DNA from: Pseudofrankia saprophytica
GTDB lineage: Bacteria > Actinomycetota > Actinomycetes > Frankiales > Frankiaceae
Reading direction: 5' to 3'
Assembly: GCF_000235425.2 (NCBI RefSeq)
Contig: NZ_KI912266.1
Span: forward strand, 994,405-1,058,404
Length of the DNA: 64,000 nucleotides
Shown: in pieces, positions 1 through 64,000 of the stretch
How the letters are laid out: each line of letters begins with the position of its first letter
Numbering within the stretch: position 1 is the stretch's first letter
Notes under the pieces: model-generated
Databases searched by the model: none
What the model was told of the DNA's origin: nothing
Seen by the model: only the letters and a program-made list of their open reading frames with translations
Made by a program: the position numbers and the translations under genes

Positions 1-46
1 CGGGTCACGCGGGGCGGGTCGCGTTGGCCCATCCCCGCCGCCGCCA

Positions 47-277
47 TCAGTGGCAGCCGCAGCCGCCGCCGCAGCAGCCCCCACCGCCGGCGGTGGGGAT
101 GGGAGCGCGCATGGGCGCGGACACGCCCCGGGAGACCGCCACCGCGGCGAAGACACGGGAGGTCTCGGCGTGACCGGCGGGGCAGGACACGGCCGAGGCC
201 GGCGCGTCCTCGTGGATGCCGCGCCGCACCTCGAAGGAGGTGTCGCAGACCCGGCAGCGGTAGTCGTATCTCGGCAT
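47..277 (-). CDS. FmdB-type zinc-ribbon protein
   Basis: This 76-residue protein is an FmdB-type putative regulatory zinc-ribbon protein. The N-terminus MPRYDYRCRVC is the family signature, with a CxxC knuckle at C8/C11. The second knuckle reads C32-P-A-G-H36, so a His may replace one Cys. The extreme C-terminus is a Gly/Cys run ending in CGCH, which is common in actinobacterial members and may bind metal. Family members are small cytosolic proteins of uncertain function, often called regulators of formamidase or amidase genes. No amidase gene is present in this window, so no partner can be assigned. Confidence 0.85.
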   Translation of the reverse strand: MPRYDYRCRVCDTSFEVRRGIHEDAPASAVSCPAGHAETSRVFAAVAVSRGVSAPMRAPIPTAGGGGCCGGGCGCH

Positions 278-386
278 AGCCAGAGGATAAGAAGTCCTCG
301 CCCCGTCACGCGGCGAAACGGCGCCCGCCGGCCGAGGAGGGCGCCCCCGGCTTCAGCGGGGATCCTGGGCCGGCACGGCAACGGCT

Positions 387-1001
387 CTATTTGCCGGCGG
401 TCCCGCGATCGGTGGTGCGCCCGTCGGCGCGGTCCGCCGTCCGGGCGCGGGGACGGTTCACCACGATGGCCGCGATCGGGGGGATCACCATCGCGACCAG
501 GGCCATGGCCACCGCCGCCGGTACCGAGACCGGTCGCACGACCGTGCCGGCCAGGATGAACAGGGTGAGAGCGACGCCCATCATCGCCAGGTAGCCGCGC
601 CGCGCGGCCCGGCTCACTCCGGGGAAGCCCCCCAGCGAGCCGGGACGATCACCCGACGGTCGGTGCCGGCCGACGGCGTCTCCCCTGGCCGGCGCGCCGC
701 CGGCCGTGCCACCGGGCCAGCCTGACGTGTCCGAGCCTGCTGGGAAGCCCTGCCGTGGCGCCGTCGTGCTTCCGCCGGCAGTGACGGTGCCACCGGCGGC
801 GACGTAGTGGTCATAGGCGGAGCGGCGAGCGGGGTCGGCGAGGATCTGGTAGGCGAGGGTGATCCGTTCGAAGGCTGCCGCCGAGCCACCGGCGTCCGGG
901 TGCAGCACGCGCGCGCCGCGCCGGTAGGCCGCTCTGATCTCGTCGAGAGTCGCGGCCTGGGACACGCCGAGCAGGTCGTACAACGACGTCCGCCTGGCCA
1001 T
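387..1001 (-). CDS. J-domain protein with two membrane helices
   Basis: The first 70 residues form a DnaJ-type J domain with the HPD motif at about residues 34-36 and the usual YDLLGV start. J domains stimulate Hsp70 ATPases. A Gly/Thr-rich linker follows. Residues about 130-185 then form two hydrophobic helices that resemble the actinobacterial DUF3099 membrane domain (GYLAMMGV... then a second helix ending near VVNRPRA). The start ATG is preceded by a clear GGAGGGG ribosome-binding site. It lacks the zinc-finger and substrate domains of true DnaJ, so it is a membrane-tethered co-chaperone candidate. An Hsp70-like protein is encoded 12 kb away, but any link is inference. Confidence 0.85.
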   Translation of the reverse strand: MARRTSLYDLLGVSQAATLDEIRAAYRRGARVLHPDAGGSAAAFERITLAYQILADPARRSAYDHYVAAGGTVTAGGSTTAPRQGFPAGSDTSGWPGGTAGGAPARGDAVGRHRPSGDRPGSLGGFPGVSRAARRGYLAMMGVALTLFILAGTVVRPVSVPAAVAMALVAMVIPPIAAIVVNRPRARTADRADGRTTDRGTAGK

Positions 1002-1308
1002 GCGCCATCCCCTCCCACGCGCATCGCGTCGCCCGTCCGTCGGCCGAACCTCTTCGATCGGCCTCCCCGGTCCCGCCCCCTAAGTTCCTCCACGTCCAAC
1101 ACTCAGGCCGGCTTTTCCCCGAATTGACGCCTCAGGTCTCCCCGAGCGCCGCGGGGGCACTTCCGCTAGTCATGATGGTCCTGGTTGGGCGGTTGCGCCG
1201 GATGCTGTCACGACTGGTGCGATGCTGTACGTGGCGAACCGCCCACTGTCGGACATCAGGTGTGGACAGACAGCGGTGATCCGGACGGGCGCTGAGGTGG
1301 ATGGGGAG

Positions 1309-3291
1309 ATGGCGGACCAGCTGGATGAACGACCACGGTCGGGCGACACGGCTCGCCCTGCCCCAGCGGCCGTCGCCACGGCGACCGACGAGGCCGTCTC
1401 CGACGGCGCCACCAGGTCGGATGGCGACCTCTCGGAGGATGTAGCCGTCACGGACGATGCGGTCGCGGCTGACGGCGACACCCTGGCAGGTGGCGCCGAG
1501 CCGGTCGACGGCGACGGCATCGGCGCGGGCGACGCCGACGTGACGGACGGCGCGGACGCCCACCTGACCGAAGCGGTGGTCGACGGCGAGGCCGCCGGCA
1601 CCGACCCCGCGGCCACAGCGACGGACGCCACGGATCAGGCGCTCGCGACGACCAGCGCGGACGAGACCGCCGAGACGGGCGAGAACGGCGAACCGAGCGC
1701 GGACGCCGACGCCGAGACGTTGCCGGCGACGGCTCCTGACCCGGCGGCCGCCACGGCGATCACGGTTGCGACGGCAGGCACGGCACGGGAGGCGCAGGAG
1801 GACCCCGACACGGTCAGGGAGACCGCCGGGATCCTGACCGAGTTCGCCGAGGTCGTCGGCGACCCGCGAGCGGCCTCGCGCCTCACGATCACCGGGCCGG
1901 TCGACGTCCTGCCGAGCCTCTACCGGGTGACCGCCGCGGCCACGATCTCCGTCGCCGCGGCCGCGCACGGCGCCGCCGAACTGTGGGCCGCGCGGTCGGG
2001 CGAGGACGTCCTGCCGGTCAGCATCGACACGCGGCACGCCGCCGCCGCGTTCCGCAGCGAGCGGCTGCTGCGGATCAGCGGGCGGCCCGCGCCGAGCCCG
2101 TGGGACGCGCTCTCCGGCTACTACCGGGCCGGCGACGGTCGCTGGGTCCAGTTGCACTGCAACCTGCCGCACCACCGGGCCGGGGTGCTGGACCTGCTCC
2201 ACACCCGCGCGGACCCGGCCGCGGTCGCCCGGGCGGTGGCCCGGTACAACGCGGCCGACCTGGAGGCCGAACTCCACGCGATGGGCATGTGTGCCGCCAT
2301 GGCGCGTGAGGAGCGGGACTGGTGGGCGCACCCCGCCGGGCGGGCCGTGGCCGAGCTGCCGCTCACCGAGACCTCGCAGATCGCCGACAGCGCGGCCGCG
2401 CGCGGCGGGCCGTCCGCCGTGAGCCCGCCGAGGGGGACGCGGGCGCCGGCCACGCCCGCCCGGGCGCTGTCCACGCAGGCACAGGCCCGTCCGTCGCCGG
2501 CCCGCCCGGCGGCCGGCCTGCGCGTCCTGGACATGACGAGGGTGATCGCCGGGCCGGTGTGCGCCCGGGTACTGGCCTCGTTCGGGGCTGACGTGCTGCG
2601 GGTCGGCGCCGCGCACCTGCCGGACGCGCGCGCACTGGTGATCGACACGGGCTTCGGCAAGCGGAGCGCCTTCCTCAACCTGCGGGTGGCCTCGGACGCG
2701 CGCCGGTTGCGGGAGCTGGTCACGCAGGCGGACGTCGTGGTGCAGGCCTACCGGCCCAAGGCGCTCGACCGGCTCGGGTTCGGGCCGGAGGCGCTGGCCC
2801 GGATCCGGCCGGGCATCGTCTGCGCGACGATCAGCGCCTATGGCCGGGTCGGCCCGTGGAGCGGGTTGCGCGGCTTCGACAGCCTGGTGCAGACCGCGGC
2901 GGGCATCGCGCTGGCGGGGGCTCGCGCCAGCGGGTCGGACCGGCCGGTGCCGCTGCCCGCGCAGACGCTCGACCACGCCACCGGCTACCTGGCCGCCTAC
3001 GGCGTGCTGGACGCGCTCGCCCGCCGCGAGCGGGAGGGCGGCAGCTGGCATGTGCGGGTCTCGCTCGCGCAGACCGCCCGCTGGCTCACGTCGCTGGGTG
3101 AGCGCGACACCTTCGACCTGGCCGAGCCCAAGGACGGCGACCTCGACTCGTACCGGCGCACGATGCGCAGCGAGTTCGGAGAGCTCTCCTACATTGCGCC
3201 CGCGGGCTCCGTCGGCGGCGCGATTCATGGCTACGACCGTCCGCCGAGCTCCCTCGGCGCGCATCAGGCGGGCTGGGCACCCATCCGCTGA
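1309..3291 (+). CDS. CaiB/BaiF (family III) CoA-transferase with acidic N-terminus
   Basis: The C-terminal part (about residues 400-640) is a family III CoA-transferase. It opens with LRVLDMTRVIAGPVCARVL and carries the catalytic Asp in the motif LDHATG near residue 554. Such enzymes move CoA between carboxylic acids through acyl-aspartyl intermediates. Residues about 165-370 look like a degenerate first copy of the fold. The first 160 or so residues are an Ala/Thr/Asp/Glu-rich low-complexity acidic extension unusual for the family. I chose the ATG at 1309 over an upstream in-frame ATG at 1222 because GAGGTGG sits at the right distance. Substrate cannot be inferred. It stands alone, with no acyl-CoA partner genes adjacent. 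Confidence 0.8.
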   Translation: MADQLDERPRSGDTARPAPAAVATATDEAVSDGATRSDGDLSEDVAVTDDAVAADGDTLAGGAEPVDGDGIGAGDADVTDGADAHLTEAVVDGEAAGTDPAATATDATDQALATTSADETAETGENGEPSADADAETLPATAPDPAAATAITVATAGTAREAQEDPDTVRETAGILTEFAEVVGDPRAASRLTITGPVDVLPSLYRVTAAATISVAAAAHGAAELWAARSGEDVLPVSIDTRHAAAAFRSERLLRISGRPAPSPWDALSGYYRAGDGRWVQLHCNLPHHRAGVLDLLHTRADPAAVARAVARYNAADLEAELHAMGMCAAMAREERDWWAHPAGRAVAELPLTETSQIADSAAARGGPSAVSPPRGTRAPATPARALSTQAQARPSPARPAAGLRVLDMTRVIAGPVCARVLASFGADVLRVGAAHLPDARALVIDTGFGKRSAFLNLRVASDARRLRELVTQADVVVQAYRPKALDRLGFGPEALARIRPGIVCATISAYGRVGPWSGLRGFDSLVQTAAGIALAGARASGSDRPVPLPAQTLDHATGYLAAYGVLDALARREREGGSWHVRVSLAQTARWLTSLGERDTFDLAEPKDGDLDSYRRTMRSEFGELSYIAPAGSVGGAIHGYDRPPSSLGAHQAGWAPIR

Positions 3292-3354
3292 AATGCCGAT
3301 ACGCCGCACTTCTCGACCATTAGGTCCACCAGGCGGCGTATCGGCATTTCAGCG
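3286..3354. terminator. Long perfect inverted repeat at end of CoA-transferase gene
   Basis: Two 22-bp arms (3286-3307 and 3333-3354) are perfect reverse complements, separated by a 25-nt loop. The left arm overlaps the stop codon of the CoA-transferase gene. The position fits a transcription terminator, but there is no T-run, and the length and perfection also fit a palindromic mobile or REP-like element. Confidence 0.75.
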
Positions 3355-3567
3355 TGTGTGAGCGCATAGGCCGGCGGTTTCCCACGCTCAGAGTGGGCGG
3401 GAGTCCTGACCTAAGGCGATCACGCAGCCAGGCCATGGCATTCGACAAACCACGGCTCAGGAAAAGCGGATCAGCCCGAGAAATGCACGCCGCCCTGGGG
3501 GTGGAACGATGCCCCGCGGTACCTCCCGCCGCGCCCGACGGCTGGCAGGCGCATGTCAGGCGCATGT

Positions 3568-3798
3568 TCAGCGCTTGGGTTCGTCGGGGTTGTCGCGGCG
3601 GCGGCGCGCACGCGTGCGCGTGCCGACATCGACCTGGCGCTCCCGTTGCCCGGCCGCCGCGGCGGCACGGTCAGCATAAAGGCGCTGCCTGATCAGATTG
3701 AGGGTCTGCTCCCGCTCCGTCTGATCCAACCCCGCCGCAAGTGTGTGAAACAAACCATCAGAAGCCGGCCGTCGGCCATATTCACTCGTCGCACCCAT
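3568..3798 (-). CDS. Small hypothetical protein, basic C-terminus
   Basis: This is a 76-residue reading frame with a plausible amphipathic helix in the middle (TEREQTLNLIRQRLYADR) and an Arg-rich tail. I do not recognise the family. A weak GGTAGG sits upstream of the ATG. Composition looks more protein-like than the competing frames in this gene-poor region, but no domain supports it. Confidence 0.4.
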   Translation of the reverse strand: MGATSEYGRRPASDGLFHTLAAGLDQTEREQTLNLIRQRLYADRAAAAAGQRERQVDVGTRTRARRRRDNPDEPKR

Positions 3799-3872
3799 AC
3801 CTGAGGACCTACCCGGGTCATTCGACGGCTATTCACCGGGCCCGAGGACGGTTCATGGTCGCCGAGGTCGGT

Positions 3873-4442
3873 TCATGGTCGCCGCGACGGACTCCGGTCG
3901 GGAACCGCCGGCCGCTTCCCCGCCGACGCGCCCACGGCGGCCTCGGGCCTCCTGGCCCCGGCCCGCGCCGCGCCGCCGGGCCGGGCAGGCCGGGCCGCGT
4001 CCGCCCGGACCGCACCAGGACCCATGGCACCAGACGGGGAGGCCGGCGAGGGCAGCGGGAGGCGGGCCGCCGCGCGCCGGCCCCGGCGGGCATCCAGGTA
4101 GCTCCGAGCCCTGTCCCAGGGCAGACGGCCGCCGGCGCCAGGCCCAGCCGGCGACGCGGACCCTCGCCGGCTCACCCTGGCCCGAAGCCGAGGCCACAGG
4201 TCGGCGGCGCCGGTGTCGGCGGGCAGGGCCCAGTCCTCGCCGTAACGCCCGAGGATCAGCCTGGCCGCCACGCACAGCGCCCAGACGCCGAGGACAGCGC
4301 CCACCGCGAGCAGGTCCAGCGCCCCGACCAGCCCGGACAGCACGAGAATGACCACCCCGAGCACCAGGCACACGACCACCAGCCGGCCGACGTCTCGGCG
4401 GCTGGCCGTGGCCCGGTCCCGCACACCCGCGTATCGCTTCAT
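3873..4442 (-). CDS. Two-helix membrane protein, unknown function
   Basis: Starting at the ATG at 4442 (MKRYAGVRDRATASRRDVGR) the protein has a short basic head. It is followed by two closely spaced hydrophobic helices (GRLVVVCLVLGVVILVLSG and LLAVGAVLGVWALCVAARL), then a long Arg/Pro/Ala-rich cytoplasmic-type tail of about 110 residues. A longer in-frame start at 4595 is possible. The helix pair is convincing; the low-complexity tail is less so and could read past the true gene. No function can be assigned. Confidence 0.5.
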   Translation of the reverse strand: MKRYAGVRDRATASRRDVGRLVVVCLVLGVVILVLSGLVGALDLLAVGAVLGVWALCVAARLILGRYGEDWALPADTGAADLWPRLRARVSRRGSASPAGPGAGGRLPWDRARSYLDARRGRRAAARLPLPSPASPSGAMGPGAVRADAARPARPGGAARAGARRPEAAVGASAGKRPAVPDRSPSRRP

Positions 4443-4790
4443 GTGACCGCTCTTGCCCAGCGGCGCGCCCGCTATGTCGACACAGGGACCTTCGGCCCGA
4501 TGTTGCCGCCGCCGCCGAAACCAGATCGCACTCCACCGGTTGGTCGGGTCGGCTCGATGCCCCGCCCATCCGTGCCCTCCATGCTCAGCCGTCATTCTCG
4601 ATGATTCGGCAATGAAGCAGTTGGAAGCCGTCAGAAGCGGTCAGAAGCGGACGACAGTCGGCCGCGGACCCGCCCGTGGGTCGCCGGCTTCAGAGCGCCG
4701 ACGGCCCCACAGACGAGCCGACAGGCTGACATAAAAGATCAAACAGGTAGAACGAAACAACGGTTCACCTAGCCGAGGCCAGCCAAGGAG
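4443..4790. other. Gene-free stretch
   Basis: This interval lies upstream of the two-helix membrane protein and downstream of the DUF2795 gene. It is locally less GC-rich near 4730-4770. I see no convincing coding frame, hairpin or repeat here apart from a short direct duplication (gaagccgtcagaag / gaagcggtcagaag) near 4624-4650. Confidence 0.5.
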
Positions 4791-5207
4791 TCAGTAGCGT
4801 CTGGCCTCGACGTGCGCCCCGTCGTGCAGTGCCCGCCAGAGCTCGCCAAGCGACCCGAACCGCGCCTCCGGCGGTGCCGCCCGCATCTCCTCGACGATGT
4901 GGTCCGGGGCGTTCTGGCCGCGCAGATGCGCCAGCACCTCGGCGCGGTCGGCGGGGAAGACCGCCCGACCGAGCCATCGGGCCAGCTCCGAGCGCTCCTC
5001 GACGTCGGAGAGGGTCATGCCGGAGGGCGCGCTCCCGCGACCGATCCCGTCCTGGCGATCGAGAGCCTCCGGCACGTCGTCCGTGGGCGGCTCGGGCGAC
5101 CTCCACTCGACCGCACGAGGATCCCGCCGCGCCCGGACATATCCACGCACCTCCCCGGCCATCGCCTCATCGAGCTGCGGGCCGTGCTTGGCGCTGCCTC
5201 GATCCAT
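4791..5207 (-). CDS. DUF2795 domain protein
   Basis: The protein has 138 residues. Residues about 73-130 match the actinobacterial DUF2795 family (ELARWLGRAVFPADRAEVLA ... FGSLGELWRAL), a small helical domain of unknown function that is often found in short stand-alone proteins. The acidic linker DDVPEALDRQDG precedes it. The start ATG has GGGAG seven bases upstream. There is no operon context. Confidence 0.85.
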   Translation of the reverse strand: MDRGSAKHGPQLDEAMAGEVRGYVRARRDPRAVEWRSPEPPTDDVPEALDRQDGIGRGSAPSGMTLSDVEERSELARWLGRAVFPADRAEVLAHLRGQNAPDHIVEEMRAAPPEARFGSLGELWRALHDGAHVEARRY

Positions 5208-5924
5208 CGGCTGCTCCCGTCACATCCGGCTGATGCCGACTACCTCGGCCCGGCCCGCTGCCAGGCCACGAGCTGGATCTACCCGGACGGGTATCGGCAA
5301 ATCGTGGAAGAGTCGTCGACGGTGCTGCTGGGCGGTAGATCCGGTGCTCGCGCCGACGTTCCCAGAGCGGCTCACCCCGTCAGGACGATCAGGCATCGTC
5401 GCCTTGTCGCCTGGACGCCAAGAGGGCGGCACTCGGTGTCAAATTGGAGACATCCACTCCGCTTGGGTACTGAAAGCGGAATGTTCGTACATTTTCGGCC
5501 GACACGCCACCTTCTCTGGGGTCGAGGCCCTCTTCTCCGGCGATTCCGCCACAGCACGACCTGATGCGGACGATTATGATCTCAACCCATCAACACAGCG
5601 CGCCGCCGACCGCCGGGCCCGACACCGACCAACTTCCCGTAAGCACCCTGTCCAACCACATCGCAGCCCTCGGAGCGAGTCCGGCCCGTCATATGCCCCT
5701 ACTAGGGACCGCCGGGCCAAGCACCGCCATCAGCCCAGCCCTCAGCGGCCCGAGCCCAGTACCGCCGACCGCTATATGCCTCAACCCGAGACCGCGCCGG
5801 GGTTCCTGCCGGATCGGCGAAGCCGACCTGGTAGGTCCGGGGCGCGAAGCGCCCGATGACGAGGCGCTCCCCGCGCCCCGTCCTAGGTGCCCGAAGCGAA
5901 CGGACGCAGACCCTGAACACGCAG
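5208..5924. other. Gene-poor interval of about 700 bases
   Basis: No frame here looks like a real protein; the long open frames are Arg/Pro/Ser-rich translations without domain resemblance. The interval contains the GCGAAGCC-loop hairpin listed separately at 5805-5835 and would hold the promoters of the DUF2795 gene (leftward) and the MarR gene (rightward). Confidence 0.5.
5805..5835. repeat. Palindromic GCGAAGCC-loop element, copy 1
   Basis: Arms CCTGCCGGATCGGC (5805-5818) and GCCGACCTGGTAGG (5822-5835) flank the triloop GAA. They pair with three mismatches. The same architecture recurs at 12242-12272, 12470-12500 and, in degraded form, at 13204-13225, so this is a dispersed REP-like hairpin family. 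Confidence 0.65.
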
Positions 5925-6464
5925 ATGCTTCCCGACCATTCGGCAGGGAATGGTGGACGGACCACCGTGTCGGAACCGTCCGGAACCGCCGTCGACGGCG
6001 CGGCGGACCTGTCGGCCAACCCAGGGCACCTCGCCCGCCGCCTCCAGCAGGTGATCCACCAGCTGTGGACGGCCTCGGTCTCCACGGAGACCACTCCACC
6101 GCAGTTCGTCGTACTCAACAGCCTGCGGGCGTCGCCCGACATCGACCAGCGGACCCTCGGCGAGCGTGCCTGCCTCGACCGCTCCACGGTCGCCGACGTC
6201 GTGGCCAGGCTCGTCCAGCGCGGGCTGATCCGCCGCGTGCGCGACCCGCACGACGGCCGGCGCAACGTGCTTCGGCTGACGGTGCGCGGAGAGAACACCC
6301 ACACGGAGGTGGCCCAACGCGCCGAGGCGATGAACGAACAGCTGCTGGCCCCGCTGGCCAGCGAGGAGCGGATTGCCCTCGTGTCCCTGCTGGGCCGGGT
6401 CGTCGAGGCGCATCCGATGAGCCGATCCGGCTCCCAGCCGGCGGAACCCGCTGGCGAGACGTAG
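5925..6464 (+). CDS. MarR-family transcriptional regulator
   Basis: This is a winged-helix regulator of about 180 residues. The dimer helix, the HTH ([20 protein letters not shown]) and the wing (RVRDPHDGRRNVLRLT) are all clear, including the family-typical D-x-R-x4-L wing. MarR proteins repress efflux, detoxification or aromatic-catabolic genes and respond to small ligands. Two starts are possible: ATG 5925, or GTG 5967 giving VSEPSGTAVDG. Neither has a strong ribosome-binding site. The convergent neighbour is DoxX, an oxidative-stress or quinone-linked membrane protein. MarR-DoxX neighbourhoods are common, but co-regulation is inference. Confidence 0.85.
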   Translation: MLPDHSAGNGGRTTVSEPSGTAVDGAADLSANPGHLARRLQQVIHQLWTASVSTETTPPQFVVLNSLRASPDIDQRTLGERACLDRSTVADVVARLVQRGLIRRVRDPHDGRRNVLRLTVRGENTHTEVAQRAEAMNEQLLAPLASEERIALVSLLGRVVEAHPMSRSGSQPAEPAGET

Positions 6465-6469
6465 AAACG

Positions 6470-6517
6470 GGGGAAGGGAGCCATCCCACCGGCCTCGGCG
6501 CGACAGCTCCCTTCTCC
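6470..6517. terminator. Hairpin between convergent MarR and doxX genes
   Basis: GGGGAAGGGAGC (6470-6481) pairs with GCTCCCTTCTCC (6506-6517) across a 24-nt loop, with one G-U pair. It lies in the 96-bp gap between two converging genes, so it can serve as a bidirectional terminator. There is no poly-T tract. Confidence 0.6.
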
Positions 6518-6560
6518 GTGCTCGGGCCTCCACGTGCGTACGGCCCGGCCGATACGCGCG

Positions 6561-7115
6561 TTACGCGTCCTGCTTGGCCTGCGCGTCCGTGGTGGCCACG
6601 GGGGCCGGCTTCGGCGACTCGGGGCGCCAGAAGGTGATCAGCAGGCCGGCCGAGCCGACCACGCCCAGCACCAGGGCGATCAAACCGCCAAGCCAGCCGT
6701 CGACGTTGTCATCGATCGTGATCGCGTGGTCGAGCGAGGCGTACCCGGGACCGAACGTCGCGATGGCCAGGCAGACGACCGCGATCATCAGGACGTACTC
6801 GTAGCCCTGGCCCGGCTTGAAGATGAAGAAGCCGTTCTTGCGGTGCGCCGTCATCCCGGCGACGACCATGATGCCGATGATCGCGCCGGCGCTGACCGGC
6901 GTGAGGAACCCGACGGCCAGACCCACACCGGCGGCCAGCTCGATCAGGCCGCTCGCCCAGGCGTGCATGATGCCAGGCTTGAGCCCCATGCTCGCGAACC
7001 AACCCGCGGTGCCCTGGATGCCGCCCGGCCCGAAAATGTGGTTGTAGCCGTGCGCGACGATCGTCAGCCCGACGACGACCCGTAGCACGAGGTCCGCGGT
7101 GTCCGCTGCGGTCAC
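6561..7115 (-). CDS. DoxX family membrane protein
   Basis: The protein has 184 residues with the DoxX four-helix pattern: LVLRVVVGLTIVAHGYNHIFG at the N-terminus, then GLIELAAGVGLAVGFLTPVSAG, a third helix after KNGFF, and a C-terminal helix near residues 140-165. DoxX-like proteins form inner-membrane complexes linked to thiol or quinone redox homeostasis, for example with SseA and SodA in mycobacteria. The GTG start has a GGAG box upstream in AAGGAGAGATCC. It is convergent with the MarR gene. Confidence 0.88.
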   Translation of the reverse strand: MTAADTADLVLRVVVGLTIVAHGYNHIFGPGGIQGTAGWFASMGLKPGIMHAWASGLIELAAGVGLAVGFLTPVSAGAIIGIMVVAGMTAHRKNGFFIFKPGQGYEYVLMIAVVCLAIATFGPGYASLDHAITIDDNVDGWLGGLIALVLGVVGSAGLLITFWRPESPKPAPVATTDAQAKQDA

Positions 7116-7429
7116 GAGGATCTCTCCTTCCCTATGTGGTCAACTGCCTCGCCGGCTCCGCCGCGGCCGGCCGCCTGCCGGTGCGCGAGCCATCGCCGGG
7201 GGGAGCGAACACGACAACACGAGCCCATCAGCCGGGAATCTATAGTTTGTGGGCGCTCACTCGCTCGCCGAAGCCGGGTTTACCCGGGCACGACATGCCC
7301 GTATCACCCCTTCTCCGCCGATTGGCTAGTCGGGAGCTTGGCACACGTCACGCGTCCGGCGCGCCTACCAGCCGCCAGCCATCGCGGATCTCCGAACCGA
7401 CCCCACCGAACCCGGCGGGCGCCAGACCG
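7116..7429. other. Intergenic region upstream of doxX
   Basis: This 314-bp gap should carry the leftward doxX promoter. A short hairpin, CGGGCA-cgaca-TGCCCG, lies near 7286-7302. No convincing coding frame or known operator was seen. Confidence 0.45.
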
Positions 7430-8089
7430 TCACCTGGCCGATCGGTGGGGCATGAGAGCCCCGAGCAGGTCACGGACCTCGTCGTCGGACGTGGCCGCGA
7501 AGTCGTCGTAGAACTGGCCGACGGCCAGGAAGTCGGGTGGGTACAGCGGGCAGACGAGCTCGTCCACCTCGGCGCGCACCGCGTCGGCACCCTCGGGTGA
7601 GGCGACGGGAACGGCCGCCACGAGCCGACTCACCCCGGCCGCCCGGGCGGCACGCGCCGCGGCGACCATCGTCGCGCCGGTGGCCAGGCCGTCATCGACA
7701 AGCACCACCGTCCGGCCGGCGAGCGCCGGCGGCGGGCGGCCGTCCCGGTAGGCGTGCTCGCGGCGCGCGAGTTCCGCCGCCTCCCGGACAACGAGCGCCT
7801 CCACCTCGCCATCGGTCAGACCGAGCCGGCCGACGATCGTCTCGTTGACCACCTTGATCCCGCCGGTCGCGATCGCGCCGAGGGCGAACTCCGGCTGTCT
7901 GGGGGCACCCAGCTTGCGCACCCCGAACGCATCCAGGGGCGCGGACAGCCGACGCGCGACCTCGGCGGCCACCGGAACACCACCGCGCGGCAGGCCGAGC
8001 ACGACCACGGGCTCTCCCTCGGGGACGACGAGAGCCACCCGGTCGGCCAGGGCAAGCCCCGCCGCCCGCCGGTCCGAATAGCCAGCCAT
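7430..8089 (-). CDS. Phosphoribosyltransferase family protein
   Basis: The type I PRTase signature VVLVDDGLATGATM (about residues 128-141) binds the PRPP ribose-phosphate. The N-terminal LGLPRGGVPVAAEVA and the hood segment GAPRQPEFALGAIATGG are those of the stand-alone PRTase family often found beside dienelactone-hydrolase or erythromycin-esterase-like genes. The length of 219 residues is normal for that family. The substrate base is unknown. The ATG is preceded by GGGAG. It lies 77 bp downstream of the DUF3089 gene on the same strand, so an operon is possible, though the spacing is loose. Confidence 0.85.
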   Translation of the reverse strand: MAGYSDRRAAGLALADRVALVVPEGEPVVVLGLPRGGVPVAAEVARRLSAPLDAFGVRKLGAPRQPEFALGAIATGGIKVVNETIVGRLGLTDGEVEALVVREAAELARREHAYRDGRPPPALAGRTVVLVDDGLATGATMVAAARAARAAGVSRLVAAVPVASPEGADAVRAEVDELVCPLYPPDFLAVGQFYDDFAATSDDEVRDLLGALMPHRSAR

Positions 8090-8166
8090 GCCGAACTCCC
8101 TCCCCCCGATCGATCTGCCCGATCCGCCATCCCCTTACCCGCCGATCCGCCTACTCGCTGCGCGCG

Positions 8167-9432
8167 CTACCCGTGGTTGCCAGCCGGCGGCTGGTGCGCG
8201 CCCAGGTAGGCGGCGGTCTGGCGGCCGGCGAGCTCGACGAGGTCCCCGAGCGTCAGGGAGAACTCGTCGAAGTGCAGACCCCAGGACGGTGGCGACTCGA
8301 TGGCCGGCAGCGACCGGGTGTCGCCGTTCGGGGCCGGCTCGGGCGTCACCGTGAGCCAGGCTCGCCCGCCCGCCTGCTGGCATTCGGCCGTGAGGAAGTC
8401 CGGATAGGTGACGAAACCGGTGCCGGCGGCCGGCAGGTTCGCGGGCGACAGCCCAGGTAGGGAGGCGCCGATGAGTGCGGCGGTGGGCAGGTAGGGCTCG
8501 AGCACCGCCTTGCCGCCCCCGAGCGCCGCCGGGTTGGTGCACAGCGTCCGCAGGTCGGTGGGGGCGGCCTCGAGGTCGGCCGTGGCCGCGGTGCCGCGCG
8601 ACGGCGCCGAGGGCAGGCCGAACCGAGCGTCGGCCGGCGCGTCCCCCTCGTAGGCCGAGTACGCGACGACGCAGCCGAACTCGTCGTGCCGCTGGCAGGC
8701 AGGGATCTTCGTCAGGTCGCCGCCGGTGAGCGCGCCCGCGTCGGCCGCGACCCGCACGTCCGCGCCGACCAGCAGCGCCGAGACGAGCAACGCCCGCTGG
8801 CCGGCGTCGGGCTCGATCTCCTCCTGAAGCAGCCGCAGCAGCATCTCCGCGCCCTGGTCGTCGCCGACGAGTACCACCGGCCGGCCCTGGTTGTCGTTGA
8901 GCAGGTAGTCGTTCCAGGCCGACTGGACGTCGGAGAAGGCGATGGAGCGGGCGATGTCGGACGGCCCGTCCGGCTGCAGTCGGGACACCACGGAGTACTG
9001 CTCGTAGGCCGGCGCGAACACGCGGCAGACCGTCGCGAACCGGGCCGCCTGTGCCCGGACCACCGCGATCTCGGTGTCGGTCGCCTTCAGCGGCGCGTTG
9101 CCGGCCGCGACCCGCGAGACGGTCGGGTACAGGTAGAAACAGTCGGCGCCCGGGTTCGCCGCCGGGCCGAATGGCTCCGTGCCCATCGGTCCGGCCGGGC
9201 CGACGGTGGTGGCGTCCAGCCCGGCGGCGCAGTTGTCGTCGACCGTCCCCGGCCGGCACACCCAGACGGTCGGATGCGCGACGGTGAGGTCGGCGGTGTC
9301 GATCGCGGGATTCGTCGGCGAGGCCGGCGCGGTCGCCGGGTCCGAGGCCGGAGTCCGGCCGCAGGCGGAACCGAGCAGAAGGGTCAGCAGCAGGGTCAGG
9401 ACGGCGGGCGGACGGGCCGAGCAGCGGCGCAT
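8167..9432 (-). CDS. DUF3089 alpha/beta-hydrolase-like lipoprotein with Asp at nucleophile elbow
   Basis: The protein begins MRRCSARPPAVLTLLLTLLL and continues into a lipobox-like LGSAC, so it is probably exported and lipid-anchored. The body matches DUF3089 proteins: WVCRPGTVDDNCAAGLDATT, CFYLYPTVSR, CRVFAPAYEQYS, DVQSAWNDYL. DUF3089 is an alpha/beta-hydrolase-like family whose nucleophile elbow is usually G-H-S-Q-G. Here it reads V-G-D-D-Q-G near residue 190, so the usual Ser is Asp. It may be inactive, or it may use an Asp nucleophile like haloalkane dehalogenases and epoxide hydrolases; both readings are inference. I chose the start at 9432 to give a proper signal sequence. Confidence 0.82.
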   Translation of the reverse strand: MRRCSARPPAVLTLLLTLLLGSACGRTPASDPATAPASPTNPAIDTADLTVAHPTVWVCRPGTVDDNCAAGLDATTVGPAGPMGTEPFGPAANPGADCFYLYPTVSRVAAGNAPLKATDTEIAVVRAQAARFATVCRVFAPAYEQYSVVSRLQPDGPSDIARSIAFSDVQSAWNDYLLNDNQGRPVVLVGDDQGAEMLLRLLQEEIEPDAGQRALLVSALLVGADVRVAADAGALTGGDLTKIPACQRHDEFGCVVAYSAYEGDAPADARFGLPSAPSRGTAATADLEAAPTDLRTLCTNPAALGGGKAVLEPYLPTAALIGASLPGLSPANLPAAGTGFVTYPDFLTAECQQAGGRAWLTVTPEPAPNGDTRSLPAIESPPSWGLHFDEFSLTLGDLVELAGRQTAAYLGAHQPPAGNHG

Positions 9433-9612
9433 CGAGACCTCTGAATCGTTGACGAAGGTCGATCGTGCCGGTGCCGGCGGCGGGCGACAAAGAAAACCGG
9501 CGGCCCTTGGCCGTCCGTCGGCCACCGCTTTACCGAACAGATCACCGCGTTGCGGGACAGTATGCACCGCCCGTTCCGTCGCTCTCGACCGGATGCCGGT
9601 CCGCCGCCCGAA

Positions 9613-9680
9613 GGGGCGTCTCAACCCACCACCTCGTGGGGGCGCCTCAACCCATTTCCCCGAAAGGGCGTCTCAGCCCG
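9613..9680. repeat. Three imperfect direct repeats
   Basis: The motif GGGCGTCTCAACCCA recurs three times with about 25-bp spacing (near 9613, 9637 and 9665) with one or two changes each. The last copy runs into the 3' end of the xdhC-like gene. Function is unknown. Confidence 0.5.
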
Positions 9681-10941
9681 CCACGTCGACGGAGACGCCG
9701 TGGATGCGACCCGCCGTGCGGCCCAGCGGCGCACCGGTGCCGCCCCACATCGTCTGGATGATCTCGGCGGCGATCGAGACCGCGGTCTCCTCGGGGGTTC
9801 GCCCGCCGATGTCCAGGCCGATCGGAGAGCGCAGGCGGGCCAGCTCGTGGTCGGCGAGGCCGTCCTCGCGCAGGCGACGCAGCCGGTCCTCGTGCGTCCT
9901 GCGGGAGCCCATCGCGCCGACGTAGCCCGCGGGCGAACGCAGCGCCGCGCGCAGCAGCGGAACGTCGAATTTCGGGTCGTGCGTCAGCACGCAGACCACC
10001 GTCCGCTCATCCACCGGGACCCGGGCGAAATACCGCGCCGGCCATTCGCAGACCACCTCGTGCGCGGCGGGGAAGCGCCGGGTGGTCGCGAAGACCGGCC
10101 GCGCGTCGCAGACCGTCACCCGGTACCCGAGGAAGCGGCCCAGCGAGACCACCGCGGCGGCGTAGTCGATCGCGCCGAACACGAGCATCCGCGGCGGCGG
10201 CGCGAACGACTGCACGAACACCGTGACCGCGTCCGCCGGCAGGCCGGCCGCCTCGGCCGCGATGCCGGGGGCGGCGATCCGCGGCTCCCGTTCCTCGCCG
10301 GTGGTGCCAGGACCTGAGGGAGTGGTGGCGGCCGCGTCCACCGGGGAGCGCTGTCCCGAGGGACCGTAGTGGCGCAGGCCGGTGTGGCCGGCGGCGAGCA
10401 TGCCACGAGCGTCGTCGATGACGGCGTGGTCGAGCCCCGGCGCGCCCAGGCTGCCCACCACCCGGTCCGCCCAGACGGCCACCTGCCGGCCGACCGGCAT
10501 CGAGCTGGTCGACCGCTCCGCGCTGGTCGATGGGTCCGCGCTGGTCGGTGGGTCGGCCGGGCCCGAGAGGACGGTGACGAGGGCGACCGGGACGTCGGCC
10601 GCGATCGCGTCCAGCACCTCGAAGAGCGGCTCGCCCGCCGGCGAGACCAGCACGTCGATCACGCCGCCGCAGGTCAGGCCGACGGCGAAGGCGTCGTCGT
10701 CGGAGATGCCGTAGGTCTCGAGCACGGCCGTGCCGGTGGCGAGCACGTCGGTCGCCACCTGGTAGACGGCGCCTTCCACGCACCCGCCCGACACGCTGCC
10801 GAGCGCCTCGCCCGTCGCGTCGACGGCCATCGCCGCGCCGGGCTGGCGCGGGGCGCTGCCGCGCACCCCCACCACCGTCGCGACCGCGAACGACGTCCCG
10901 GCGCGGCGCCAGCCGCGCAGCTGCTCGGTCAACTCCCGCAT
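9673..10941 (-). CDS. XdhC/CoxI family molybdoenzyme maturation factor
   Basis: The N-terminal XdhC/CoxI domain shows FAVATVVGVRGSAPRQPGAA and GSVSGGCVEGAV with its conserved Cys, followed by LTCGGVIDVLV. The C-terminal XdhC Rossmann domain starts at MLVFGAIDYAAAVVSLG and ends with PIGLDIGGRTPEETAVSIAA. These proteins bind molybdenum cofactor and insert its sulfurated form into xanthine-dehydrogenase or CO-dehydrogenase type hydroxylases. A Ser/Thr/Pro-rich insert of about 90 residues separates the domains. The ATG at 10941 has GGAGGG upstream. The divergent neighbour is a MobA-like nucleotidyltransferase, a classic partner. No hydroxylase subunit lies in the window. Confidence 0.88.
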   Translation of the reverse strand: MRELTEQLRGWRRAGTSFAVATVVGVRGSAPRQPGAAMAVDATGEALGSVSGGCVEGAVYQVATDVLATGTAVLETYGISDDDAFAVGLTCGGVIDVLVSPAGEPLFEVLDAIAADVPVALVTVLSGPADPPTSADPSTSAERSTSSMPVGRQVAVWADRVVGSLGAPGLDHAVIDDARGMLAAGHTGLRHYGPSGQRSPVDAAATTPSGPGTTGEEREPRIAAPGIAAEAAGLPADAVTVFVQSFAPPPRMLVFGAIDYAAAVVSLGRFLGYRVTVCDARPVFATTRRFPAAHEVVCEWPARYFARVPVDERTVVCVLTHDPKFDVPLLRAALRSPAGYVGAMGSRRTHEDRLRRLREDGLADHELARLRSPIGLDIGGRTPEETAVSIAAEIIQTMWGGTGAPLGRTAGRIHGVSVDVAG

Positions 10942-11151
10942 CGTGCCGTCACCCTCCGCCATCGCCAGCCCGCTCGGGTGCCTCAAGGGTTGCGCGCTCG
11001 CCGGACACACGCATCCGCCTCCGTGCCGGCCTTCGGCACATTGGGCTATCGCCCAACATTAGCGAGGCATGCCGCCATGGGCCCGGGTATCGAGGTCTCG
11101 GTATCGAGGTTTTGGAGTGACCGTCGCGGCGCGGACCGGTAAGAACCACCT

Positions 11152-11850
11152 GTGCGAGTGGCGGGGCTTCTGTTGGCGGCGGGAGCCGGCCGGCGCCTTG
11201 GGATGCCCAAGGGGTTGCTGACGTGGGCCGGCACGCCGCTGGTGGTGAGGGGCGCCCGCCTGCTGACCGCCGGGGGCTGTTCACCGCTGGCGGTGACCGT
11301 CGGGGCGGCGGCCGAGGAGGTCGCCGCCGCCCTGGCCGGCGCGGGCGCCACCGACGGCGGCCCGCCGGCCGTGGCGCCGGCACGGGTCGTCCGGGTGGAC
11401 GACTGGGCCGAGGGCATGGGTGCGTCGCTGCGCGCGGGCCTCGCCGCGTTCACGGCGGATCACGTGGACGCGGTGGTCGTCGCGCTCGTCGACCAGCCGC
11501 TCGTCAGCCCCGCGCTCATCCGCCGCCTCATCGGCGCGGCGAACACGGCCGCCGAGGGTACGGACGCCGAGGGCGCCGGCGAGCGGCCGAGGCCGGCGGC
11601 GATCGTCGCCGGCTACGCGGGCCGGCCGCGCACCCCGGTGCTACTGCGCCGTGAGGTCTGGCCGGACGTCGCCCAGCTGGCTCGCGGTGACGTCGGCGCC
11701 CGTGCCTGGCTGCGCGCCAACCCGGACCGCGTGCTCCAGGTGCCCTGTGAGGACGTCGGCAGTCCCGACGACATCGACACCGCCGCCGACCTGACCCGCC
11801 TGACGGCGGACACCAGGCTCCAGCTCGAGCGGCGGGAGGGCCCGGGCTAG
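11152..11850 (+). CDS. MobA-like NTP transferase (MocA/MobA family)
   Basis: The start GTG gives VRVAGLLLAAGAGRRLGMPKG, the nucleotide-binding signature (LAAGxGxRxGxPK) of molybdopterin nucleotidyltransferases. Conserved later elements are DDWAEGMGASLRAGL, VVALVDQPLVSP and YAGRPRTPVLLRREVW. The length (232 residues) and pattern fit MocA-type enzymes that make molybdopterin cytosine dinucleotide for the xanthine-dehydrogenase family. This agrees with the divergent XdhC gene 210 bp away. CTP specificity is inferred from family and context. Its last four bases overlap the end of the convergent DUF6158 gene. Confidence 0.87.
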   Translation: MRVAGLLLAAGAGRRLGMPKGLLTWAGTPLVVRGARLLTAGGCSPLAVTVGAAAEEVAAALAGAGATDGGPPAVAPARVVRVDDWAEGMGASLRAGLAAFTADHVDAVVVALVDQPLVSPALIRRLIGAANTAAEGTDAEGAGERPRPAAIVAGYAGRPRTPVLLRREVWPDVAQLARGDVGARAWLRANPDRVLQVPCEDVGSPDDIDTAADLTRLTADTRLQLERREGPG

Positions 11851-12095
11851 GCGGGAAGGCCCGCCGCGCGGCGCCGGCCGGCGCGGGTGCGGCGCGGGTC
11901 GGGGCTGGCCGCGTCCGGGAAACGGCGCAGATACTCGCGCTCCAGCTCCATCATCCGCCGGGTATGCGTCTCGAACGCGTCCTCGCTGCCCTCGAGAAAC
12001 GTCGCGTGCCGGGTCCGGTGCAGCTGGCGCACCTCACGAACCAGAGCCGCGTCGGACAGCTCGCGGCCGGGGATGCCGTCTGGGCGGTGGCTCAT
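11847..12095 (-). CDS. DUF6158 family small protein
   Basis: This 82-residue charged helical protein carries the pattern RELSDAALVREVRQLHRTRH ... FETHTRRMMELEREYLRRFP and ends with RTRAGRR. It closely resembles the actinobacterial family annotated DUF6158. It is cytosolic and of unknown function. Its 3' end overlaps the MobA-like gene by four bases in convergent orientation. Confidence 0.8.
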   Translation of the reverse strand: MSHRPDGIPGRELSDAALVREVRQLHRTRHATFLEGSEDAFETHTRRMMELEREYLRRFPDAASPDPRRTRAGRRRAAGLPA

Positions 12096-12228
12096 TCTCC
12101 AGAGCTACCCCCCACCCCAACCCATCAACCCCCTGTCAATGAACCAGCACCAACCGTACTCAAGATCACCCTTCAACCACGGCGACTCCGAACCCGCGAC
12201 GCACCCGAGCTGGCGCAGGCGCGGCCCC

Positions 12229-12279
12229 GAGCGACGGGATCCCTGCGGAATCTGCGAAGCCGATTCCGCAGGTCGTGAG
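12229..12279. repeat. Palindromic GCGAAGCC-loop element, copy 2 (51-bp direct repeat)
   Basis: An 11-bp perfect stem, CCTGCGGAATC (12242-12252) with GATTCCGCAGG (12262-12272), encloses TGCGAAGCC. The surrounding 51 bp recur at 12457-12507 with four differences, so the repeated unit is larger than the hairpin itself. Confidence 0.75.
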
Positions 12280-12309
12280 GTGGCCCCGCGAGCGTCGCGG
12301 CTTCGGTTT

Positions 12310-12545
12310 GGTGACGTTCAGCGGTGGGTGACCGTGCTGGCGCGGAGGCGCGCCTCGCGGAGGCCCGGCCCCGGAGCGAAGCGAACGGGGTTGGGCCGCA
12401 GCGAGGTCGCCGCAGCGCCCATGAGCGGAGGAGGACGGCGCGCGGAGGTCCCGTGGGAGCGACGGGGTCCCTGCGGAATCGGCGAAGCCGATTTCGGAGG
12501 TCGTGAGTACGGGGCCGGAGCGCGCCGCCCGCACGGAGCGAACCA
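12310..12545. repeat. Composite dispersed repeat interrupted by a palindromic element
   Basis: The segment starting GGTGACGTTCAGCGGTGGG at 12310 and the segment ending CCCGCACGGAGCGAACCA at 12545 are both present, in reverse orientation and close together, at 37616-37712. The version here is longer and contains the 51-bp hairpin unit at 12457-12507, so it looks like the same element interrupted or expanded. Confidence 0.65.
12457..12507. repeat. Palindromic GCGAAGCC-loop element, copy 3
   Basis: The second copy of the 51-bp unit has arms CCTGCGGAATCGGC and GCCGATTTCGGAGG flanking a GAA triloop, with two mismatched positions, one of which can form G-U. It lies inside the composite repeat 12310-12545. 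Confidence 0.75.
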
Positions 12546-12548
12546 ATG

Positions 12549-12827
12549 TCACAGCGGTTCCGGCGTAGGGATCGGCGGAACGGGAATGTCGGGGCCTGGC
12601 ACCGGCGGGAACGGGTCCGGCGCCGGTGACGGCGGGACCGGGTCCGGATCGGGGACCGGGAGCGTGGGGTCCGGGCCCGGCCCCGGGGGAACCGGCTCGC
12701 CGGGGCCCGGCGTCGGACCGGGCGACGGCGGCGGCAGCACCGCGCGGCGCGGCGGCGGCGCCGTCGGCGCCAGGCGCGCGGCCCGGGCCGTCATCCTCGT
12801 GCGGCTTGGGAGTGTTGTGGAGCTCAT
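12549..12827 (-). CDS. Proline-rich small protein
   Basis: This is a 92-residue protein. After a basic head (MSSTTLPSRTRMTARAAR) the remainder is Pro/Gly/Asp-rich with PDPDP, PGPDIP and PPIPTPEP motifs, so it is predicted to be extended and disordered. There is no signal peptide or known domain. The case for a real gene is the excellent Shine-Dalgarno AGAGGAGG six bases before the ATG, plus the isolated position with no better overlapping frame. It might be a cell-surface or scaffolding peptide; function is unknown. Confidence 0.6.
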   Translation of the reverse strand: MSSTTLPSRTRMTARAARLAPTAPPPRRAVLPPPSPGPTPGPGEPVPPGPGPDPTLPVPDPDPVPPSPAPDPFPPVPGPDIPVPPIPTPEPL

Positions 12828-13374
12828 ATCGGCCTCCTCTACTGCACCTACCCAACGTCACCCTTCTACCGCCGATCTCGCTCCCCCATGCCCACCAACA
12901 CAGCGAAATACGGCGCTTGGGGTCCGGCCGCGCTCCGCCCGCCCTACCTGACGCCGATGATCACGGGCGTCGGCGGCCGAGCCCGTTCCGGAGCATTCGC
13001 CAAACGCTGGCCCAAATCGGCCACACTGAGCGATGGGGCCAACACGAAAAGGGGGTGACTACCCGCGCGAAGGCGTCCATGCGGCACTCGGCTAGGATCG
13101 GCCGGACAAGTCGACCGCCTGGCGATGATGCTGGCCGACGACCACGGGGGCCACCCGTAGCGGATGGTGGGCCGGCCTTGTGCCGGTGATGGGTGACAAC
13201 CTGGACCGGCGAAGCCGATTCGGAAGGAGCCCCAACCGCGACGGGGTGGAGGGCACACAGCGGCCCGGAGCGGATGGCGCGCTGATACCAGGCGGCAGAC
13301 GCAACGGGTCAGCGGTATTTGTTCGAGCACCGGCGGCTCGCGCGCGAGGCCCGGCAAGACAGACGGAGGGCGCG
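12828..13374. other. Intergenic region before Hsp70-WD40 gene
   Basis: No frame here resembles a known protein. A degraded GCGAAGCC-loop element lies at 13204-13225 (ACCGGC-GAA-GCCGATT core). The 3' end carries the GGAGGG ribosome-binding site of the Hsp70-WD40 gene at about 13364-13369, which fixes its GTG start. Confidence 0.5.
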
Positions 13375-15747
13375 GTGGCTGAGCCGATCCTCGCGATCGA
13401 CTACGGCACCTTCCGTGCGTCCGCGGCGTACGTGGTCGACGGTCAGGTCGAGCTGGTCAGGGAGTCCGCCAGCGGAGCGGTGTCCTGGCCGTCCTCGGTG
13501 TTCGCGGACGGCGAGAATCTGATCATCGGGACGCTCGCCGAGCGTCGCAAGCGGATCTGGCCCGCGGCGTACCGCGGCGAGGTCAAGCGGGACCTGCGCC
13601 GTGAGGCACCGGTGGTGCTCGACGGGCGGACCTACCCGCCGGCCCGGCTGGTCACCGCGACGATGGCCGCGCTGAAGACCGAGGCGGAGGCGCAGCTCGG
13701 CGGGCCGCTGCCACGCGCCGTCGTCACCATTCCCGCGGTCTACGACCCCACCGGCCCGCTGCGCCGGCTCATGATCGGTGCCGCCGAGGCCGCCGGGTTC
13801 GTCGACGTCGACCTGCTCGCCGAGCCGGTCGCCGCCGCCTGGGCGCCCCTGGGCGCGGGCCGCCCGCACCCTGGCGACCTGATGCTGGTCTATGACCTCG
13901 GCGGCGGCACGTTCGACGCGGCGTTGATCGCGGTCGGTTCATCCGGCCGGCACGAGGTGATCGGGCACTCCTCGCTCTTCGACTGCGGCGGTCGCGACCT
14001 CGACCAGCTGCTCTTCGACGAGATCCTCAGCATCCACGGGCCGAGCCTCGAGCCGCTGCTCAACCCGACGGGCCCGGGCGAGGTCTTCCAGACAGCCGCC
14101 CGGCGCACCCGCCACGAACTGATCGACTTCGCCAGGACGCTGAAGCACCAGCTCACCGACGTGCCGATGGTCGAGGACGTGTTCGGCCCGGCGGGGCTGC
14201 TCGTCGGCATCGACCGTGAGCGCTTCGTCCAGCTCGCCTCGCCGACGCTGGCCCGCACGATGGCCTGCTGCCAGCACCTGCTCGACGCCGCCGACATCCC
14301 GGCGGAGAAGCTGGGCGGGGTACTGCTCGTCGGCGGCGGCTCGCGGATGCCGGTGGTCGCGGACATCCTGTCCGGCAAGCTGGGCGTCGCCACCGACTGG
14401 CCGTCCCAGCAGCTGTTCGTCCCGTCGGACCCGGAACTCGCGGTCGTACGGGGCGCGGCGGCCTGGGCCGCGTCGGTCTCCACCCGGCGCACGGTCGCGG
14501 CCCGGCCCAGCCCCGTCGTCCAGCCGGCCCGCTGGGAGATCCCGGGCGGCACGGCGACGATGGTCCGCTGGCTCGCCGAGCCGGGCGCCCGGTTCGAGGC
14601 GGGGACGGTGCTCGCCCGGGTGCGGCTGACCGACGGCTCGCTGTTCGACCTGGCCGCGGAGGCGTCCGGCAGCCTGCTGCACACGCACGCCAGACCGGGC
14701 ATGTCGATCACCGAGCACGACTGGATCGCCACCACCCTGCCGACCTCGCCGGTGCCGCTCGGCCAGTCGCGGGGTGGCGGCGGCGGTGGCGCCGACCGCG
14801 GGGGCGCCGACCTGCGCGGCGGGACGATGGAGCGCTCGCACCGGCCGGCGCACCTCGTCGAGGTCAGCATGCGGGCAACCCTGGCCGGCCACGAACGCGA
14901 CGTCACGAGCTGCGACTTCTCTCCCGACGGCCGGGTGCTGGCCACCACCAGCAAGGACGGCATCCAGCTCTGGGACGTGGCCACCGGGCGGTCGGTGGAC
15001 GAGCTGGTCGTCCCCGGCCGCAAGAGCTCGATCCCGAACAGCTGCGCGTTCTCCCCCGATGGCAAACTGCTCGCCATCACCGGCAGCGACAAGATCATTC
15101 GACTCTTCGACGTGGCGACCAGGGCCGAGACGATGACGTTCTCCGGACACAAGGGCCCCGTCTACGGCTGCGCCTTCTCCCCCGACGGGACCCTGCTGGC
15201 CACCACCAGCACCGACCGGACCGTCAGGCTGTGGGGGGTCTCGACCGGCAAACAGATCGCCAGCCTCACCGGCGAACACCGCGGCTCGATCTACGGCTGC
15301 GCGTTCTCCCCCGATGGGCGGCTGCTGGTCTCGGCTGGCGCCGAGGCGATCTTCCTCTGGGACGTCGCGCTCGGCGAGAGCATCATGAAGGTGCCCGGGC
15401 ACACGAACTTCGCGAACGGGTGCGCCTTCTCGCCCGACGGCCTGCTGCTCGCGACCACCAGCAACGACGGCACGCGGGTGACCGACGTCCCGACCGGCAC
15501 GACGACGATGACGCTCGGTGGTTCGGCGCAGAGCTGCGCGTTCTCTCCGGACGGCCAGCTGCTCGCGACCGCGAGCACCGACGACGTCGCCCGCCTCTGG
15601 GACGTCAGCACCGGAGTCGAGGTCGCAACACTGTCCGGCCACAGCGGCACCGTCATGAGCTGCGCGTTCGCCCCGTTCGGCCTGCTGCTGGCGACGACGA
15701 GCACCGATGCCACCGCCCGCCTCTGGGAGATCATCTACACCCGCTAG
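13375..15747 (+). CDS. Hsp70-like ATPase fused to lipoyl-like domain and seven WD40 repeats
   Basis: The 790-residue protein has three parts. Residues 1-370 are an Hsp70/actin-fold ATPase: phosphate-1 ILAIDYGTFRAS, LAEPVAAAW, phosphate-2 VYDLGGGTFDAAL near 175, and adenosine motif LLVGGGSRMPVV near 319. Residues about 390-455 resemble a biotinyl/lipoyl-like hammerhead (WLAEPGARFEAGTVLARV ... PGMSITEHDWI) without a modifiable Lys. After a Gly-rich linker, residues about 497-790 hold seven WD40 repeats, each with CxFSPDGxLLATTS and most with a RLWDV-type strand, enough for one closed propeller. The canonical peptide-binding domain is absent. The GTG at 13375 follows GGAGGG. It is probably a chaperone-like signalling scaffold; clients are unknown. 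Confidence 0.9.
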   Translation: MAEPILAIDYGTFRASAAYVVDGQVELVRESASGAVSWPSSVFADGENLIIGTLAERRKRIWPAAYRGEVKRDLRREAPVVLDGRTYPPARLVTATMAALKTEAEAQLGGPLPRAVVTIPAVYDPTGPLRRLMIGAAEAAGFVDVDLLAEPVAAAWAPLGAGRPHPGDLMLVYDLGGGTFDAALIAVGSSGRHEVIGHSSLFDCGGRDLDQLLFDEILSIHGPSLEPLLNPTGPGEVFQTAARRTRHELIDFARTLKHQLTDVPMVEDVFGPAGLLVGIDRERFVQLASPTLARTMACCQHLLDAADIPAEKLGGVLLVGGGSRMPVVADILSGKLGVATDWPSQQLFVPSDPELAVVRGAAAWAASVSTRRTVAARPSPVVQPARWEIPGGTATMVRWLAEPGARFEAGTVLARVRLTDGSLFDLAAEASGSLLHTHARPGMSITEHDWIATTLPTSPVPLGQSRGGGGGGADRGGADLRGGTMERSHRPAHLVEVSMRATLAGHERDVTSCDFSPDGRVLATTSKDGIQLWDVATGRSVDELVVPGRKSSIPNSCAFSPDGKLLAITGSDKIIRLFDVATRAETMTFSGHKGPVYGCAFSPDGTLLATTSTDRTVRLWGVSTGKQIASLTGEHRGSIYGCAFSPDGRLLVSAGAEAIFLWDVALGESIMKVPGHTNFANGCAFSPDGLLLATTSNDGTRVTDVPTGTTTMTLGGSAQSCAFSPDGQLLATASTDDVARLWDVSTGVEVATLSGHSGTVMSCAFAPFGLLLATTSTDATARLWEIIYTR

Positions 15748-15772
15748 GCACGGTCCAGCCGCCGGACGCCGT

Positions 15773-15809
15773 CCGTCGGGTACCGCGTCGCTTGACGCGT
15801 AGCCGACGG
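15773..15809. terminator. Terminator hairpin after Hsp70-WD40 gene
   Basis: CCGTCGG (15773-15779) pairs with CCGACGG (15803-15809), and CGCGTC pairs with GACGCG inside, with small bulges. It lies 26 bp after the stop codon. No T-run follows. Confidence 0.6.
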
Positions 15810-16049
15810 ATGGCTGATCGTTGACGCTCCGATGGCCAGCTCTCGACGCCCGGAACCACGCATGGAATCGTCCGCGTGGCCTAATGACTACGTGGTGTGT
15901 CGACCCGTCATGGTGAGTCACCCCACGTTGCCCTGGTCCCCCCTTCTGACGCCGGCCAGAATGGGCCGTTAACCGCAGGTTCCCCGTCCGTCTGTCCGAC
16001 GCCGGCGCCCGCAGGGCGCCAGAGACGCCAAGCCCGATGAGGAGCGCGC

Positions 16050-19000
16050 GTGCACAAGGTCCTGGTCGCCAATCGGAGTGAGATCGCGGTCCGGGTGTCA
16101 CGTGCTGCCCATGAGCTGGGTCTGCGCACGGTCGCCGTGTACACCCCCGAGGACGTGTCGTCACTGCACCGGACGAAGGCCGACGAGGCCTATGAGCTGG
16201 GTGAGCCGGGGCATCCGGTGCGCGGCTATCTGGACATCGAGGAGTTGCTGCGGGTCGCCAAGCACGCCGAGGCGGATGCGCTGCATCCGGGGTACGGGTT
16301 CCTGTCGGAGTCGGCGGCGCTCGCGGAGGCGTGCGCGGCGGCGGGGGTGACGTTCGTCGGGCCGCCGCCGGCGGTGTTGAGGTTGACGGGTGACAAGGTC
16401 GCGGCGCGGAACGCGGCGATCGCGGCGGGGTTGCCGGTGTTGCGGGCGTCGGTTCCGCTGGTGGACGGCGCCGGGGCGGCCGCGGCCGCGGAGGAGGTCG
16501 GGTTCCCGCTGTTCGTGAAGGCGTCGGCGGGTGGTGGCGGGCGCGGGCTGCGGCGGGTGGAACGGTCCGCGGACCTGGCGGACGCGGTGGCCTCGGCGGT
16601 GCGGGAGGCGGCGGCGGCGTTCGGCGACGGGACGGTGTTCCTGGAGCAGGCGGTGGACCGGCCGCGGCATATCGAGGTGCAGGTCTTCGGGGACGCGACG
16701 GGCGCGGTCATCCATCTGTTCGAGCGGGACTGTTCGGTACAGCGCCGTCACCAGAAGGTCGTGGAGATCGCGCCGGCGCCGCGGCTGGATCCGGCGGTGC
16801 GTGCCGGGCTGTGCGACGCGGCGGTGCGGTTCGCCCGGCACGTCGGCTACGTGAACGCGGGCACCGTCGAGTTCCTGGTCAGCGCGGACGGCACGTACAC
16901 GTTCATGGAGATGAACCCGCGGATCCAGGTCGAGCACACGGTGACCGAGGAGGTCACCGGCGTCGACCTGGTCGGTGCGCAGCTGCGGATCGCCGCCGGG
17001 GAGACGTTGGCGGACCTCAACCTGTCCCAGGACAACATCACGATCCGGGGTGTGGCGATCCAGTGCCGGGTCACGACCGAGGACCCGGCGCAGGACTTCC
17101 GGCCGGACACGGGGACGATCTCGTACTACCAGTCGCCGGGCGGTCCGGGGGTACGTCTGGATGGGGCGACCTATTCCGGCGCGGAGGTCAGCCCGTACTT
17201 CGACTCGCTGCTGGTGAAGCTGACGTGCCGGGGCGTCACGGTGGAGAAGGCGTCTCGGCGGGCGCGGCGGGCGTTGCGGGAGTTCCGGATCCGCGGGGTG
17301 CGGACCAACATCGAGTTCCTGTCCCGGCTGCTCGCCGACGAGTCGTTCCTCGAAGGCGGCGTGACGACGTCGTTCATCGAGGAACGGCCGTGGCTGCTGG
17401 CCGGGGATGGCGGGGCGGACAAGACCAGCCGGATGCTGGCCCGGTTGGCGCACGCGACGGTCAACGGCCACAAGCGGCCGGTCGGCGCGGCGTTCACCGA
17501 CCCGCGCCGGCTGCTGCCGCCGTTGGACTCGACCGACGGCCCGGACGGGCTGGACGGTTCGGACGGGCTGGACGGGCTGATGGCCGGGTCGCGTCAGCTG
17601 CTCGCCGAGGTCGGACCAACCGAGTGGGCGGCCCGGCTGCGGGCCCAGACCGCGTTGGCGGTCACGGACACGACGTTGCGGGACGCGCACCAGTCGTTGC
17701 TGGCGACCCGGCTGCGTAGCTTCGACATCCTGGCCGCCGCCCCCGCGTTCGCCCGGCTTACCCCGAACCTGCTCAGCCTGGAGTGCTGGGGCGGGGCGAC
17801 CTACGACGTGGCGCTGCGGTTCCTGTCCGAGGACCCGTGGGACCGCTTGGCGGCGCTGCGGGAGGCGGCGCCGAACATCTGCCTGCAGATGCTGCTGCGC
17901 GGCCGCAACGCCGTCGGCTACACGCCCTACCCGGACGAGATGGTCGAGACGTTCGTGCAGGAGGCGGCGGCCACCGGCATCGACCTGTTCCGGATCTTCG
18001 ACGCGCTCAACGACATCGAGCAGATGCGCCCCGCCATCGACGCCGTCGTGAACGACACGGCCGCGATCGTCGAGGGCACCCTGTGCTACACCGGGGACCT
18101 CACGGACCCGGGCGAACAGATCTACACCCTCGACTACTACCTGCGCCTCGCCGAGCAGTTGGTCGAGGCCGGCGTACACGTGCTGGCGATCAAGGACATG
18201 GCCGGGCTGCTGCGCCCACCGGCGGCGACCCGGCTCGTCACCGCGTTGCGGGAGCGGTTCGACGTCCCCGTCCATCTGCACACCCACGACACCGCCGGCG
18301 GCCAGCTCGCCACCCTGCTCGCCGCCGCGAACGCCGGCGTCGACGCGGTGGACGCCGCGGCGGCCCCGATGTCCGGCGGCACCAGCCAGCCGAACATGTC
18401 CGCGCTGGTCGCCGCCACCGACCACACCGATCGCGCCACCGGCATCCCGCTTGCCGCGCTGTCGGCGCTGGAGGCCTACTGGGAGGCGGTCCGCGACCTC
18501 TACGCACCCTTCGAAGCCGGCCTACGCGCACCGACGGGCGCCGTGTACCGCCACGAGATCCCCGGCGGCCAGCTCACGAACCTGCGCCAGCAGGCCATCT
18601 CACTGGGTCTGGGCGACCGCTGGACACAGGTGACCGAGTGCTACGCGATCGCGAACGAGCTCCTCGGCAAGCCGATCAAGGTGACGCCGACGAGCAAGGT
18701 CGTCGGCGACCTCGCCCTGTTCATCGCCGGCGGCAACATCGACCCGGACACCCTGCGCACCGAACCGGAGAAGTTCGACCTGCCCGCGAGCGTGCTGGGC
18801 TACCTCGCCGGTGAGCTCGGCACCCCGCCAGCCGGCTTCGCCGAGCCGTTCCGCGAGCGGGCGCTCGCCGGCCGGCGCCCAGCCCCGCCGGACGCCGAAC
18901 TCGCATCCGACGACCGGACCGCGCTGGCCGGCGAGGACCGGCGGGCCGCACTGTCCCGGTTGCTGTTCCCCGGACCGTGGCGCGACTACAACAAGGCCTT

Positions 19001-19466
19001 CGAGCAGTACGGCGACAGCTCCGTCATCCCCACCGAGGCCTTCCTCTACGGCCTGCTGCCCGGCGAACCCGCCAGCGTCTTCCTCGAACCCGGGGTCGAG
19101 ATCATCGTCGAGCTCGAAACCATTGGCGAACCCGACCGCGCCGGCATCCGCACCCTCTACCTGCGCGTCAACGGCCAGCCCAGGCCCGTCCGCGTCCGCG
19201 ACGAGTCGATCACCGCCGTCTCCGCCGCCGCCCGCCGCGCCGACCCGAACGACCCCGGCCACATCGCCGCCGGCCTCCCCGGCATCGTCACCTACGCCGT
19301 CAAGGTCGGCGACACCATCGAGAAGGGCGCCCGACTCGCCGTCGTCGAAGCCATGAAAATGGAGGCCGCCGTCACCAGTTCCATCTCCGGCACCATCACC
19401 GAACTCGCCCACACCACCGGCGACTCCGTCGAGGTCGGCGACCTGTTGGCCGTCATCCAACCCTAG
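16050..19466 (+). CDS. pyc: Pyruvate carboxylase
   Basis: This single-chain 1138-residue enzyme carboxylates pyruvate to oxaloacetate (anaplerosis) using ATP, bicarbonate and biotin. The biotin carboxylase domain starts VLVANRSEIAVRV, a Ser replacing the more usual Gly, with the ATP loop KASAGGGGRGLR. The carboxyltransferase domain begins near residue 539 with TDTTLRDAHQSLLATRLR. The C-terminal biotinyl domain has VVEAMKMEAAVTSS, Lys being the biotin site near residue 1100. An insert rich in DGLDGSDGLDG lies just before the carboxyltransferase domain. The GTG start follows GAGGAG. It is monocistronic and ends only four bases from the convergent kinase gene. Confidence 0.96.
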   Translation: MHKVLVANRSEIAVRVSRAAHELGLRTVAVYTPEDVSSLHRTKADEAYELGEPGHPVRGYLDIEELLRVAKHAEADALHPGYGFLSESAALAEACAAAGVTFVGPPPAVLRLTGDKVAARNAAIAAGLPVLRASVPLVDGAGAAAAAEEVGFPLFVKASAGGGGRGLRRVERSADLADAVASAVREAAAAFGDGTVFLEQAVDRPRHIEVQVFGDATGAVIHLFERDCSVQRRHQKVVEIAPAPRLDPAVRAGLCDAAVRFARHVGYVNAGTVEFLVSADGTYTFMEMNPRIQVEHTVTEEVTGVDLVGAQLRIAAGETLADLNLSQDNITIRGVAIQCRVTTEDPAQDFRPDTGTISYYQSPGGPGVRLDGATYSGAEVSPYFDSLLVKLTCRGVTVEKASRRARRALREFRIRGVRTNIEFLSRLLADESFLEGGVTTSFIEERPWLLAGDGGADKTSRMLARLAHATVNGHKRPVGAAFTDPRRLLPPLDSTDGPDGLDGSDGLDGLMAGSRQLLAEVGPTEWAARLRAQTALAVTDTTLRDAHQSLLATRLRSFDILAAAPAFARLTPNLLSLECWGGATYDVALRFLSEDPWDRLAALREAAPNICLQMLLRGRNAVGYTPYPDEMVETFVQEAAATGIDLFRIFDALNDIEQMRPAIDAVVNDTAAIVEGTLCYTGDLTDPGEQIYTLDYYLRLAEQLVEAGVHVLAIKDMAGLLRPPAATRLVTALRERFDVPVHLHTHDTAGGQLATLLAAANAGVDAVDAAAAPMSGGTSQPNMSALVAATDHTDRATGIPLAALSALEAYWEAVRDLYAPFEAGLRAPTGAVYRHEIPGGQLTNLRQQAISLGLGDRWTQVTECYAIANELLGKPIKVTPTSKVVGDLALFIAGGNIDPDTLRTEPEKFDLPASVLGYLAGELGTPPAGFAEPFRERALAGRRPAPPDAELASDDRTALAGEDRRAALSRLLFPGPWRDYNKAFEQYGDSSVIPTEAFLYGLLPGEPASVFLEPGVEIIVELETIGEPDRAGIRTLYLRVNGQPRPVRVRDESITAVSAAARRADPNDPGHIAAGLPGIVTYAVKVGDTIEKGARLAVVEAMKMEAAVTSSISGTITELAHTTGDSVEVGDLLAVIQP

Positions 19467-19470
19467 GGGC

Positions 19471-21462
19471 TCAGGGCAGGGCGTCGAAGTCGGTCCACCA
19501 CTCGTAGAGGCCGCGGCCGTCCTCGTCGAAGGTGATGAACGCGACCAGGTCGGCGTCGTAGGTCCAGTAGATGTAGAAGTCACCGTTCTCGTGGCCGCAG
19601 ATCAGCGCGCCCTGCTCGGCGGTCTCGCCGGTGTAGTTCCACCGGCCGACGTGGTCCTTGCCGTTCTTGCAGGAGCCGGAGTCCGTGACCTCGTCGTCGC
19701 GGGTCTTGGTGAACTGCGCCAGTGAATCCGCGTCGAAGAAGCTGAACGCGGCGACCGCGTGTTTCTCCCCCGTCGAGATGCAGGTGACGGCGGCCTGGAC
19801 GGTGAAGTTCTCCTGGCTGGCCGCCGGCTTGCAACCCGACAGCGAGCCGGAGTCCAGCTTGGCCACGAGCGCCTGCTCCGCCAGGCTGAGCGCCGCGGTC
19901 GGCGTCGACGGCGGGGCGGAGGGCGGAGCCTTGACCGGAGTTGTCGGCGCCGTCGTGGGCGGAGGACTCGCCGACGTGGTCGCGCCCGGCGACGCGCCGC
20001 TCACCACCGTTCCGGTGTCGTCCTTCGGCCTGGCCACGATCACCAGGACGACGATCAGAACCACCAGTACGGCACCGATGGCGACACCGCCGATGATGAG
20101 GTTGCGCCGGCTGTTGTCGCGCGCGGGCGGCGGCGGAGGCGTCGGAGTTGGAGGCGGAGCGCCCTGGTATCCGCCCGGGCCGGAAGCCGGCTGGCTCCCG
20201 TATCCAGGCCCCGCTGAATAGCCACCGAAGCCCGCCGGCGGAATCTGTCGGACGCCGCCGGGTGCCGGCCGGTTCGCGGCGTTGTGGGCTGGCGTTCCGT
20301 ATCCCACGCCCGGGAGATAGGGGGTGGTCGGGGCGAGGCCGGTCGGAACCGGCGGAAATGGGGAGGGCGGTACCGGGGAGGGCGACGGCATTGGGGGCAG
20401 CGGCGTGGAGCGCGGCGGAACGGAGGGCCGCAGCGCGGGAAGCTGCGGCATCGGAGGTGCCGGCACCGCTGGCGCTGGCGTCGCGGGTGCTGGCGTCGCG
20501 GGTGCTGGCGTCGCGGGTGCTGGTGTCGCGGGTGCTGGTGTCGCGGGCAGGCCAGCCGCTGGCATGGCCAGGCGGGAGGAACCCCTCGCGGCGGCGCGGA
20601 CGTCGTCGTCGAGGTCGACGGGGGTCTGGGCTCGGTCCATCCAGCCGGGCCCGAGAGTGGCCGCGGCGGCCTCGGCGAGGTCGAGCGCGAACGCCCGGGC
20701 GGACTGCTGGCGGTGCGCCGGGTCCTTGGCCAGGGCCGTCAGCAGTGCCTGGCTGACCTGGGCCGGCACGCCGGGCGGCGGTGGGGGCGGGGTGTGCAGG
20801 TGCGCATCGCGCAGCCTCAGGTAGCTGTCCGTGTCGCCACCGAACAGGGGCATGCCGGCGGCCATCTCGTAGGCGACGACCGCGAGCGCGTACACGTCGA
20901 CGGTGGGACGTAATGGCTGCCCCAGGAACTGCTCTGGAGCCATGTAACGCGGCGTCCCGACGATGGAGCTGGTGACGGACGCCGTGCCAGCGATGTCCTT
21001 CGCGATGCCGAAATCCGTAAGCTTCGCCCGGCCGTCCGCCGTGAACAGTACGTTCGCCGGCTTCACGTCGCGGTGCAGCAGCCCCCGCCGATGCGCCGTC
21101 TCCAATGCTCCCGCCACGGCGAGCACCACCGCGCAGGCCCATTCCGGCGCGGCCCGCGACTGCCTCAGCTTGGCCTTGAGGTCGCCGTCCGCCAGCAGCT
21201 CCATGACGATGAGGGCCAGTTCGCCAGCGGGTACGAAGTCGTACACCCGCACGATGTGGGGATGCTCGAGCCTGGTGAGAATGAGCGCCTCATCCTCGGG
21301 GTGCGTGCCCGATTCCGGAGCGCTCGGCAGCACCTTTATGGCCACGTCGCGGCGCAGCCGGTCCTTGGCCGCCAACACCGTGCCGGCCCCGCCGCGACCA
21401 ACCTGCGCGCCCAGCGCATAGCCCGGAAGGGCCCGCTCGACGAGCGTCCGATCCACGATCAC
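19471..21462 (-). CDS. Transmembrane serine/threonine protein kinase
   Basis: This is a PknB-like receptor kinase. The catalytic domain (about residues 10-270) has the glycine loop VGRGGAGTV, VAIKVL lysine near 39, HRDVKPANVL near 126, DFGIAKD and the APEQF motif. A long Pro/Ala linker follows with TPAPA pentapeptide repeats. A membrane helix lies near 453-476 (LIIGGVAIGAVLVVLIVVLV). The C-terminal extracellular domain contains paired Cys (SGCKPAAS, VTCISTG, GSCKNGK, LICGHENG), suggesting a disulfide-bonded sensor rather than PASTA repeats. I chose the GTG at 21462. The ligand is unknown. Confidence 0.93.
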   Translation of the reverse strand: MIVDRTLVERALPGYALGAQVGRGGAGTVLAAKDRLRRDVAIKVLPSAPESGTHPEDEALILTRLEHPHIVRVYDFVPAGELALIVMELLADGDLKAKLRQSRAAPEWACAVVLAVAGALETAHRRGLLHRDVKPANVLFTADGRAKLTDFGIAKDIAGTASVTSSIVGTPRYMAPEQFLGQPLRPTVDVYALAVVAYEMAAGMPLFGGDTDSYLRLRDAHLHTPPPPPPGVPAQVSQALLTALAKDPAHRQQSARAFALDLAEAAAATLGPGWMDRAQTPVDLDDDVRAAARGSSRLAMPAAGLPATPAPATPAPATPAPATPAPATPAPAVPAPPMPQLPALRPSVPPRSTPLPPMPSPSPVPPSPFPPVPTGLAPTTPYLPGVGYGTPAHNAANRPAPGGVRQIPPAGFGGYSAGPGYGSQPASGPGGYQGAPPPTPTPPPPPARDNSRRNLIIGGVAIGAVLVVLIVVLVIVARPKDDTGTVVSGASPGATTSASPPPTTAPTTPVKAPPSAPPSTPTAALSLAEQALVAKLDSGSLSGCKPAASQENFTVQAAVTCISTGEKHAVAAFSFFDADSLAQFTKTRDDEVTDSGSCKNGKDHVGRWNYTGETAEQGALICGHENGDFYIYWTYDADLVAFITFDEDGRGLYEWWTDFDALP
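20474..20548. repeat. 15-bp tandem repeat in kinase linker
   Basis: Five near-identical copies of gctggcgtcgcgggt (last two with one change) encode the TPAPA repeats of the kinase juxtamembrane linker. Fifteen bases keep the frame, so copy number can vary without breaking the gene. Confidence 0.85.
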
Positions 21463-21699
21463 GGAAGAACACGTCTCCCATCTCCCGGGGCTCGCGCCCA
21501 CCCGCCGGCGCCGCGCCTCCCCACAGGCACCACGCCTCGCCGGCCGACGACCGGCGAGAGCCGACGCCATCGCGAGCGAGAGGCGGCTCGGCCGAAAGCC
21601 CGCCTTCGACGCACCCAAGCATCGCGCCCGCGCGCCGCTCGACCGGATCAACCGTCTCTCACCCGACACGATGCGCCAGGTGCCCCTAATTCTCCACGT

Positions 21700-21745
21700 T
21701 CCGCGATGCCCGCCGTGGCCGGACGAGCACGGCGGGCATCGCGGA
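21700..21745. terminator. Strong hairpin downstream of GT39 gene
   Basis: Arms of 18 bp (21700-21717 and 21728-21745) are perfect reverse complements with a 10-nt loop. The hairpin lies 86 bp past the stop codon of the leftward glycosyltransferase gene and upstream of the kinase gene, which fits a terminator insulating the two. The rest of the 21463-21830 gap shows no gene. Confidence 0.75.
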
Positions 21746-21830
21746 TCTGCCAGCGCCAGCACCGGCCCGAACGCCGGCGTCAGAGCCAGAGCCATGGGCA
21801 ACGGGCCACGGGCCGGCCTCAGCGCCGACC

Positions 21831-24227
21831 TCAGGTCACCGTCGTTCCGCCGTTGCCCGTGCCGCCACCGCTGCTCGTCGCCCCGTCAGGGTTGGTAGTC
21901 AGGTCATAGACGGTGACGCCGTCGACCGTGGAGGCGGTGAAATTCTGCTGGACCCACGCGGTGATCGCGGAGGCCTGCTGGCTACCGCCGTTCCCGCGCC
22001 CGGAAAGCCCACCACCGATGAAGTAGTGGATCTTTCCGTCGGCGACGTACTTCTGGAACTGCGCGAGTGTGGGCGACGGGTCGGTGCCATTGAAGCCACC
22101 GATCGCCATGACCGGCTCATCGGCCGCCAACTGGTACCCGGCGGCGTTGTTCGAGCCGACGGCGGCCGCGGACCAGGTGTACGCGGAGCTGTTCTGCTTC
22201 AGCAACGCCACCAGGTCCGCGCCCGGGTCGGTCGCGCCCAGCAGGCCGCCCATGCCGCCGCCCCCGCCGGGGAACCCACCGCCGCCCTGACCACCGGTAC
22301 CCCCCTGACCACCGGTACCCCCCTGACCACCGGTGCCGCCCTGGCCACCAGGGAAGCCTGGTGTCCCGCCACCGAGACCACGGCCGAAGCCGCCACCGGG
22401 TGCCGTGCCGCCTTGCCACGGGAAGCCGCCCTGCCCCTGTTGTCCCTGACCTTGCTGCCCCTGACCCTGGCCCAGTTGGCCCTGGCCGCCGGGAAAGGCG
22501 CCGGCGGCGGGACGAGCGTTCCGGCCGCCGGCCGCCGGGCCCGCGCTCGGGAGCGCGCCGGTGTGCGGCGCATCCGCGGTCGCCAGCGCGTAGCTGGTCG
22601 GACCGAGCAGGCAGCCGACCAGAGCCAGACCCGCGACGGCGAGACCCGCGCGAGCCGGCATCCGGGACACGCCCAGGAGCAGCACCGCGCCTGCGAGCCC
22701 CACGACGAGCACGGCCGGGCGCAGCCAGTCGTGCCAGCCGGCGGTGCGGCCGAGCAGGTGGGCGCACCACCACGCCGTGAGGGCCGTGACAGCGGCGAGC
22801 GTGCCGGCGGCCGCCAGGTGCTCGCGGCGCTCCCACAGCGCCACCGACCCCATGCCGACCAGCGCGCCGATCGCCGGGGCGAGCGCGACCGTGTAGTACG
22901 GGTGGAAGATCCCCTGCATCTGGCTGAAGACGATGCCCGTCACCAGCAGCCAGCCGCCCCACACCAGGAACGCCGCGCGCGCCCGGTCGGTGCGGGGCGC
23001 CCAACGCGGCTGCCGGGCAGCCTCGTCGCCGGCCGCGGAGGGCACCGACGGCGGCGTGGCCCGCCACGTCACCCACAGGCCGGCGACGAGCAGCGCGAGC
23101 GCGGCCGGCAGCAGCCAGGCGACCTGGCCGCCGATCTCGCTGTTGAACATCCGGCCCCAGCCGGTCTGGCCCCAGCCGCCGCCGGCCGTCGGTGGGCCGA
23201 ACACCCGTCCGGCCGCGCCGCCGGCGCCGCCGCCGGGACCCCCGCCCACGCTGCCTGTCTCGTCGCCGGTCAGCCGGCCGAAGCCGTTGTAGCCGAGGGT
23301 CAGCTCCAGGATGCTGTTGTGCTGGGAGCCGCCGATGTACGGGCGGGCCGACGCCGGAACGAGCTCGACGACGGCGATGTACCAGCCGGCCGAGGCGACC
23401 AGCGCGAGGCCGGAGAGCAGCACGTCGCGCACCCGCCGGCCGATCCCCGTCGGCGCCGCGACCAGGTACACCGCGGCGAGCACCGGCACGATCAGGAACG
23501 CCTGCAGCATCTTGGTCAGGAAGCCGAACCCGACCAGCACGCCGGCGAGCGCGAGCCAGCGCGCGCTCGCCCGCTCGACGGCCCGCAGCGTGGCGTACGC
23601 GGCGCCGATGAGCAGCAGCACCAGCAGCGCGTCCGGGTTGTTGAACCGGAACATCAGTACGGCCACCGGCGTCGTCGCGAGGACGAGCCCGGCGATCAGG
23701 CCGGCGGCCGGGCTGAAGGCCCGCCGGACGGTCGCGTAGAGCAACCCGACGGAGGCGACGCCGCACAGCGCCTCCGGCACCAGGATGCTCCACGAGCTCA
23801 GCCCGAAGATCCGTACCGACAGGCTCATCAGCCACATCGCGACCGGCGGCTTGTCGACGGTGATCGAGTTGCCGGCGTCCGAGGACCCGTAGAAAAGCGC
23901 CTTCCAGCTCTGCCCGCCCGCCTGCGCCGCCGCCGAGTAGAAGGCGTTCGCCCATCCGGACCGGCCCAGCCCCCACAGGTAGAGCACCGCCGTCGCCGCC
24001 AGCAGCGCGAGCAACGCCGGCCGGGCCCACCGCGGGTCGTCCGGCCGCCCCCGAGCGACCCGCGCGAGCCGTCCTCGCCACCCCTGGCCGCCGTCTCTCA
24101 GGCCGGGCTGCCCCGCCCGATCGGCCTGATCCGCGGCTCCCGGCTGGCCGACCGGTTCGTCCAGACCCGTCGGCATGGCCGGAGCGACCATGGCGGTGGC
24201 GCGCGACATCGGCTCGTGCGTTGTCAT
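21831..24227 (-). CDS. GT39-family glycosyltransferase (YkcB-like) with extracellular C-domain
   Basis: This 798-residue membrane glycosyltransferase is of the PMT/ArnT class, using a polyprenyl-phosphate sugar donor on the outer face. The signature loop SSDAGNSITVDKPPVAMWL after the first helix is typical of the actinobacterial and Bacillus YkcB-like group. About ten to twelve hydrophobic helices follow. Near residue 580 a Gly/Gln/Pro-rich low-complexity linker contains GGTGGQ repeats. The last 160 residues (LLGATDPGADLVALLKQNSS ... MAIGGFNGTDPSPTLAQFQ) match the soluble C-terminal domain of this group. A basic 60-residue cytoplasmic head precedes the first helix. The acceptor is unknown. 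Confidence 0.9.
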   Translation of the reverse strand: MTTHEPMSRATAMVAPAMPTGLDEPVGQPGAADQADRAGQPGLRDGGQGWRGRLARVARGRPDDPRWARPALLALLAATAVLYLWGLGRSGWANAFYSAAAQAGGQSWKALFYGSSDAGNSITVDKPPVAMWLMSLSVRIFGLSSWSILVPEALCGVASVGLLYATVRRAFSPAAGLIAGLVLATTPVAVLMFRFNNPDALLVLLLIGAAYATLRAVERASARWLALAGVLVGFGFLTKMLQAFLIVPVLAAVYLVAAPTGIGRRVRDVLLSGLALVASAGWYIAVVELVPASARPYIGGSQHNSILELTLGYNGFGRLTGDETGSVGGGPGGGAGGAAGRVFGPPTAGGGWGQTGWGRMFNSEIGGQVAWLLPAALALLVAGLWVTWRATPPSVPSAAGDEAARQPRWAPRTDRARAAFLVWGGWLLVTGIVFSQMQGIFHPYYTVALAPAIGALVGMGSVALWERREHLAAAGTLAAVTALTAWWCAHLLGRTAGWHDWLRPAVLVVGLAGAVLLLGVSRMPARAGLAVAGLALVGCLLGPTSYALATADAPHTGALPSAGPAAGGRNARPAAGAFPGGQGQLGQGQGQQGQGQQGQGGFPWQGGTAPGGGFGRGLGGGTPGFPGGQGGTGGQGGTGGQGGTGGQGGGGFPGGGGGMGGLLGATDPGADLVALLKQNSSAYTWSAAAVGSNNAAGYQLAADEPVMAIGGFNGTDPSPTLAQFQKYVADGKIHYFIGGGLSGRGNGGSQQASAITAWVQQNFTASTVDGVTVYDLTTNPDGATSSGGGTGNGGTTVT
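22285..22338. repeat. 18-bp tandem repeat in GT39 gene
   Basis: Three consecutive 18-bp units (ccctgaccaccggtaccc, the last with two changes) encode repeats of GGTGGQ in the linker between the membrane domain and the extracellular domain. A fourth, degenerate unit follows. Confidence 0.8.
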
Positions 24228-24353
24228 GTGTTCAGGGTCGCCGGGGCGGCTGTGGTTTTGCTGAACGAGTTCCTAAACGCTGCCAGCAGCCCGGGCGACG
24301 CGGCGTGCCGTCCGTCGGCCCCGGGCGTCGCCCTCGCCGGTCCCGCGCGACGC

Positions 24354-24417
24354 CGCTCCATGATCCGGTGAGATTTTCCGACCTCTGGCGCCGAAGATCC
24401 CACCAGATCATGGAGCG
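24354..24417. terminator. Imperfect inverted repeat after DinB-like gene
   Basis: CGCTCCATGATC at 24354-24365 matches GATCATGGAGCG at 24406-24417 perfectly, and pairing continues inward (GGTG/CACC) with mismatches to give about 20-bp arms. It lies downstream of the leftward DinB-like gene and upstream of the GT39 gene, so it is probably a terminator. A recent palindromic insertion is possible. Confidence 0.6.
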
Positions 24418-24486
24418 GGTCCACCGGGGCGCGCGAAGGATCGGCGCCTCCCGGGGTCCGCGCGATCGGGCGGGGGCCCGCCGGGG

Positions 24487-25116
24487 TCAGCCCATGGTGC
24501 GGGCGCCGTCGAGGGACTCGCGGATGATGTCGGCGTGGCCGGCGTGCTGGGAGGTCTCGGCGATGAGGTGCAGGAGCATGCGGCGGGCCGACCAGCTCGC
24601 GCCCGGCTCGAACCAGGGCGCCTCCGGCAGCCGGTGGCCGGCCCCGAGGTCCGGGATGCCGGCGATGATCTCCTCGGTGCGCCGGGCGACCTCCTCGTAG
24701 CTCGCCAGGACGTCGGCGAGCGTCTCGCCCTCCACCAGGCGGAACTCGGTGTCACGCTCGCTGAAGCCGTTCGCGAACGCGTCCGCGCCGCGCAGCACGA
24801 AGTCCAGCCACCGCCTCTCGGTGAGCGCGACGTGCTTGACCAGACCGCCGAGGGTCAGCTGGCTCACCGTGGTGCGGGCGGCGGCCTGCTCGTCGGTCAG
24901 GTCCTTCGTGGTGAAGCGCAGGAAGAACCGGTGGCGCGCCAGCGTCTCCAGCAGGTCGGTGCGCTCGTCGGCGAGCGCGGGGGCGCCGACACCGACCGCG
25001 CCGACCTCACCGACCGCGCCGACCTCACCGGTCGCGGCCTCGCCGGCGCCGGCGGGGTCGGCGGCGCCGACCTCGAGGGTGGCGGTGCCGGCGGTGGTGC
25101 TCGTGATGGTCGCCAT
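24487..25116 (-). CDS. DinB superfamily protein (DUF664-like)
   Basis: The 209-residue protein has a four-helix-bundle DinB/DUF664 core starting near ERTDLLETLARHRFFLRFTT. Putative metal-binding His residues are seen at LVKHVALTERRW and at LHLIAETSQHAGHADIIRE, the usual positions in mycothiol- or bacillithiol-dependent thiol transferases. The first 45 residues are a low-complexity Gly/Val/Glu/Ala head with GEVGAV repeats, probably disordered. The product is likely cytosolic. Divergent from the downstream response regulator gene; no functional link is evident. Confidence 0.85.
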   Translation of the reverse strand: MATITSTTAGTATLEVGAADPAGAGEAATGEVGAVGEVGAVGVGAPALADERTDLLETLARHRFFLRFTTKDLTDEQAAARTTVSQLTLGGLVKHVALTERRWLDFVLRGADAFANGFSERDTEFRLVEGETLADVLASYEEVARRTEEIIAGIPDLGAGHRLPEAPWFEPGASWSARRMLLHLIAETSQHAGHADIIRESLDGARTMG

Positions 25117-25438
25117 CGTCGCTGGTCCTTCCTGTATGTCCTGCGCCTGTCGGGAGATGACGTCCGACGCCGTGGGATCAGCACGTTCCCGAGGCCCGGG
25201 GGCTCCGCCGCCGTCGTCGTCAGAACCGACGCTAGAAGCGATAGCGGCCAGATCCTGTCCTCAATCGACCGGGATTTTCGAGCGACGTGATTTCGGACCA
25301 GATCCCGCCGCGCCGGCCCGCGCGCTACCCGGAGCAACACCACCCCTGGGCCGATTTCGGCGCTCCGTCGCCGACGAGACATATGTCCGCGCATGGGCGA
25401 CCGCCACGTCGACGCGATCGTGCGCTTAGGGTTAGACG
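25117..25438. other. Divergent promoter region
   Basis: This 322-bp region lies between the DinB-like gene (leftward) and the response regulator (rightward) and must carry both promoters. I see no clear operator or palindrome. Open frames here are shadows. Confidence 0.4.
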
Positions 25439-26185
25439 GTGGCCATCCGAGTACTGCTCGCCGAGGACGATGCGCTGCTACGGCATGGCCTCGCCACCCT
25501 GATCGAGCGGACCGACGGGGTGGAGCTGGCCGGCGCCGCCACGGACCGGCCGTCGGTGGAGCAGGCCGTCCGCGAGCTGTCCCCGGACGTCGTCGTCACC
25601 GACATCCGGATGCCGCCGACGCGTACCGACGAGGGCATCCAGGTCGCCGCCTGGCTGCGCCGCGAGCATCCGCACGTCGGGGTCGTCGTGCTCAGCCAGT
25701 TCGCCGAGGCCACCTACGCGCTCGCGCTGCTGGAGGGTGGCTCCGCCGGGCGGGCGTACCTGCTCAAGGAGCGCGTCGCCGGGCTGGACGAGCTGCTGCG
25801 GGCGATCCGCGCGGTGGCGGCCGGCGAGTCGGTGATCGACCCGGCCGTCGTCGAGGGCCTCGTCGCCGCCAACACCCGGCGCACCCATTCCGAGCTCGAC
25901 CGGCTGACGCCGCGAGAGCGCGAGGTGCTCAGCCACATGGCCCAGGGCTGGAGCAACGCGGCGATCGCCGCGAGCCTGGTGCTCTCCGAGCGCGCGGTCG
26001 AGAAGCACAGCAACTCGATCTTCGCCAAGCTGGGTCTGACCGACGAGCCGGACCTGAACCGCCGCGTCAAGGCCGTCCTGCTCTACCTGCACTCGGGGCA
26101 GCAGAGCACCGCCAACGCCCCGGACGGATCGTCGAGCGCCCGCCAGACGCGCCCCGGCGCCGGCCGCGCGGCCCGCGGCGGCTGA
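25439..26185 (+). CDS. NarL/FixJ-type response regulator
   Basis: An N-terminal receiver domain (AIRVLLAEDDALLRHGLATL) carries phospho-Asp in VVVTDIRMPP and the conserved Lys in YLLKERV. The C-terminal LuxR helix-turn-helix is LTPREREVLSHMAQGWSNAA ... SERAVEKHSNSIFAKLGL. This is a DNA-binding output regulator. The start is GTG. No kinase is adjacent on the same strand. The convergent operon at 26814-32193 encodes a HisKA_3 kinase, the class that pairs with NarL-type regulators, so it is the likely partner. Confidence 0.92.
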   Translation: MAIRVLLAEDDALLRHGLATLIERTDGVELAGAATDRPSVEQAVRELSPDVVVTDIRMPPTRTDEGIQVAAWLRREHPHVGVVVLSQFAEATYALALLEGGSAGRAYLLKERVAGLDELLRAIRAVAAGESVIDPAVVEGLVAANTRRTHSELDRLTPREREVLSHMAQGWSNAAIAASLVLSERAVEKHSNSIFAKLGLTDEPDLNRRVKAVLLYLHSGQQSTANAPDGSSSARQTRPGAGRAARGG

Positions 26186-26267
26186 AGCAGCGGGGGGGTT
26201 AGCCACACCCCTCGACTTGGGTGGTCGCATCCTGGGTTAGAACGGGACGGGCGGACACACTGAATTC

Positions 26268-26654
26268 ATGACCTCCCCCTCCGCCGTCTCGGTCCTTGTC
26301 GTGGACGACCAGCGGCCCTTTCGCCTAGCGGTACGCGCCGTCGTCCGGCGCGCGCCGGGATTCGTCCTGGCCGGCGAGGCGGACACGGGCGAGGCAGGTG
26401 TCGCCGCCGCCGAGTCGCTACGCCCGGACCTCGTCCTGATGGACGTGAACCTGCCCGGCATCGACGGCGTCGCCGCCGGCAGCCGGATCCGCGACGCCGA
26501 CCCGCATACCGTCGTGATCCTCTGTTCCACCTACGGCAAGACCGAGCTCCCGGCCACCGTCGCCGAGAGTGGCATGGACTACCTGCACAAGGCGGATCTC
26601 GCGCCCGCCGTCCTGCGCGCGCTCTGGGAACGCCGCCCCTTCGACGGCGACTGA
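26268..26654 (+). CDS. Receiver-only response regulator
   Basis: This 128-residue single-domain receiver starts VLVVDDQRPFRLAVRAVVRR, with phospho-Asp in LVLMDVNLPGIDG and the Lys in MDYLHKADL. It has no DNA-binding domain, so it acts through protein contact or as a phosphate sink or competitor. It lies 82 bp after the NarL-type regulator on the same strand, which suggests a shared role with it and with the kinase of the convergent operon. Confidence 0.9.
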   Translation: MTSPSAVSVLVVDDQRPFRLAVRAVVRRAPGFVLAGEADTGEAGVAAAESLRPDLVLMDVNLPGIDGVAAGSRIRDADPHTVVILCSTYGKTELPATVAESGMDYLHKADLAPAVLRALWERRPFDGD

Positions 26655-26774
26655 CCCCAGCCAGCAGCCACCAGTTACCGGCTACCGCCCACCGGCCACC
26701 TGTCGCCGGCGGACAGCCCGCGCCGCGGCCGCCCCGCCCTCCGACCGCCTCCTAGGTCGCCTCTGACGGCCTCC

Positions 26775-26807
26775 GGCCACGCGAGGCTCCGCCATCGTCG
26801 CGTGGCC
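26775..26807. repeat. Hairpin with GGCTCCGCCATCG loop, single copy
   Basis: Perfect 10-bp arms GGCCACGCGA and TCGCGTGGCC enclose the 13-nt loop GGCTCCGCCATCG, seven bases from the end of the FtsX-like gene. The same loop with a compensated stem (GGCCGGGCGA / TCGCCCGGCC) occurs twice inside the ABC gene at 46170-46262. It may act as a bidirectional terminator for the converging transcripts here. Confidence 0.75.
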
Positions 26808-26813
26808 TTTGGC

Positions 26814-29282
26814 CTAGCCGGACCGCGAGTGGACCGAGGGCCGCAGCCAGGCATTGCGCGGAGCCGGGACGAGAGCGGCGAGCGCTCCGATGACCAGCGC
26901 CGCCGGCGGCAACATCAGCAGCAGCCCGCCCGGGAACGCGGCGTCGCCCCCGACACCGGTCGCGCTCGCGATCTCCCACCACACCAGGCGCCCGACCCCG
27001 AGGCCGAGGGGAATCCCGACGCCGACCGCGCCGAGCGCCGTCACGCAGGCCGCCGTCACCGCGGCCGCGGCCGTCTGCGCCGGCGTGCTCCCGAGCGTGC
27101 GCAGGACGCCGGCCTCGCCGGCGCGCCGGCGCCAGCTGGTCGTCACCGAATGGACCAGCGCGATGGCCGCGAGGCCGCCGAGCACCATCTGGAGCACCTC
27201 CGGCAGCCTGCCGATGCCGCCCAGGTTCGCGACCTCCGTCGGCGGCTGCCGCGGTGCCACCTCGTACTCGTCGCCGAGGTCGCCGACGAGCGACGCCACC
27301 GGCACGCCGTCGGCGGCGGTGACCAGGCCGTCCCACCAGGGTGCCGTCCGTTGGGTCCGTTCCAGCACGCCCGGGTCGAGCAGCAGGTTGTCACCGAGCC
27401 GTTCGCCGCCGACCGGCGGCCCGAGGCCGATGCCGACCACGGTGACCCGTGCCCCGTCGCCGTCGCCTGGGCTGGGCGCGAGGTTGAGGACGTCGCCGAC
27501 CTCGACGCCGAGGTCATGGGCGGCGTGCGTTCCGACCACCGCCTCGCCGGGGCCTCGGCCAGTTCGCCCGGAGAGCATCGTCCAGCCCTGCTGGCCGGTG
27601 GCCGAGTGGACGGCGTACGCGGTGACCTCCACGCAGCCGGGACCCGGCCTCGCCGCGGGCGCCGCCCGGCTCCCCTTGCTGGGGCCCTCATCGGCGGTAT
27701 CCGCCGGGTCGCAGCCGTCGCCCGCCAGCACCGTCGACCGGGCGACCAGGCTGACGGCGGCTATCCAGGGGTCCACCTTCAGCCGCGCGACGATGTCGGG
27801 CCGGGCATCCAGCAGGTCGAGGTCGGCGGTCCAGCCGTAACGGCTGGGATCGCGTATGAGCCGGTCGATGCCGTGCGCGACCGTCGCCGCCGCCACCAGC
27901 GCGGCCACCGAGATCATGGCGGTGATGACCGATGGGCGCCGGCCCGACGACGGCCGGTGTCCGGTGAGCGCGAACCGCGTGCCCACCCACAGCCAGGCTG
28001 GGCCCGCCCAGGCCGGGCCGGGGCTCAGCCAGCTGGCCCGCACCGGGCCGGCGGCGCGCGCGGCCCCAGTGGCGGCCCGGCCGCGGCCGGCGCGGGCCGC
28101 CGACCATCCCGAGAGGGCCAGGACGAGGCCGATGGCGGCCACCTCGGTGATCCCCGCGACCGCGAGGTTGGGCGTGTAGCCAGGATGGGGTTCCAGGTCG
28201 GCGAGCGGGCCGATCGGTTCCAGCCGGCCGGCGAGCAGGGGCCCCGTCGCCGCGACCAGCCCGGCGAGCGCCGCCGCCGGGACGGCCGCGAGCACCCGCG
28301 CCGCCGCCCTGCCGGCCGGCGTCACGCCGAGCACGGCCTCGATCCGCTGCTCGGTCAGCCGTGCGTAGTGATGGCGCCCGAACGCCACCGCGGCGGTGGC
28401 GAGCCCGGTCACCCCGACGACGACGGCGAACGCGACCAGGCCGGTCAGCAGCACCCGGGTCGTGGCCCCGACCCGGGCGTCCGAGTCGGTCGCCGGATGC
28501 TGCACCTCCAGGAGCGGGAACTCGGCCGCCTGGGGGTCCTGCTCGTCGCCGGCCGTCGCCGCGGCGCGGGCGAGCGCCGTGTCGGCACGGGCCACCGCGT
28601 CCGGCGCCGACACCAGCTTGATCATGACGGTGATGCCGACGGTGGCGATGTCGCCGGCGACGGCGGGCGAGAGCAGCAGCGGTGTCTGCTGGGCCGTCGC
28701 GCCGGCCATCCGGACAAGGCCGGTCACCCGCACCGTGAACCGTGCCCCGTGCGGCGTCCCGAAGCCGGTGTCGAAGTTGAAGTAGTCGTCCCTGGTCAGC
28801 GCCCGCAGGGTCAGGACGTCGTCGACCTTGACCCCGAGTGACCTGGCGGTCCGCTCGTCGAGGACCGCCTCCGCCGCGTTCGGGTCGTAGTTCCGGCCCT
28901 TCACGACGACCGGCGTGTACACGCCGACGTCCGAGCCGACCGGGTGGCCGGCGAGCATCCCGAGGTACACGACGCCCGGCCGGTTCTCCACCCGGGCCGC
29001 GGACGCCGCGGTGACCCAGACGGACTGCAGGCCGGGTACGACCGCCGCGGCCCTGGCCGCGAGCCCCGGCCCGGCGGGCACGGTGATCTGCAGATCCGGC
29101 ACGGCGGTCGCGCGTTCGAGCCGAGCCGGCGCGGTCCCGGTGCGCCGGGTCAGCGCGGCCGCGCCGCCGACGACCGCGCCGACCAGCCCGACGAGCAGCC
29201 CGAGGGCGACCAGGCTGGGCCAGCGGCGCCGCAGCTGCCCGAGGGCGATCATGCGGACGGCGCCGAACACCGGGGCTGCCAT
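26814..29282 (-). CDS. FtsX-like ABC transporter permease
   Basis: This 822-residue MacB/FtsX-type permease has an N-terminal helix (WPSLVALGLLVGLVGAVVGG), a long extracytoplasmic domain, and three-helix FtsX cores near residues 280-400 and 690-800 (LVHSVTTSWRRRAGEAGVLR then TLGSTPAQTAAA). Such permeases do not import solutes but mechanotransmit or extrude lipids and peptides. It starts three bases after the kinase stop in an ATPase-kinase-permease operon. That layout resembles Bce-type peptide-sensing and resistance modules, although the kinase class differs. Confidence 0.9.
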   Translation of the reverse strand: MAAPVFGAVRMIALGQLRRRWPSLVALGLLVGLVGAVVGGAAALTRRTGTAPARLERATAVPDLQITVPAGPGLAARAAAVVPGLQSVWVTAASAARVENRPGVVYLGMLAGHPVGSDVGVYTPVVVKGRNYDPNAAEAVLDERTARSLGVKVDDVLTLRALTRDDYFNFDTGFGTPHGARFTVRVTGLVRMAGATAQQTPLLLSPAVAGDIATVGITVMIKLVSAPDAVARADTALARAAATAGDEQDPQAAEFPLLEVQHPATDSDARVGATTRVLLTGLVAFAVVVGVTGLATAAVAFGRHHYARLTEQRIEAVLGVTPAGRAAARVLAAVPAAALAGLVAATGPLLAGRLEPIGPLADLEPHPGYTPNLAVAGITEVAAIGLVLALSGWSAARAGRGRAATGAARAAGPVRASWLSPGPAWAGPAWLWVGTRFALTGHRPSSGRRPSVITAMISVAALVAAATVAHGIDRLIRDPSRYGWTADLDLLDARPDIVARLKVDPWIAAVSLVARSTVLAGDGCDPADTADEGPSKGSRAAPAARPGPGCVEVTAYAVHSATGQQGWTMLSGRTGRGPGEAVVGTHAAHDLGVEVGDVLNLAPSPGDGDGARVTVVGIGLGPPVGGERLGDNLLLDPGVLERTQRTAPWWDGLVTAADGVPVASLVGDLGDEYEVAPRQPPTEVANLGGIGRLPEVLQMVLGGLAAIALVHSVTTSWRRRAGEAGVLRTLGSTPAQTAAAAVTAACVTALGAVGVGIPLGLGVGRLVWWEIASATGVGGDAAFPGGLLLMLPPAALVIGALAALVPAPRNAWLRPSVHSRSG

Positions 29283-29285
29283 GTC

Positions 29286-31298
29286 TCAGCCGCCGTTCCG
29301 ACCGGGCTCGCCCGGCACCGGCGTCGCGCGCTCGTCCGGCTCGGCCGCGCCGGCAGGAACGCCGCCCGTCAGCGCGTCGCCGCCGCCTGTGGTCGCCGGC
29401 CCGCCAGCGGCTGTCGCCCCGCCAGCCGCCGAAGGAGCGACGGCCACCGACGCGACCGCGGCGACCGAGTCCGGGGCGCCATCACCACGGCCGGCAACAC
29501 CGGCACCGGCACCGGCACTGACGCTGGCACTGGCGGACGGGGTCACGCGACCGGTGGAAGGAGCGGCGAGGCCGCTGGCGACGCTGCCCGTGTTGTCGGC
29601 CAGCGGGACGACGCCGTCCAGCCGCACGCCCGCGGCCGGCGCCGACTCGATCACGAGCGAGCCGCCGATCGCGCCGATCCGGTCGCGCATGTTCGTGAGG
29701 CCCTGGCCAGCGAGCCGCCGCCGTGGGTCGAAACCGGGGCCATCGTCGGCGACCGTGAACGCCAGCGCGTCCTCGCGCTCGGTCAGGACGATCTCCACCT
29801 GGCTGCCGGGCGCGTGCTTGGCGGCGTTCTGCAGTGCCTCCAGGCAGCAGAAGTAGACGGCCGCCTCGACGTCCGGCCCGTGCCTGCCGACGCCGTCCGT
29901 GGCCAGCCGCACGCCCAGCGGGGAGCGAGCGGCCGCGGCCCGCAGCGCCTCGGTCAGGCCGGAGGAGCGCAGCAACGGCGGGTAGATGCCCTGCGCGAGG
30001 TTGCGTACCTCGGCGATCGCGGCGCTCACCTGCTCGGCCATCTCGCCGATCAGCTCATCGGCGGCCTCGGCGTCCTCGGTGACCAGGTCGCGCACCAGCC
30101 GCAGGCCGATCGCGAGCGATACCAGCTGCTGCTGGGCGCCGTCGTGCAGGTCCCGCTCGATCCGGCGCCGCTCGGCGTCGGCGGCGGCGACCAGCCGGGC
30201 CCGGGACACCCGCAGCTCGTCGTTCACCCGGCGCAGGTCGACCAGCGCATCCCGCAGGTTCGCGTCGAGCTGCCGGTTGTGCAGCACGGCGCCCAACCGG
30301 GTGCCGAGCTCGGCGAGCAGCCGGTCCTCGGCCTCGCTGAACCGCGGGTCGTCCACCGTCCGCTCGACGACGAGCAGGCCGAGCAGCGCGCCGCTGGCCC
30401 GCGCCGGGACGACGCGCAGCTGGGTGCCCGGCCGCGCCCAGACCAGCCGTGGCACCCACAGCGTCAGCCAGCCGGGACCCGCCACCCTGGCTCGCGACAG
30501 GGCTACCAGGTCTCCGGCGGACAGGGTGAGCGTGCCGCCCGGCCGGCCCCGGCCCAGGCCGTTGTCGACGCGCTCGGACCCGCTGCCCTGGTTGGCCGCC
30601 GCCGCCGTGGCCGTGGCCGCCGTGGGTGTGGGCGTGGCCGGCGGCGGATCGAAGGACCGGCGCGGCGGGGGCTCCGGCAGCACGACGGCGGCCGTGAGCC
30701 GTCCGCCGGCCCCGGTCCAGATCTCGACGCGGCGAAGCGTCAGCGTGCGGCGCAGCGCGTCGGCGAGCTGCACGAGCGCCTGTTCCAGCGGCACGTCCCG
30801 GCTGGTCTGCTCGCCGAACGTCGCCAGCACGTCGTCGGGCCGGAATCGCCCGCCGCGCACGGCTCGGCGGGCCGCGCGCCTGGCCGGTATCCGCAGCGCG
30901 ACGCTGAGCGTCGCCGCGGTCGCCGCGCTCACCAGGACGGGCATGAGGAAGCCGGCCCCGTTGTCGGCGGGGATCCGGCCGAGCGCGACCACCGAGGCGG
31001 CGAGCGCACCGGCCCCGACCAGCGCGAACGAGGCGACGTCAGCGCCGAGAAGCAGCACCTGCTCCGCGTGCCGCCGTGGGCCGCCGAACCAACCGGCGAC
31101 CGTGCCAGCGACGGGCAGCAGCACCGCCGCCGCGATCGGCAACCACCAGGGCGGGTAGCCGGCGCCCAACAGCCGCGGCACGGCGCACAGCGCGGCGATG
31201 CCGGCGGCGGCGAGCACGGCGGCGATCAGCAGCAGGCGCCGCGGCCGCGGCGTCGTCTCGCGCGCGCCCGGCGCCGCGGCGGGCGGCAGCAGGCTCAC
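29286..31298 (-). CDS. Sensor histidine kinase, HisKA_3 class, with GAF-like region
   Basis: The protein is 670 residues. Four or so membrane helices occupy residues 20-140. A GAF-like segment (about 160-345) is interrupted by a Pro/Ala/Thr linker. The dimerisation box ERRRIERDLHDGAQQQLVSL carries the phosphorylated His, and the HATPase shows ALQNAAKHAPG, DDGPGFDPRR and GQGLTNMRDRI. A disordered Ala/Gly tail of about 90 residues follows. HisKA_3 kinases pair with NarL-type regulators, and one is encoded on the facing strand at 25439. The GTG start has GAGGTG upstream. Confidence 0.92.
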   Translation of the reverse strand: MSLLPPAAAPGARETTPRPRRLLLIAAVLAAAGIAALCAVPRLLGAGYPPWWLPIAAAVLLPVAGTVAGWFGGPRRHAEQVLLLGADVASFALVGAGALAASVVALGRIPADNGAGFLMPVLVSAATAATLSVALRIPARRAARRAVRGGRFRPDDVLATFGEQTSRDVPLEQALVQLADALRRTLTLRRVEIWTGAGGRLTAAVVLPEPPPRRSFDPPPATPTPTAATATAAAANQGSGSERVDNGLGRGRPGGTLTLSAGDLVALSRARVAGPGWLTLWVPRLVWARPGTQLRVVPARASGALLGLLVVERTVDDPRFSEAEDRLLAELGTRLGAVLHNRQLDANLRDALVDLRRVNDELRVSRARLVAAADAERRRIERDLHDGAQQQLVSLAIGLRLVRDLVTEDAEAADELIGEMAEQVSAAIAEVRNLAQGIYPPLLRSSGLTEALRAAAARSPLGVRLATDGVGRHGPDVEAAVYFCCLEALQNAAKHAPGSQVEIVLTEREDALAFTVADDGPGFDPRRRLAGQGLTNMRDRIGAIGGSLVIESAPAAGVRLDGVVPLADNTGSVASGLAAPSTGRVTPSASASVSAGAGAGVAGRGDGAPDSVAAVASVAVAPSAAGGATAAGGPATTGGGDALTGGVPAGAAEPDERATPVPGEPGRNGG

Positions 31299-31329
31299 CG
31301 GCGCACCTCGCCGCGTCCAGGCCGTCCGG

Positions 31330-32193
31330 TCATGGCAGGTCCTCGCGGACGGACGGGCTCTCGACCTGGCCGTCGCGCATGGTCACGATCCGCTGCGCGC
31401 CGGCCGCGACCGCGGCGTCGTGGGTGACCATCACGATGGTCTGGCCCCGCGCGTGCAGCCTGGTGAACAGGTCGAGCACCTCGGCGGCGCCGGCGGAGTC
31501 CAGCGCGCCCGTCGGCTCGTCGGCGAGCAGCAGCGTCGGGCTCCCTGCGAGCGCCCTGGCGATGGCGAGCCGCTGACGCTGGCCACCGGACAGCGTCGCG
31601 GGCAGCGCCTCGGCTCGTTCCAGCAGGCCGAGCACGTCGAGGAGGTCCTGCGCGCGGCGGATCGCGGCACGCCGGCCGAGACCGGCGAGCCGCGCGGCGA
31701 GCACCACGTTGTCGGCCGCCGTCATGCTCTCCAGCAGGTGGAAGAACTGGAACACCATGCCCACGTGCCGGCGGCGCAGCCGGGCGAGCCTGGTCTCGGA
31801 CAGCTCGCCGAGCGCCTGCCCGGCGACGACCACGGAGCCGTCGTCCGCGCGCTCCAGCCCGGCGATGACGTTGAGCAGGGTGGACTTGCCGCTGCCGGAC
31901 GGACCCGTGACGGCGACGAACTCACCGGGCCAGACCGTGAGCGACGCCCCGCGCAGCGCCTGGACCGGGGCCACCTCCGCGTCGAAGGTCCGGTGCACGC
32001 CGACCACGGCGACGACCGGCTCCGACGAGGGCTCCCACCGCTCGGGGCCGCCCGCCGGGTCGTCGGCGACGCCCTCGGCGCGGGTGTGCTCGGCGGGGAT
32101 GCCCTCACCGGGCGTGGGCGCGGCAGGCGTGCCCGCGCCACCTGGACCGGCCGAGCCCTGGCCCGTCGCGATCGCGCCGACAGCGGTACGCAT
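31330..32193 (-). CDS. ABC transporter ATP-binding protein (MacB/LolD type)
   Basis: Walker A GPSGSGKSTLLNVIAGLE, Q-loop VFQFFHLL, signature LSGGQRQRLAIARA, Walker B LLLADEPTGALD and H-loop VMVTHD are all intact. The head before EPVVAVVGVHRTF is a Gly/Pro/Glu-rich stretch of about 50 residues. I chose ATG 32193; ATG 32298 would add 35 residues. It is the first gene of a leftward operon with the kinase (31 bp downstream) and FtsX permease, and is the cognate ATPase of that permease. Confidence 0.9.
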   Translation of the reverse strand: MRTAVGAIATGQGSAGPGGAGTPAAPTPGEGIPAEHTRAEGVADDPAGGPERWEPSSEPVVAVVGVHRTFDAEVAPVQALRGASLTVWPGEFVAVTGPSGSGKSTLLNVIAGLERADDGSVVVAGQALGELSETRLARLRRRHVGMVFQFFHLLESMTAADNVVLAARLAGLGRRAAIRRAQDLLDVLGLLERAEALPATLSGGQRQRLAIARALAGSPTLLLADEPTGALDSAGAAEVLDLFTRLHARGQTIVMVTHDAAVAAGAQRIVTMRDGQVESPSVREDLP

Positions 32194-32588
32194 CCACACC
32201 CCGTCTCCCCGGCCCAGCTCCCGCACCTCGCGACGGCCGGCGTCGCGTTCCCATGTTCCCAAGGACGTCCGCCTCCGGGGGCGTGTTTCCAACCGCATGA
32301 TCGCGCCCCTGGCGGGCTGGCAGGCCTGGTCCGGACAGCGCGGATCACCCCGTAGTTCGGGGACACCAGGATTCCAACGTGTTCTCGCGCCGAGGGGAAG
32401 CGGGATAACCGCCCCACCTGGGTGGTGCTGGCCTCCCCGGCGGCTCGCTGGCTGGCACCGTCGCTCCGCGGTGCCGCGCTGACGCACAGTCGTCCCGCTG
32501 CCCGCTGCCCGCTGAGCCCATCGGCGCACGGCCGGCAACGAACGGACCACAGCGACTTCCGCCCCGACGTCTCAACGAGGAGACCGCG
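32194..32588. other. Divergent control region of ABC-kinase operon and small peptide gene
   Basis: This 395-bp region separates the leftward ATPase gene from the rightward 55-codon gene and should contain both promoters. No strong palindrome was recognised. The last 15 bases hold the GAGGAG ribosome-binding site of the small gene. Confidence 0.5.
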
Positions 32589-32756
32589 ATGACCAGCACC
32601 AGCCCGACCACCTTCCCCTACGGCGACGTCACCGCGGTGCCCGCCGCGGGCAAGGTCGCCTCGACCGGCCAGGACCCCTCGGCCGCGGGCGCGGACGTCA
32701 GCACCGACGACGCCGCGGACCGGACCACGGCCGACGCCGTCAGCCGCGCGGCCTGA
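32589..32756 (+). CDS. 55-residue peptide, divergent from ABC-kinase operon
   Basis: Translation gives MTSTSPTTFPYGDVTAVPAA followed by a Gly/Ala/Asp/Ser/Thr-rich tail ending AVSRAA. It contains no Cys and has a net acidic middle. GAGGAG lies seven bases before the ATG, a near-ideal spacing, which is the main evidence that it is translated. There is no signal peptide or hydrophobic segment. Position beside a sensor kinase and ABC exporter would suit a secreted signal, a precursor peptide or a small regulator, but nothing in the sequence proves any of these. Confidence 0.5.
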   Translation: MTSTSPTTFPYGDVTAVPAAGKVASTGQDPSAAGADVSTDDAADRTTADAVSRAA

Positions 32757-32958
32757 CCACGTCCGAGGGGCACTCCTGGGCGCCGCGGCATCGAGGCGCC
32801 CACACCGGGACACGAGCGGGCTATTGATCGGGTATTCCGCATCCGCGACGCTTCGTACACAGTCGTGCGCCAAATACCAGAGTGGTCTGTCAGCAGTCCG
32901 ACCGTTTCTCGCCGCGATTCACCTGAATGAGCCGAGCACACTTGGGGATGTGCAAACC

Positions 32959-33630
32959 ATGGCCCGACACCGAGTCGACTCCCGGACCGCCCCGCGGGTA
33001 GCCACCGCCGCGCCCCACCGCCGTTCCGGCGGTCGGCACGCGGCTCGCCCCGCGACCCAGGCGACCTCCCGGGCCGTGGTTGCGCGGCGCATCGCCATGC
33101 CCGCGGCCACGGTCGCGGTCGCGAGCGTGGTCACCATCGGCGGCGCCGTCGCCTTCGCGACCAGCTCGCAGGGCGCCACCAACGCCACGCACGCGACCAC
33201 GTCCATCAGCAACGCGCCCACCGGCGCGACGGCCCCGAACAGCGCGCCGCCGGCGGCGGGGGCCGTCGGCGCCGCCTCGGGCGCGGCCCAGCCCACCGCC
33301 GGCGCGGCGGTCGCGCCGTCGCCCGCGGACGCGGCGGCGATCACTGCCGCGATCCGGTCGAGCGAGCTGACCAGCCTGGTCTCCCCGACCTCCTACGAGG
33401 TCGCCGACATCGAGATCGCCGGCAGCGACCCGAACTGGGCGCGGGCCGAGCTGACGCCGGTCACCGCCGACGTCGACCGCGCCTACGGCGTGCTGCGTCG
33501 GACCGCGTCCGGCTGGCAGCTGGCGCAGCTCGGCAGCTTCGAGGTCGGCTGCACGCTCGTGCCGCCCCAGGCCCGCGCCGACCTGGCGCTCGACTGCCCG
33601 CCGCCCTCGGCCACGACCTACAGCGCCTAG
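32959..33630 (+). CDS. Secreted or membrane-anchored protein, unknown
   Basis: A basic N-terminus of about 45 residues leads into one hydrophobic segment (AMPAATVAVASVVTIGGAVAF), a signal peptide or anchor. A Thr/Ala/Pro-rich spacer follows, then a folded domain of about 90 residues (SYEVADIEIAGSDPNWARAE ... GWQLAQLGSFEVGC) with two Cys (VGCTLV, LDCPPP). Small extracellular domains of this kind are common in actinobacteria without known function. The start may be GTG 32950. A strong terminator follows the gene. Confidence 0.75.
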   Translation: MARHRVDSRTAPRVATAAPHRRSGGRHAARPATQATSRAVVARRIAMPAATVAVASVVTIGGAVAFATSSQGATNATHATTSISNAPTGATAPNSAPPAAGAVGAASGAAQPTAGAAVAPSPADAAAITAAIRSSELTSLVSPTSYEVADIEIAGSDPNWARAELTPVTADVDRAYGVLRRTASGWQLAQLGSFEVGCTLVPPQARADLALDCPPPSATTYSA

Positions 33631-33657
33631 GCCGGCCATCACGTAGGCCGACGGGGC

Positions 33658-33689
33658 TCGGCCGACCGGTCACCTGACCGGTCGGCCGA
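33658..33689 (+). terminator. Rho-independent terminator
   Basis: Perfect 15-bp arms TCGGCCGACCGGTCA and TGACCGGTCGGCCGA are separated by only CC and followed by the T-rich TTCTCTGTTCC. This is the most classical terminator in the window, 28 bp after the secreted-protein gene. Confidence 0.85.
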
Positions 33690-33914
33690 TTCTCTGTTCC
33701 CCTGACGGCTGGTCCCCTGACGTCTGGTCCACTGGCTGCCGGCGGCGTCCTCGGCCGGCGAGGGCCTTGGCCCGACGCCACAGCGCCATCCGAGATCAAC
33801 CCATCGTTACCGGTGTCGGGATTTCCATCCCGGGATGACTACCAGGCCCGCCCGATCCACGACCAACAGTGCGCGCTCACAACGAACGCGCGTTTTGGCA
33901 GGCAGACTGGGCTG

Positions 33915-34535
33915 ATGGCATTGCGCAGTCCCGCCGCCGGGCGCCGTCGCCAGCCGGAGGTCACCCGGGACCGGCTGCTCGCCGCCGCCGTCGACCTGTT
34001 CGCCGAACGGGGTTATGACGGCGTTCGCGTCCGTGACATCGCCGACCGGGCGGGGGTGACCACCGGCGCGATCTACTCGCACTACCCGGACATGGCCTCG
34101 CTGCTCGCCGACGCCGCCGGACGGGCCGTCGACCATGCCGTGCAGGCGGTCGCGCACGTCGGGCACGGCGAGCTCGGCGACGCGCTGCTGGCCGCCGCCA
34201 CGTCGACCGCGGCCGGCCGTCGGCTGTCCCGCGAGCAGGCGCTGCTGCTCGAGGCCATCGTCGCCGCCCGCCGGGAGCCGACGCTACGCAAGGCGCTCGG
34301 CGAGGTGCTGCGCGAGCGGTTCGAGCTGGTGCGCGGCGCCATCGAGCAGGCGCGCCAGGACGGCGAGTTACGCGACGATCTTTCCCCCGACGCCGTCGCC
34401 TGGTTCCTCTACCTGGCCCCGATCGGGTTGCTCACCGGCCGGGCCGCCGGACTGGCCGGCCCCGATCTCGACGAGCTGCGCGCGGTCTTCGAGGCCGTCG
34501 TCAGCGGCCTGCGCATCCCGCCGGCGGCCAGCTGA
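33915..34535 (+). CDS. TetR-family regulator
   Basis: The 206-residue protein has the TetR N-terminal HTH: VTRDRLLAAAVDLFAERGYD, VRVRDIADRAGVTTGAIYSH. The C-terminal ligand domain is of the AcrR-like type. It is 221 bp upstream of an acyl-CoA dehydrogenase gene on the same strand. TetR regulators of fatty-acid degradation (FadR/KstR-like) commonly sit in this position, so acyl-CoA may be the ligand; that is inference. One Leu is encoded by the rare codon TTA (near 34367). Confidence 0.88.
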   Translation: MALRSPAAGRRRQPEVTRDRLLAAAVDLFAERGYDGVRVRDIADRAGVTTGAIYSHYPDMASLLADAAGRAVDHAVQAVAHVGHGELGDALLAAATSTAAGRRLSREQALLLEAIVAARREPTLRKALGEVLRERFELVRGAIEQARQDGELRDDLSPDAVAWFLYLAPIGLLTGRAAGLAGPDLDELRAVFEAVVSGLRIPPAAS

Positions 34536-34640
34536 GCCGAGCGCCTCGCGCCCCGGACCTCCCGATCGCCTCGCGCCCGGCGGGAACCGGGGCATGCGTG
34601 CCCCCGCCGATCAGCCGATCAGCCGATCACGAGAATCGCA

Positions 34641-34652
34641 TAACAGTTGTTA
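34641..34652. promoter_or_regulatory. Palindrome before acyl-CoA dehydrogenase gene
   Basis: TAACAGTTGTTA has 5-bp perfect inverted arms and lies in an unusually AT-rich patch 105 bp before the acyl-CoA dehydrogenase start. It is a candidate operator for the neighbouring TetR protein or part of the promoter. Confidence 0.4.
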
Positions 34653-34756
34653 GCTATCGTCTAGTCCGCCACTGTCCAACGAGGCCGGGCGCGACGCGGC
34701 GCGCGGCCTCGGACGGCCGCCGCGCTCCGGCGGCCGGCGGGTACTCGGAGGAAATC

Positions 34757-35899
34757 ATGCGGCGCACCCTGTTCGGCGAGGAACACCTACTCCTGCGGGA
34801 TGCGTTCCGCGCCTTCCTGGCCGAGCACGTGACGCCGTACCACGCCGACTGGGAGAAGGCCGGGATCGTCGACCGGGCGGTCTGGACGGAGGCCGGCAAG
34901 CAGGGCTTCCTCGGATTCGACGTTCCCGAGGAGTACGGCGGCGGCGGGCAGGACGACTTCCGCTACAACGCCGTCGTCACCGAGGAGTGCGGGCGGGCGG
35001 GCACCACCGGCCTCGGCTACGCGCTGCACAACGACGTCGTGGCGCCCTACCTCATCAAGCTCTGCACCGACGAGCAGAAGCGGCGCTGGCTGCCCGGCTT
35101 CTGCTCCGGCGAGATCGTCACCGCGATCGCGATGACCGAGCCGGGCGCGGGCAGCGACCTGCGCGGCATGCGGACCTCGGCCCGCCGGGACGGGAGCGAC
35201 TGGCTTCTCTCCGGCTCCAAGACGTTCATCACCAACGGCATTCACGCCGACCTCGTGGTCGTCGCCGCGCGCACCTCCGAGCTGAAGGGCGGCCGCGGGC
35301 TCTCGCTGTTCGGGGTGGAGCGCGGGATGCCCGGCTTCACCCGCGGGCGCAACCTCGACAAGGTCGGGATGAAGGCGCAGGACACCGCCGAGCTGTTCTT
35401 CGACGACGTCCGGGTACCGGCGGCGAACCTGATCGGCGAGGAGGGGGCCGGATTCCTGCACCTCGTCGGCAACCTGCCCCAGGAAAGACTCTCGGTCGCG
35501 GTGCTCGCCGCCGCGTCGATGGAGGCGGTGCTCCAGTACACCGTCGAGTACTGCAAGAGCCGCAAGGCCTTTGGCCAGTCGATCGGCAGCTTCCAGAACA
35601 GCCGGTTCCTGCTCGCCGAGCTCGCCACCGAGACCCAGGTGGTACGCACCTTCATCGATCGGTGCATCGAGGAGCTGGTCGCCGGCAAGCTGACGGCCGA
35701 GGACGCGGCGATGGCGAAGTGGTGGTCGACGGAGCTGCAGGTCAAGCTCATCGACCGTTGCCTGCAGCTGCACGGCGGCTACGGCTACATGACGGAGTAC
35801 CCGGTCGCCCGCGCCTACCTCGACGCCAGGGTGCAGACCATCTACGCCGGCACCACCGAGATCATGAAGGAGATCATCGGCCGCGGCCTCGGGGTGTGA
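34757..35899 (+). CDS. Acyl-CoA dehydrogenase
   Basis: This 380-residue FAD enzyme oxidises acyl-CoA to enoyl-CoA. Family signatures are present: AIAMTEPGAGSDLRGMRTSA, FITNGIHADLVVVAARTS, QERLSVAVLAAASMEAVLQY, QLHGGYGYMTEYPVARAYLD and YAGTTEIMKEIIGRGLGV. The residue before GTTEI is Ala, so the base is not at the medium-chain position. This matches long-chain/isovaleryl-type enzymes, where Glu sits in another helix. The ATG is preceded by GGAGGAAATC. The likely regulator is the upstream TetR. Confidence 0.93.
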   Translation: MRRTLFGEEHLLLRDAFRAFLAEHVTPYHADWEKAGIVDRAVWTEAGKQGFLGFDVPEEYGGGGQDDFRYNAVVTEECGRAGTTGLGYALHNDVVAPYLIKLCTDEQKRRWLPGFCSGEIVTAIAMTEPGAGSDLRGMRTSARRDGSDWLLSGSKTFITNGIHADLVVVAARTSELKGGRGLSLFGVERGMPGFTRGRNLDKVGMKAQDTAELFFDDVRVPAANLIGEEGAGFLHLVGNLPQERLSVAVLAAASMEAVLQYTVEYCKSRKAFGQSIGSFQNSRFLLAELATETQVVRTFIDRCIEELVAGKLTAEDAAMAKWWSTELQVKLIDRCLQLHGGYGYMTEYPVARAYLDARVQTIYAGTTEIMKEIIGRGLGV

Positions 35900-35927
35900 C
35901 CCGCGCTGTGTGAACGACCCTCACGTG

Positions 35928-35987
35928 CACGAGCTCGGCCGGCACGAGCTCGGCCGGCACGAGCTCGGCCGGCACGAGCTCAGCCGG
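35928..35987. repeat. 15-bp tandem repeat, four copies
   Basis: Four contiguous copies of cacgagctcggccgg (last one with one change) fill the gap between the acyl-CoA dehydrogenase stop and the convergent amidohydrolase stop. The end of the array just overlaps the amidohydrolase 3' end. Confidence 0.85.
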
Positions 35988-37407
35988 CGCCGGATGGCGG
36001 TTTCGCCGACCGCTTGGCAGCGGCTGGCTTCTTGGCGGGTTCCCGCTTGGCCGGTTCCCGCTTGGCCGGCTCGGCCGCGCTCGGCCGCCCCGCCGGTCGC
36101 TTCGCCACGGCCGGCTTCGCGGGTCCCGCCTTCTTGGCCGGCGCCCGCTTGGCCGGGGCCCGCCTGCTCGCCGCGCCGGCTGGCCGCTTCACCGCCGCCG
36201 GCTCGCCGGCCGGCTCCGCCAGGCCGTAGACCCGGCGCGCATTGCCCGCGCCCACCATGACGGCGACGCGGTCCGCGTCGTCGGTCGTCCAGTCGCCGTC
36301 CGCGATGCCCGCGGCCAGGAAGGCCGTGAGGGCCCGGCGGAACAGCCGCGCGCCCAGCAGGTACAGCTCGGCAAGAGCGAACGCGTCCGTGGAGAACAGC
36401 AACTTGCCGAACGGCGCAAGCTCCAGCGCCTCGGCGAGCACGGTCGCGCTCGCCCGCCCGACGTTGTGGGTCGCCAGGCCTACGTCCAGGTAGACATGCG
36501 GGAACACCTGCGCCAGGTAGCCCGCCTCCCGGTGGAACGGGTAGCAGTGCAGCAGCAGCACCGGTGCCTCGGTGGCTGCGAGCGCCCGGAGTAGCTCGGT
36601 GAGCAGCAGCGGGTTGGCCCGCGTCAGGTGCAGGTCGGTGTCCCCGTAGCCGGTGTGGATCTGTATCGGCAGACCCAGGTCGGCGCCCGTCCAGATGAGG
36701 AAGCTGTGCAGCACCGGATCCGCGAGCCGGATCGGGGCGCCGGCGCGCAGCCGGCCCACCCAGGACCGTACCGCCGCGATCACCACCCGGTCGGTGGGAC
36801 GCTCGGCGGGCAGCTCCAGGCCCACCCGGTACGCGGCCACCGACTTCACCCCGACGACGGGAGCCCTGTCACCGGCGGCGGGGCGGGCCCCCGGCCCGCC
36901 GCCGGCCGCCGCCCGCGCCGCGAGGCGGGCACGCACCTGGTCGGGGAAGTGGGCCACGCCCACCTGGCCGGTGACGATGTCGAGCGCCACCTGCTCGGCG
37001 AGCGGCTCGAGTCGGACGACGTCGTGCCCGCGGCCGCCCGCGGCCGCGGCGAGATCCGCGGCGCTGGTGAGCCGCTCCGGGGCGAACCCGGTGTCGACGC
37101 AGAAGTCGACGATGCCGGCGGACCGCAGCATCCGCGCAGCCACCTCGTCGGCGCCGAGCTCCGCCCGGCGGGCGAGGTAGTCGTCCGGCCGGGCGTGCGC
37201 GGGCAGGTCGAGCACCGGCGCGCAGTAACGCCGCAACGCGAAGCCGAGCTGGCTGTCGAAGAACGAGGTACCCGGCGGGCCCGGCTGGTCGGCCTCCGTC
37301 ATGACCCGTTCGAAGTCCGGGCGGTCCAGCTCGCGCCGCACCAGCCCATGGCAGTGGTGGTCGACCAGCGGGAGCGTTTCGAGCGTCTCGATCCGTGGCA
37401 CCGACAC
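35980..37407 (-). CDS. Amidohydrolase-family protein with histone-like Lys/Ala/Pro tail
   Basis: The catalytic part (about 390 residues) is an amidohydrolase-2 / FluG N-terminal type metal-dependent hydrolase: metal His pair in LPLVDHHCHGLV, QIHTGYGDTDLHL, LLLHCYPFHREAGYLAQVFP and the catalytic Asp in LLFSTDAFALAE. The last 80 residues are AAVKRPAG, APAKRAPAKKAG and REPAKREPAKK repeats. They resemble histone H1 or the tails of actinobacterial HU and AlgP, and could bind nucleic acid or polyanion. I prefer GTG 37407, which follows GGGGGAAG, to the TTG at 37440. A glutamine synthetase-like gene lies 2 kb upstream; the two are fused in fungal FluG. Confidence 0.87.
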   Translation of the reverse strand: MSVPRIETLETLPLVDHHCHGLVRRELDRPDFERVMTEADQPGPPGTSFFDSQLGFALRRYCAPVLDLPAHARPDDYLARRAELGADEVAARMLRSAGIVDFCVDTGFAPERLTSAADLAAAAGGRGHDVVRLEPLAEQVALDIVTGQVGVAHFPDQVRARLAARAAAGGGPGARPAAGDRAPVVGVKSVAAYRVGLELPAERPTDRVVIAAVRSWVGRLRAGAPIRLADPVLHSFLIWTGADLGLPIQIHTGYGDTDLHLTRANPLLLTELLRALAATEAPVLLLHCYPFHREAGYLAQVFPHVYLDVGLATHNVGRASATVLAEALELAPFGKLLFSTDAFALAELYLLGARLFRRALTAFLAAGIADGDWTTDDADRVAVMVGAGNARRVYGLAEPAGEPAAVKRPAGAASRRAPAKRAPAKKAGPAKPAVAKRPAGRPSAAEPAKREPAKREPAKKPAAAKRSAKPPSGAG

Positions 37408-37470
37408 GCCGAGGGCTTCCCCCGGATCGCCACGCCGCAAGCATGGCTGGCCCTCCGCACGAGCTCAGCC

Positions 37471-37609
37471 TGTGGATAACCTGTGGAGAAGTGGGGGTGG
37501 CCTGTGTACAAGTAGGCCGACCGGCCTCCCGCTACCGGGCTTACCGGCTTCGACCGTCCTCTGTGCAGGGGTTTCCAACGCCCCGTCACCTGTGGACGGC
37601 TGTGGACAG
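37471..37609. promoter_or_regulatory. Cluster of DnaA-box-like sequences
   Basis: TGTGGATAA at 37471 is the exact complement of TTATCCACA. TGTGGAGAA (37482), TGTGTACAA (37503), TGTGGACGG (37591) and TGTGGACAG (37601) are one- or two-mismatch boxes in the same orientation. The cluster lies in the 401-bp gap between the divergent amidohydrolase and desaturase genes. DnaA binding here is a prediction only. Confidence 0.4.
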
Positions 37610-37615
37610 TGTCTC

Positions 37616-37712
37616 TGGTTCGCTCCGTGCGGGCACCGCGCTCCGGCCCCTCACTCGCTTCGCTCCCGAGGGACCTCCGCGCCCACACGGTCACCTACCG
37701 CTGAACGTCACC
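37616..37712. repeat. Compact copy of the composite dispersed repeat
   Basis: This 97-bp element is the reverse-oriented relative of 12310-12545: it contains the complements of CCCGCACGGAGCGAACCA and GGTGACGTTCAGCGGT at its ends, with about 60 bp between. It lacks the GCGAAGCC hairpin unit that is present in the 12-kb copy. Confidence 0.65.
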
Positions 37713-37722
37713 AATCCAAGGT

Positions 37723-37743
37723 AACTGTTCCCCGGGAACAGTT
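37723..37743. promoter_or_regulatory. Perfect palindrome upstream of desaturase gene
   Basis: AACTGTTCCC and GGGAACAGTT are 10-bp perfect arms around a single C, 65 bp before the desaturase start. The size and symmetry fit a dimeric regulator operator, perhaps TetR- or GntR-type, controlling unsaturated fatty acid synthesis. Confidence 0.55.
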
Positions 37744-37808
37744 CAGCCTCGGAAAGTCCACTCCGCTGGGACATGGCCGGGCCGGCATCCAGCTGCGATG
37801 GTCAGTTC

Positions 37809-38750
37809 ATGACCTCACCCACGGAACTGGATCTGCTGCGCGAGCTGGAGCCGGTCGCCGCGGCGAACATCGACCGGCACCTGGGTCTCGCCGCCGAGTG
37901 GATGCCGCACGAGTACGTGCCGTGGGGTCTGGGGCGTGACTTCGACACCCTGCCGTGGGAGCCGGAGCAGTCGGCGCTGTCCGACGTCGCCCAGATCGCC
38001 TTCGAGGTCAACCTGCTCACCGAGGACAACCTGCCGAGCTACCACCGGGAGATCGCCTCGGCGTACGGCCGCGACGGCGCCTGGGGCACCTGGGTCGGCC
38101 GGTGGACCGCCGAGGAGGGCCGGCACGCGATCGCGATGCGGGACTACCTGATGGTCACCCGCGGCGTCGACCCGGTGGCGCTGGAACGCGGCCGGATGCA
38201 CCAGATGGAGCTCGGCTACGACAGCGGCAACAAGACCCCGCTGCGGGTCATGGCCTACGTGACCATCCAGGAGCTGGCCACCCGGATCAGTCACCGCAAC
38301 ACCGGCCGGTTCACCCAGGAGCCGGTGGCCGAGAAGCTGCTGGCCCGGATCGCCGCCGACGAGAACCTCCACATGATCTTCTATCGGAACCTCGTCACCG
38401 CCGCGCTGGAGCTCGCCCCGGACCTGACCGTGTTGGCCATCCGCGACGAGGTCCTCAACTTCGACATGCCCGGCACCGGCATCCTCGACTTCAAGAGCAA
38501 GGCCCGCCAGATCGCCGACGCCGGCATCTACAACCTGCGCGTCCACCACGACGAGGTGGTGACGCCAGTGCTGCGGCAGTGGCAGTTCTTCGCGCTGGAG
38601 GGCCTGGGCGGCGAGGCCGAGCAGGCCAGGGCCGAGGTCGCGACCTTCCTCGAGGGACTCGACGCCTTCGCCACCCTCCAGGAGGAGAAGCGCGCCGCCC
38701 GGGCCGCCCGAGCCGGCCGGGCCACCGGCGAGCTCGCCGCCCAGGCCTGA
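37809..38750 (+). CDS. Acyl-[acyl-carrier-protein] desaturase
   Basis: This soluble diiron desaturase of the plant stearoyl-ACP / mycobacterial DesA2 family introduces a double bond into acyl-ACP. The diiron ligands are recognisable as EVNLLTEDNLPSYHREI, EEGRHAIAMRDYL (ExxH) and ADENLHMIFYRNL (second ExxH). The length of 313 residues is normal for bacterial members. An electron donor is needed but not encoded nearby. A 21-bp palindrome upstream is a likely operator. Confidence 0.93.
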   Translation: MTSPTELDLLRELEPVAAANIDRHLGLAAEWMPHEYVPWGLGRDFDTLPWEPEQSALSDVAQIAFEVNLLTEDNLPSYHREIASAYGRDGAWGTWVGRWTAEEGRHAIAMRDYLMVTRGVDPVALERGRMHQMELGYDSGNKTPLRVMAYVTIQELATRISHRNTGRFTQEPVAEKLLARIAADENLHMIFYRNLVTAALELAPDLTVLAIRDEVLNFDMPGTGILDFKSKARQIADAGIYNLRVHHDEVVTPVLRQWQFFALEGLGGEAEQARAEVATFLEGLDAFATLQEEKRAARAARAGRATGELAAQA

Positions 38751-38884
38751 GCCGGGCAGGATCTGGCCACTCCCTCCGCAGCCGCGGGGAGGGCGACCGG
38801 CCCACCGGTGCGCGGTGCCAGCTCAAACGGTCGTGCCGGCCCCAACGGCGGCCGGGTACGTGAGGTAGTCCATAGTGTCTCCTC

Positions 38885-39328
38885 GTGGGCAGCCATCGCC
38901 GCCGGAAATGGCACGTGACCACATTCCCAGTCGTGGTCGCGACCTTCGGCGTCGTCGCCCTGGCCATCGGGTTGATGTTCGGCGGACTGGGTGGCGGCAG
39001 CGAGAACACCGACCTGCTGCTGACGAGCCCCTCACCCAAGATCTCGGTCTCGCCCGCTCGCGAGTCCTCGTTCTCGGCGCGCGACACGCCGACGTCGTCC
39101 TCGACCGCGTCAGACGACGCGACCTCGACCGGGACGGCGAGCCCGGCCGCGTCGCCCGCCACCCGCCCGTCAGGCGGCGCCACCCCGCGGCGGACCGCCA
39201 CGCCGTCCCCGTCGCCTGACCCGGACACCGGACCAGGCGACGGCGGAGGGGGCGGAGGCGGAATACAGCTCCCCCCGATCGACCTGCCCACCTGCGTGCA
39301 GACCGACCACGGCCTCCGCTGCCACTGA
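38885..39328 (+). CDS. Single-helix membrane protein with Ser/Thr/Pro-rich ectodomain
   Basis: The basic start GSHRRRKWHVTT leads into one helix (FPVVVATFGVVALAIGLMFG). It is followed by a Ser/Thr/Pro-rich stretch, then a Gly run and a short Cys-containing end (IDLPTCVQTDHGLRCH). The last 20 residues may form a small disulfide loop. The start GTG has no good ribosome-binding site, so the exact N-terminus is uncertain. Function unknown. Confidence 0.65.
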   Translation: MGSHRRRKWHVTTFPVVVATFGVVALAIGLMFGGLGGGSENTDLLLTSPSPKISVSPARESSFSARDTPTSSSTASDDATSTGTASPAASPATRPSGGATPRRTATPSPSPDPDTGPGDGGGGGGGIQLPPIDLPTCVQTDHGLRCH

Positions 39329-39402
39329 GCCGCTGCCACTGGGCGGCGTGCGGTCCGGCTACGCGAGCCCCCACCGGTTCGGCTGCGCCTCTGGCCGGCT
39401 GG

Positions 39403-40887
39403 TCAGTGCCGCCAGAGCGTCTGGGCGACGACCTCGTCAGGGGTGGCGTCCGCGAACTGGTCGATCTCCGCTCGACGGACGAGAAGAATCGTGTCGTGCA
39501 GCTCGGGGCCGAACGCATCGAGCAGGACGGCGTCCGCCTCGAACGCCGTCACGGCGTCGGCGAGCCGGGCCGGCAACGGCACTATGCCGCGCCGCGCTCG
39601 CTCGTCCTCCGCCAGCGAGGCCGGGTCGACGTCGACCGGCTCGGGCAGGCGCGCTTCGCGGGCCGCGACACCTGACCGCCCGGCGGCCAGCAGGCCCGCC
39701 AGCAGCAGGTACGGGTTGGCGGTCAGGTCGAAGCACTTGACCTCGAGGTTCGGGGACGCGGCGGCCCATCGCTCGGGGCTGAGCTTGACGCCCAGCTCGG
39801 CCTCCACGTCCGGCGAGTGCACCGACCGTCCGCCGACCGCGAGGCCGGTCACCAGCCGCAGCGCGGCCTCTCGGTTCTCCACCCCCCAGCAGGCGAACGC
39901 GCCCGACCAGCGCGACGGCGCGAGCCGCAGGTAGGAGGCGACGCTGGGCGCGCCGACCGCCAGCAGCGCGGGCAGGTGGTCGAGTATCCCGGCGGCGAAC
40001 CGTTCGCCCAGCTGGCTCAGTCCAGCCGGGCCTCTCCCGTCGATGAGCACGTTCCAGCGTGGGTTGTCCTCCATCCCGAGGCTCAGGTGCACATGCCCGC
40101 CGTTACCGACGCCGTTTGGGACGACCGCCGGTGAGAACGAGGTACGCAGTTGGTGCCGAGCGCCGACCGCGCGCACGGTCTGGCGGACCAGAACGCTGCT
40201 GTCGGCCGCCCCGAGCGGGTCCTCGGCCGCGACGGACACCTCGAACTGACCTGGCGCGTACTCAGGGTGGATCTGCTCGACCACCAGCCCCTGCTCGGTC
40301 AGCGCCTGGACGACATCGCGCAGGTAGTCGGAAAGCTCGATCACCCGATCCATGCCGTAGGCGGGCCCCCTGGCTATCGAGCCTGGCGCCGAGAGGTGCT
40401 GCCAGCCCTCGGCGTAGACGTTCCATTCGATCTCGATGCCCGCCCGCGCCTGGAAGCCGTCGCCGCCGTGGAGGCCGGCGAGCGCGTCGATCTGGCGGCG
40501 CAGGACCTCCCGGGCGTCCTGGGGATGCGGCCGGCCGAGCTGGTCGAACCGGTCGGCCGGCGCCCAGGCCCAGCCCGGCTGGGCGGCCAGCGGCACCAGC
40601 CGGTCCAGGTCCGGGCGCAGTCGCAGGTCGCCGACCGGGCCCCCGGCATAGCGGCCGGACGCGATCCCGTCGGTCAGCCCGAACGCGTCGAACACCGGTG
40701 AGACCCCGACGCCCGCCTGGACGGCTCGTTCCAGTCTGCCGACCGGCACGCCCTTGACCCGGGTGATGCCGCTGTTGTCGACCCAGGTCAACGCCACCAC
40801 CGCGACGCCGCGCGAACGCAGATCCGCCGCGATATGCGCCGCCTTGTCCTCATCCGCCGACATGCCGACGCCATCGCTCACGGGCAC
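39403..40887 (-). CDS. Glutamine synthetase family protein (GlnA-like)
   Basis: The N-terminal beta-grasp region (VVALTWVDNSGITRVKGVPV) and catalytic domain are those of the GlnA3/FluG/PuuA-like branch: FQARAGIEIEWNVYAEG with a metal Glu, EQIHPEYAPGQFEVSVAAED, NGGHVHLSLG with a metal His, and FDLTANPYLLLAGLLAAG. These enzymes ligate amines to glutamate with ATP and include gamma-glutamylpolyamine synthetases, so true glutamine synthesis is not assured. No GlnB-type or adenylylation motif was noted. In fungal FluG the same domain is fused to an amidohydrolase like the one at 35980-37407. Confidence 0.88.
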   Translation of the reverse strand: MPVSDGVGMSADEDKAAHIAADLRSRGVAVVALTWVDNSGITRVKGVPVGRLERAVQAGVGVSPVFDAFGLTDGIASGRYAGGPVGDLRLRPDLDRLVPLAAQPGWAWAPADRFDQLGRPHPQDAREVLRRQIDALAGLHGGDGFQARAGIEIEWNVYAEGWQHLSAPGSIARGPAYGMDRVIELSDYLRDVVQALTEQGLVVEQIHPEYAPGQFEVSVAAEDPLGAADSSVLVRQTVRAVGARHQLRTSFSPAVVPNGVGNGGHVHLSLGMEDNPRWNVLIDGRGPAGLSQLGERFAAGILDHLPALLAVGAPSVASYLRLAPSRWSGAFACWGVENREAALRLVTGLAVGGRSVHSPDVEAELGVKLSPERWAAASPNLEVKCFDLTANPYLLLAGLLAAGRSGVAAREARLPEPVDVDPASLAEDERARRGIVPLPARLADAVTAFEADAVLLDAFGPELHDTILLVRRAEIDQFADATPDEVVAQTLWRH

Positions 40888-41049
40888 CCCTCATGGCCAG
40901 ATGGGTGACACAGAAGCCCGCGCGCGCGGGCCACTTCCGTCAGTGTGCCGCCACGACCACCGAACGCACCAACACGCGGACGACGGGTGGAGACCATCGC
41001 GGCCGCGCGGCCGAGTTGAGACAGCCCGCCGGAGGGCACAACCCACGCG

Positions 41050-41736
41050 TCAGCGCAGGTTGTGCAGCACTTTCCCGACGGCGGCGTCGACGGTGGCCGC
41101 CATGGCGTCGACACCGGGCGCCGAGGCGCCCGCGGTCTCGGCGCGGTCGACGGTGAGCCACGGCGCGACCCAGCCGGAGCGGGCCAGTTCGTCGTACTCG
41201 TGCGCGACCCGGGCCTGCAGCGCGTCGTCCGCCTCGAACCTGTCGACGCCGCGCCCAGCGTCCGCCGCCGCGCGGGAACGCGCCTGAGCTCGGGCGACCT
41301 GGACAGGCACCCGCAGCAGCACCTGCAGGTCCGGACGAGGAAGCGCCAGGTCGCCCAGCTCGATCGCGGCGACCCAGTCGCGGAAGCCGGCGCGTTCCTC
41401 GGCCGGTAGCCGGGCGGCGCCGTAGGCCGCGTTCGAGGCGACGTAGCGGTCCACCAGTACCACCCCGTCACCGGCCGCCGCCGCGTCGAGCTCGGCTCGC
41501 GCGTTCGCCCGGTCGAGCGCGAACAGCAGGGCGCCGGCGCGCGCCGAGGCCCCGAGGGGTGCCAGCGCCGGGTCGCCGGTGAGCATCGCCCGCACCACCG
41601 GCCCGAGTGGGGCGACCGAGTAACGCGGGAACCCGAGTGTGCCGACCCGGCGCCCGGCCGCCGTCAACGCGGCGGCCAACGCCCTGGTCAGCGTGTTCTT
41701 ACCCGCCCCGTCGATCCCCTCGATCGCGACGATCAC
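41050..41736 (-). CDS. tmk: Thymidylate kinase
   Basis: dTMP kinase phosphorylates dTMP to dTDP. The P-loop IEGIDGAGKNTLTRALAAAL, the base-binding DR motif region VLVDRYVASNAAYGAARL and the lid region RSRAAADAGRGVDRFE are present. Asn after the P-loop Lys is a variant also seen in other actinobacterial enzymes, which have Arg or Asn here. The GTG at 41736 has AAGGGGG eight bases upstream and gives VIVAIEG, which fits the family better than the longer frame. Confidence 0.92.
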   Translation of the reverse strand: MIVAIEGIDGAGKNTLTRALAAALTAAGRRVGTLGFPRYSVAPLGPVVRAMLTGDPALAPLGASARAGALLFALDRANARAELDAAAAGDGVVLVDRYVASNAAYGAARLPAEERAGFRDWVAAIELGDLALPRPDLQVLLRVPVQVARAQARSRAAADAGRGVDRFEADDALQARVAHEYDELARSGWVAPWLTVDRAETAGASAPGVDAMAATVDAAVGKVLHNLR

Positions 41737-41858
41737 GCGCGGCCCCCTTGTACTCCCCCGGGAACGTCCGGGAAAGAGGTCCACGCTACCGGCGCGCTAA
41801 CGGAGACCGAACTTCAGCGCCTGGGGCGCCTGAAACGGCTCGTCCGGCGCCACACCCC

Positions 41859-42053
41859 ATGGCCCGGTCCCATGCCGTCTATGCGCTGTTCCTCGGCCTG
41901 TGCGTGCTCGGCCTGCGCGACTGGCGGCGGGCGGCGGCACCCTCGGCCGCGGTCACGTCCGCGGCGGTCGAGGCGGCGGCCGACGGATCGCCCTACGGTG
42001 GCTCGTCCTGGCGGACCGGACCCACCCCCACGACGGGAGCGGACGGTCGGTGA
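41859..42053 (+). CDS. Small hydrophobic protein coupled to NadR-like gene
   Basis: The frame encodes 64 residues: MARSHAVYALFLGLCVLGLR, a possible short membrane helix, then an Ala/Gly/Ser-rich tail. Its stop TGA overlaps the next gene's GTG in the sequence GTGA, the arrangement typical of translational coupling. The ribosome-binding site is weak. It is too short to be a PnuC transporter. It may be a genuine small membrane protein or only an open leader. Confidence 0.4.
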   Translation: MARSHAVYALFLGLCVLGLRDWRRAAAPSAAVTSAAVEAAADGSPYGGSSWRTGPTPTTGADGR

Positions 42054-43165
42054 CGCGCTATCGGCACGGTTTCATCGTCGGCAAGTTCTACCCACCGCAC
42101 CAAGGTCACCGCCAGCTCATCGACACGGCGGCGCGGACCTGCGACGAGGTCACCGTCCTGGTCGAGGCCGGCGCGACCGAGACGATCCCGCTCGCCGATC
42201 GAATGGCCTGGCTCCGTGAGACGCACGCCGACACGCCGCACGTGACCGTGATCGGGATTTCTTGCGACGTGCCGGTGGACATGGCCAACCCGACCGTGTG
42301 GACGGCACAGGTCGAGGTGATGCGGGCCGCGTTGCGACAGCACGGCCGGCCGCCCATCGACGCGGTCCTCTCCTCGGAGGCCTACGGCGACGAGCTCGCG
42401 GCCCGGCTCGGGGCGCGCGCCCACGTGCCGGTCGACCCTGGTCGGGAGCGGATACCGGTGTCCGCGACCCGGGTACGGGCGGACCTCGCCGCCGGCTGGG
42501 ATCTGCTCGAGCCCCCGGTGCGGGCCGGCCTTACCTGCCGGATCGTCGTGGTCGGCGCCGAGTCGACCGGCACGACGACGATCTCCCGGACGCTCGCCGA
42601 GCACTACCGAGCCCGCGGCGGGGCCTGGGCGCGCACCCGGTGGGTCGAGGAGTTCGGGCGCGAGCTGACCGAGCGTAAGTGGGCCGCCGAGCGAGCCGCG
42701 GCGGCCAAGCGCGGCGAACGCCCGCCCGAGCTTGCCGACATCACCTGGACCGCCGACGACTTCGACGAGGTCGGCGGCGAGCAGACCCGCAGGGAGAACG
42801 CGGCGGCGCTGGCTGGCTCGCCCCTGCTCGTCTGCGACACCGACGCGTTCGCCACCATGATCTGGGAACGTCGCTACCTCGGCCCGGACGCCCGGCCCCC
42901 GCGGCCGTGGGCGACGAACCTCCCGCCGCGTGCGCTGTACCTGGTCACGGACCACCGGGATGTGCCCTGGGAGGACGACGGCATGCGCGAGGGAGACCTT
43001 GACATCCGCGCCACGATGACCACCTGGTTCATCGACGCCCTGACCGTCGCCGGCCACTCCTGGATCCCGCTGACCGGTCCGCTGCCAGACCGTCTCGACC
43101 TCGCCATCCGCGCGGTCGACGCCGCGCTCGCTCGGGCCGCCACCTTCGGCCCGCCGGCCGGGTAG
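42050..43165 (+). CDS. NadR-like NMN adenylyltransferase / ribosylnicotinamide kinase
   Basis: The N-terminal nucleotidyltransferase domain has GFIVGKFYPPHQGHRQLI (HxGH at PHQGH) and the late motif VSATRVRADL in place of ISSTxIR. The C-terminal kinase domain (about residues 165-350) has VVVGAESTGTTTISRTLAEH and RWVEEFGRELTERK. It would make NAD from NMN and phosphorylate nicotinamide riboside in salvage. The Walker A Lys is replaced by Thr (GAESTGTTT), so the kinase part may differ mechanistically. There is no N-terminal repressor HTH, unlike the enterobacterial NadR. Confidence 0.85.
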   Translation: MTRYRHGFIVGKFYPPHQGHRQLIDTAARTCDEVTVLVEAGATETIPLADRMAWLRETHADTPHVTVIGISCDVPVDMANPTVWTAQVEVMRAALRQHGRPPIDAVLSSEAYGDELAARLGARAHVPVDPGRERIPVSATRVRADLAAGWDLLEPPVRAGLTCRIVVVGAESTGTTTISRTLAEHYRARGGAWARTRWVEEFGRELTERKWAAERAAAAKRGERPPELADITWTADDFDEVGGEQTRRENAAALAGSPLLVCDTDAFATMIWERRYLGPDARPPRPWATNLPPRALYLVTDHRDVPWEDDGMREGDLDIRATMTTWFIDALTVAGHSWIPLTGPLPDRLDLAIRAVDAALARAATFGPPAG

Positions 43166-43318
43166 CCACCGGGCGGTCGGAAGCCGGCCGGCTTCGTCGG
43201 CATCCGCGAGCGTCCCGTGATCGACGGCGGGAGCGCGAACGGATACGGCCCGGCGCGTAGCGCGGGATACGCGCCGGACCGGATGTCAGGGGCGGCTTTG
43301 GGGGTTACCGTCGCCGGG

Positions 43319-44683
43319 ATGGACGGAACGTGGCTTCGGCGGAACCTTCGGTTCCTGCTGAGGGACCTGCTGGTCACCGCCGCGTTCACGATGTTGTTCT
43401 TCCTGACCGCACCCAGATGGAGCGAGACGCAGGTCCCCGCGCACCAGGCCATCGACGCGGCGGGGTACGCCCTGCTCGCCGCGATCGCGGCCGGGATGCT
43501 GGTCCGCCGCTGGCTGCCGCTGTACGTGCTCGGCGCGCAGAGCCTGCTCGTCGGCGCCCTCCTCGCGGCGGGCTACCCGCACGGCCCTTACTTCCTCGCG
43601 GTGGCGATAACCGGGCTCACCGTCGGCCGGACGAGCCAGCGCCGAGTGGCCGCCGCGGGCGCGATCTGCGCCACCATCCTGATCGCGACCGGCGAGCTGA
43701 CGAGCTTCTTGCGCGGATACACGGGCGGCGGCTGGGATCTCTCCGTCGGGCTGGGGGTGGTTCTGCTGTTCGGCGTGCTCCCGGTCGTCGGCGGCGTGCT
43801 GCTCCGGGAGCATCGGGCCTGGCGGGCCAAGGCGGAGGAGGAGACGACCCGCCGGCGCGTGGACGACGAACGGCTGCGCATGGCCCGCGAGGTTCACGAC
43901 GTCGTCGGGCACAGCCTGTCGATCATCTCGTTGCAGGCCGGCGTCGCGCTGCACGTCCTAGACCGCCGGCCCGAGCAGGCGCAGCTCTCGCTGGAGGCGA
44001 TCCGCCGGACGGCGATCGAGGCGCTCGACGAGCTGCGCGCCACCCTCGCGCTGACCCGCGCCGGCCAGTTCATGCGCGGCTCGGCCCCGCTGGAGCCGCC
44101 GCTGGCGGAGCCAGCACGCCCGGAGCCATCACCCGCGGACCAGGCCGTGCCCGCCCCGCGAGCGGTGTCGCCGCCGCCGCCGTCCTCGGCGACCGAGCGG
44201 GCCGCCGAGCGGACGGCCGACCGGACGCCGCTGACGGGGCTCGGGAGGCTGCCCAGCCTCCTCGCCGAGGTCCGGCTATGCGGAATCCCGGTCGAGGCGT
44301 CGACCAGCGGGCCACTCGACACGCTGCCCGCCGACGTCGACCTGGCCGCCTACCGGATCGTGCAGGAGTCGCTGACGAACGTGCTCCGGCACGCCGCCGC
44401 GTCGCGGGTCACCATCGAGGTGACGGTCTCCGGCGGCGCCGTGTCCATCGACGTCGCCGACGCTCCGGACCCGCCGGCCGCCCAGCCGGTGGTACCCCCG
44501 GGCCACGGGCTCACCGGCCTGCGCGAGCGGGCCGAGGAACTGGGCGGGCGCCTGACCGCCGGCCCTTGCCCGGGCGGTGGCTGGCGCGTGCGCGCGCAGC
44601 TCCCGGTCACCCGGGCGCGACCGGTCGGCGGTCCTGGCGGCAGTCCCGGCGGCGCTGGCAGCCGTAGTGGAGGAAAACGTTGA
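43319..44683 (+). CDS. DesK-type sensor histidine kinase
   Basis: An N-terminal membrane domain with five or six helices (DLLVTAAFTMLFFL, AGYALLAAIAAGMLV, LYVLGAQSLLVGALLAAG and others) is followed by the HisKA_3 box RMAREVHDVVGHSLSIISLQ with the phosphorylated His. An Ala/Pro linker interrupts before the ATPase core (NVLRHAAASRVTIEVTV, GHGLTGLRERAEELGG). It is translationally coupled to the regulator through the TTGA overlap and lies upstream of an ABC exporter it likely controls. Confidence 0.9.
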   Translation: MDGTWLRRNLRFLLRDLLVTAAFTMLFFLTAPRWSETQVPAHQAIDAAGYALLAAIAAGMLVRRWLPLYVLGAQSLLVGALLAAGYPHGPYFLAVAITGLTVGRTSQRRVAAAGAICATILIATGELTSFLRGYTGGGWDLSVGLGVVLLFGVLPVVGGVLLREHRAWRAKAEEETTRRRVDDERLRMAREVHDVVGHSLSIISLQAGVALHVLDRRPEQAQLSLEAIRRTAIEALDELRATLALTRAGQFMRGSAPLEPPLAEPARPEPSPADQAVPAPRAVSPPPPSSATERAAERTADRTPLTGLGRLPSLLAEVRLCGIPVEASTSGPLDTLPADVDLAAYRIVQESLTNVLRHAAASRVTIEVTVSGGAVSIDVADAPDPPAAQPVVPPGHGLTGLRERAEELGGRLTAGPCPGGGWRVRAQLPVTRARPVGGPGGSPGGAGSRSGGKR

Positions 44684-45324
44684 TCAGGGTCGTGGTGGCC
44701 GACGACCAGCCGCTGATCCGGCTGGGGCTGCGGGTGCTCGTCGAGACCGAGGACGATCTCGAGCTCGTCGGCGAGGCGGAGGACGGCCGGGCCGCCGTCG
44801 AGCTGGTGCGGCGCGCGAGGCCGGACGTCGCGCTTCTCGACATCCGGATGCCCGTGCTCGACGGGCTGGCGGCGCTGCGGGAGATCACCGACGATCCGGC
44901 GCTGAGTCATACCCGGGTGGTCATGGTGACGACCTTCGAGCTCGACGAGTACGTGTTCGAGGCGCTGCGCGGCGGCGCCTCCGGCTTCGTGCTGAAGGAC
45001 AGCGAGCCGGCCGACCTGCTGCGGGCGATCCGGGTCGTCGCCGCCGGCGAGTCGCTGCTCTCGCCGGCCGTCACCAGGCGGGTGATCGAGGCGTTCGCGC
45101 GCCGGCCGGTCGCGCCCAATGCCCCCGACCTCGACGGGCTGACCGACCGGGAGCGGGAGGTGATGGGGCTCGTCGGCCATGGCCTGTCCAACGACGAGAT
45201 CGCCGGCCGCCTGGTGATCAGTCCCGCCACCGCCCGGACCCACGTCAGCCGCGTCATGGTCAAGCTCGGCGCTCGGGACCGCGCTCAACTCGCCGTCCTC
45301 GCCAACCAGGCCGGCCTCGTCTGA
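44680..45324 (+). CDS. NarL/DesR-type response regulator
   Basis: The receiver domain starts MIRVVVADDQPLIRLGLRVL, with phospho-Asp in VALLDIRMPVLDGLAALREI and FVLKDSEP carrying the Lys. The LuxR HTH is LTDREREVMGLVGHGLSNDE ... ATARTHVSRVMVKLGARDRA. It starts with TTG preceded by GGAGGAAAACG and overlaps the kinase stop by four bases, so the pair is co-translated. The presumed target is the ABC exporter 127 bp downstream. Confidence 0.93.
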   Translation: MIRVVVADDQPLIRLGLRVLVETEDDLELVGEAEDGRAAVELVRRARPDVALLDIRMPVLDGLAALREITDDPALSHTRVVMVTTFELDEYVFEALRGGASGFVLKDSEPADLLRAIRVVAAGESLLSPAVTRRVIEAFARRPVAPNAPDLDGLTDREREVMGLVGHGLSNDEIAGRLVISPATARTHVSRVMVKLGARDRAQLAVLANQAGLV

Positions 45325-45450
45325 GCCCCTCCTTCGTCGCCCGTTCGGCCTGAGCGGTAGGGCGGGTAGGTCGGGTACGGCGGTGGGCGTAGGGCGGATG
45401 CCGATGCTGGGGCGACGACGGGAGCTGGCGCGCGCCGCACGCTGATCGGC

Positions 45451-46737
45451 ATGACCCAGTCAACGCATCAACGACGACGCGGGGAGAGCCGGCCCGTCTC
45501 GCCTCCCGCCTCGCCGCCCGCAGGGCCTCCGGCTCAGGTCGCCGCGCGGCCCGGCCCACCGTTCGGCGAGGCGCCGCCTGTCGAGGACGCGCATCCCGCC
45601 GCGATCGACGTGCGCGGCCTGTCGAAGCGGTACGGCCGGCGGACCGTCGTCCACGACCTCGACCTGCGCATCCCGGTCGGCGCGGTGGCCGGCTTCATCG
45701 GCCCGAACGGGGCCGGGAAGACGACCACCCTGCGCATGCTGCTCGGCCTGGTCCGCCCGACCACGGGGCGGGGCACCGTGCTCGGCCGCCCGCTGACGGA
45801 GCCGGCCGGCTACCTGCCGCGGGTCGGCGCGCTGATCGAGAGCCCGGCGCTTTACCCGCGGCTGTCGGCCCGCCGCAACCTCGAGGCCCTGGCGATCCTC
45901 GCCGGCCAGTACCACCCCGCCTGGATCGAGGAGGTGCTCGACGAGGTGGGACTCGCCGAGCGGGCCGACGACGAGGTGCGGTCGTACTCCCTCGGCATGA
46001 AGCAGCGGCTCGCGATCGCCGCCGCGCTGCTCGGCGACCCGGACCTGCTGGTGCTCGACGAGCCGACGAACGGCCTGGACCCGATGGGCATCCGGCTGAT
46101 GCGCGAGCTGATCCGTGACCTGGCGGTCCGCGACAACCGGCCGCGAACCATATCGGCTGACGGGTCCGCGGCCGGGCGAGGCTCCGCCATTGTCGCCCGG
46201 CCGCGAACCATATCGGCTGACGGGTCCGCGGCCGGGCGAGGCTCCGCCATTGTCGCCCGGCCGCGAACGGTCATCGTCTCGTCCCACCTGCTCGCCGAGG
46301 TCGAGCAGATCTGCGACTGGATCATCGTCGTCGACCGGGGCGAGCTGGCTTACCAGGGCCCGCCGGACGGGCTGCTGTCCGCCGGCGCGGCACGGGTGAC
46401 GCTGCGTCCCGAGCACCTGGACGACCTCGGCATGCTGGCCGACCTCGCGGCGGGGCTTGGTCTCACGGTCGAGCGTGCCGGCGACCTGGTGACGGCGGTG
46501 CTGCCCGCCGAAGGGGCACCGGGCCGATCGGCACGGCCGCCGGCGCCGGGCACGCCGGACAGCGAGCTCGACGATCCCCGGCAGGCGATGCACGCGCTGC
46601 TCGGCGACCTGAACAGGGCCGCGCACGCGCATGGGATCACGCTGGTCGAGATCGCCCCGAGCCGGGTGACCCTGGAGGAGCGCTACACCGGCCTGGTCGC
46701 CCAGGGTGCCGGCCGGCTGATGGGAGACGCGGCATGA
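45451..46737 (+). CDS. ABC-2 type exporter ATPase with in-frame 2 x 20-residue repeat insertion
   Basis: This is a BcrA/DrrA-like ATPase with Walker A FIGPNGAGKTTTLRMLLGLV, signature RSYSLGMKQRLAIAAALLG, Walker B LLVLDEPTNGLDPMG and H-loop VIVSSHLLAEVEQIC. Between RDLAVRDN and VIVSSH lies an extra segment of two identical 20-residue units (PRTISADGSAAGRGSAIVAR), encoded by the 60-bp repeat at 46141-46260. Related ATPases have only a few residues here, and the insertion immediately precedes the H-loop strand. All catalytic motifs remain intact. The last four bases overlap the permease start (ATGA). Confidence 0.92.
   Translation: MTQSTHQRRRGESRPVSPPASPPAGPPAQVAARPGPPFGEAPPVEDAHPAAIDVRGLSKRYGRRTVVHDLDLRIPVGAVAGFIGPNGAGKTTTLRMLLGLVRPTTGRGTVLGRPLTEPAGYLPRVGALIESPALYPRLSARRNLEALAILAGQYHPAWIEEVLDEVGLAERADDEVRSYSLGMKQRLAIAAALLGDPDLLVLDEPTNGLDPMGIRLMRELIRDLAVRDNRPRTISADGSAAGRGSAIVARPRTISADGSAAGRGSAIVARPRTVIVSSHLLAEVEQICDWIIVVDRGELAYQGPPDGLLSAGAARVTLRPEHLDDLGMLADLAAGLGLTVERAGDLVTAVLPAEGAPGRSARPPAPGTPDSELDDPRQAMHALLGDLNRAAHAHGITLVEIAPSRVTLEERYTGLVAQGAGRLMGDAA
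46141..46260. repeat. Two perfect tandem copies of a 60-bp palindromic unit inside an ABC gene
   Basis: Positions 46141-46200 and 46201-46260 are identical. A third partial copy (CCGCGAAC) follows at 46261. Each unit contains the hairpin GGCCGGGCGA-(GGCTCCGCCATTG)-TCGCCCGGCC. The reverse strand reads RGRATMAEPRPAADPSADMV, similar to one frame of the 60-bp unit at 48901. The length of 60 keeps the host reading frame. Confidence 0.95.
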
Positions 46738-47708
46738 CCGCCCAGCATCTGACCACACAACCCCTCGACGGTCAGGCCGGCGCCGAGCGGACCACGGGCG
46801 TCCGGGCATTCGACGACCAGGCCGACAACGGCCGGGGCGCCGCCCGGACCGACGGTGCCCCACCTGCCGCTGGCCGAAGCCGATCGGCGGATCGCGGCCC
46901 GTTGCTCGCCATAGCCCGCAGCTACCGGTCAGAGGCGCACAAGCTGCGCCGTCCGACGACCGTGGCGGCGGTCGGCGCGCTCGCCGCGTTGTCCGTCCTG
47001 TCGACCGTCCTGACCTTCGCACTCGCCAAGGACGGCCCGCCCAGCGCGTTCGGCAGCTCGGACGGGCTGCTGCCGCCACTGTCCGCCCTGGCCACGCCGG
47101 CAGGGCTCGTCCTGGGATTTCGGATCGGCTCGACCTTCACCGGTCTGCTGCTGCTCCTGCTGTGCGCGGCGATGATCGCGACCGAGTACGGCCAGGGCAC
47201 GATCAGAATGATCTTCATGCGGGAGCCGCGGCGGGTCTCCTGGCTCGTCGGCAGGATGGGCGCTCTCCTCTCCGTCCTCGTGGTGGCGCTCATCGGGGCG
47301 TTCGTGATCAGCGCGGCGACGGCGGTGCTGATGGCGCGGATCCGGGGAGTGGACACCGGGCAGTGGTGGACGGACGACGCGCTGCGCCGGGCCGGCAAGG
47401 ACTATCTCAACGTGCTGGTCGGGACGACCTGCTTCGCGATCGCGGGCACGGCGCTGAGCCTGCTCATCCGCTCGACCACGGCGGCCGTGCTCATCGCCTT
47501 CGCCTGGACGGGCCCGCTGGAGCACATCATCGAGAACGCCTGGCCGGATGCGATCAAGTACCTGCCTGGTCTCGTGTTCGCCAACATCAGCACGGGCGGC
47601 ACCTCGGACTCCGGTTACCGCGGCCCGCTCCTGCTCGGGATCCTCTACGCGGTCGCGTTCGCCACGGCCGGCATCACCAGCCTGGCGCGGCGCGACGTCA
47701 CGGCGTAG
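46734..47708 (+). CDS. ABC-2 type exporter permease
   Basis: The 324-residue protein has a disordered head of about 55 residues, then RSYRSEAHKLRRPTTVAAVG and six hydrophobic helices in the ABC-2 pattern (LSVLSTVLTFALA, FTGLLLLLLCAAMIATEYGQ, LLSVLVVALIGAFVISAATA, TALSLLIRSTTAAVLIAFAW, LGILYAVAFATAGITSLA). The motif EYGQGTIRMIFMREP in a cytoplasmic loop is usual for this group. It is co-translated with the ATPase (ATGA overlap). The exported substrate is unknown; the preceding two-component system suggests an envelope or drug stress response. Confidence 0.9.
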   Translation: MTAQHLTTQPLDGQAGAERTTGVRAFDDQADNGRGAARTDGAPPAAGRSRSADRGPLLAIARSYRSEAHKLRRPTTVAAVGALAALSVLSTVLTFALAKDGPPSAFGSSDGLLPPLSALATPAGLVLGFRIGSTFTGLLLLLLCAAMIATEYGQGTIRMIFMREPRRVSWLVGRMGALLSVLVVALIGAFVISAATAVLMARIRGVDTGQWWTDDALRRAGKDYLNVLVGTTCFAIAGTALSLLIRSTTAAVLIAFAWTGPLEHIIENAWPDAIKYLPGLVFANISTGGTSDSGYRGPLLLGILYAVAFATAGITSLARRDVTA

Positions 47709-47720
47709 TCCCAGCCGACA

Positions 47721-47755
47721 GGCCGGTGGGCCGGGCTGCCGCCCGGCCACCGGCC
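47721..47755 (+). terminator. Terminator hairpin after ABC exporter operon
   Basis: GGCCGGTGGGCCGGGC (47721-47736) pairs with GCCCGGCCACCGGCC (47741-47755) with a single bulged base and a 4-nt loop. It starts 13 bp after the permease stop. There is no T-tract. Confidence 0.75.
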
Positions 47756-47865
47756 CGCCGCCGCCGTCGCCTGGCTGACCACCGCCCACGCGCCGACTAT
47801 TACGAAAGTCGAACGGATTGCCGGGTGGGTTCACCGCGCCGCCGGGACGGTGTTCACTGGAAGCC

Positions 47866-48567
47866 GTGGTGCAGGGCGCGCCGGTGGGTCGCCGGGTGGT
47901 GCTGGGGCTGATCGCCCTGGGTGCCGCCGGCGTGGCCGTCGGCGCGGAGGTCGAGGAGGGCGTCGACAAGGTCACCGCGCCGCTGCGCCAACGGGACCCG
48001 ACCGGTCTCACCGAGCTCATCCCGGGCACCGGTTTCGAGATCTACTCAGTGGCGTCGTCGGTGCCGCGGCTCACCGCCGCCGACTACCAGCTCAAGGTGC
48101 ATGGCCTGGTGAACCGGCCGATGACGCTCACGCTCCCCGAGCTGGAGGCCATGCCGCAGACCGCGATGACCGAGGACTTCCAGTGCGTGACCGGCTGGCG
48201 GGTCAGCGACGTTCACTGGTCCGGCATCCTGCTCCCCGACCTGCTCGACCACGTGGCGACCCAGTCCTCGGCCAGGGCCGTCACCTTCCGCTCGTTCGAC
48301 GGCCTCTACGAGGAGAGCCTCACGATCGAGCAGGCCCGTCGCCGGGACGTGCTCGTGGCGTTGCGCATGCTGGACAAGCCGGTCAGCTACGAACACGGCG
48401 GGCCAGTCCGGCTCTACGTCGCCCCGATGTACGGCTACAAGTCGATCAAGTGGCTTGGCGAGATCGAGCTGGTGGACAAGGTGACGCCGGGTTGGTGGGA
48501 AGTGCGCGGTTACGACGTCGACGCCTGGATCGGCAAGTCCAACGGCCGCGACGACGAGCCGGTCTGA
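47866..48567 (+). CDS. Molybdopterin-dependent oxidoreductase (SUOX/MsrP-like)
   Basis: The start region VGRRVVLGLIALGAAGVAVG is a twin-Arg-like signal or anchor. The fold is the sulfite-oxidase molybdopterin domain: YQLKVHGLVNRPMTLTLPEL, FQCVTGWRVSDVHWSGILLP with the Cys that ligands Mo, VTFRSFDGLYEESLTIEQA and LYVAPMYGYKSIKWLGEIEL. Members such as MsrP repair oxidised methionines at the cell envelope using a membrane heme b partner. Three bases after the stop begins a cytochrome b gene, so the pair is probably a redox complex. GTG 47866 is chosen over TTG 47818; the ribosome-binding site is weak. Confidence 0.88.
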   Translation: MVQGAPVGRRVVLGLIALGAAGVAVGAEVEEGVDKVTAPLRQRDPTGLTELIPGTGFEIYSVASSVPRLTAADYQLKVHGLVNRPMTLTLPELEAMPQTAMTEDFQCVTGWRVSDVHWSGILLPDLLDHVATQSSARAVTFRSFDGLYEESLTIEQARRRDVLVALRMLDKPVSYEHGGPVRLYVAPMYGYKSIKWLGEIELVDKVTPGWWEVRGYDVDAWIGKSNGRDDEPV

Positions 48568-48570
48568 GCC

Positions 48571-49812
48571 ATGGACGCCACCCGGCAGGGCCGGGACAAG
48601 CAGGACCGCCAGGTGTCCCAGGGATATGGAGAAACGGCGACGGGGCCGCGCGACGGAGAGATCCGGCGGTTCGGGCCGAGCACCCGCTGGGTGCACCGCA
48701 CGACCGCGTTCCTGTTCGGCGTGTGCATCGCGACGGCCGCCGTCCTCTACCTGCCACAGCTTTCGATCCTGGTCGGCCGGCGAGCACTGGTGATGACCAT
48801 CCATCTCTACAGCGGCCTGGCACTCCCCATCCCGCCCCTGCTCGGCTGGCTGCTCAGCCATCGCGGCGAAGCCTCGCACGGGCGGAGGCAACTCAGCGGA
48901 CACAGCCAAAGCCCGCGCGACGATGGCGAAGCCACGCGCGGGCGGAGGCAACTCAGCCGACACAGCCAAAGCCCGCGCGACGATGGCGAAGCCACGCGCG
49001 GGCGGAGGCAACTCAGCCGACACAGCCAAAGCCCGCGCGACGATGGCGAAGCCACGCGCGGGCGGAGGCAACTCAGCCGACACAGCCAAAGCCCGCGCGA
49101 CGATGGCGAAGCCACGCGCGGGCGGAGGCAACTCAGCCGACACAGCCAAAGCCCGCGCGACGATGGCGAAGCCACGCGCGGGCGGAGGCAACTCAGCCGA
49201 CACAGCCAAAGCCCGCGCGACGATGGCGAAGCCTCGCGCGGGCGGAGGCAGCTCAGCGGATACAGCGGGGGCTTTCGTCGTGACGCTGCCGAGCTCAACC
49301 GTTTCGGCTCCGCCGACGGCGTGTGGCTGCGCGACCACCTGCCGGCCGGCCCCGTCCGCCGGTTTCGCCGCCAGTCGTGGGACTCGGCCGCCGGCGGGCC
49401 GACCATCGGCGCCGTCCCGGCGCCTGGTGCCGCGGACTCGGGCGAGGTGCGCCTGGGCGGCAAGTTCAACGCGGGCCAGAAGCTCTATGCCGCCGGCGTC
49501 GCCGGCTCGATCGTCGTCTTCCTCGGCACCGGCCTGCTGATGTGGTTCGGCGCCGACCTTCACGTGCCGGACCGCTACCGCACCGGCGCGACGTTCGTCC
49601 ACGACGTATTCGCCTACGGAATCTTCTTCGCGATCTGCGGCCACCTCTGGATGGCCTCGCGCGACCCGTTCTCCCGAGCCGGGATGCGCACCGGCTACGT
49701 CCCCACCTGGTGGGCAAGCGCCGAGCATCCCCACTGGGACACGGGAACGGACCGGGAGACGGAAACGGACGCCGCCGCCGCGGGCCGGCCGACCGACCAG
49801 CCGTCCGGGTAA
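48571..49812 (+). CDS. Cytochrome b membrane subunit with 60-bp repeat expansion
   Basis: This is a formate-dehydrogenase-gamma / cytochrome b561-like protein. Helix 1 contains RWVHRTTAFLFGVCIATAAV with a likely heme His, helix 2 TIHLYSGLALPIPPLLGWLL, helix 3 KFNAGQKLYAAGVAGSIVVF and helix 4 FVHDVFAYGIFFAICGHLWM. The cytoplasmic loop between helices 2 and 3 is expanded by about 130 residues, mostly six copies of EATRGRRQLSRHSQSPRDDG or close variants, before family sequence resumes at AELNRFGSADGVWLRDH. The loop is highly charged and likely disordered. The gene follows the molybdopterin oxidoreductase by three bases, its probable electron acceptor or donor. Confidence 0.88.
   Translation: MDATRQGRDKQDRQVSQGYGETATGPRDGEIRRFGPSTRWVHRTTAFLFGVCIATAAVLYLPQLSILVGRRALVMTIHLYSGLALPIPPLLGWLLSHRGEASHGRRQLSGHSQSPRDDGEATRGRRQLSRHSQSPRDDGEATRGRRQLSRHSQSPRDDGEATRGRRQLSRHSQSPRDDGEATRGRRQLSRHSQSPRDDGEATRGRRQLSRHSQSPRDDGEASRGRRQLSGYSGGFRRDAAELNRFGSADGVWLRDHLPAGPVRRFRRQSWDSAAGGPTIGAVPAPGAADSGEVRLGGKFNAGQKLYAAGVAGSIVVFLGTGLLMWFGADLHVPDRYRTGATFVHDVFAYGIFFAICGHLWMASRDPFSRAGMRTGYVPTWWASAEHPHWDTGTDRETETDAAAAGRPTDQPSG
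48865..49265. repeat. About 6.7 tandem copies of a 60-bp palindromic unit inside a cytochrome b gene
   Basis: Positions 48901-49200 are five identical 60-base units. A diverged unit precedes them, and one variant plus a partial unit follow. Each contains the hairpin CCCGCGCG-(ACGATGGCGAAGCCA)-CGCGCGGG, whose loop is the complement-type of the one at 46180 and 26785. At least five of the six frames lack stops across the array, so insertion in any of them would leave a gene open. Confidence 0.97.
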
Positions 49813-49843
49813 CCGCCAGCCGTCCGGGGAGTCGAGAACTCGG

Positions 49844-49871
49844 CCGGGAGGCACGCCCGGTGGCCTCCCGG
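49844..49871. terminator. Bidirectional terminator between cytochrome b and GNAT genes
   Basis: CCGGGAGGC and GCCTCCCGG are perfect 9-bp arms around a 10-nt loop in the 65-bp gap between two converging genes. Confidence 0.7.
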
Positions 49872-49877
49872 TGCGGC

Positions 49878-50405
49878 TCAGTCTGTGCGGCGGGGGTGGT
49901 AGGTCTTGTAGGGCAGAAAGCGGTGCATGACGTAGAGGTCCACCTCGCCACTGCGGGGGTGGCGGAAGGCGGACGGGAGCGTGCCGATGACGCGGAACGC
50001 GAGCACCCGCCAGATCGCGACCATCCTGGTGTTGCCCGCGACCACCGCGGTGGACTGCATCGCCCGGTAGCCAAGCTCGGTGGCGTGCTCGATCGCGGCC
50101 TGGGCGATCTCCCGTTCCAGCCCTTCGGCGGCGTGCGCCGGGTCGACGATGAAGATCAGTTGCGCCACGTGGTCGCCGAGGCCCGCCTGCGCGGGAGCGA
50201 TCTGCGCGGAGGCGACGATCCGCCCGTCCCCCCCGTCGTCCTCCATCACGAGCACGACGGCCGGAGGCGGCAGCATCCACAGTTTTTGGGCATCCGCCTC
50301 CGACGTGTCCGGGCGCCACACGAGTAGATCGCCGGTAGACACCTGTCCGTGCCAGATCGGCCAGATCCCGGCCCAGTCATCGGCAGATGCCGGCCGTGTC
50401 CACAC
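49878..50405 (-). CDS. GNAT family N-acetyltransferase
   Basis: The protein has about 175 residues. The beginning VWTRPASADDWAGIWPIWHG is the usual first strand and helix of GNATs related to phosphinothricin-type acetyltransferases. IVASAQIAPAQAGLGDHVAQ, LEREIAQAAIEHATELGYRA and VVAGNTRMVAIWRVLAFRVI match the core, including the N-R/W helix that packs on acetyl-CoA. The Q/RxxGxG loop is poorly kept. I chose GTG 50405 because it aligns with the family start; a longer frame to 50576 would run through the operator at 50557-50587. The substrate is unknown. Confidence 0.82.
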   Translation of the reverse strand: MWTRPASADDWAGIWPIWHGQVSTGDLLVWRPDTSEADAQKLWMLPPPAVVLVMEDDGGDGRIVASAQIAPAQAGLGDHVAQLIFIVDPAHAAEGLEREIAQAAIEHATELGYRAMQSTAVVAGNTRMVAIWRVLAFRVIGTLPSAFRHPRSGEVDLYVMHRFLPYKTYHPRRTD

Positions 50406-50556
50406 CCTCCTGATCCTGCCCGTCCGTAACCGCCCCTGAAAGCGATAACCGCGGGTCACCCCACCTGACGGGCAAAAGCGAGCCCGCCCGTTACTGCAGA
50501 GTCGCTCTTCGTGGCCATCACGTCGCCGAACCGGAGAAGCAGAGGTAGATCCAAGT

Positions 50557-50626
50557 TGGTACCGATCGGTGTGCATAGCTTGCGTTCCGGCCGACCGTTG
50601 GTTAGGTTAAGCACACAGGCCTGTGT
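50557..50626. promoter_or_regulatory. TetR-type operator/promoter module upstream of reductase gene
   Basis: The 31-bp block at 50557-50587 is 28/31 identical to 52071-52101, upstream of the tetR/SDR pair. In both places GTTAAGCAC follows exactly 18 bp later (50606 and 52120). The block contains the palindrome ACCGATCGGT at 50561-50570. A second palindrome, ACACAGGCCTGTGT, lies at 50613-50626. The rest of 50406-50793 shows no gene. Confidence 0.7.
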
Positions 50627-50793
50627 ACCTAATAGGGCGTCTGCGCGCAAGCGCCCTGAAGCAGCGGGTCTGAGGCGATGAGCGGGGTGCGGCAGTGCCT
50701 GACAAGCGGCACGCCCAAGCCTGTCGGAGCCGACGCGTTGAGCCTGATTCGGGACGAACGTGCCAAGCGAAACATCGCGGTGGAGGGCACATC

Positions 50794-51414
50794 ATGAGCG
50801 ACGTAAGCATCATCGGCTCGGGGAACATGGCCAGCGCCATCGGCGCCCTGGCCCTCAAGGGCGGCAACGCCGTCGAGATCGTAGGTCGCGATGCGGCCAA
50901 GGCCGCGGCCCTGGCCCGGGCGCTCGGCGACGGCGCCACGGCCGGAACGTGGGGCGCCGCCCCGGGCGGCGACATCGTCATCCTCGCCGTTCTGTTCGAC
51001 AGCGCCGTGCCGGTCGTCAGCCAGTACGGGGACGCGCTGGGCGGCAAGATCATCGTCGACATCACCAACCCCTTCAACCCCGGCGCCACCGGGCTGGCCA
51101 TCCCTGACGACACCTCCATCGCACAGATGGTCGCCAAGGCCGCCCCCGCAAGCGCCCGCGTCGTAAAGGCGTTCAACACCATCTTCCGCGACGTCCTGGC
51201 CGCGGGCGGCCCGCTGGACGTGTTCATGGCCGGCGATGACGCGCAGGCCAAGGCAAGCGTGTCAGCGTTCATCACGAGCCTCGGACTGCGCCCGCGGGAC
51301 ACCGGCGACCTGACCATGGCGCACTGGCTGGAGGGAGCGGGCCTGCTGTCGGTGGGCCTGGGCCGCTATGGCGTGGGGAGCTTCAACTTCTCCCTCGGCG
51401 TCAACGTCGGCTGA
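50794..51414 (+). CDS. NADP-binding reductase (F420-dependent NADP reductase-like)
   Basis: A 206-residue Rossmann protein with the N-terminal dinucleotide motif VSIIGSGNMASAIGALALKG, the phosphate-interacting VGRDAAKAAALA, and the family segments VILAVLFDSAVPVV, IIVDITNPFNP and VVKAFNTIFRDVLAAGGPLD. It matches the F420H2:NADP oxidoreductase / YrpG-like family. The ATG follows GGAGGG. It shares an operator module with the SDR gene at 52177, so the two NADP-linked proteins are probably co-repressed by the TetR protein between them. Confidence 0.87.
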   Translation: MSDVSIIGSGNMASAIGALALKGGNAVEIVGRDAAKAAALARALGDGATAGTWGAAPGGDIVILAVLFDSAVPVVSQYGDALGGKIIVDITNPFNPGATGLAIPDDTSIAQMVAKAAPASARVVKAFNTIFRDVLAAGGPLDVFMAGDDAQAKASVSAFITSLGLRPRDTGDLTMAHWLEGAGLLSVGLGRYGVGSFNFSLGVNVG

Positions 51415-52051
51415 GCTCGCCGCCGCATCCGGCACGCGGCCCCGTCCCGGCTGACAGGTGCCGGTCTGCGCCGGGAGGCACCGCCGCCGTGGGGATGGCG
51501 TTGTCGATGAGGACCGCTGCCATGGCGGCGGCGGTGGAGAAGGTTGAGGTGTTGAGGACTCGGCTGCGGGCCGAGGCGCCATCCAGGAGCAGCGCCAGTT
51601 GCTCGCCGAGCTGTTCGGGGTTGGTGGCGCCGGCCTCGCGGGCGGTTTCGGTGAGCCGCGCGGCAAGGGCCTTCTTGTAGTCGCGGGCGTATACGCGTGC
51701 CGGGTGGCCCGGGTCGTGGATTTCGACGGCCGCTGCGATGAACGGGCACAGCGGCGGGTGGATGTCGAAGGCGGCGAGGAGTCGTTCGCGGGGTGTGAGG
51801 TCGGCGCGGTCGAAAACCTCGGGCAGGATATCGGGATCGAATCGGCGCAGGTGTTCGGCGATCAACTCGTCCTTGCCGGGGAAGTGCTGGTAAAGCGTGC
51901 GCTTGGACACCTCTGCCACCGCGCAGAGCTGGTCCATGCCGGTGCAGTTGATGCCTTGATCGCGGAACAGTTGTTGTGAAGCGCTGAGGATGCGTTCTCG
52001 TGCGCCCCTGCCGCGACGCAGCCCTCGCGGCCCCTTCTCCAGCTCCGTCAT
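51401..52051 (-). CDS. TetR-family regulator of the reductase/SDR regulon
   Basis: HTH motif: ARERILSASQQLFRDQGINC, MDQLCAVAEVSKRTLYQHFP; the C-terminal part resembles the AcrR/YcdC-like ligand domain (AAVEIHDPGHPARVYARDYK). I chose ATG 52051 (MTELEKGPRGLRRGRG) rather than 52099, which would begin inside the operator. It is divergent from the SDR gene and convergent with the reductase, whose end it overlaps by 14 bp. Near-identical sequences before the reductase and between tetR and SDR are its likely binding sites. Confidence 0.9.
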   Translation of the reverse strand: MTELEKGPRGLRRGRGARERILSASQQLFRDQGINCTGMDQLCAVAEVSKRTLYQHFPGKDELIAEHLRRFDPDILPEVFDRADLTPRERLLAAFDIHPPLCPFIAAAVEIHDPGHPARVYARDYKKALAARLTETAREAGATNPEQLGEQLALLLDGASARSRVLNTSTFSTAAAMAAVLIDNAIPTAAVPPGADRHLSAGTGPRAGCGGELSRR

Positions 52052-52070
52052 AGGCCTAGCGTACCCCAGA

Positions 52071-52147
52071 TGGTACTGACCGGTGTGCATAGCTTGCATT
52101 CTCCCTCGATCGCAGATATGTTAAGCACTCTGATCGGTGTACATAGC
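52071..52147. promoter_or_regulatory. Operator region between tetR and SDR genes
   Basis: It contains the 31-bp block shared with 50557-50587 (at 52071-52101), the GTTAAGCAC element at 52120 and a further half-similar site TGATCGGTGTACATAGC at 52131-52147. The shared core GAyCGGTGTrCATAGC occurs twice here, suggesting one operator for each divergent promoter. Confidence 0.7.
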
Positions 52148-52176
52148 ATCGGAACCATCCATCGAATGGAGTGATC

Positions 52177-52911
52177 GTGGGAAAGCTCGATGGCAAAGTC
52201 GCGGTGATCACAGGTGCGACGAGTGGTATGGCGCTGGCCGGTGCCAAGCTGTTCGTGGACGAAGGAGCTCACGTCTTCATCTCGGGCCGACGGAAGGACG
52301 CGCTGGACGAAGCCGTCGAGCTGATCGGCCGGAACGTGACCGGCGTGCAGGCCGATTCGGCCGACCTCGACGATCTGCACCGTTTGTTCGAGACGGTCAA
52401 GGAGGAAAAGGGCGTAGTTGACGTGTTGTGGGCAAGCGCCGGGATGGGCGAGCAGCGCAGGCTCGGCGAGATCACCGTGGAGCACTTCGATGCCGCCTTC
52501 TCGCTGAACGCGCGCGGCACGCTGTTCACGGTCCAGAAGGCGCTGCCGCTGTTCAAGGACGGAGGCTCGATCTTCATGACCGGGTCAAACGCTTCGCTCA
52601 GGGGCTACCCCAATTGGAGTGTGTACGCAGCGAGCAAAGCCTTGCTGCCCGCCTACGCACGGGTGTGGATGTCCGAGCTGAGGGACAAGAAGATCCGGGT
52701 GAATGTTCTGACCCCCGGCCAGGTCGCCACGCCGGCTCTCGAGGAGGTGATGGACGAGGAGACAAAGGCGCAGTTCGAATCCCTGATCCCGCGGGGAAAG
52801 ATGGGCCGCCCTGAGGAGATCGCGTCGGTCGCGTTGTTCCTCGCCTCGGACGATTCGAGCTATGTCAATGGCATGGAGCTGGTTGTCGACGGCGGCACCA
52901 CAGTGATCTGA
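52177..52911 (+). CDS. Short-chain dehydrogenase/reductase
   Basis: This is a classical SDR with cofactor motif GKVAVITGATSGMALAGAKL (TGxxxGxG, with Met-Ala in place of Ile-Gly), NAG-like WASAGMGEQ, catalytic Ser in FMTGSNASLRG and YAASK active site. SGRRKDALDEA with Arg after the second strand suggests NADP(H). Length 244 is typical. GC is visibly lower than in its neighbours (35-39 of 60 bases in five lines counted, about 58-65%), which hints at recent transfer. The start GTG 52177 follows GGAG. It is regulated by the divergent TetR. Confidence 0.92.
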   Translation: MGKLDGKVAVITGATSGMALAGAKLFVDEGAHVFISGRRKDALDEAVELIGRNVTGVQADSADLDDLHRLFETVKEEKGVVDVLWASAGMGEQRRLGEITVEHFDAAFSLNARGTLFTVQKALPLFKDGGSIFMTGSNASLRGYPNWSVYAASKALLPAYARVWMSELRDKKIRVNVLTPGQVATPALEEVMDEETKAQFESLIPRGKMGRPEEIASVALFLASDDSSYVNGMELVVDGGTTVI

Positions 52912-52917
52912 GTGCGT

Positions 52918-52998
52918 CGCCGGTGCGTCGCCGCGCCGCGCCGCGCCCGACCGCCGTGGCGGAGTCCGGCCTGCGCGCGGCGCGGCGACGCACCGGCG
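52918..52998. repeat. 24-bp perfect inverted repeat
   Basis: The arms 52918-52941 and 52975-52998 (outer ends CGCCGGTGCG / CGCACCGGCG) are perfect over 24 bp, with a 33-nt loop. It begins seven bases after the SDR stop and so could terminate its transcript. The right arm is also where resemblance of the opposite strand to a transposase subunit stops. Confidence 0.8.
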
Positions 52999-53128
52999 CG
53001 ACATCCTCGAACGCCGTCGACCAGCGGTCCATCAGCGAGCCGCGCTCGCGGCCGCCGCTGGGACTGGCGTATTCCGCCTCGAAGCCCGTGCCTTGCAGCC
53101 GTGCCAGCACCCGCCCGACCGCCGCCAC
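52983..53128 (-). pseudogene. N-terminal remnant of a TnsA-like transposase endonuclease subunit (tentative)
   Basis: Reading left from GTG 53128, which has GGGAGGGGCG upstream, the frame gives AVGRVLARLQGTGFEAEYAS, PSGGRERGSLMDRWSTAFED, VAPVR. The pattern Y-x3-G-x-ER-x2-L-x3-W-x3-FE-x3-PVR is that of the start of actinobacterial TnsA-like heteromeric transposase endonucleases. Those normally continue with FPSWKGQRHFPG-type sequence for about 200 more residues. Here the match ends at PVR, where the inverted repeat begins, so only about 48 codons remain. The identification is from memory of the family. Confidence 0.4.
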
Positions 53129-53247
53129 CGCCCCTCCCGAAGCCGCCAGCCAGGCCAGATCTGCTGAGACACGACAGTCACCCCGCTCGGGGACGGCGAG
53201 TGACCGTCGCCGTGGGGTTGGGTGTTGACGGCAGTACCTAACGGCTG

Positions 53248-53277
53248 TACATAACCGTTATGCAGAACCGTTATGTA
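53248..53277. promoter_or_regulatory. PadR-type operator candidate
   Basis: TACATAAC (53248-53255) and GTTATGTA (53270-53277) are perfect inverted arms. Inside, CATAACCGTTATG (53250-53262) is itself a perfect palindrome around one C, and AACCGTTATG recurs. Nested ATAAC/GTTAT dyads are like known PadR operators (ATGT-N8-ACAT type). It lies 54 bp before the padR start, which fits autoregulation of the padR-ABC operon. Confidence 0.65.
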
Positions 53278-53330
53278 GGCGCGACCGCGGCGGCGAGCAC
53301 GCACGCGGCGACGCCGTTCCACGCGGTGCC

Positions 53331-53975
53331 GTGAGGTACCTGATGCTCGCCCTCCTGGACCGTGGGCCGGCCCATGGCTACGAGCTCAAGCGCGCGCACG
53401 ACGAGCTGTTCGGCGACGTGGCGCCACCGATCAACGTCGGGCAGATCTACGTCACCCTGACCCGGCTGGAGCGGGACGGCAGCGTCGCGCACCACGTCGA
53501 GAAGGGCAGTGACGGCCCGGACCGCAAGGTCTACGAACTCACCGAGATCGGCCGCAAGGCGCTGCGCGGCTGGCTGGACGAACCGAGCGACCTGCCCGTC
53601 GGCAAGAGCGACGTCGTCCAACGGCTCATCGCCGGCCTGATCTACGACGCCAACACGGCCGGTGCCTCGGGCTCCGGCTCCGGAACCGGCGCGACCGGGA
53701 GCAACGGCAACAGCGTCGCCCGCACCCTCGCGGCCCACCGGACCCGGTGCCTGCGGGCGCTGCGGGCGCTCGCCGAGGCCACGCCGGCACGGGACGCCGA
53801 CGGCGGCGCGGCCGACCACGAGCCACATTCCACCTCGCCGGGCGCCAGCCTGGCCGACCCCGCTGTCGCCGGCATCGGCGACCTGCTCCGCGAGGCATCG
53901 GTGCTGCACCTGCAGGCCGAGCTGCGCTGGCTCGACATCGTCGAGGCTCGCCTCGTCCGCCCCGGGAGGACCTGA
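53331..53975 (+). CDS. PadR-family transcriptional regulator
   Basis: The winged-helix PadR domain is at residues 1-85: MLALLDRGPAHGYELKRAHD, INVGQIYVTLTRLERDGSVA, VYELTEIGRKALRGWL. The C-terminal PadR_C part (about 90-214) is helical with a Gly/Ser/Ala-rich insert. It is the first gene of an operon with an ABC ATPase (3-bp gap) and an FtsX permease. In actinobacteria this trio usually encodes a self-regulated exporter or antimicrobial-peptide defence system. The start GTG lacks a few N-terminal residues typical of the family, so translation may begin at an upstream non-standard codon. Confidence 0.9.
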   Translation: MRYLMLALLDRGPAHGYELKRAHDELFGDVAPPINVGQIYVTLTRLERDGSVAHHVEKGSDGPDRKVYELTEIGRKALRGWLDEPSDLPVGKSDVVQRLIAGLIYDANTAGASGSGSGTGATGSNGNSVARTLAAHRTRCLRALRALAEATPARDADGGAADHEPHSTSPGASLADPAVAGIGDLLREASVLHLQAELRWLDIVEARLVRPGRT

Positions 53976-53978
53976 CCG

Positions 53979-54890
53979 ATGGTCATCATGGACACGACCA
54001 CCAGCCCCACCGATCCGCCCGCAGCCATTCTCACGATCACCGAGCTGGCCAGGTCGTACGGGCGCGGCGAGCGTGCCAGGGCGGCGCTGCGCGGCATCTC
54101 ACTGACGGTCGCCGCCGGCGAGTGGGTCGCCATTGTCGGCCCGAGCGGCTGCGGCAAGTCGACATTGCTGCATCTGATCGGCGGCCTGGACACGCCGGAC
54201 GCCGGCTCGGTCCGCATCGGCGGCGAGGAGATCAGCACGATGCCGCCGGCGAGGCGCGCGCTGCTGCGCCGCCGCCGGGTCGGCTTCGTCTTCCAGTCGT
54301 ACAACCTGGTCCCACACCTGAACGTCGGCGCGAACGTCGAGCTCGGGCTGCGGGTCGCGGGCCTGGGCCGGCGGGCGGCCAGGGCGCGGGCCACCGAGGT
54401 ACTCGAGGCGGTCGGCCTCGCGGACCTCGCGCACGTGCTTCCCTCGACGCTGTCCGGCGGGCAGCAGCAGCGGGTCGCGATCGCCCGCGCGGTCGCCGGC
54501 CGGCCGGACCTGGTGCTCGCCGACGAGCCGACCGGCGCGCTCGACACCGCCGCCTCCCGCCACATCGTCGAGCTCCTGCGCGACGAGCACCGGCGCGGCC
54601 AGACGCTGGTCATGGTCACGCACGACTACGCGGTCGCCGCCGCCGCCGACCGGGTGGTGTTCCTGCGCGACGGACAGATCGTCGACGAGCGCCGGCCCGC
54701 GGGTGGCCGGGCTGGCGGGGGCCGGGCTGGCGGGGGCGCGCCGATGAGCCCGGGCGCCACCGCGGCCACCGACGACGATGCCTCGGGCACGGTCGGGGCG
54801 ACGCTCGACGAGGACGCCGCCGCGTCGTCGCCGAGCGGTGGCGGCCAGCGCAACGACCTCGCGGACCTGCTCGGGCTGGGGAGCTGGTAA
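53979..54890 (+). CDS. ABC transporter ATP-binding protein (MacB/LolD type)
   Basis: All motifs are present: Walker A IVGPSGCGKSTLLHLIGGLD, Q-loop FVFQSYNLVPHL, signature LSGGQQQRVAIARAVAGRP, Walker B LVLADEPTGALD and H-loop LVMVTHDYAV. A disordered Gly/Ala tail of about 65 residues with GGRAGG repeats follows. It starts three bases after padR and its stop overlaps the permease start by one base (TAATG), so the three genes form one translationally linked operon. Confidence 0.93.
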   Translation: MVIMDTTTSPTDPPAAILTITELARSYGRGERARAALRGISLTVAAGEWVAIVGPSGCGKSTLLHLIGGLDTPDAGSVRIGGEEISTMPPARRALLRRRRVGFVFQSYNLVPHLNVGANVELGLRVAGLGRRAARARATEVLEAVGLADLAHVLPSTLSGGQQQRVAIARAVAGRPDLVLADEPTGALDTAASRHIVELLRDEHRRGQTLVMVTHDYAVAAAADRVVFLRDGQIVDERRPAGGRAGGGRAGGGAPMSPGATAATDDDASGTVGATLDEDAAASSPSGGGQRNDLADLLGLGSW

Positions 54891-57247
54891 TGCGTACTGT
54901 CCTCATGCTCGCGTTCGCCGGGCTGCGCGGCAGGGGCCGGGTCGGCCTCGCGGTCACCGTCGGAATGCTCGCGCTGTCCGCCATCGGGTTGTCCACCGGC
55001 CTCGCCGTCTCCAGCGCCGGTGACGATGCCGTCGACCGGCTCGCAGCGCGCACCAACGTCGCCGACGTCGTTGTCTGGGCGAAGTCGCCGACCATCAGTA
55101 CCAATGCCGGCAGCACCAGTGCCGACTCTGGCAATCGTGACCTGGGTGCCGCACTCGCCACCGAGTCCGGCGTGCGTGCGGTCACCGGGCCGCTGCGCGA
55201 CCTCGGCACCACCCTCGTCGTCCCGCGATCCGACGGTGCGGGCAAGGAGTACATCGGCCAGGTCACCGCGCTGGACGATCCGGACGTCGCGGTCAACCAC
55301 CCGCTGCTGGTCGCCGGCCGCTGGCTGCGTGGCCCGGACGAGGTAGTGCTGGAGCGCAGCGCGGCCGAGGATCTCAACCTGCGCCCTGGTGACAGGGTCG
55401 CGCTGCGCGGACCGAGCGGTGACCTCCCCTTCACCGTCGCCGGCACGGCGAACGAGCTCACCGACTGTGGCTTCCCGCAGTGCGACCAGGTCAGGATGTT
55501 CGTCGCGGACGCGGGCCTGTCCCGGATCGGCCAGCCTGCCGCGGGCACGCCAGCCGAGACGGACGGCGTCACCTACTGGCTCGACGTCTCCGACGGGGTC
55601 TCGTCCGAGGCCGTCGCCAGCGCGGTCGTGCGGTCCTTCGGCGACCAGATCCGCGGCACGAACACCTGGCCGGACACACGTGGCGACCTGCTCAGCGTCG
55701 GGCAGATCTTCGGCAAGCTCGTAAGCGCGTTCGGCGCCTTCCTGCTGGTCGCGATCGCGGTGATCGTCGCCGGGTCGATGACCAGCAGGATGGTGGCCCG
55801 CCGCCGCGAGATGGCGCTGCTCGGCGCGGTCGGGGTACGCCCGGCGCAGCTGACGGCGGCGCTGCTGGCCGAGCATCTGGCCCTCGGTGTGGTCGCGGCC
55901 CTGCTCGGCTGGCTCGTCGCCGGCGTGCTCGCGCCGAGCCTGGATCTCGGCGCGACCGTGACCGGCCGGCAGGGACCGCACTGGGAGATCGCGGGCCTGC
56001 TGCTCACCGGCGCGATCCTGCTGGGGCTGCTCACGATCGCGACCGTGGTGGGCGCGGTGCGGGCCGGGCGGGCCTCGATCGTCGACACGCTGCGCGACGC
56101 ACCGGCCTCGGCGCGCCGCGGCGGCCCGCTCGCCCGGCTCACGGCGCTGGTGCCCGGCCGGCTCGCCTTCCTCGGCGTCGGCAGGCTCGCCGCGCGGCCG
56201 GGCCGGGCCACGCTCACGGGACTGACGATGCTGGTCGCGGTGACCGGCGCGGTCGTCGCCGGCGGGTTCATGGTCACGGTGACGGAGGCCCTCGAACGGC
56301 CGTCGTTCACCGGCGATCCCTGGCAGGTGTTCGTCGACCGCGGTGATGTCGCGCCGGCGACGGTCGAGGCGGCGTTGCGCCAGACGCCGGGGATCGGCGG
56401 CTGGTGGTCGGAGGCGGAGCGGCGAGGCAGCTATGACGGCCAGACGTTCCGGGTCCGCGCGCTCGGCGGCGAAACTCTGCCCGGCTACTCGGTCGGTGCC
56501 GGCCGGCTGCCGTCCGCGCCGGGCGAGGTAGCCCTCGGCTACGGCCTGCTGGACCAGCTGGGACTGCGGGTCGGCCAGACGGCAACCGTCGAGATCGCCG
56601 GCGTCGCCCGCGACGTCCGCATCGTCGGCTGGTACCGCACTGGGGAGGACTCCGGGCGGCTGTTCGCTATGCGGCTGGCGGACCTGAACGCGATCGACCC
56701 GGCGACGGCGCCCGACCAGTACCGGATGACCGTCACACCGGGCACCTCGCCGGACGCGGTGCAGTCGGCGCTCGAGGCCCGGCTCGGTAGCGGGGTGGAG
56801 CTGAAGACGTACAGCTCGAACGTCGGCGGCCGCACGGTGATCGAGACGGTGACGACGCTGATCGCCGGGGTGCTCGTACTCGTCGCGCTCGCCAACATGC
56901 TGCACGCGCTGCTCGCGTCGAACCGGGAGAGCGCCCGGGACATCGGCGTCGCCGGCGCACTGGGCTGCACCCCGCGCCAGCTGGTCGGGCAGAGCGCGCT
57001 GGCGGCGGCGGTGCTGGCCGGCCTCGCGGTGGTCATCGGGCTACCGCTGGGGCTGCTGGCCTTCCGTATCCAGAGCGACGCCGTCGCGCGGGACATCGGC
57101 CTCGGTCCCGGGCTCGGGATGACGCCCTCGGCGACGTTCCTCGTCGCTCTCGTGGCCGGCACGCTTGCGCTCGCGGCGGCGACCGGTGCCGCCGCGGCGG
57201 CCGGCCTCGCCCACCGGCCACTCGGCGATCTGCTCCGCTGGGAGTGA
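54890..57247 (+). CDS. FtsX-like ABC transporter permease
   Basis: This 785-residue permease has an N-terminal helix (VGLAVTVGMLALSAIGLSTG), MacB-type periplasmic domain, a first FtsX core near residues 280-390 (AFGAFLLVAIAVIVAGSMTS then RRREMALLGAVGVRPAQLTA), a second periplasmic domain, and a second FtsX core at the C-terminus (LIAGVLVLVALANMLHALLA, then DIGVAGALGCTPRQLVG). The duplicated architecture is that of the large actinobacterial MacB-like exporters. It works with the preceding ATPase, under PadR control. Confidence 0.92.
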   Translation: MRTVLMLAFAGLRGRGRVGLAVTVGMLALSAIGLSTGLAVSSAGDDAVDRLAARTNVADVVVWAKSPTISTNAGSTSADSGNRDLGAALATESGVRAVTGPLRDLGTTLVVPRSDGAGKEYIGQVTALDDPDVAVNHPLLVAGRWLRGPDEVVLERSAAEDLNLRPGDRVALRGPSGDLPFTVAGTANELTDCGFPQCDQVRMFVADAGLSRIGQPAAGTPAETDGVTYWLDVSDGVSSEAVASAVVRSFGDQIRGTNTWPDTRGDLLSVGQIFGKLVSAFGAFLLVAIAVIVAGSMTSRMVARRREMALLGAVGVRPAQLTAALLAEHLALGVVAALLGWLVAGVLAPSLDLGATVTGRQGPHWEIAGLLLTGAILLGLLTIATVVGAVRAGRASIVDTLRDAPASARRGGPLARLTALVPGRLAFLGVGRLAARPGRATLTGLTMLVAVTGAVVAGGFMVTVTEALERPSFTGDPWQVFVDRGDVAPATVEAALRQTPGIGGWWSEAERRGSYDGQTFRVRALGGETLPGYSVGAGRLPSAPGEVALGYGLLDQLGLRVGQTATVEIAGVARDVRIVGWYRTGEDSGRLFAMRLADLNAIDPATAPDQYRMTVTPGTSPDAVQSALEARLGSGVELKTYSSNVGGRTVIETVTTLIAGVLVLVALANMLHALLASNRESARDIGVAGALGCTPRQLVGQSALAAAVLAGLAVVIGLPLGLLAFRIQSDAVARDIGLGPGLGMTPSATFLVALVAGTLALAAATGAAAAAGLAHRPLGDLLRWE

Positions 57248-57323
57248 CGTGATCCATTCCGGTGCCGCCCGCCACCTTCCCTTGCAGGGGGTGACGGGCG
57301 GCAGCGCTTCCGGGTCTCGTCAG

Positions 57324-57358
57324 GCCTCAGAGTCTCAGAGGTCTCAGAGGTCTCAGAG
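57324..57358. repeat. Short tandem repeat gtctcagag
   Basis: Four near-contiguous copies of (g)tctcagag lie at the 3' end of the first CD225 gene and include its stop codon. This is probably slippage-generated. Confidence 0.7.
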
Positions 57359-57877
57359 GGTAAGGATCCCGGCGGCGAAGAAGATGATGCTGAGGACGAT
57401 GTTGATGGCCAGCATCACGCCCGAGACGATGCACAGGGTCTTGGCGGTACGCGACGCGCTGAGCGCCCCCTGGATGTCTCCGCGCTGCGTCAGGTTGTTG
57501 ACCCGGGACCCGAAGACAATGGCCACGATCCCGATGATGAAGCCGACCAGGAACCAGCTGCAGGTCAGGAACGAGACGACCGTGATCACGATCGACTGCC
57601 ACAGGTAGTTCGGGACCGGCGCGCCGGGCGGCGGCGGACCGAACCCGCCGGGCGCGGGGGGGTAGCCGACGTCGTAGCCCGGCTGGCCATAACCCTGCTG
57701 ACCGTAGGCGGGCTGGCCATAACCCTGCTGGCCATAGTCCGGCTGGCCGTAGCCCTGCTGACCGTAGCCCTGCTGGCCGTAGTCCGGTGGCGGTGGCGGC
57801 GTCCCGTAGCCGTAGCCGTAGCCCGGCTGGTTATAGGGCTCCTGACCAGGGGCGCCGTACGGAGGTGGTGTCGTCAC
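57353..57877 (-). CDS. CD225/dispanin family protein A (Tyr/Gln/Gly-rich head)
   Basis: The C-terminal half has the CD225/dispanin two-helix domain: [34 protein letters not shown], then the conserved loop [16 protein letters not shown] and second helix [14 protein letters not shown]. The N-terminal 85 residues are a low-complexity head of YGQQGYGQP repeats, disordered and cytoplasmic. Bacterial dispanins are small membrane proteins of unknown role. The GTG start is preceded by CCGAAAGGCGCGG, a 21-bp leader identical to that of the next paralogue. It is the last-transcribed of three tandem paralogues. Confidence 0.88.
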
Positions 57878-58013
57878 GGTCGCGGCCGCGCCTTTCGGTG
57901 CTATGTCCCCGCCCCGGTCCCGGCGACCGGGGCGGGGTTGGTCGTGTCAGTGGAACGAGGCAGGTAAAGCATCTCACTGGCCGGGCCGCCGACGGGCGCC
58001 TTGCCGGATACCG

Positions 58014-58439
58014 CTAGCTGTTATTACTGCTGAGCGCGGCGCCGAGGAGGGCGAACCAGAAGATGATGATCAGGACATAGCTCACCACAGCCGCCACGGC
58101 GGACACGATGCACCAGGTTCTCGCCTTCTTGGAGGCCTCCAGCGCGCCCTGGATGTCGCCCATGGCCTGACGGGTGGAGACCCTGCTCGCGAAGACGATC
58201 GCGATGATGCCGGCCGGCAGGCAGCACAGCAACGTCACGACCACCGACTGCCACAGGTAGTTCGGGATCGGCGTGCCGTAGCCGCCGGGCGGGGGCGTGC
58301 CGTAGCCGCCCGTCGCGGGCGGGTAGCCGTAGCCCCCGGCCGGCTGGCCATAGCCGGGCGGGGGCGTTCCATAGCCGTAGCCCGGCTGCTGGCCGTAGGG
58401 ATCCTGACCTGGGGTGCCGTATGGCGGTGGTGTCGTCAC
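58014..58439 (-). CDS. CD225/dispanin family protein B
   Basis: This 141-residue paralogue of the flanking genes has a Gly/Tyr/Pro-rich head (about 60 residues), then PIPNYLWQSVVVTLLCCLPA, IIAIVFASRVSTRQAMGDIQ, GALEASKKARTW and a second helix SAVAAVVSYVLIIIFWFALL. The LPAGIIAIVFASRV sequence is closest to the canonical dispanin signature. The first 21 bp upstream (57878-57898 for A, 58440-58460 for B) are identical in A and B, so the head and leader were duplicated together. It lies 136 bp upstream of A. Confidence 0.88.
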   Translation of the reverse strand: MTTPPPYGTPGQDPYGQQPGYGYGTPPPGYGQPAGGYGYPPATGGYGTPPPGGYGTPIPNYLWQSVVVTLLCCLPAGIIAIVFASRVSTRQAMGDIQGALEASKKARTWCIVSAVAAVVSYVLIIIFWFALLGAALSSNNS

Positions 58440-58634
58440 GGTCGCGGCCGCGCCTTTCGGTAATACCTGCTCGCCCCGACCGCGACGGCCGGAGCGGTAT
58501 CGGTGGCGTTCAGGAAGATCTAGGTGCTGGTCGGGTCAGGACCAGGGCCGTCCGACGAGCTGACGAACAGCTGAGGATCACAGAAAGGCGGGGGGCGGTG
58601 GGTGCGGTCAGGGCGGTGCGGCCGGCCACCGGCC

Positions 58635-59153
58635 TCAGGCGTTGTAGGAGGCCCCTGTTGTGGAGAAGTCTGCCGCGCCGCTGGCGACCAGAGCGATCAC
58701 CAGCGCATTCACCACCAGCCCGACGACCAGCGACACGATGGTCCAGGTTTTTGCCTTTTTGGAGGCGTCCAACGCTCCCTGGATGTCGCCCATGGCCTGG
58801 CGGCTCTGCACCCGGGAGGCGTTCACGATCGCCGGGATACCCGTCGGCCAGAAACAGAGAATCGTCACGACGATCGACTGCCACAGGTAGTTCGGGATCG
58901 GCGTTCCGTATGGCGGCTGGCCGCCCCCGTAACCGCTGTTGTTTCCCTGGTATTGCGGCAGGCCGCCGCCGTGTCCCGCCGGCGGCTGCTGGCCATACCC
59001 GTAGCCCGGCTCCTGCGGCGCGCCGTAGCCGCCGGGCGGGGGACCGCCATAACCACCGGAGGGCGGGCCACCGAAACCGCCGGGCGGCGGGCCACCGTAG
59101 CCGCCGGGCTGACCCCACCCGCCGGGGTTGTTTTCGGGCGGATACTGGGACAC
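58635..59153 (-). CDS. CD225/dispanin family protein C
   Basis: This 172-residue paralogue has a head made of GGYGGPPPGG-type repeats, then [60 protein letters not shown] and GLVVNALVIALVASG. The loop is nearly identical to that of B (RQAMGDIQGAL-ASKKA), so B and C are the closest pair. The start GTG has CAGGAG upstream, unlike the leaders of A and B. It is first in transcription order of the trio. Confidence 0.88.
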   Translation of the reverse strand: MSQYPPENNPGGWGQPGGYGGPPPGGFGGPPSGGYGGPPPGGYGAPQEPGYGYGQQPPAGHGGGLPQYQGNNSGYGGGQPPYGTPIPNYLWQSIVVTILCFWPTGIPAIVNASRVQSRQAMGDIQGALDASKKAKTWTIVSLVVGLVVNALVIALVASGAADFSTTGASYNA

Positions 59154-60155
59154 GCGGTTCTCCTGGCTGTGGTCTCGGGGGGCTGGTCTGAGGGGCTGAC
59201 GGAAGTTTTTCGATACCCGGGAAAGAATTGATCGGAAGGCAATGATCTCGTCCCGGTGGGCCGGACCGCCGCGGGCGGCTTCCAGGCCGTCGGCCAGCGC
59301 CAGGCCGGGTCAGGAACCTGCCTGGGTAGCTCGATACCCGCTGGCCGCGGCGCCTGGCACCCGGTGTCCGGAGCGCGACAGGGCTTTCCGCGCGTCGCGC
59401 CCAGAGCGCGAGGCGGGGACCACCGCCGGCTGGGACATCGACGACTCCTCGTGCTTGCGGCCACGGCCACCCGCCCCACCGACCAGCTGCCGAAGGCTCT
59501 CCGCTCGGTCACGCGCGACCGGCTGGCGGGGATCTGTCGGAGAGTTCGGATGGAAGCAAGCTGGACGATGGTGGTGTACAGGTAGGCCGCGGCGACCAGC
59601 GCCGCGCGGGACATTGTGACACAACCCCGCCCGGACACGGCCCGGCGCGGACGGGCCATACACCCAAGGCCAGCACATATTCGCGCCATGCCCGGCCGAC
59701 GCGCGGCCACAGCCGCCGCGCGTCGCCGCGCGCGCCGCGCCGGTCGGCCCCGCGGGCGCCCGCGACGGCGCCGCGACCCGCCGCCGTCGATCACGTTCGT
59801 CCCCGCCGGCCACGAGGCCACGACCGCCTAACTCATTCACGTAAACGATCCGGACGACCACCGAGACGGCGCGAAATTTGAACAGAGAGACACAGCTATC
59901 ACAACTTCATGTCTTCACCTGGACGACAGACCGAAAGACCACGCACCCGCTCCGTCGAGCGCCGGCGTCAGCGGGCTATGGTGCTGAGGCAGCTCCACAA
60001 GCACTGACGTAACTGTCAGGTACGGAAGGCCGGGCGTCTAGGGAGGGGCCGGCATTTCGTGGCTGGAGTGCGCGGTTCGGCTGTCAGAAGGCGAGGGCTG
60101 ACGGCCCACCACTAGTTGCGCCGTCAGGTAAGCCGTCAGGCGGAAGGACGCCCCC
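59154..60155. other. One-kilobase intergenic region
   Basis: This separates the leftward CD225 genes from the rightward glycosidase gene and would hold both promoters. A more AT-rich patch lies at about 59860-60020. The only translatable frame with supporting signal is the 42-codon one at 59310-59438. Near 60120 the sequence GCCGTCAGGTAAGCCGTCAGG is a short direct repeat just before the glycosidase gene. Confidence 0.5.
59310..59438 (-). CDS. Possible 42-residue basic peptide
   Basis: MSQPAVVPASRSGRDARKAL followed by an Arg/Ser/Ala/Gly-rich tail; strongly basic, no hydrophobic segment. GAGGAG lies six bases before the ATG, which is the only support. I do not recognise it. The low-complexity composition in high-GC DNA means it may be a chance frame. 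Confidence 0.3.
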   Translation of the reverse strand: MSQPAVVPASRSGRDARKALSRSGHRVPGAAASGYRATQAGS

Positions 60156-61538
60156 GTGAGACACCGAGCCAACAGCTCGGCGACATCCATGGATACCGGC
60201 CCGCTGCCATCCGAGCAGGCCAGCGATCGCCGCGCCAACAGCCGACGACCCTCCCCCACCACCTCCACCGACACCGGCCGCGGCCGGACACCCGGCGCGC
60301 ACAGCACCGGGGCGCACACCATTCCGGGCCGCGCCGCCCGCAGCCGTCGCCGCACGCTCTGGACCGCCGGGATCGGCGCGCTGGCCGTCGCCGCGGCCGG
60401 TGTCGGCTTCGTCGTCATGCCGCACAACGGCGGCGACGACACGGCCGTCATCGAGGCGTCCGCTCTCGACGGCGGCCTCGGCCGCGCCCTCGGGCTCGCC
60501 ACCCCGTCCGCCTCCGCCTCTGCCTCCGCCACACCGAGCACGAGCCCATCGGCCGTTCCCACCGGCCCGGCCTCCGCGACGCCCTCGGCGCCTGCCGGCA
60601 CGGGCGCGCCGGCCACGGCACCCGGGGCGAAACCCGGGAAACCCGCCGTGCCCGCCGGCGGTGGCGGCGGCGGGCGGGTCCCCGGCGGGATGTCGGGCGT
60701 CGTCGTCGGCTCACGAGACAAGATGACCGCCTGGGAGCAGTTCCGCGGCTCCAAGGTGACCGTGGTCATGGGCTACACCGTGCGGAGCAACTGGAACGAC
60801 ATCACCAACCCGTGGATCGGCGGCGAGTACGCCGGCTGGGACGGCCAGCTGGTCATCTCCCAGCCGCTCTTCCCCGACGGCGGTGACTTCGGCTCGTGCG
60901 CGAACGGCTCCTACTCGTCGCAGTGGGCGCAGTTCGGCAGCTACCTGAACAACATCGGGCGGCCGAAGACGGCCGTCCGGCTCGCCTGGGAGTTCAACGG
61001 CGACTGGTTCCCCTGGTCCGTCGGCAACACCGACGTGGGCACCTGGAAGCGCTGCTTCCAGCAGGTGGTCGGCGCGATCCGCTCGACGGACCCGCAGGCC
61101 CGGATCGAATGGAACATGAACGCGCACAGCGGCAGCCCGTTCGACGCCTACCCGGGCGACGGCTACGTCGACATCGTCGGCATCGACAACTACGACATGT
61201 GGCCGCCGAGCCTGAACGAGTCGTCCTGGAGCTCGTCCTGCAACTCGAGTGCCGGGCTGTGCGACGTGATCCGGTTCGCCCGGCAGCACGGCAAGCAGTT
61301 CGCGGTCTCCGAGTGGGGCCTCGTCTCCACCTCGGACACCGGGGCGGGCGCGGCCGGCCAGGCCGGCGGGGACAACCCGTTCTATATCAAGAAGATGTAC
61401 GACACGTTCAAGGCCAACGCCGACGTCCTCGCCTACGAGACGTACTTCAACAACTCCGAGGCGGGCAACGTCCACTCGTCCCTGCTCAACCCGAACGAGA
61501 ACCCGAACGCAGCCGCCACCTACGCCTCGCTCTGGTGA
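60156..61538 (+). CDS. Secreted GH26-like glycoside hydrolase
   Basis: The N-terminal cytoplasmic basic head (about 65 residues) is followed by one helix (TLWTAGIGALAVAAAGVGFV), a Ser/Thr/Pro/Ala linker to about residue 180, then a (beta/alpha)8 glycosidase domain of about 270 residues. VRLAWEFNGDWFPWS carries the acid/base Glu and QFAVSEWGLVSTS the nucleophile Glu, matching GH26 (beta-mannanase/glucanase) enzymes. GIDNYDMWPPS and the His in MNAHSGSPFDAYPGDG are also typical. It probably acts on an extracellular mannan or glucan. Four Cys may make disulfides. A 13-bp hairpin overlaps the stop codon. Confidence 0.87.
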   Translation: MRHRANSSATSMDTGPLPSEQASDRRANSRRPSPTTSTDTGRGRTPGAHSTGAHTIPGRAARSRRRTLWTAGIGALAVAAAGVGFVVMPHNGGDDTAVIEASALDGGLGRALGLATPSASASASATPSTSPSAVPTGPASATPSAPAGTGAPATAPGAKPGKPAVPAGGGGGGRVPGGMSGVVVGSRDKMTAWEQFRGSKVTVVMGYTVRSNWNDITNPWIGGEYAGWDGQLVISQPLFPDGGDFGSCANGSYSSQWAQFGSYLNNIGRPKTAVRLAWEFNGDWFPWSVGNTDVGTWKRCFQQVVGAIRSTDPQARIEWNMNAHSGSPFDAYPGDGYVDIVGIDNYDMWPPSLNESSWSSSCNSSAGLCDVIRFARQHGKQFAVSEWGLVSTSDTGAGAAGQAGGDNPFYIKKMYDTFKANADVLAYETYFNNSEAGNVHSSLLNPNENPNAAATYASLW

Positions 61539-61549
61539 GGCGTAGGTGG
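61516..61549 (+). terminator. Hairpin overlapping the glycosidase stop codon
   Basis: CCACCTACGCCTC (61516-61528) and GAGGCGTAGGTGG (61537-61549) are perfect 13-bp arms with an 8-nt loop; the TGA stop lies at 61536-61538. It is followed by GC-rich sequence rather than T's. Confidence 0.75.
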
Positions 61550-61687
61550 GCCGGGGCGCTGAATGGAGCGCCCCGGCCCACCGGCCCACCGGCCCACCGG
61601 CCGTCTGGGCGGGGCGCGCGGCGCCACCGGCGTGGGACAGTCTGCCGGTGGCATCGTTAGCCGGCGGCGGGGAAGGCGGGTAGGCGC

Positions 61688-62368
61688 ATGGGACGGGCGC
61701 GGGACGAGCGGGCGCTGCTCGCCGACGTGATCGAGGCCGCCGGGCCGGAGCACCCGACCCTGTGCGAGGGCTGGGACAGCTATGACCTGCTCGCCCACGT
61801 GGTGACCAGGGAGCGGGTACCCAAGGCGGGCCCCGGCCTGGTCATCTCGCGGCTCCACGGAATGACCGAGCGCGCGGAGAAGGCGACGAGGGCGGCGCAC
61901 TCGTTCTCCGAGCTGCTCGCGATCTTCCGGTCCGGGCCGCCGCGCTGGCAACCAACCCGGCTCGGGCCGATCGACGATGCCACGAACCTCGTCGAGTTCT
62001 TCATCCACAGCGAGGACGTGCGCCGCGCGCCGCAGCACGCTTCCGAGGGTGCCGCCGGAGTGCTGGCGCCGCGAGAGCTCACCCCGGAGCTGAGGGAGAC
62101 GCTGTGGGCCTCGGCTCGCCGGATCGCCCGGGTCGCGTACCGGCGGGTGCCAGGCGGCGTCGTCCTCGAACGCACCGATGTGTCGGGGGCGCGGAGCCCG
62201 GCGGCGTCGCGGGTCGTCGCCCGCAAGGGCGAGCCGGCGGTGGTGCTGTCGGGCCCGGCCGCCGAGCTGCTGCTGTATGGCTATGGCCGGCGCACGGGCG
62301 CCCAGGTCAAGATCAGTGGCGACGCGGACCTCGTGGCGGCGCTCACCACGGCACGGCTGGGGCTGTGA
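61688..62368 (+). CDS. TIGR03085 family (DinB/mycothiol-type) protein
   Basis: This 226-residue protein matches the actinobacterial TIGR03085 family: ARDERALLADVIEAAGPEHP, TLCEGWDSYDLLAHVVTRER with a putative metal His, NLVEFFIHSEDVRRAP with a second His, and GPAAELLLYGYGRRTGAQVK. The fold is a DinB/MDMPI-type four-helix bundle plus a C-terminal SCP2-like half. Members are thought to bind metal and perhaps mycothiol; enzymatic function is unproven. It is followed by a NUDIX gene 55 bp downstream on the same strand. Confidence 0.88.
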   Translation: MGRARDERALLADVIEAAGPEHPTLCEGWDSYDLLAHVVTRERVPKAGPGLVISRLHGMTERAEKATRAAHSFSELLAIFRSGPPRWQPTRLGPIDDATNLVEFFIHSEDVRRAPQHASEGAAGVLAPRELTPELRETLWASARRIARVAYRRVPGGVVLERTDVSGARSPAASRVVARKGEPAVVLSGPAAELLLYGYGRRTGAQVKISGDADLVAALTTARLGL

Positions 62369-62423
62369 CCGCGGTCGCGGTGGAAAAGGCCAGGCAAGCC
62401 GGCCAGACAGGCAGACTGGGCAT

Positions 62424-62909
62424 GTGCTGGAACCAATTCCGCGGGTCGCCGCCCGGGTCGTGCTGGTCGACCCGTCCGACGCGTTTCTCCTGATCCAGTC
62501 GCACGACCCGACCCTCGAGGACTCGCCGGTCTGGTGGCACGTGCCCGGTGGCGGCCTCGACCTGGGGGAGAGCGCGGAGCAGTGCGCCATCCGGGAGATA
62601 GCGGAGGAGGTCGGCATCCGCCTGGCGGAGGTCGGGCCGACGGTCGGGACCAGAACCACGCGCTTCACGTTCGCAGGCAAGCCGTACATCCAGCAGGAGT
62701 CGTTCTTCGTCGTACGGATCCCCGCGCGGGTCGACGTCGACCCGGCCTCGTGGACCGACCTGGAGAAGCGTTCCACGCTCGGCTGGGCCTGGTGGACGGT
62801 CCACGAGGTGACCGCGAGCGCGGAGACGATCTATCCGCGTGGCCTGGCCGCCGTGGTCACCGGCTGGCTCACGTCGGGCCCGGGCGCCGAGCCCGTCGTC
62901 GTGGCCTGA
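62424..62909 (+). CDS. NUDIX hydrolase
   Basis: The Nudix box is complete: GGLDLGESAEQCAIREIAEE followed by VGI fits Gx5Ex7REUxEExGU. The start GTG gives VLEPIPRVAARVVLVDPSDA. Residues around WWHVPGGGLD and TLGWAWWTVHEV are typical of the MutT/NUDIX fold of 160-170 residues. It hydrolyses a nucleoside diphosphate-X compound that cannot be named from sequence. Its last 79 bases overlap the end of the convergent hemerythrin-like gene. Confidence 0.9.
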   Translation: MLEPIPRVAARVVLVDPSDAFLLIQSHDPTLEDSPVWWHVPGGGLDLGESAEQCAIREIAEEVGIRLAEVGPTVGTRTTRFTFAGKPYIQQESFFVVRIPARVDVDPASWTDLEKRSTLGWAWWTVHEVTASAETIYPRGLAAVVTGWLTSGPGAEPVVVA

Positions 62910-63766
62910 GGCGGGCGGCCGAGCAGCCAGGTGCCCCACGGGCCGACCTCACCCGGCTCACGGACCTTCGCCCAGGGGATCACCCGTCCGTCCATCGTGT
63001 CGAGCAGGTAGTCGAACCTGGCCATCATCCGGTAGCGCGGCCGGCCGCCGAGCGGACCGCGGAAACGCAGCAGGTGCGGGTGCGGCCGGCTCGGCGCCCG
63101 CGGCAGTGTCCGCTCGTACTCGGCCGCTATCAGCCGCCGCTGCTCCGGCGTGCTCGCCTGGTCGAACTCCCGTAGCAGCTCTTCCTCCGCACGGCTGTGG
63201 TCCGAGATCGCCGCCGCCAGCTCGCGCCGCAGTTCGGTGACCTCGGCACCGGGTGGGTTCGTGTCGCCCTGCGCGTACTGCTGAATCCCCCGCATGATCA
63301 TCATCATCTCCCGCGCGCCGGCGAGCAGCCGCGTGATGCGCTCCTCGGCACCCGGCAGCAACCGGGACACCTCCGGGTAGACGACGTAACCCATCGTGGC
63401 GAGGTGTGCGCACATCGCGGCGACGGCGGCGTCACCAGCGCGATGGATCTGGCGAGGGTCGGCCCCGGGCGCCGACTCGCCCGCCCAGGCCGCGAGCCGG
63501 ACGGCGTCGCGGTGCACCGGGCCGACCAGCCGGGCGAGGCCGTCGTCCGTCAGCTCACCGCCGGCCCGCTTCGCTGGACCCGTGTCCGCCGTACCAGCGT
63601 CCGTGCCGTCGGTGAAGGCCCGCGGCTCGCCAGGCGTGGGGCCGTGCTCGGCGGGTGTCCCGTCCGCTCGCCGCGACCTCGGCCCCGCCTTCGGCCGGGG
63701 CACGGACCGGCCCAGCGCACGCAGCCGCGACAGGACCGAGGAACCGTGACGTCCAAGAGCGAGCAT
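62831..63766 (-). CDS. Hemerythrin-like HHE domain protein
   Basis: After a basic, disordered head (about 80 residues) the protein has a helical bundle with spaced His and Glu: VGPVHRDAVRLAAW, AAMCAHLATMGYVVYPEVSR, LLPGAEERITRLLAGAREMM and AAISDHSRAEEELLREFDQA. The segment ERTLPRAPSRPHPHLLR is common after HHE domains in actinobacteria. This supports a diiron or oxygen/NO-sensing hemerythrin-like protein, although one of the usual His residues is hard to place. The ATG at 63766 has AGGAGG seven bases upstream. The C-terminal 30 residues overlap the NUDIX gene on the other strand. Confidence 0.75.
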   Translation of the reverse strand: MLALGRHGSSVLSRLRALGRSVPRPKAGPRSRRADGTPAEHGPTPGEPRAFTDGTDAGTADTGPAKRAGGELTDDGLARLVGPVHRDAVRLAAWAGESAPGADPRQIHRAGDAAVAAMCAHLATMGYVVYPEVSRLLPGAEERITRLLAGAREMMMIMRGIQQYAQGDTNPPGAEVTELRRELAAAISDHSRAEEELLREFDQASTPEQRRLIAAEYERTLPRAPSRPHPHLLRFRGPLGGRPRYRMMARFDYLLDTMDGRVIPWAKVREPGEVGPWGTWLLGRPPQATTTGSAPGPDVSQPVTTAARPRG

Positions 63767-64000
63767 CTGCCACCTCCTACCGCGCCCTGGCTCGCCGCCT
63801 TGCCGGGGAGCCGGTTCTCCGCTCGCTCCCGCCCGCGCGGCCGACTGGGCGCACCGGCTCGACACCCGGGACTCCTGCCCCAAAACGGCGGCGCTATGGC
63901 AGTCAGCCAGTAGATCTACGACCGATCGCGTGGCGTGGCTGTTCGCGCGAGGCTTGCGTGCACCGAGGCAAGCAGTGGCACCCAGTGTCGCAATGAGTGG
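63767..64000. other. Window edge, no gene assigned
   Basis: The last 234 bases contain the promoter-proximal region of the leftward hemerythrin-like gene. No coding frame or repeat could be supported up to the edge. Confidence 0.5.

Follow-up and report, generated by a model that had tools for sequence, protein, structure and literature searches.

Three hairpin sites in one window

The window, a 64,000-nucleotide stretch of the Pseudofrankia saprophytica genome (G000:C1:994405-1058404; genome of 9.98 Mb in two contigs), contains short hairpins at 26.8, 46.2, and 48.9 kb. The first stands alone, and its final base is the first base of the stop codon of a convergent gene (26814-29270, minus strand). 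The other two sites are arrays inside genes. The features, with scores from the covariance model described below, are as follows.

26768-26814, plus strand: solo hairpin, with inner arms at 26775-26784 and 26798-26807 and outer GGCC arms at its ends; model score 78.6 bits; also folded
45451-46737, plus strand: host gene for an ABC transporter ATP-binding protein with a 40-residue in-frame insert
46138-46268, plus strand: two-unit array of 60-bp units, head to tail, in frame within the ABC-transporter ATPase gene
46163-46209, plus strand: hairpin of unit 1 of the 46-kb array; model match 46158-46215, 65.8 bits; also folded
46223-46269, plus strand: hairpin of unit 2 of the 46-kb array; model match 46218-46275, 55.8 bits
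48571-49812, plus strand: host gene of the 48.9-kb array, encoding a membrane protein weakly similar to a formate dehydrogenase gamma subunit, below the curated cutoff
48865-49266, minus strand: head-to-tail array of 6.7 copies of a 60-bp unit, in frame in its host gene

Inspection of the sequence showed that the stems and loops reported in a preliminary description are present at all three places. The hairpins have a layout of ∼46 nt, GGCC-TCC-stem-loop-stem-TTT-GGCC, and occur solo or as ∼60-bp head-to-tail arrays. In the fold common to the copies, an outer pair of GGCC arms is followed by an internal loop (TCC/TTT), a 10-bp inner stem, and the loop itself with GGC-GCC; the middle of the inner stem differs from copy to copy, and the loop is conserved. 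This imperfect hairpin and a short, poorly conserved spacer make up a unit of ∼60 bp in total. Tandem-repeat analysis returned a 60-bp period, with 2.2 copies at 46.2 kb, where the 12-base repeat CCGGCCGCGAAC flanks the units, and 6.7 copies at 48.9 kb, where six clear hairpins are accompanied by a weak seventh match (48845-48895).

The loop motif GGCTNCGCCATNGTCG has 12 matches in the window (≤2 mismatches) versus 2.1 expected, a number reached in none of 100 shuffles. Across the whole genome it has 25 exact matches versus none for a reversed control pattern, and at least two of the 25 (L002 and L025) lack a stem and look like chance occurrences. Twelve copies chosen from the loop-motif matches align without gaps across 58 columns. 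Folded as single-stranded DNA, five of eight copies were better than all 200 shuffles, and the other three were equalled by 2, 8, and 7 of the 200; the minimum-energy fold of the copy in uvrC is a different one from the family hairpin. Between genera, the loops vary and the arms retain GGCCTCCGG...CCTTTGGCC. Overall, these results confirm that the hairpins at 26.8, 46.2, and 48.9 kb are members of one family.

The shared peptides RATMAEPR and RATMAKPR, offered earlier as a further match between the 46- and 48.9-kb units, were rejected. They lie outside the frames of the host genes, which read RTISADGSAAGRGSAIVARP (46 kb) and SPRDDGEATRGRRQLSRHSQ (48.9 kb).

The window also holds other short tandem repeats at 57673-57791 and 20456-20547, whose periods (15, 30, and 45) are all divisible by 3, and a 70-bit match to the Rfam family ASdes (RF01781), labeled TB sRNA, at 38115-38182 on the minus strand.

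Dispersal among Frankiaceae genomes

We built a first covariance model from 12 copies and a broader one from 117 copies. The 12-copy model gave 81 matches in this genome at E ≤ 1, of which 64 fall below 1e-3, with E-values to 1e-20; the concern that a genome scan might return no copies beyond chance is thereby removed. The 117-copy model was applied at E ≤ 1e-4 to 35 genomes of the order, and its counts are lower bounds because only 150 first-look candidates were scored per genome. It found at least 77 copies in P. saprophytica, at least 49 in P. asymbiotica, at least 35 in F. nepalensis, and at least 114 in BMG5.36; the other same-genus genomes have at least 7, 3, 1, and 0. Five genomes of another genus hold at least 11-91 copies each, one more genome has 16, and G016 has three, all at one site. 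The remaining 20 of the 35 genomes, including six of genus g2, gave no copy at this threshold.

A class-wide sample of 296 genomes, with 18 candidates scored per genome and stricter filters, contained nine with matches at E ≤ 1e-5, all within Frankiaceae, and none outside the family; 27 listed genomes count as Frankiaceae here, and the other 269 are taken as outside because the list runs by kinship. At a laxer limit, the first model gave one weak match (E about 0.003) in each of two genomes outside the family, G030 and G040. Among the matches listed in a search of the open-licence literature on Frankia repeats or palindromes and on actinobacterial RAYT, this family is not described.

Copies inside genes

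We examined 47 of the 49 sites from the 12-copy scan; the partial matches C2:1140276 and C1:4695457 were omitted, and weaker matches were not taken. Gene calls come from a codon-usage script, with 18 open reading frames of the window as its training set, and not from curated annotation. Eight of the 47 sites lie within genes, seven of them flagged by these calls and the eighth being the 48.9-kb array, which the gene caller had split. We compared seven of the eight (all but L129) with relatives, and for each of the seven, one or more relatives are free of the hairpin.

The uvrC gene contains a 60-bp in-frame insert that none of the six same-genus relatives compared has, and the same six lack the 57-bp insert in the gene for hydroxysqualene dehydroxylase HpnE. 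The 60-bp insert in a fadB-like gene is shared with F. nepalensis and BMG5.36 and is absent from four others, including P. asymbiotica. F. nepalensis is less similar than P. asymbiotica at the 46-kb ABC protein, yet it holds the fadB-like copy that P. asymbiotica lacks, a distribution that needs loss, exchange, or repeated insertion. In BMG5.36, this orthologous hairpin (L197) has a further 78-bp in-frame insert, with 83 residues between anchors versus 57.

Relatives also differ in the number of units at the same site. The ABC ATPase gene has two units here and in Pseudofrankia sp. BMG5.36, the source of the closest named homologue of its protein (91% identical over the best segment), and zero in P. 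asymbiotica. For the gene at 48.9 kb, 6.7 units here compare with one in P. asymbiotica and zero in three relatives. P. saprophytica has three units in a carotenoid-enzyme-like gene, where BMG5.36 (judged from the translation) and P. asymbiotica (where the model matches too) have a single unit each and no hairpin is visible in the other four relatives. A putative CaiB-like gene has one unit here, two in BMG5.36, and zero in P. asymbiotica.

Each compared insert keeps the reading frame, and the measured lengths (57, 60, 60, 60, 63, and 120 bp) are all multiples of 3, with the caveat that a frame running through a site was the ground for calling it in-gene. Hairpin-free sites in relatives, such as that in uvrC, demonstrate insertion. 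The analogy with Rickettsia palindromic elements drawn in the preliminary description was well founded in two respects, namely in-frame inserts in unrelated genes and hairpin-free sites in relatives. We conclude that a family of probably mobile palindromic DNA is dispersed in some Frankiaceae genomes.

Copies between genes

Eight of the 47 sites lie between divergent genes. Our position test took in 39 intergenic sites and counted 37, the other two having no called gene on one side. The clustering at gene ends that had been raised as a possibility is real: 18 of the 37 copies lie ≤15 nt from a stop codon versus 9.9 expected (sd 1.9). Near start codons, 4 copies were found and 4.0 expected. At the 26.8-kb site, L051, L053, and L142, hairpin-less relatives have the stop codon at the same place (judged by eye), indicating that the copy did not create the stop.

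We sought 16 intergenic sites in three relatives. Hairpin-free sites were found for L146 in both aligning relatives, for L051 in P. asymbiotica, and for L018 and L026 in F. nepalensis; shared copies were found at L001, L013, L026, and L018, and at L051 in BMG5.36. P. asymbiotica retains a stretch like the right end of the hairpin at L003, which points to a possible, partial deletion there. L023 has a different insert in each species. At several sites, including 26.8 kb, one flank is too diverged for the hairpin state of relatives to be judged.

Three sister species carry three different inserts beside the same CTAG stop (L023, L271, and L272), a possible insertion hot spot.

Covariation of the stems

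In the 12-copy alignment, which was not fitted to a model and whose structure came from folding single copies, 14 cells are changed on both sides of a pair versus 3.6 in shuffles. An alignment of 107 distinct rows has 125 such cells versus 35 in shuffles, with none of 500 shuffles reaching 125, and 92.4% of its stem cells are paired versus 82.8% in shuffles; this alignment, like alignments A4-A6, was fitted to a model having the fold, which favors the fold. One stem position is C-G in 41 copies, G-C in 41, A-T in 7, and T-A in 4. The covariation pointed out in the preliminary description is therefore far above shuffles.

It had been attributed to selection on folded DNA or RNA. If RNA were what folds, G·T cells should outnumber A·C cells; no such excess is seen, with 33 G·T cells versus 52 A·C cells (30 versus 38 once rows 90% alike are removed). 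The orientation of copies relative to transcription in tandem gaps is also even, with 10 in the same direction and 11 opposite. The constraint thus looks like DNA complementarity, and the RNA part of the earlier attribution is not supported. Rfam gave no match at gathering scores at the three hairpin places of the window.

Selection on the folded copy was likewise borne out in part, by the covariation across copies but not by orthologous stems, which mostly differ on one side only. Nine sets of orthologous copies from sister species were used, giving 17 non-independent pairwise comparisons; the BMG5.36 fadB-like copy, with its extra insert in the hairpin, was omitted. Among 238 base-pair comparisons, one-sided differences number 36 and two-sided differences 6, versus 2.4 two-sided ones expected if the sides were independent. 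Four of these 6 are Watson-Crick in both copies. The prevalence of one-sided differences suggests that resident copies are not tightly held to pairing. Pairing seems to matter when a copy spreads and less once it is resident, and the simplest reading of the one-sided differences is that well-paired copies are those that spread.

Flanking repeats, arrays, and variants

Direct repeats around the insertions measure 12 nt at the ABC site, 8 nt at uvrC, about 6-7 nt at L051, and 0-3 nt at the HpnE, fadB-like, and CaiB-like sites; at L146 their placement is not single or clear. With a length that varies from 0 to 12 nt among six sites, a fixed target duplication was rejected. The ABC and uvrC sites had prompted the idea that the target always supplies the right stem arm; the other sites did not bear this out, and it was dropped.

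Intergenic arrays have mixed periods, which were entered by hand from the match spacing. None of the arrays printed contains an inverted (head-to-head) doublet, and the strong matches of each array are on one strand; weak opposite-strand matches at the same hairpins come from the palindrome itself.

A longer variant of ∼105 bp occurs at L015:1373, L023:1479, L034:1435, L124:1501, and L142:1501. Here a second palindromic module, GGGGTCCCC...GCCGATCTTCCGGGG with minor variation, takes the place of the hairpin's right half and is followed by the TTTGG end.

Search for a mobilizing enzyme and terminal tags

The preliminary description suggested looking for a RAYT gene in this genome, and its presence is not supported. 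Profile PF01797 (Y1_Tnp; RAYT and IS200-type) has no match in seven of the eight genomes of the genus (G000-G006), namely P. saprophytica and six of its seven relatives; those with 35-114 copies are among the seven. The eighth, G007, has one match but no hairpin copy at E ≤ 1e-4. In all, 14 of the 41 genomes searched contain the profile. Copy counts exist for 12 of these 14: four are hairpin-bearing (G016 and three of genus g3), and eight are not. The five hairpin-bearing genomes of genus g3 divide into three with one match and two with none, and G009, G018, and G011 have hairpins without PF01797. A RAYT was rejected as mobilizer on both its absence here and the lack of correlation between its presence and copy number across relatives. 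Reverse transcriptase (PF00078) was also rejected, as its 6 matches here, 6 in hairpin-free G008, and 8 in G002 (7 hairpins) show no correlation. Our search for a recurrent protein beside the copies found nothing beyond groups at 3-4 loci, and in some of these one locus is counted twice or one gene recurs across sister species.

Tags were counted in 70 of the 117 copies, after removal of those >85% alike. GTAG occurs in 1 of the 70 on each side and CGTC in the terminal stretch of 5 of the 70 on each side (raw counts), with no regular or positioned CGTC; CTGA lies just left of the hairpin in 22 of the 70. An enzyme moving the hairpins, if there is one, is probably not a RAYT.

Proposed explanation and alternatives

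We think it likely that these hairpins of some Frankiaceae are very small mobile elements of palindromic DNA, spreading as DNA in ∼60-bp units that form head-to-tail arrays. A copy would be inserted as about one ∼60-bp unit, and short direct repeats flank some of the insertions. Arrays would subsequently lengthen head to tail, with slippage or unequal exchange between short direct repeats as the simplest route, and copies may survive beside stop codons or, in frame, where the protein tolerates them. The mobile form could be a folded single DNA strand, in which case pairing would be selected when the copy is made. We infer the copying mechanism, and read movement from the hairpin-free sites in relatives. 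A more specific proposal, which we advance tentatively, is a self-spreading ∼46-nt hairpin without a dedicated transposase. Replication-linked events or an unrecognized enzyme might copy such a hairpin in the form of folded single-stranded DNA, renewing its two arms together, and it would repeatedly add segments of 19-21 residues to host proteins.

Spread without any dedicated enzyme appears rather doubtful as an alternative. In this scheme, template switching at the replication fork copies one ∼60-nt hairpin unit into short-match sites, and the arms are corrected against each other. Direct repeats that differ in length between sites and the failure to find an associated gene agree with it, as does unit 2 of the ABC array in BMG5.36, where the left arm has changed at two places to match the right arm perfectly. 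This is, however, a single case of arm correction, read from compared sequences, and the hairpins occur in some Frankiaceae only, although replication is universal.

It is unlikely that the copies are MITE-like, non-autonomous remnants of an insertion sequence with its transposase lost or unrecognized. Their arms are indeed inverted repeats (GGCC...GGCC), but these make one hairpin, not the ends of a longer element, and the target duplication has no fixed length. The uvrC and HpnE insertions are clean, as this reading would have it, but their presence in this genome alone suggests fairly recent activity.

Quite unlikely, in our judgment, is that the hairpins are RNA-level 3′-end elements (terminators or mRNA stabilizers) kept by selection on host genes. 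The strong stems and the 18 of 37 intergenic copies near stop codons (9.9 expected) would suit such a role. It is at odds with the eight sites in genes and the eight between divergent genes, the even orientation (10 versus 11), and the lack of a G·U preference, and in the copies printed the only T run is the TTT of the internal loop. There is also no Rfam match at gathering scores at the three window places, and one-sided pair differences are frequent between same-site copies.

Chance likeness of palindromes in a very GC-rich genome, for which the weak outside matches in G030 and G040 (E about 0.003) might be cited, is a negligible prospect, already refuted by the genome scan, given E-values to 1e-20 here, a class sample whose matches at E ≤ 1e-5 all fall within the family, and 25 loop motifs versus 0 in the control.

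Comparison with known systems

Palindromic elements that insert in frame are best known from Rickettsia. The mobile DNA elements we propose resemble these Rickettsia palindromic elements (RPE), by description, in their in-frame insertion in unrelated genes and in the empty sites of relatives. RPE are described as short palindromes inserting in frame in unrelated protein genes (PMC10969869), and RPE-4 and RPE-6 are filed among the CGTC repeats, a class presented as lacking a dedicated transposase (PMC3733652). The family differs from RPE in having a ∼46-nt hairpin and a ∼60-bp unit instead of ∼150 bp, no positioned CGTC tag, head-to-tail arrays, and a GC-rich actinobacterial host.

With REP and REPIN sequences, the family shares dispersed short palindromes that lie mostly between genes, and known REP sequences are reported to be recognized as folded single-stranded DNA (PMC8266576). 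In contrast to REP/REPIN systems with a RAYT (TnpA-REP), it has no PF01797 in seven of eight same-genus genomes and no GTAG tag. Its arrays are head to tail, whereas head-to-tail dimers are given as absent, under-represented, or negligible in the GTAG and CGTC families where that survey treats them (PMC3733652). The same source mentions untagged families, whose palindromic repeats end in neither GTAG nor CGTC and which are named for M. tuberculosis, D. radiodurans, and others; the likeness here, drawn from a mention, is the lack of such ends and the occurrence of one of these families in an actinobacterium.

Bacterial MITEs are described as small, with inverted repeats, and sometimes translated within a host gene (PMC10969869). 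The hairpins differ from them in lacking a fixed target duplication, and no partner transposon was found beside the copies, where neighbors recur at 3-4 loci at most. They differ from a structured RNA family in having no Rfam match at the window hairpins (gathering scores) and no wobble-tolerant pairing (G·T 33 versus A·C 52).

At one and the same site, relatives can be hairpin-free, one-copy, or multicopy, and the inserts illustrate the gain of new segments by host proteins, UvrC included. Since the highest-copy genomes of the genus lack the enzyme tied to GTAG REPs, the spread of untagged palindromes becomes testable in them. The family acts like RPE in its in-frame habit, which is hereby extended to a GC-rich actinobacterium, but fails the tested features of RAYT-driven REPs and of CGTC-tagged repeats.
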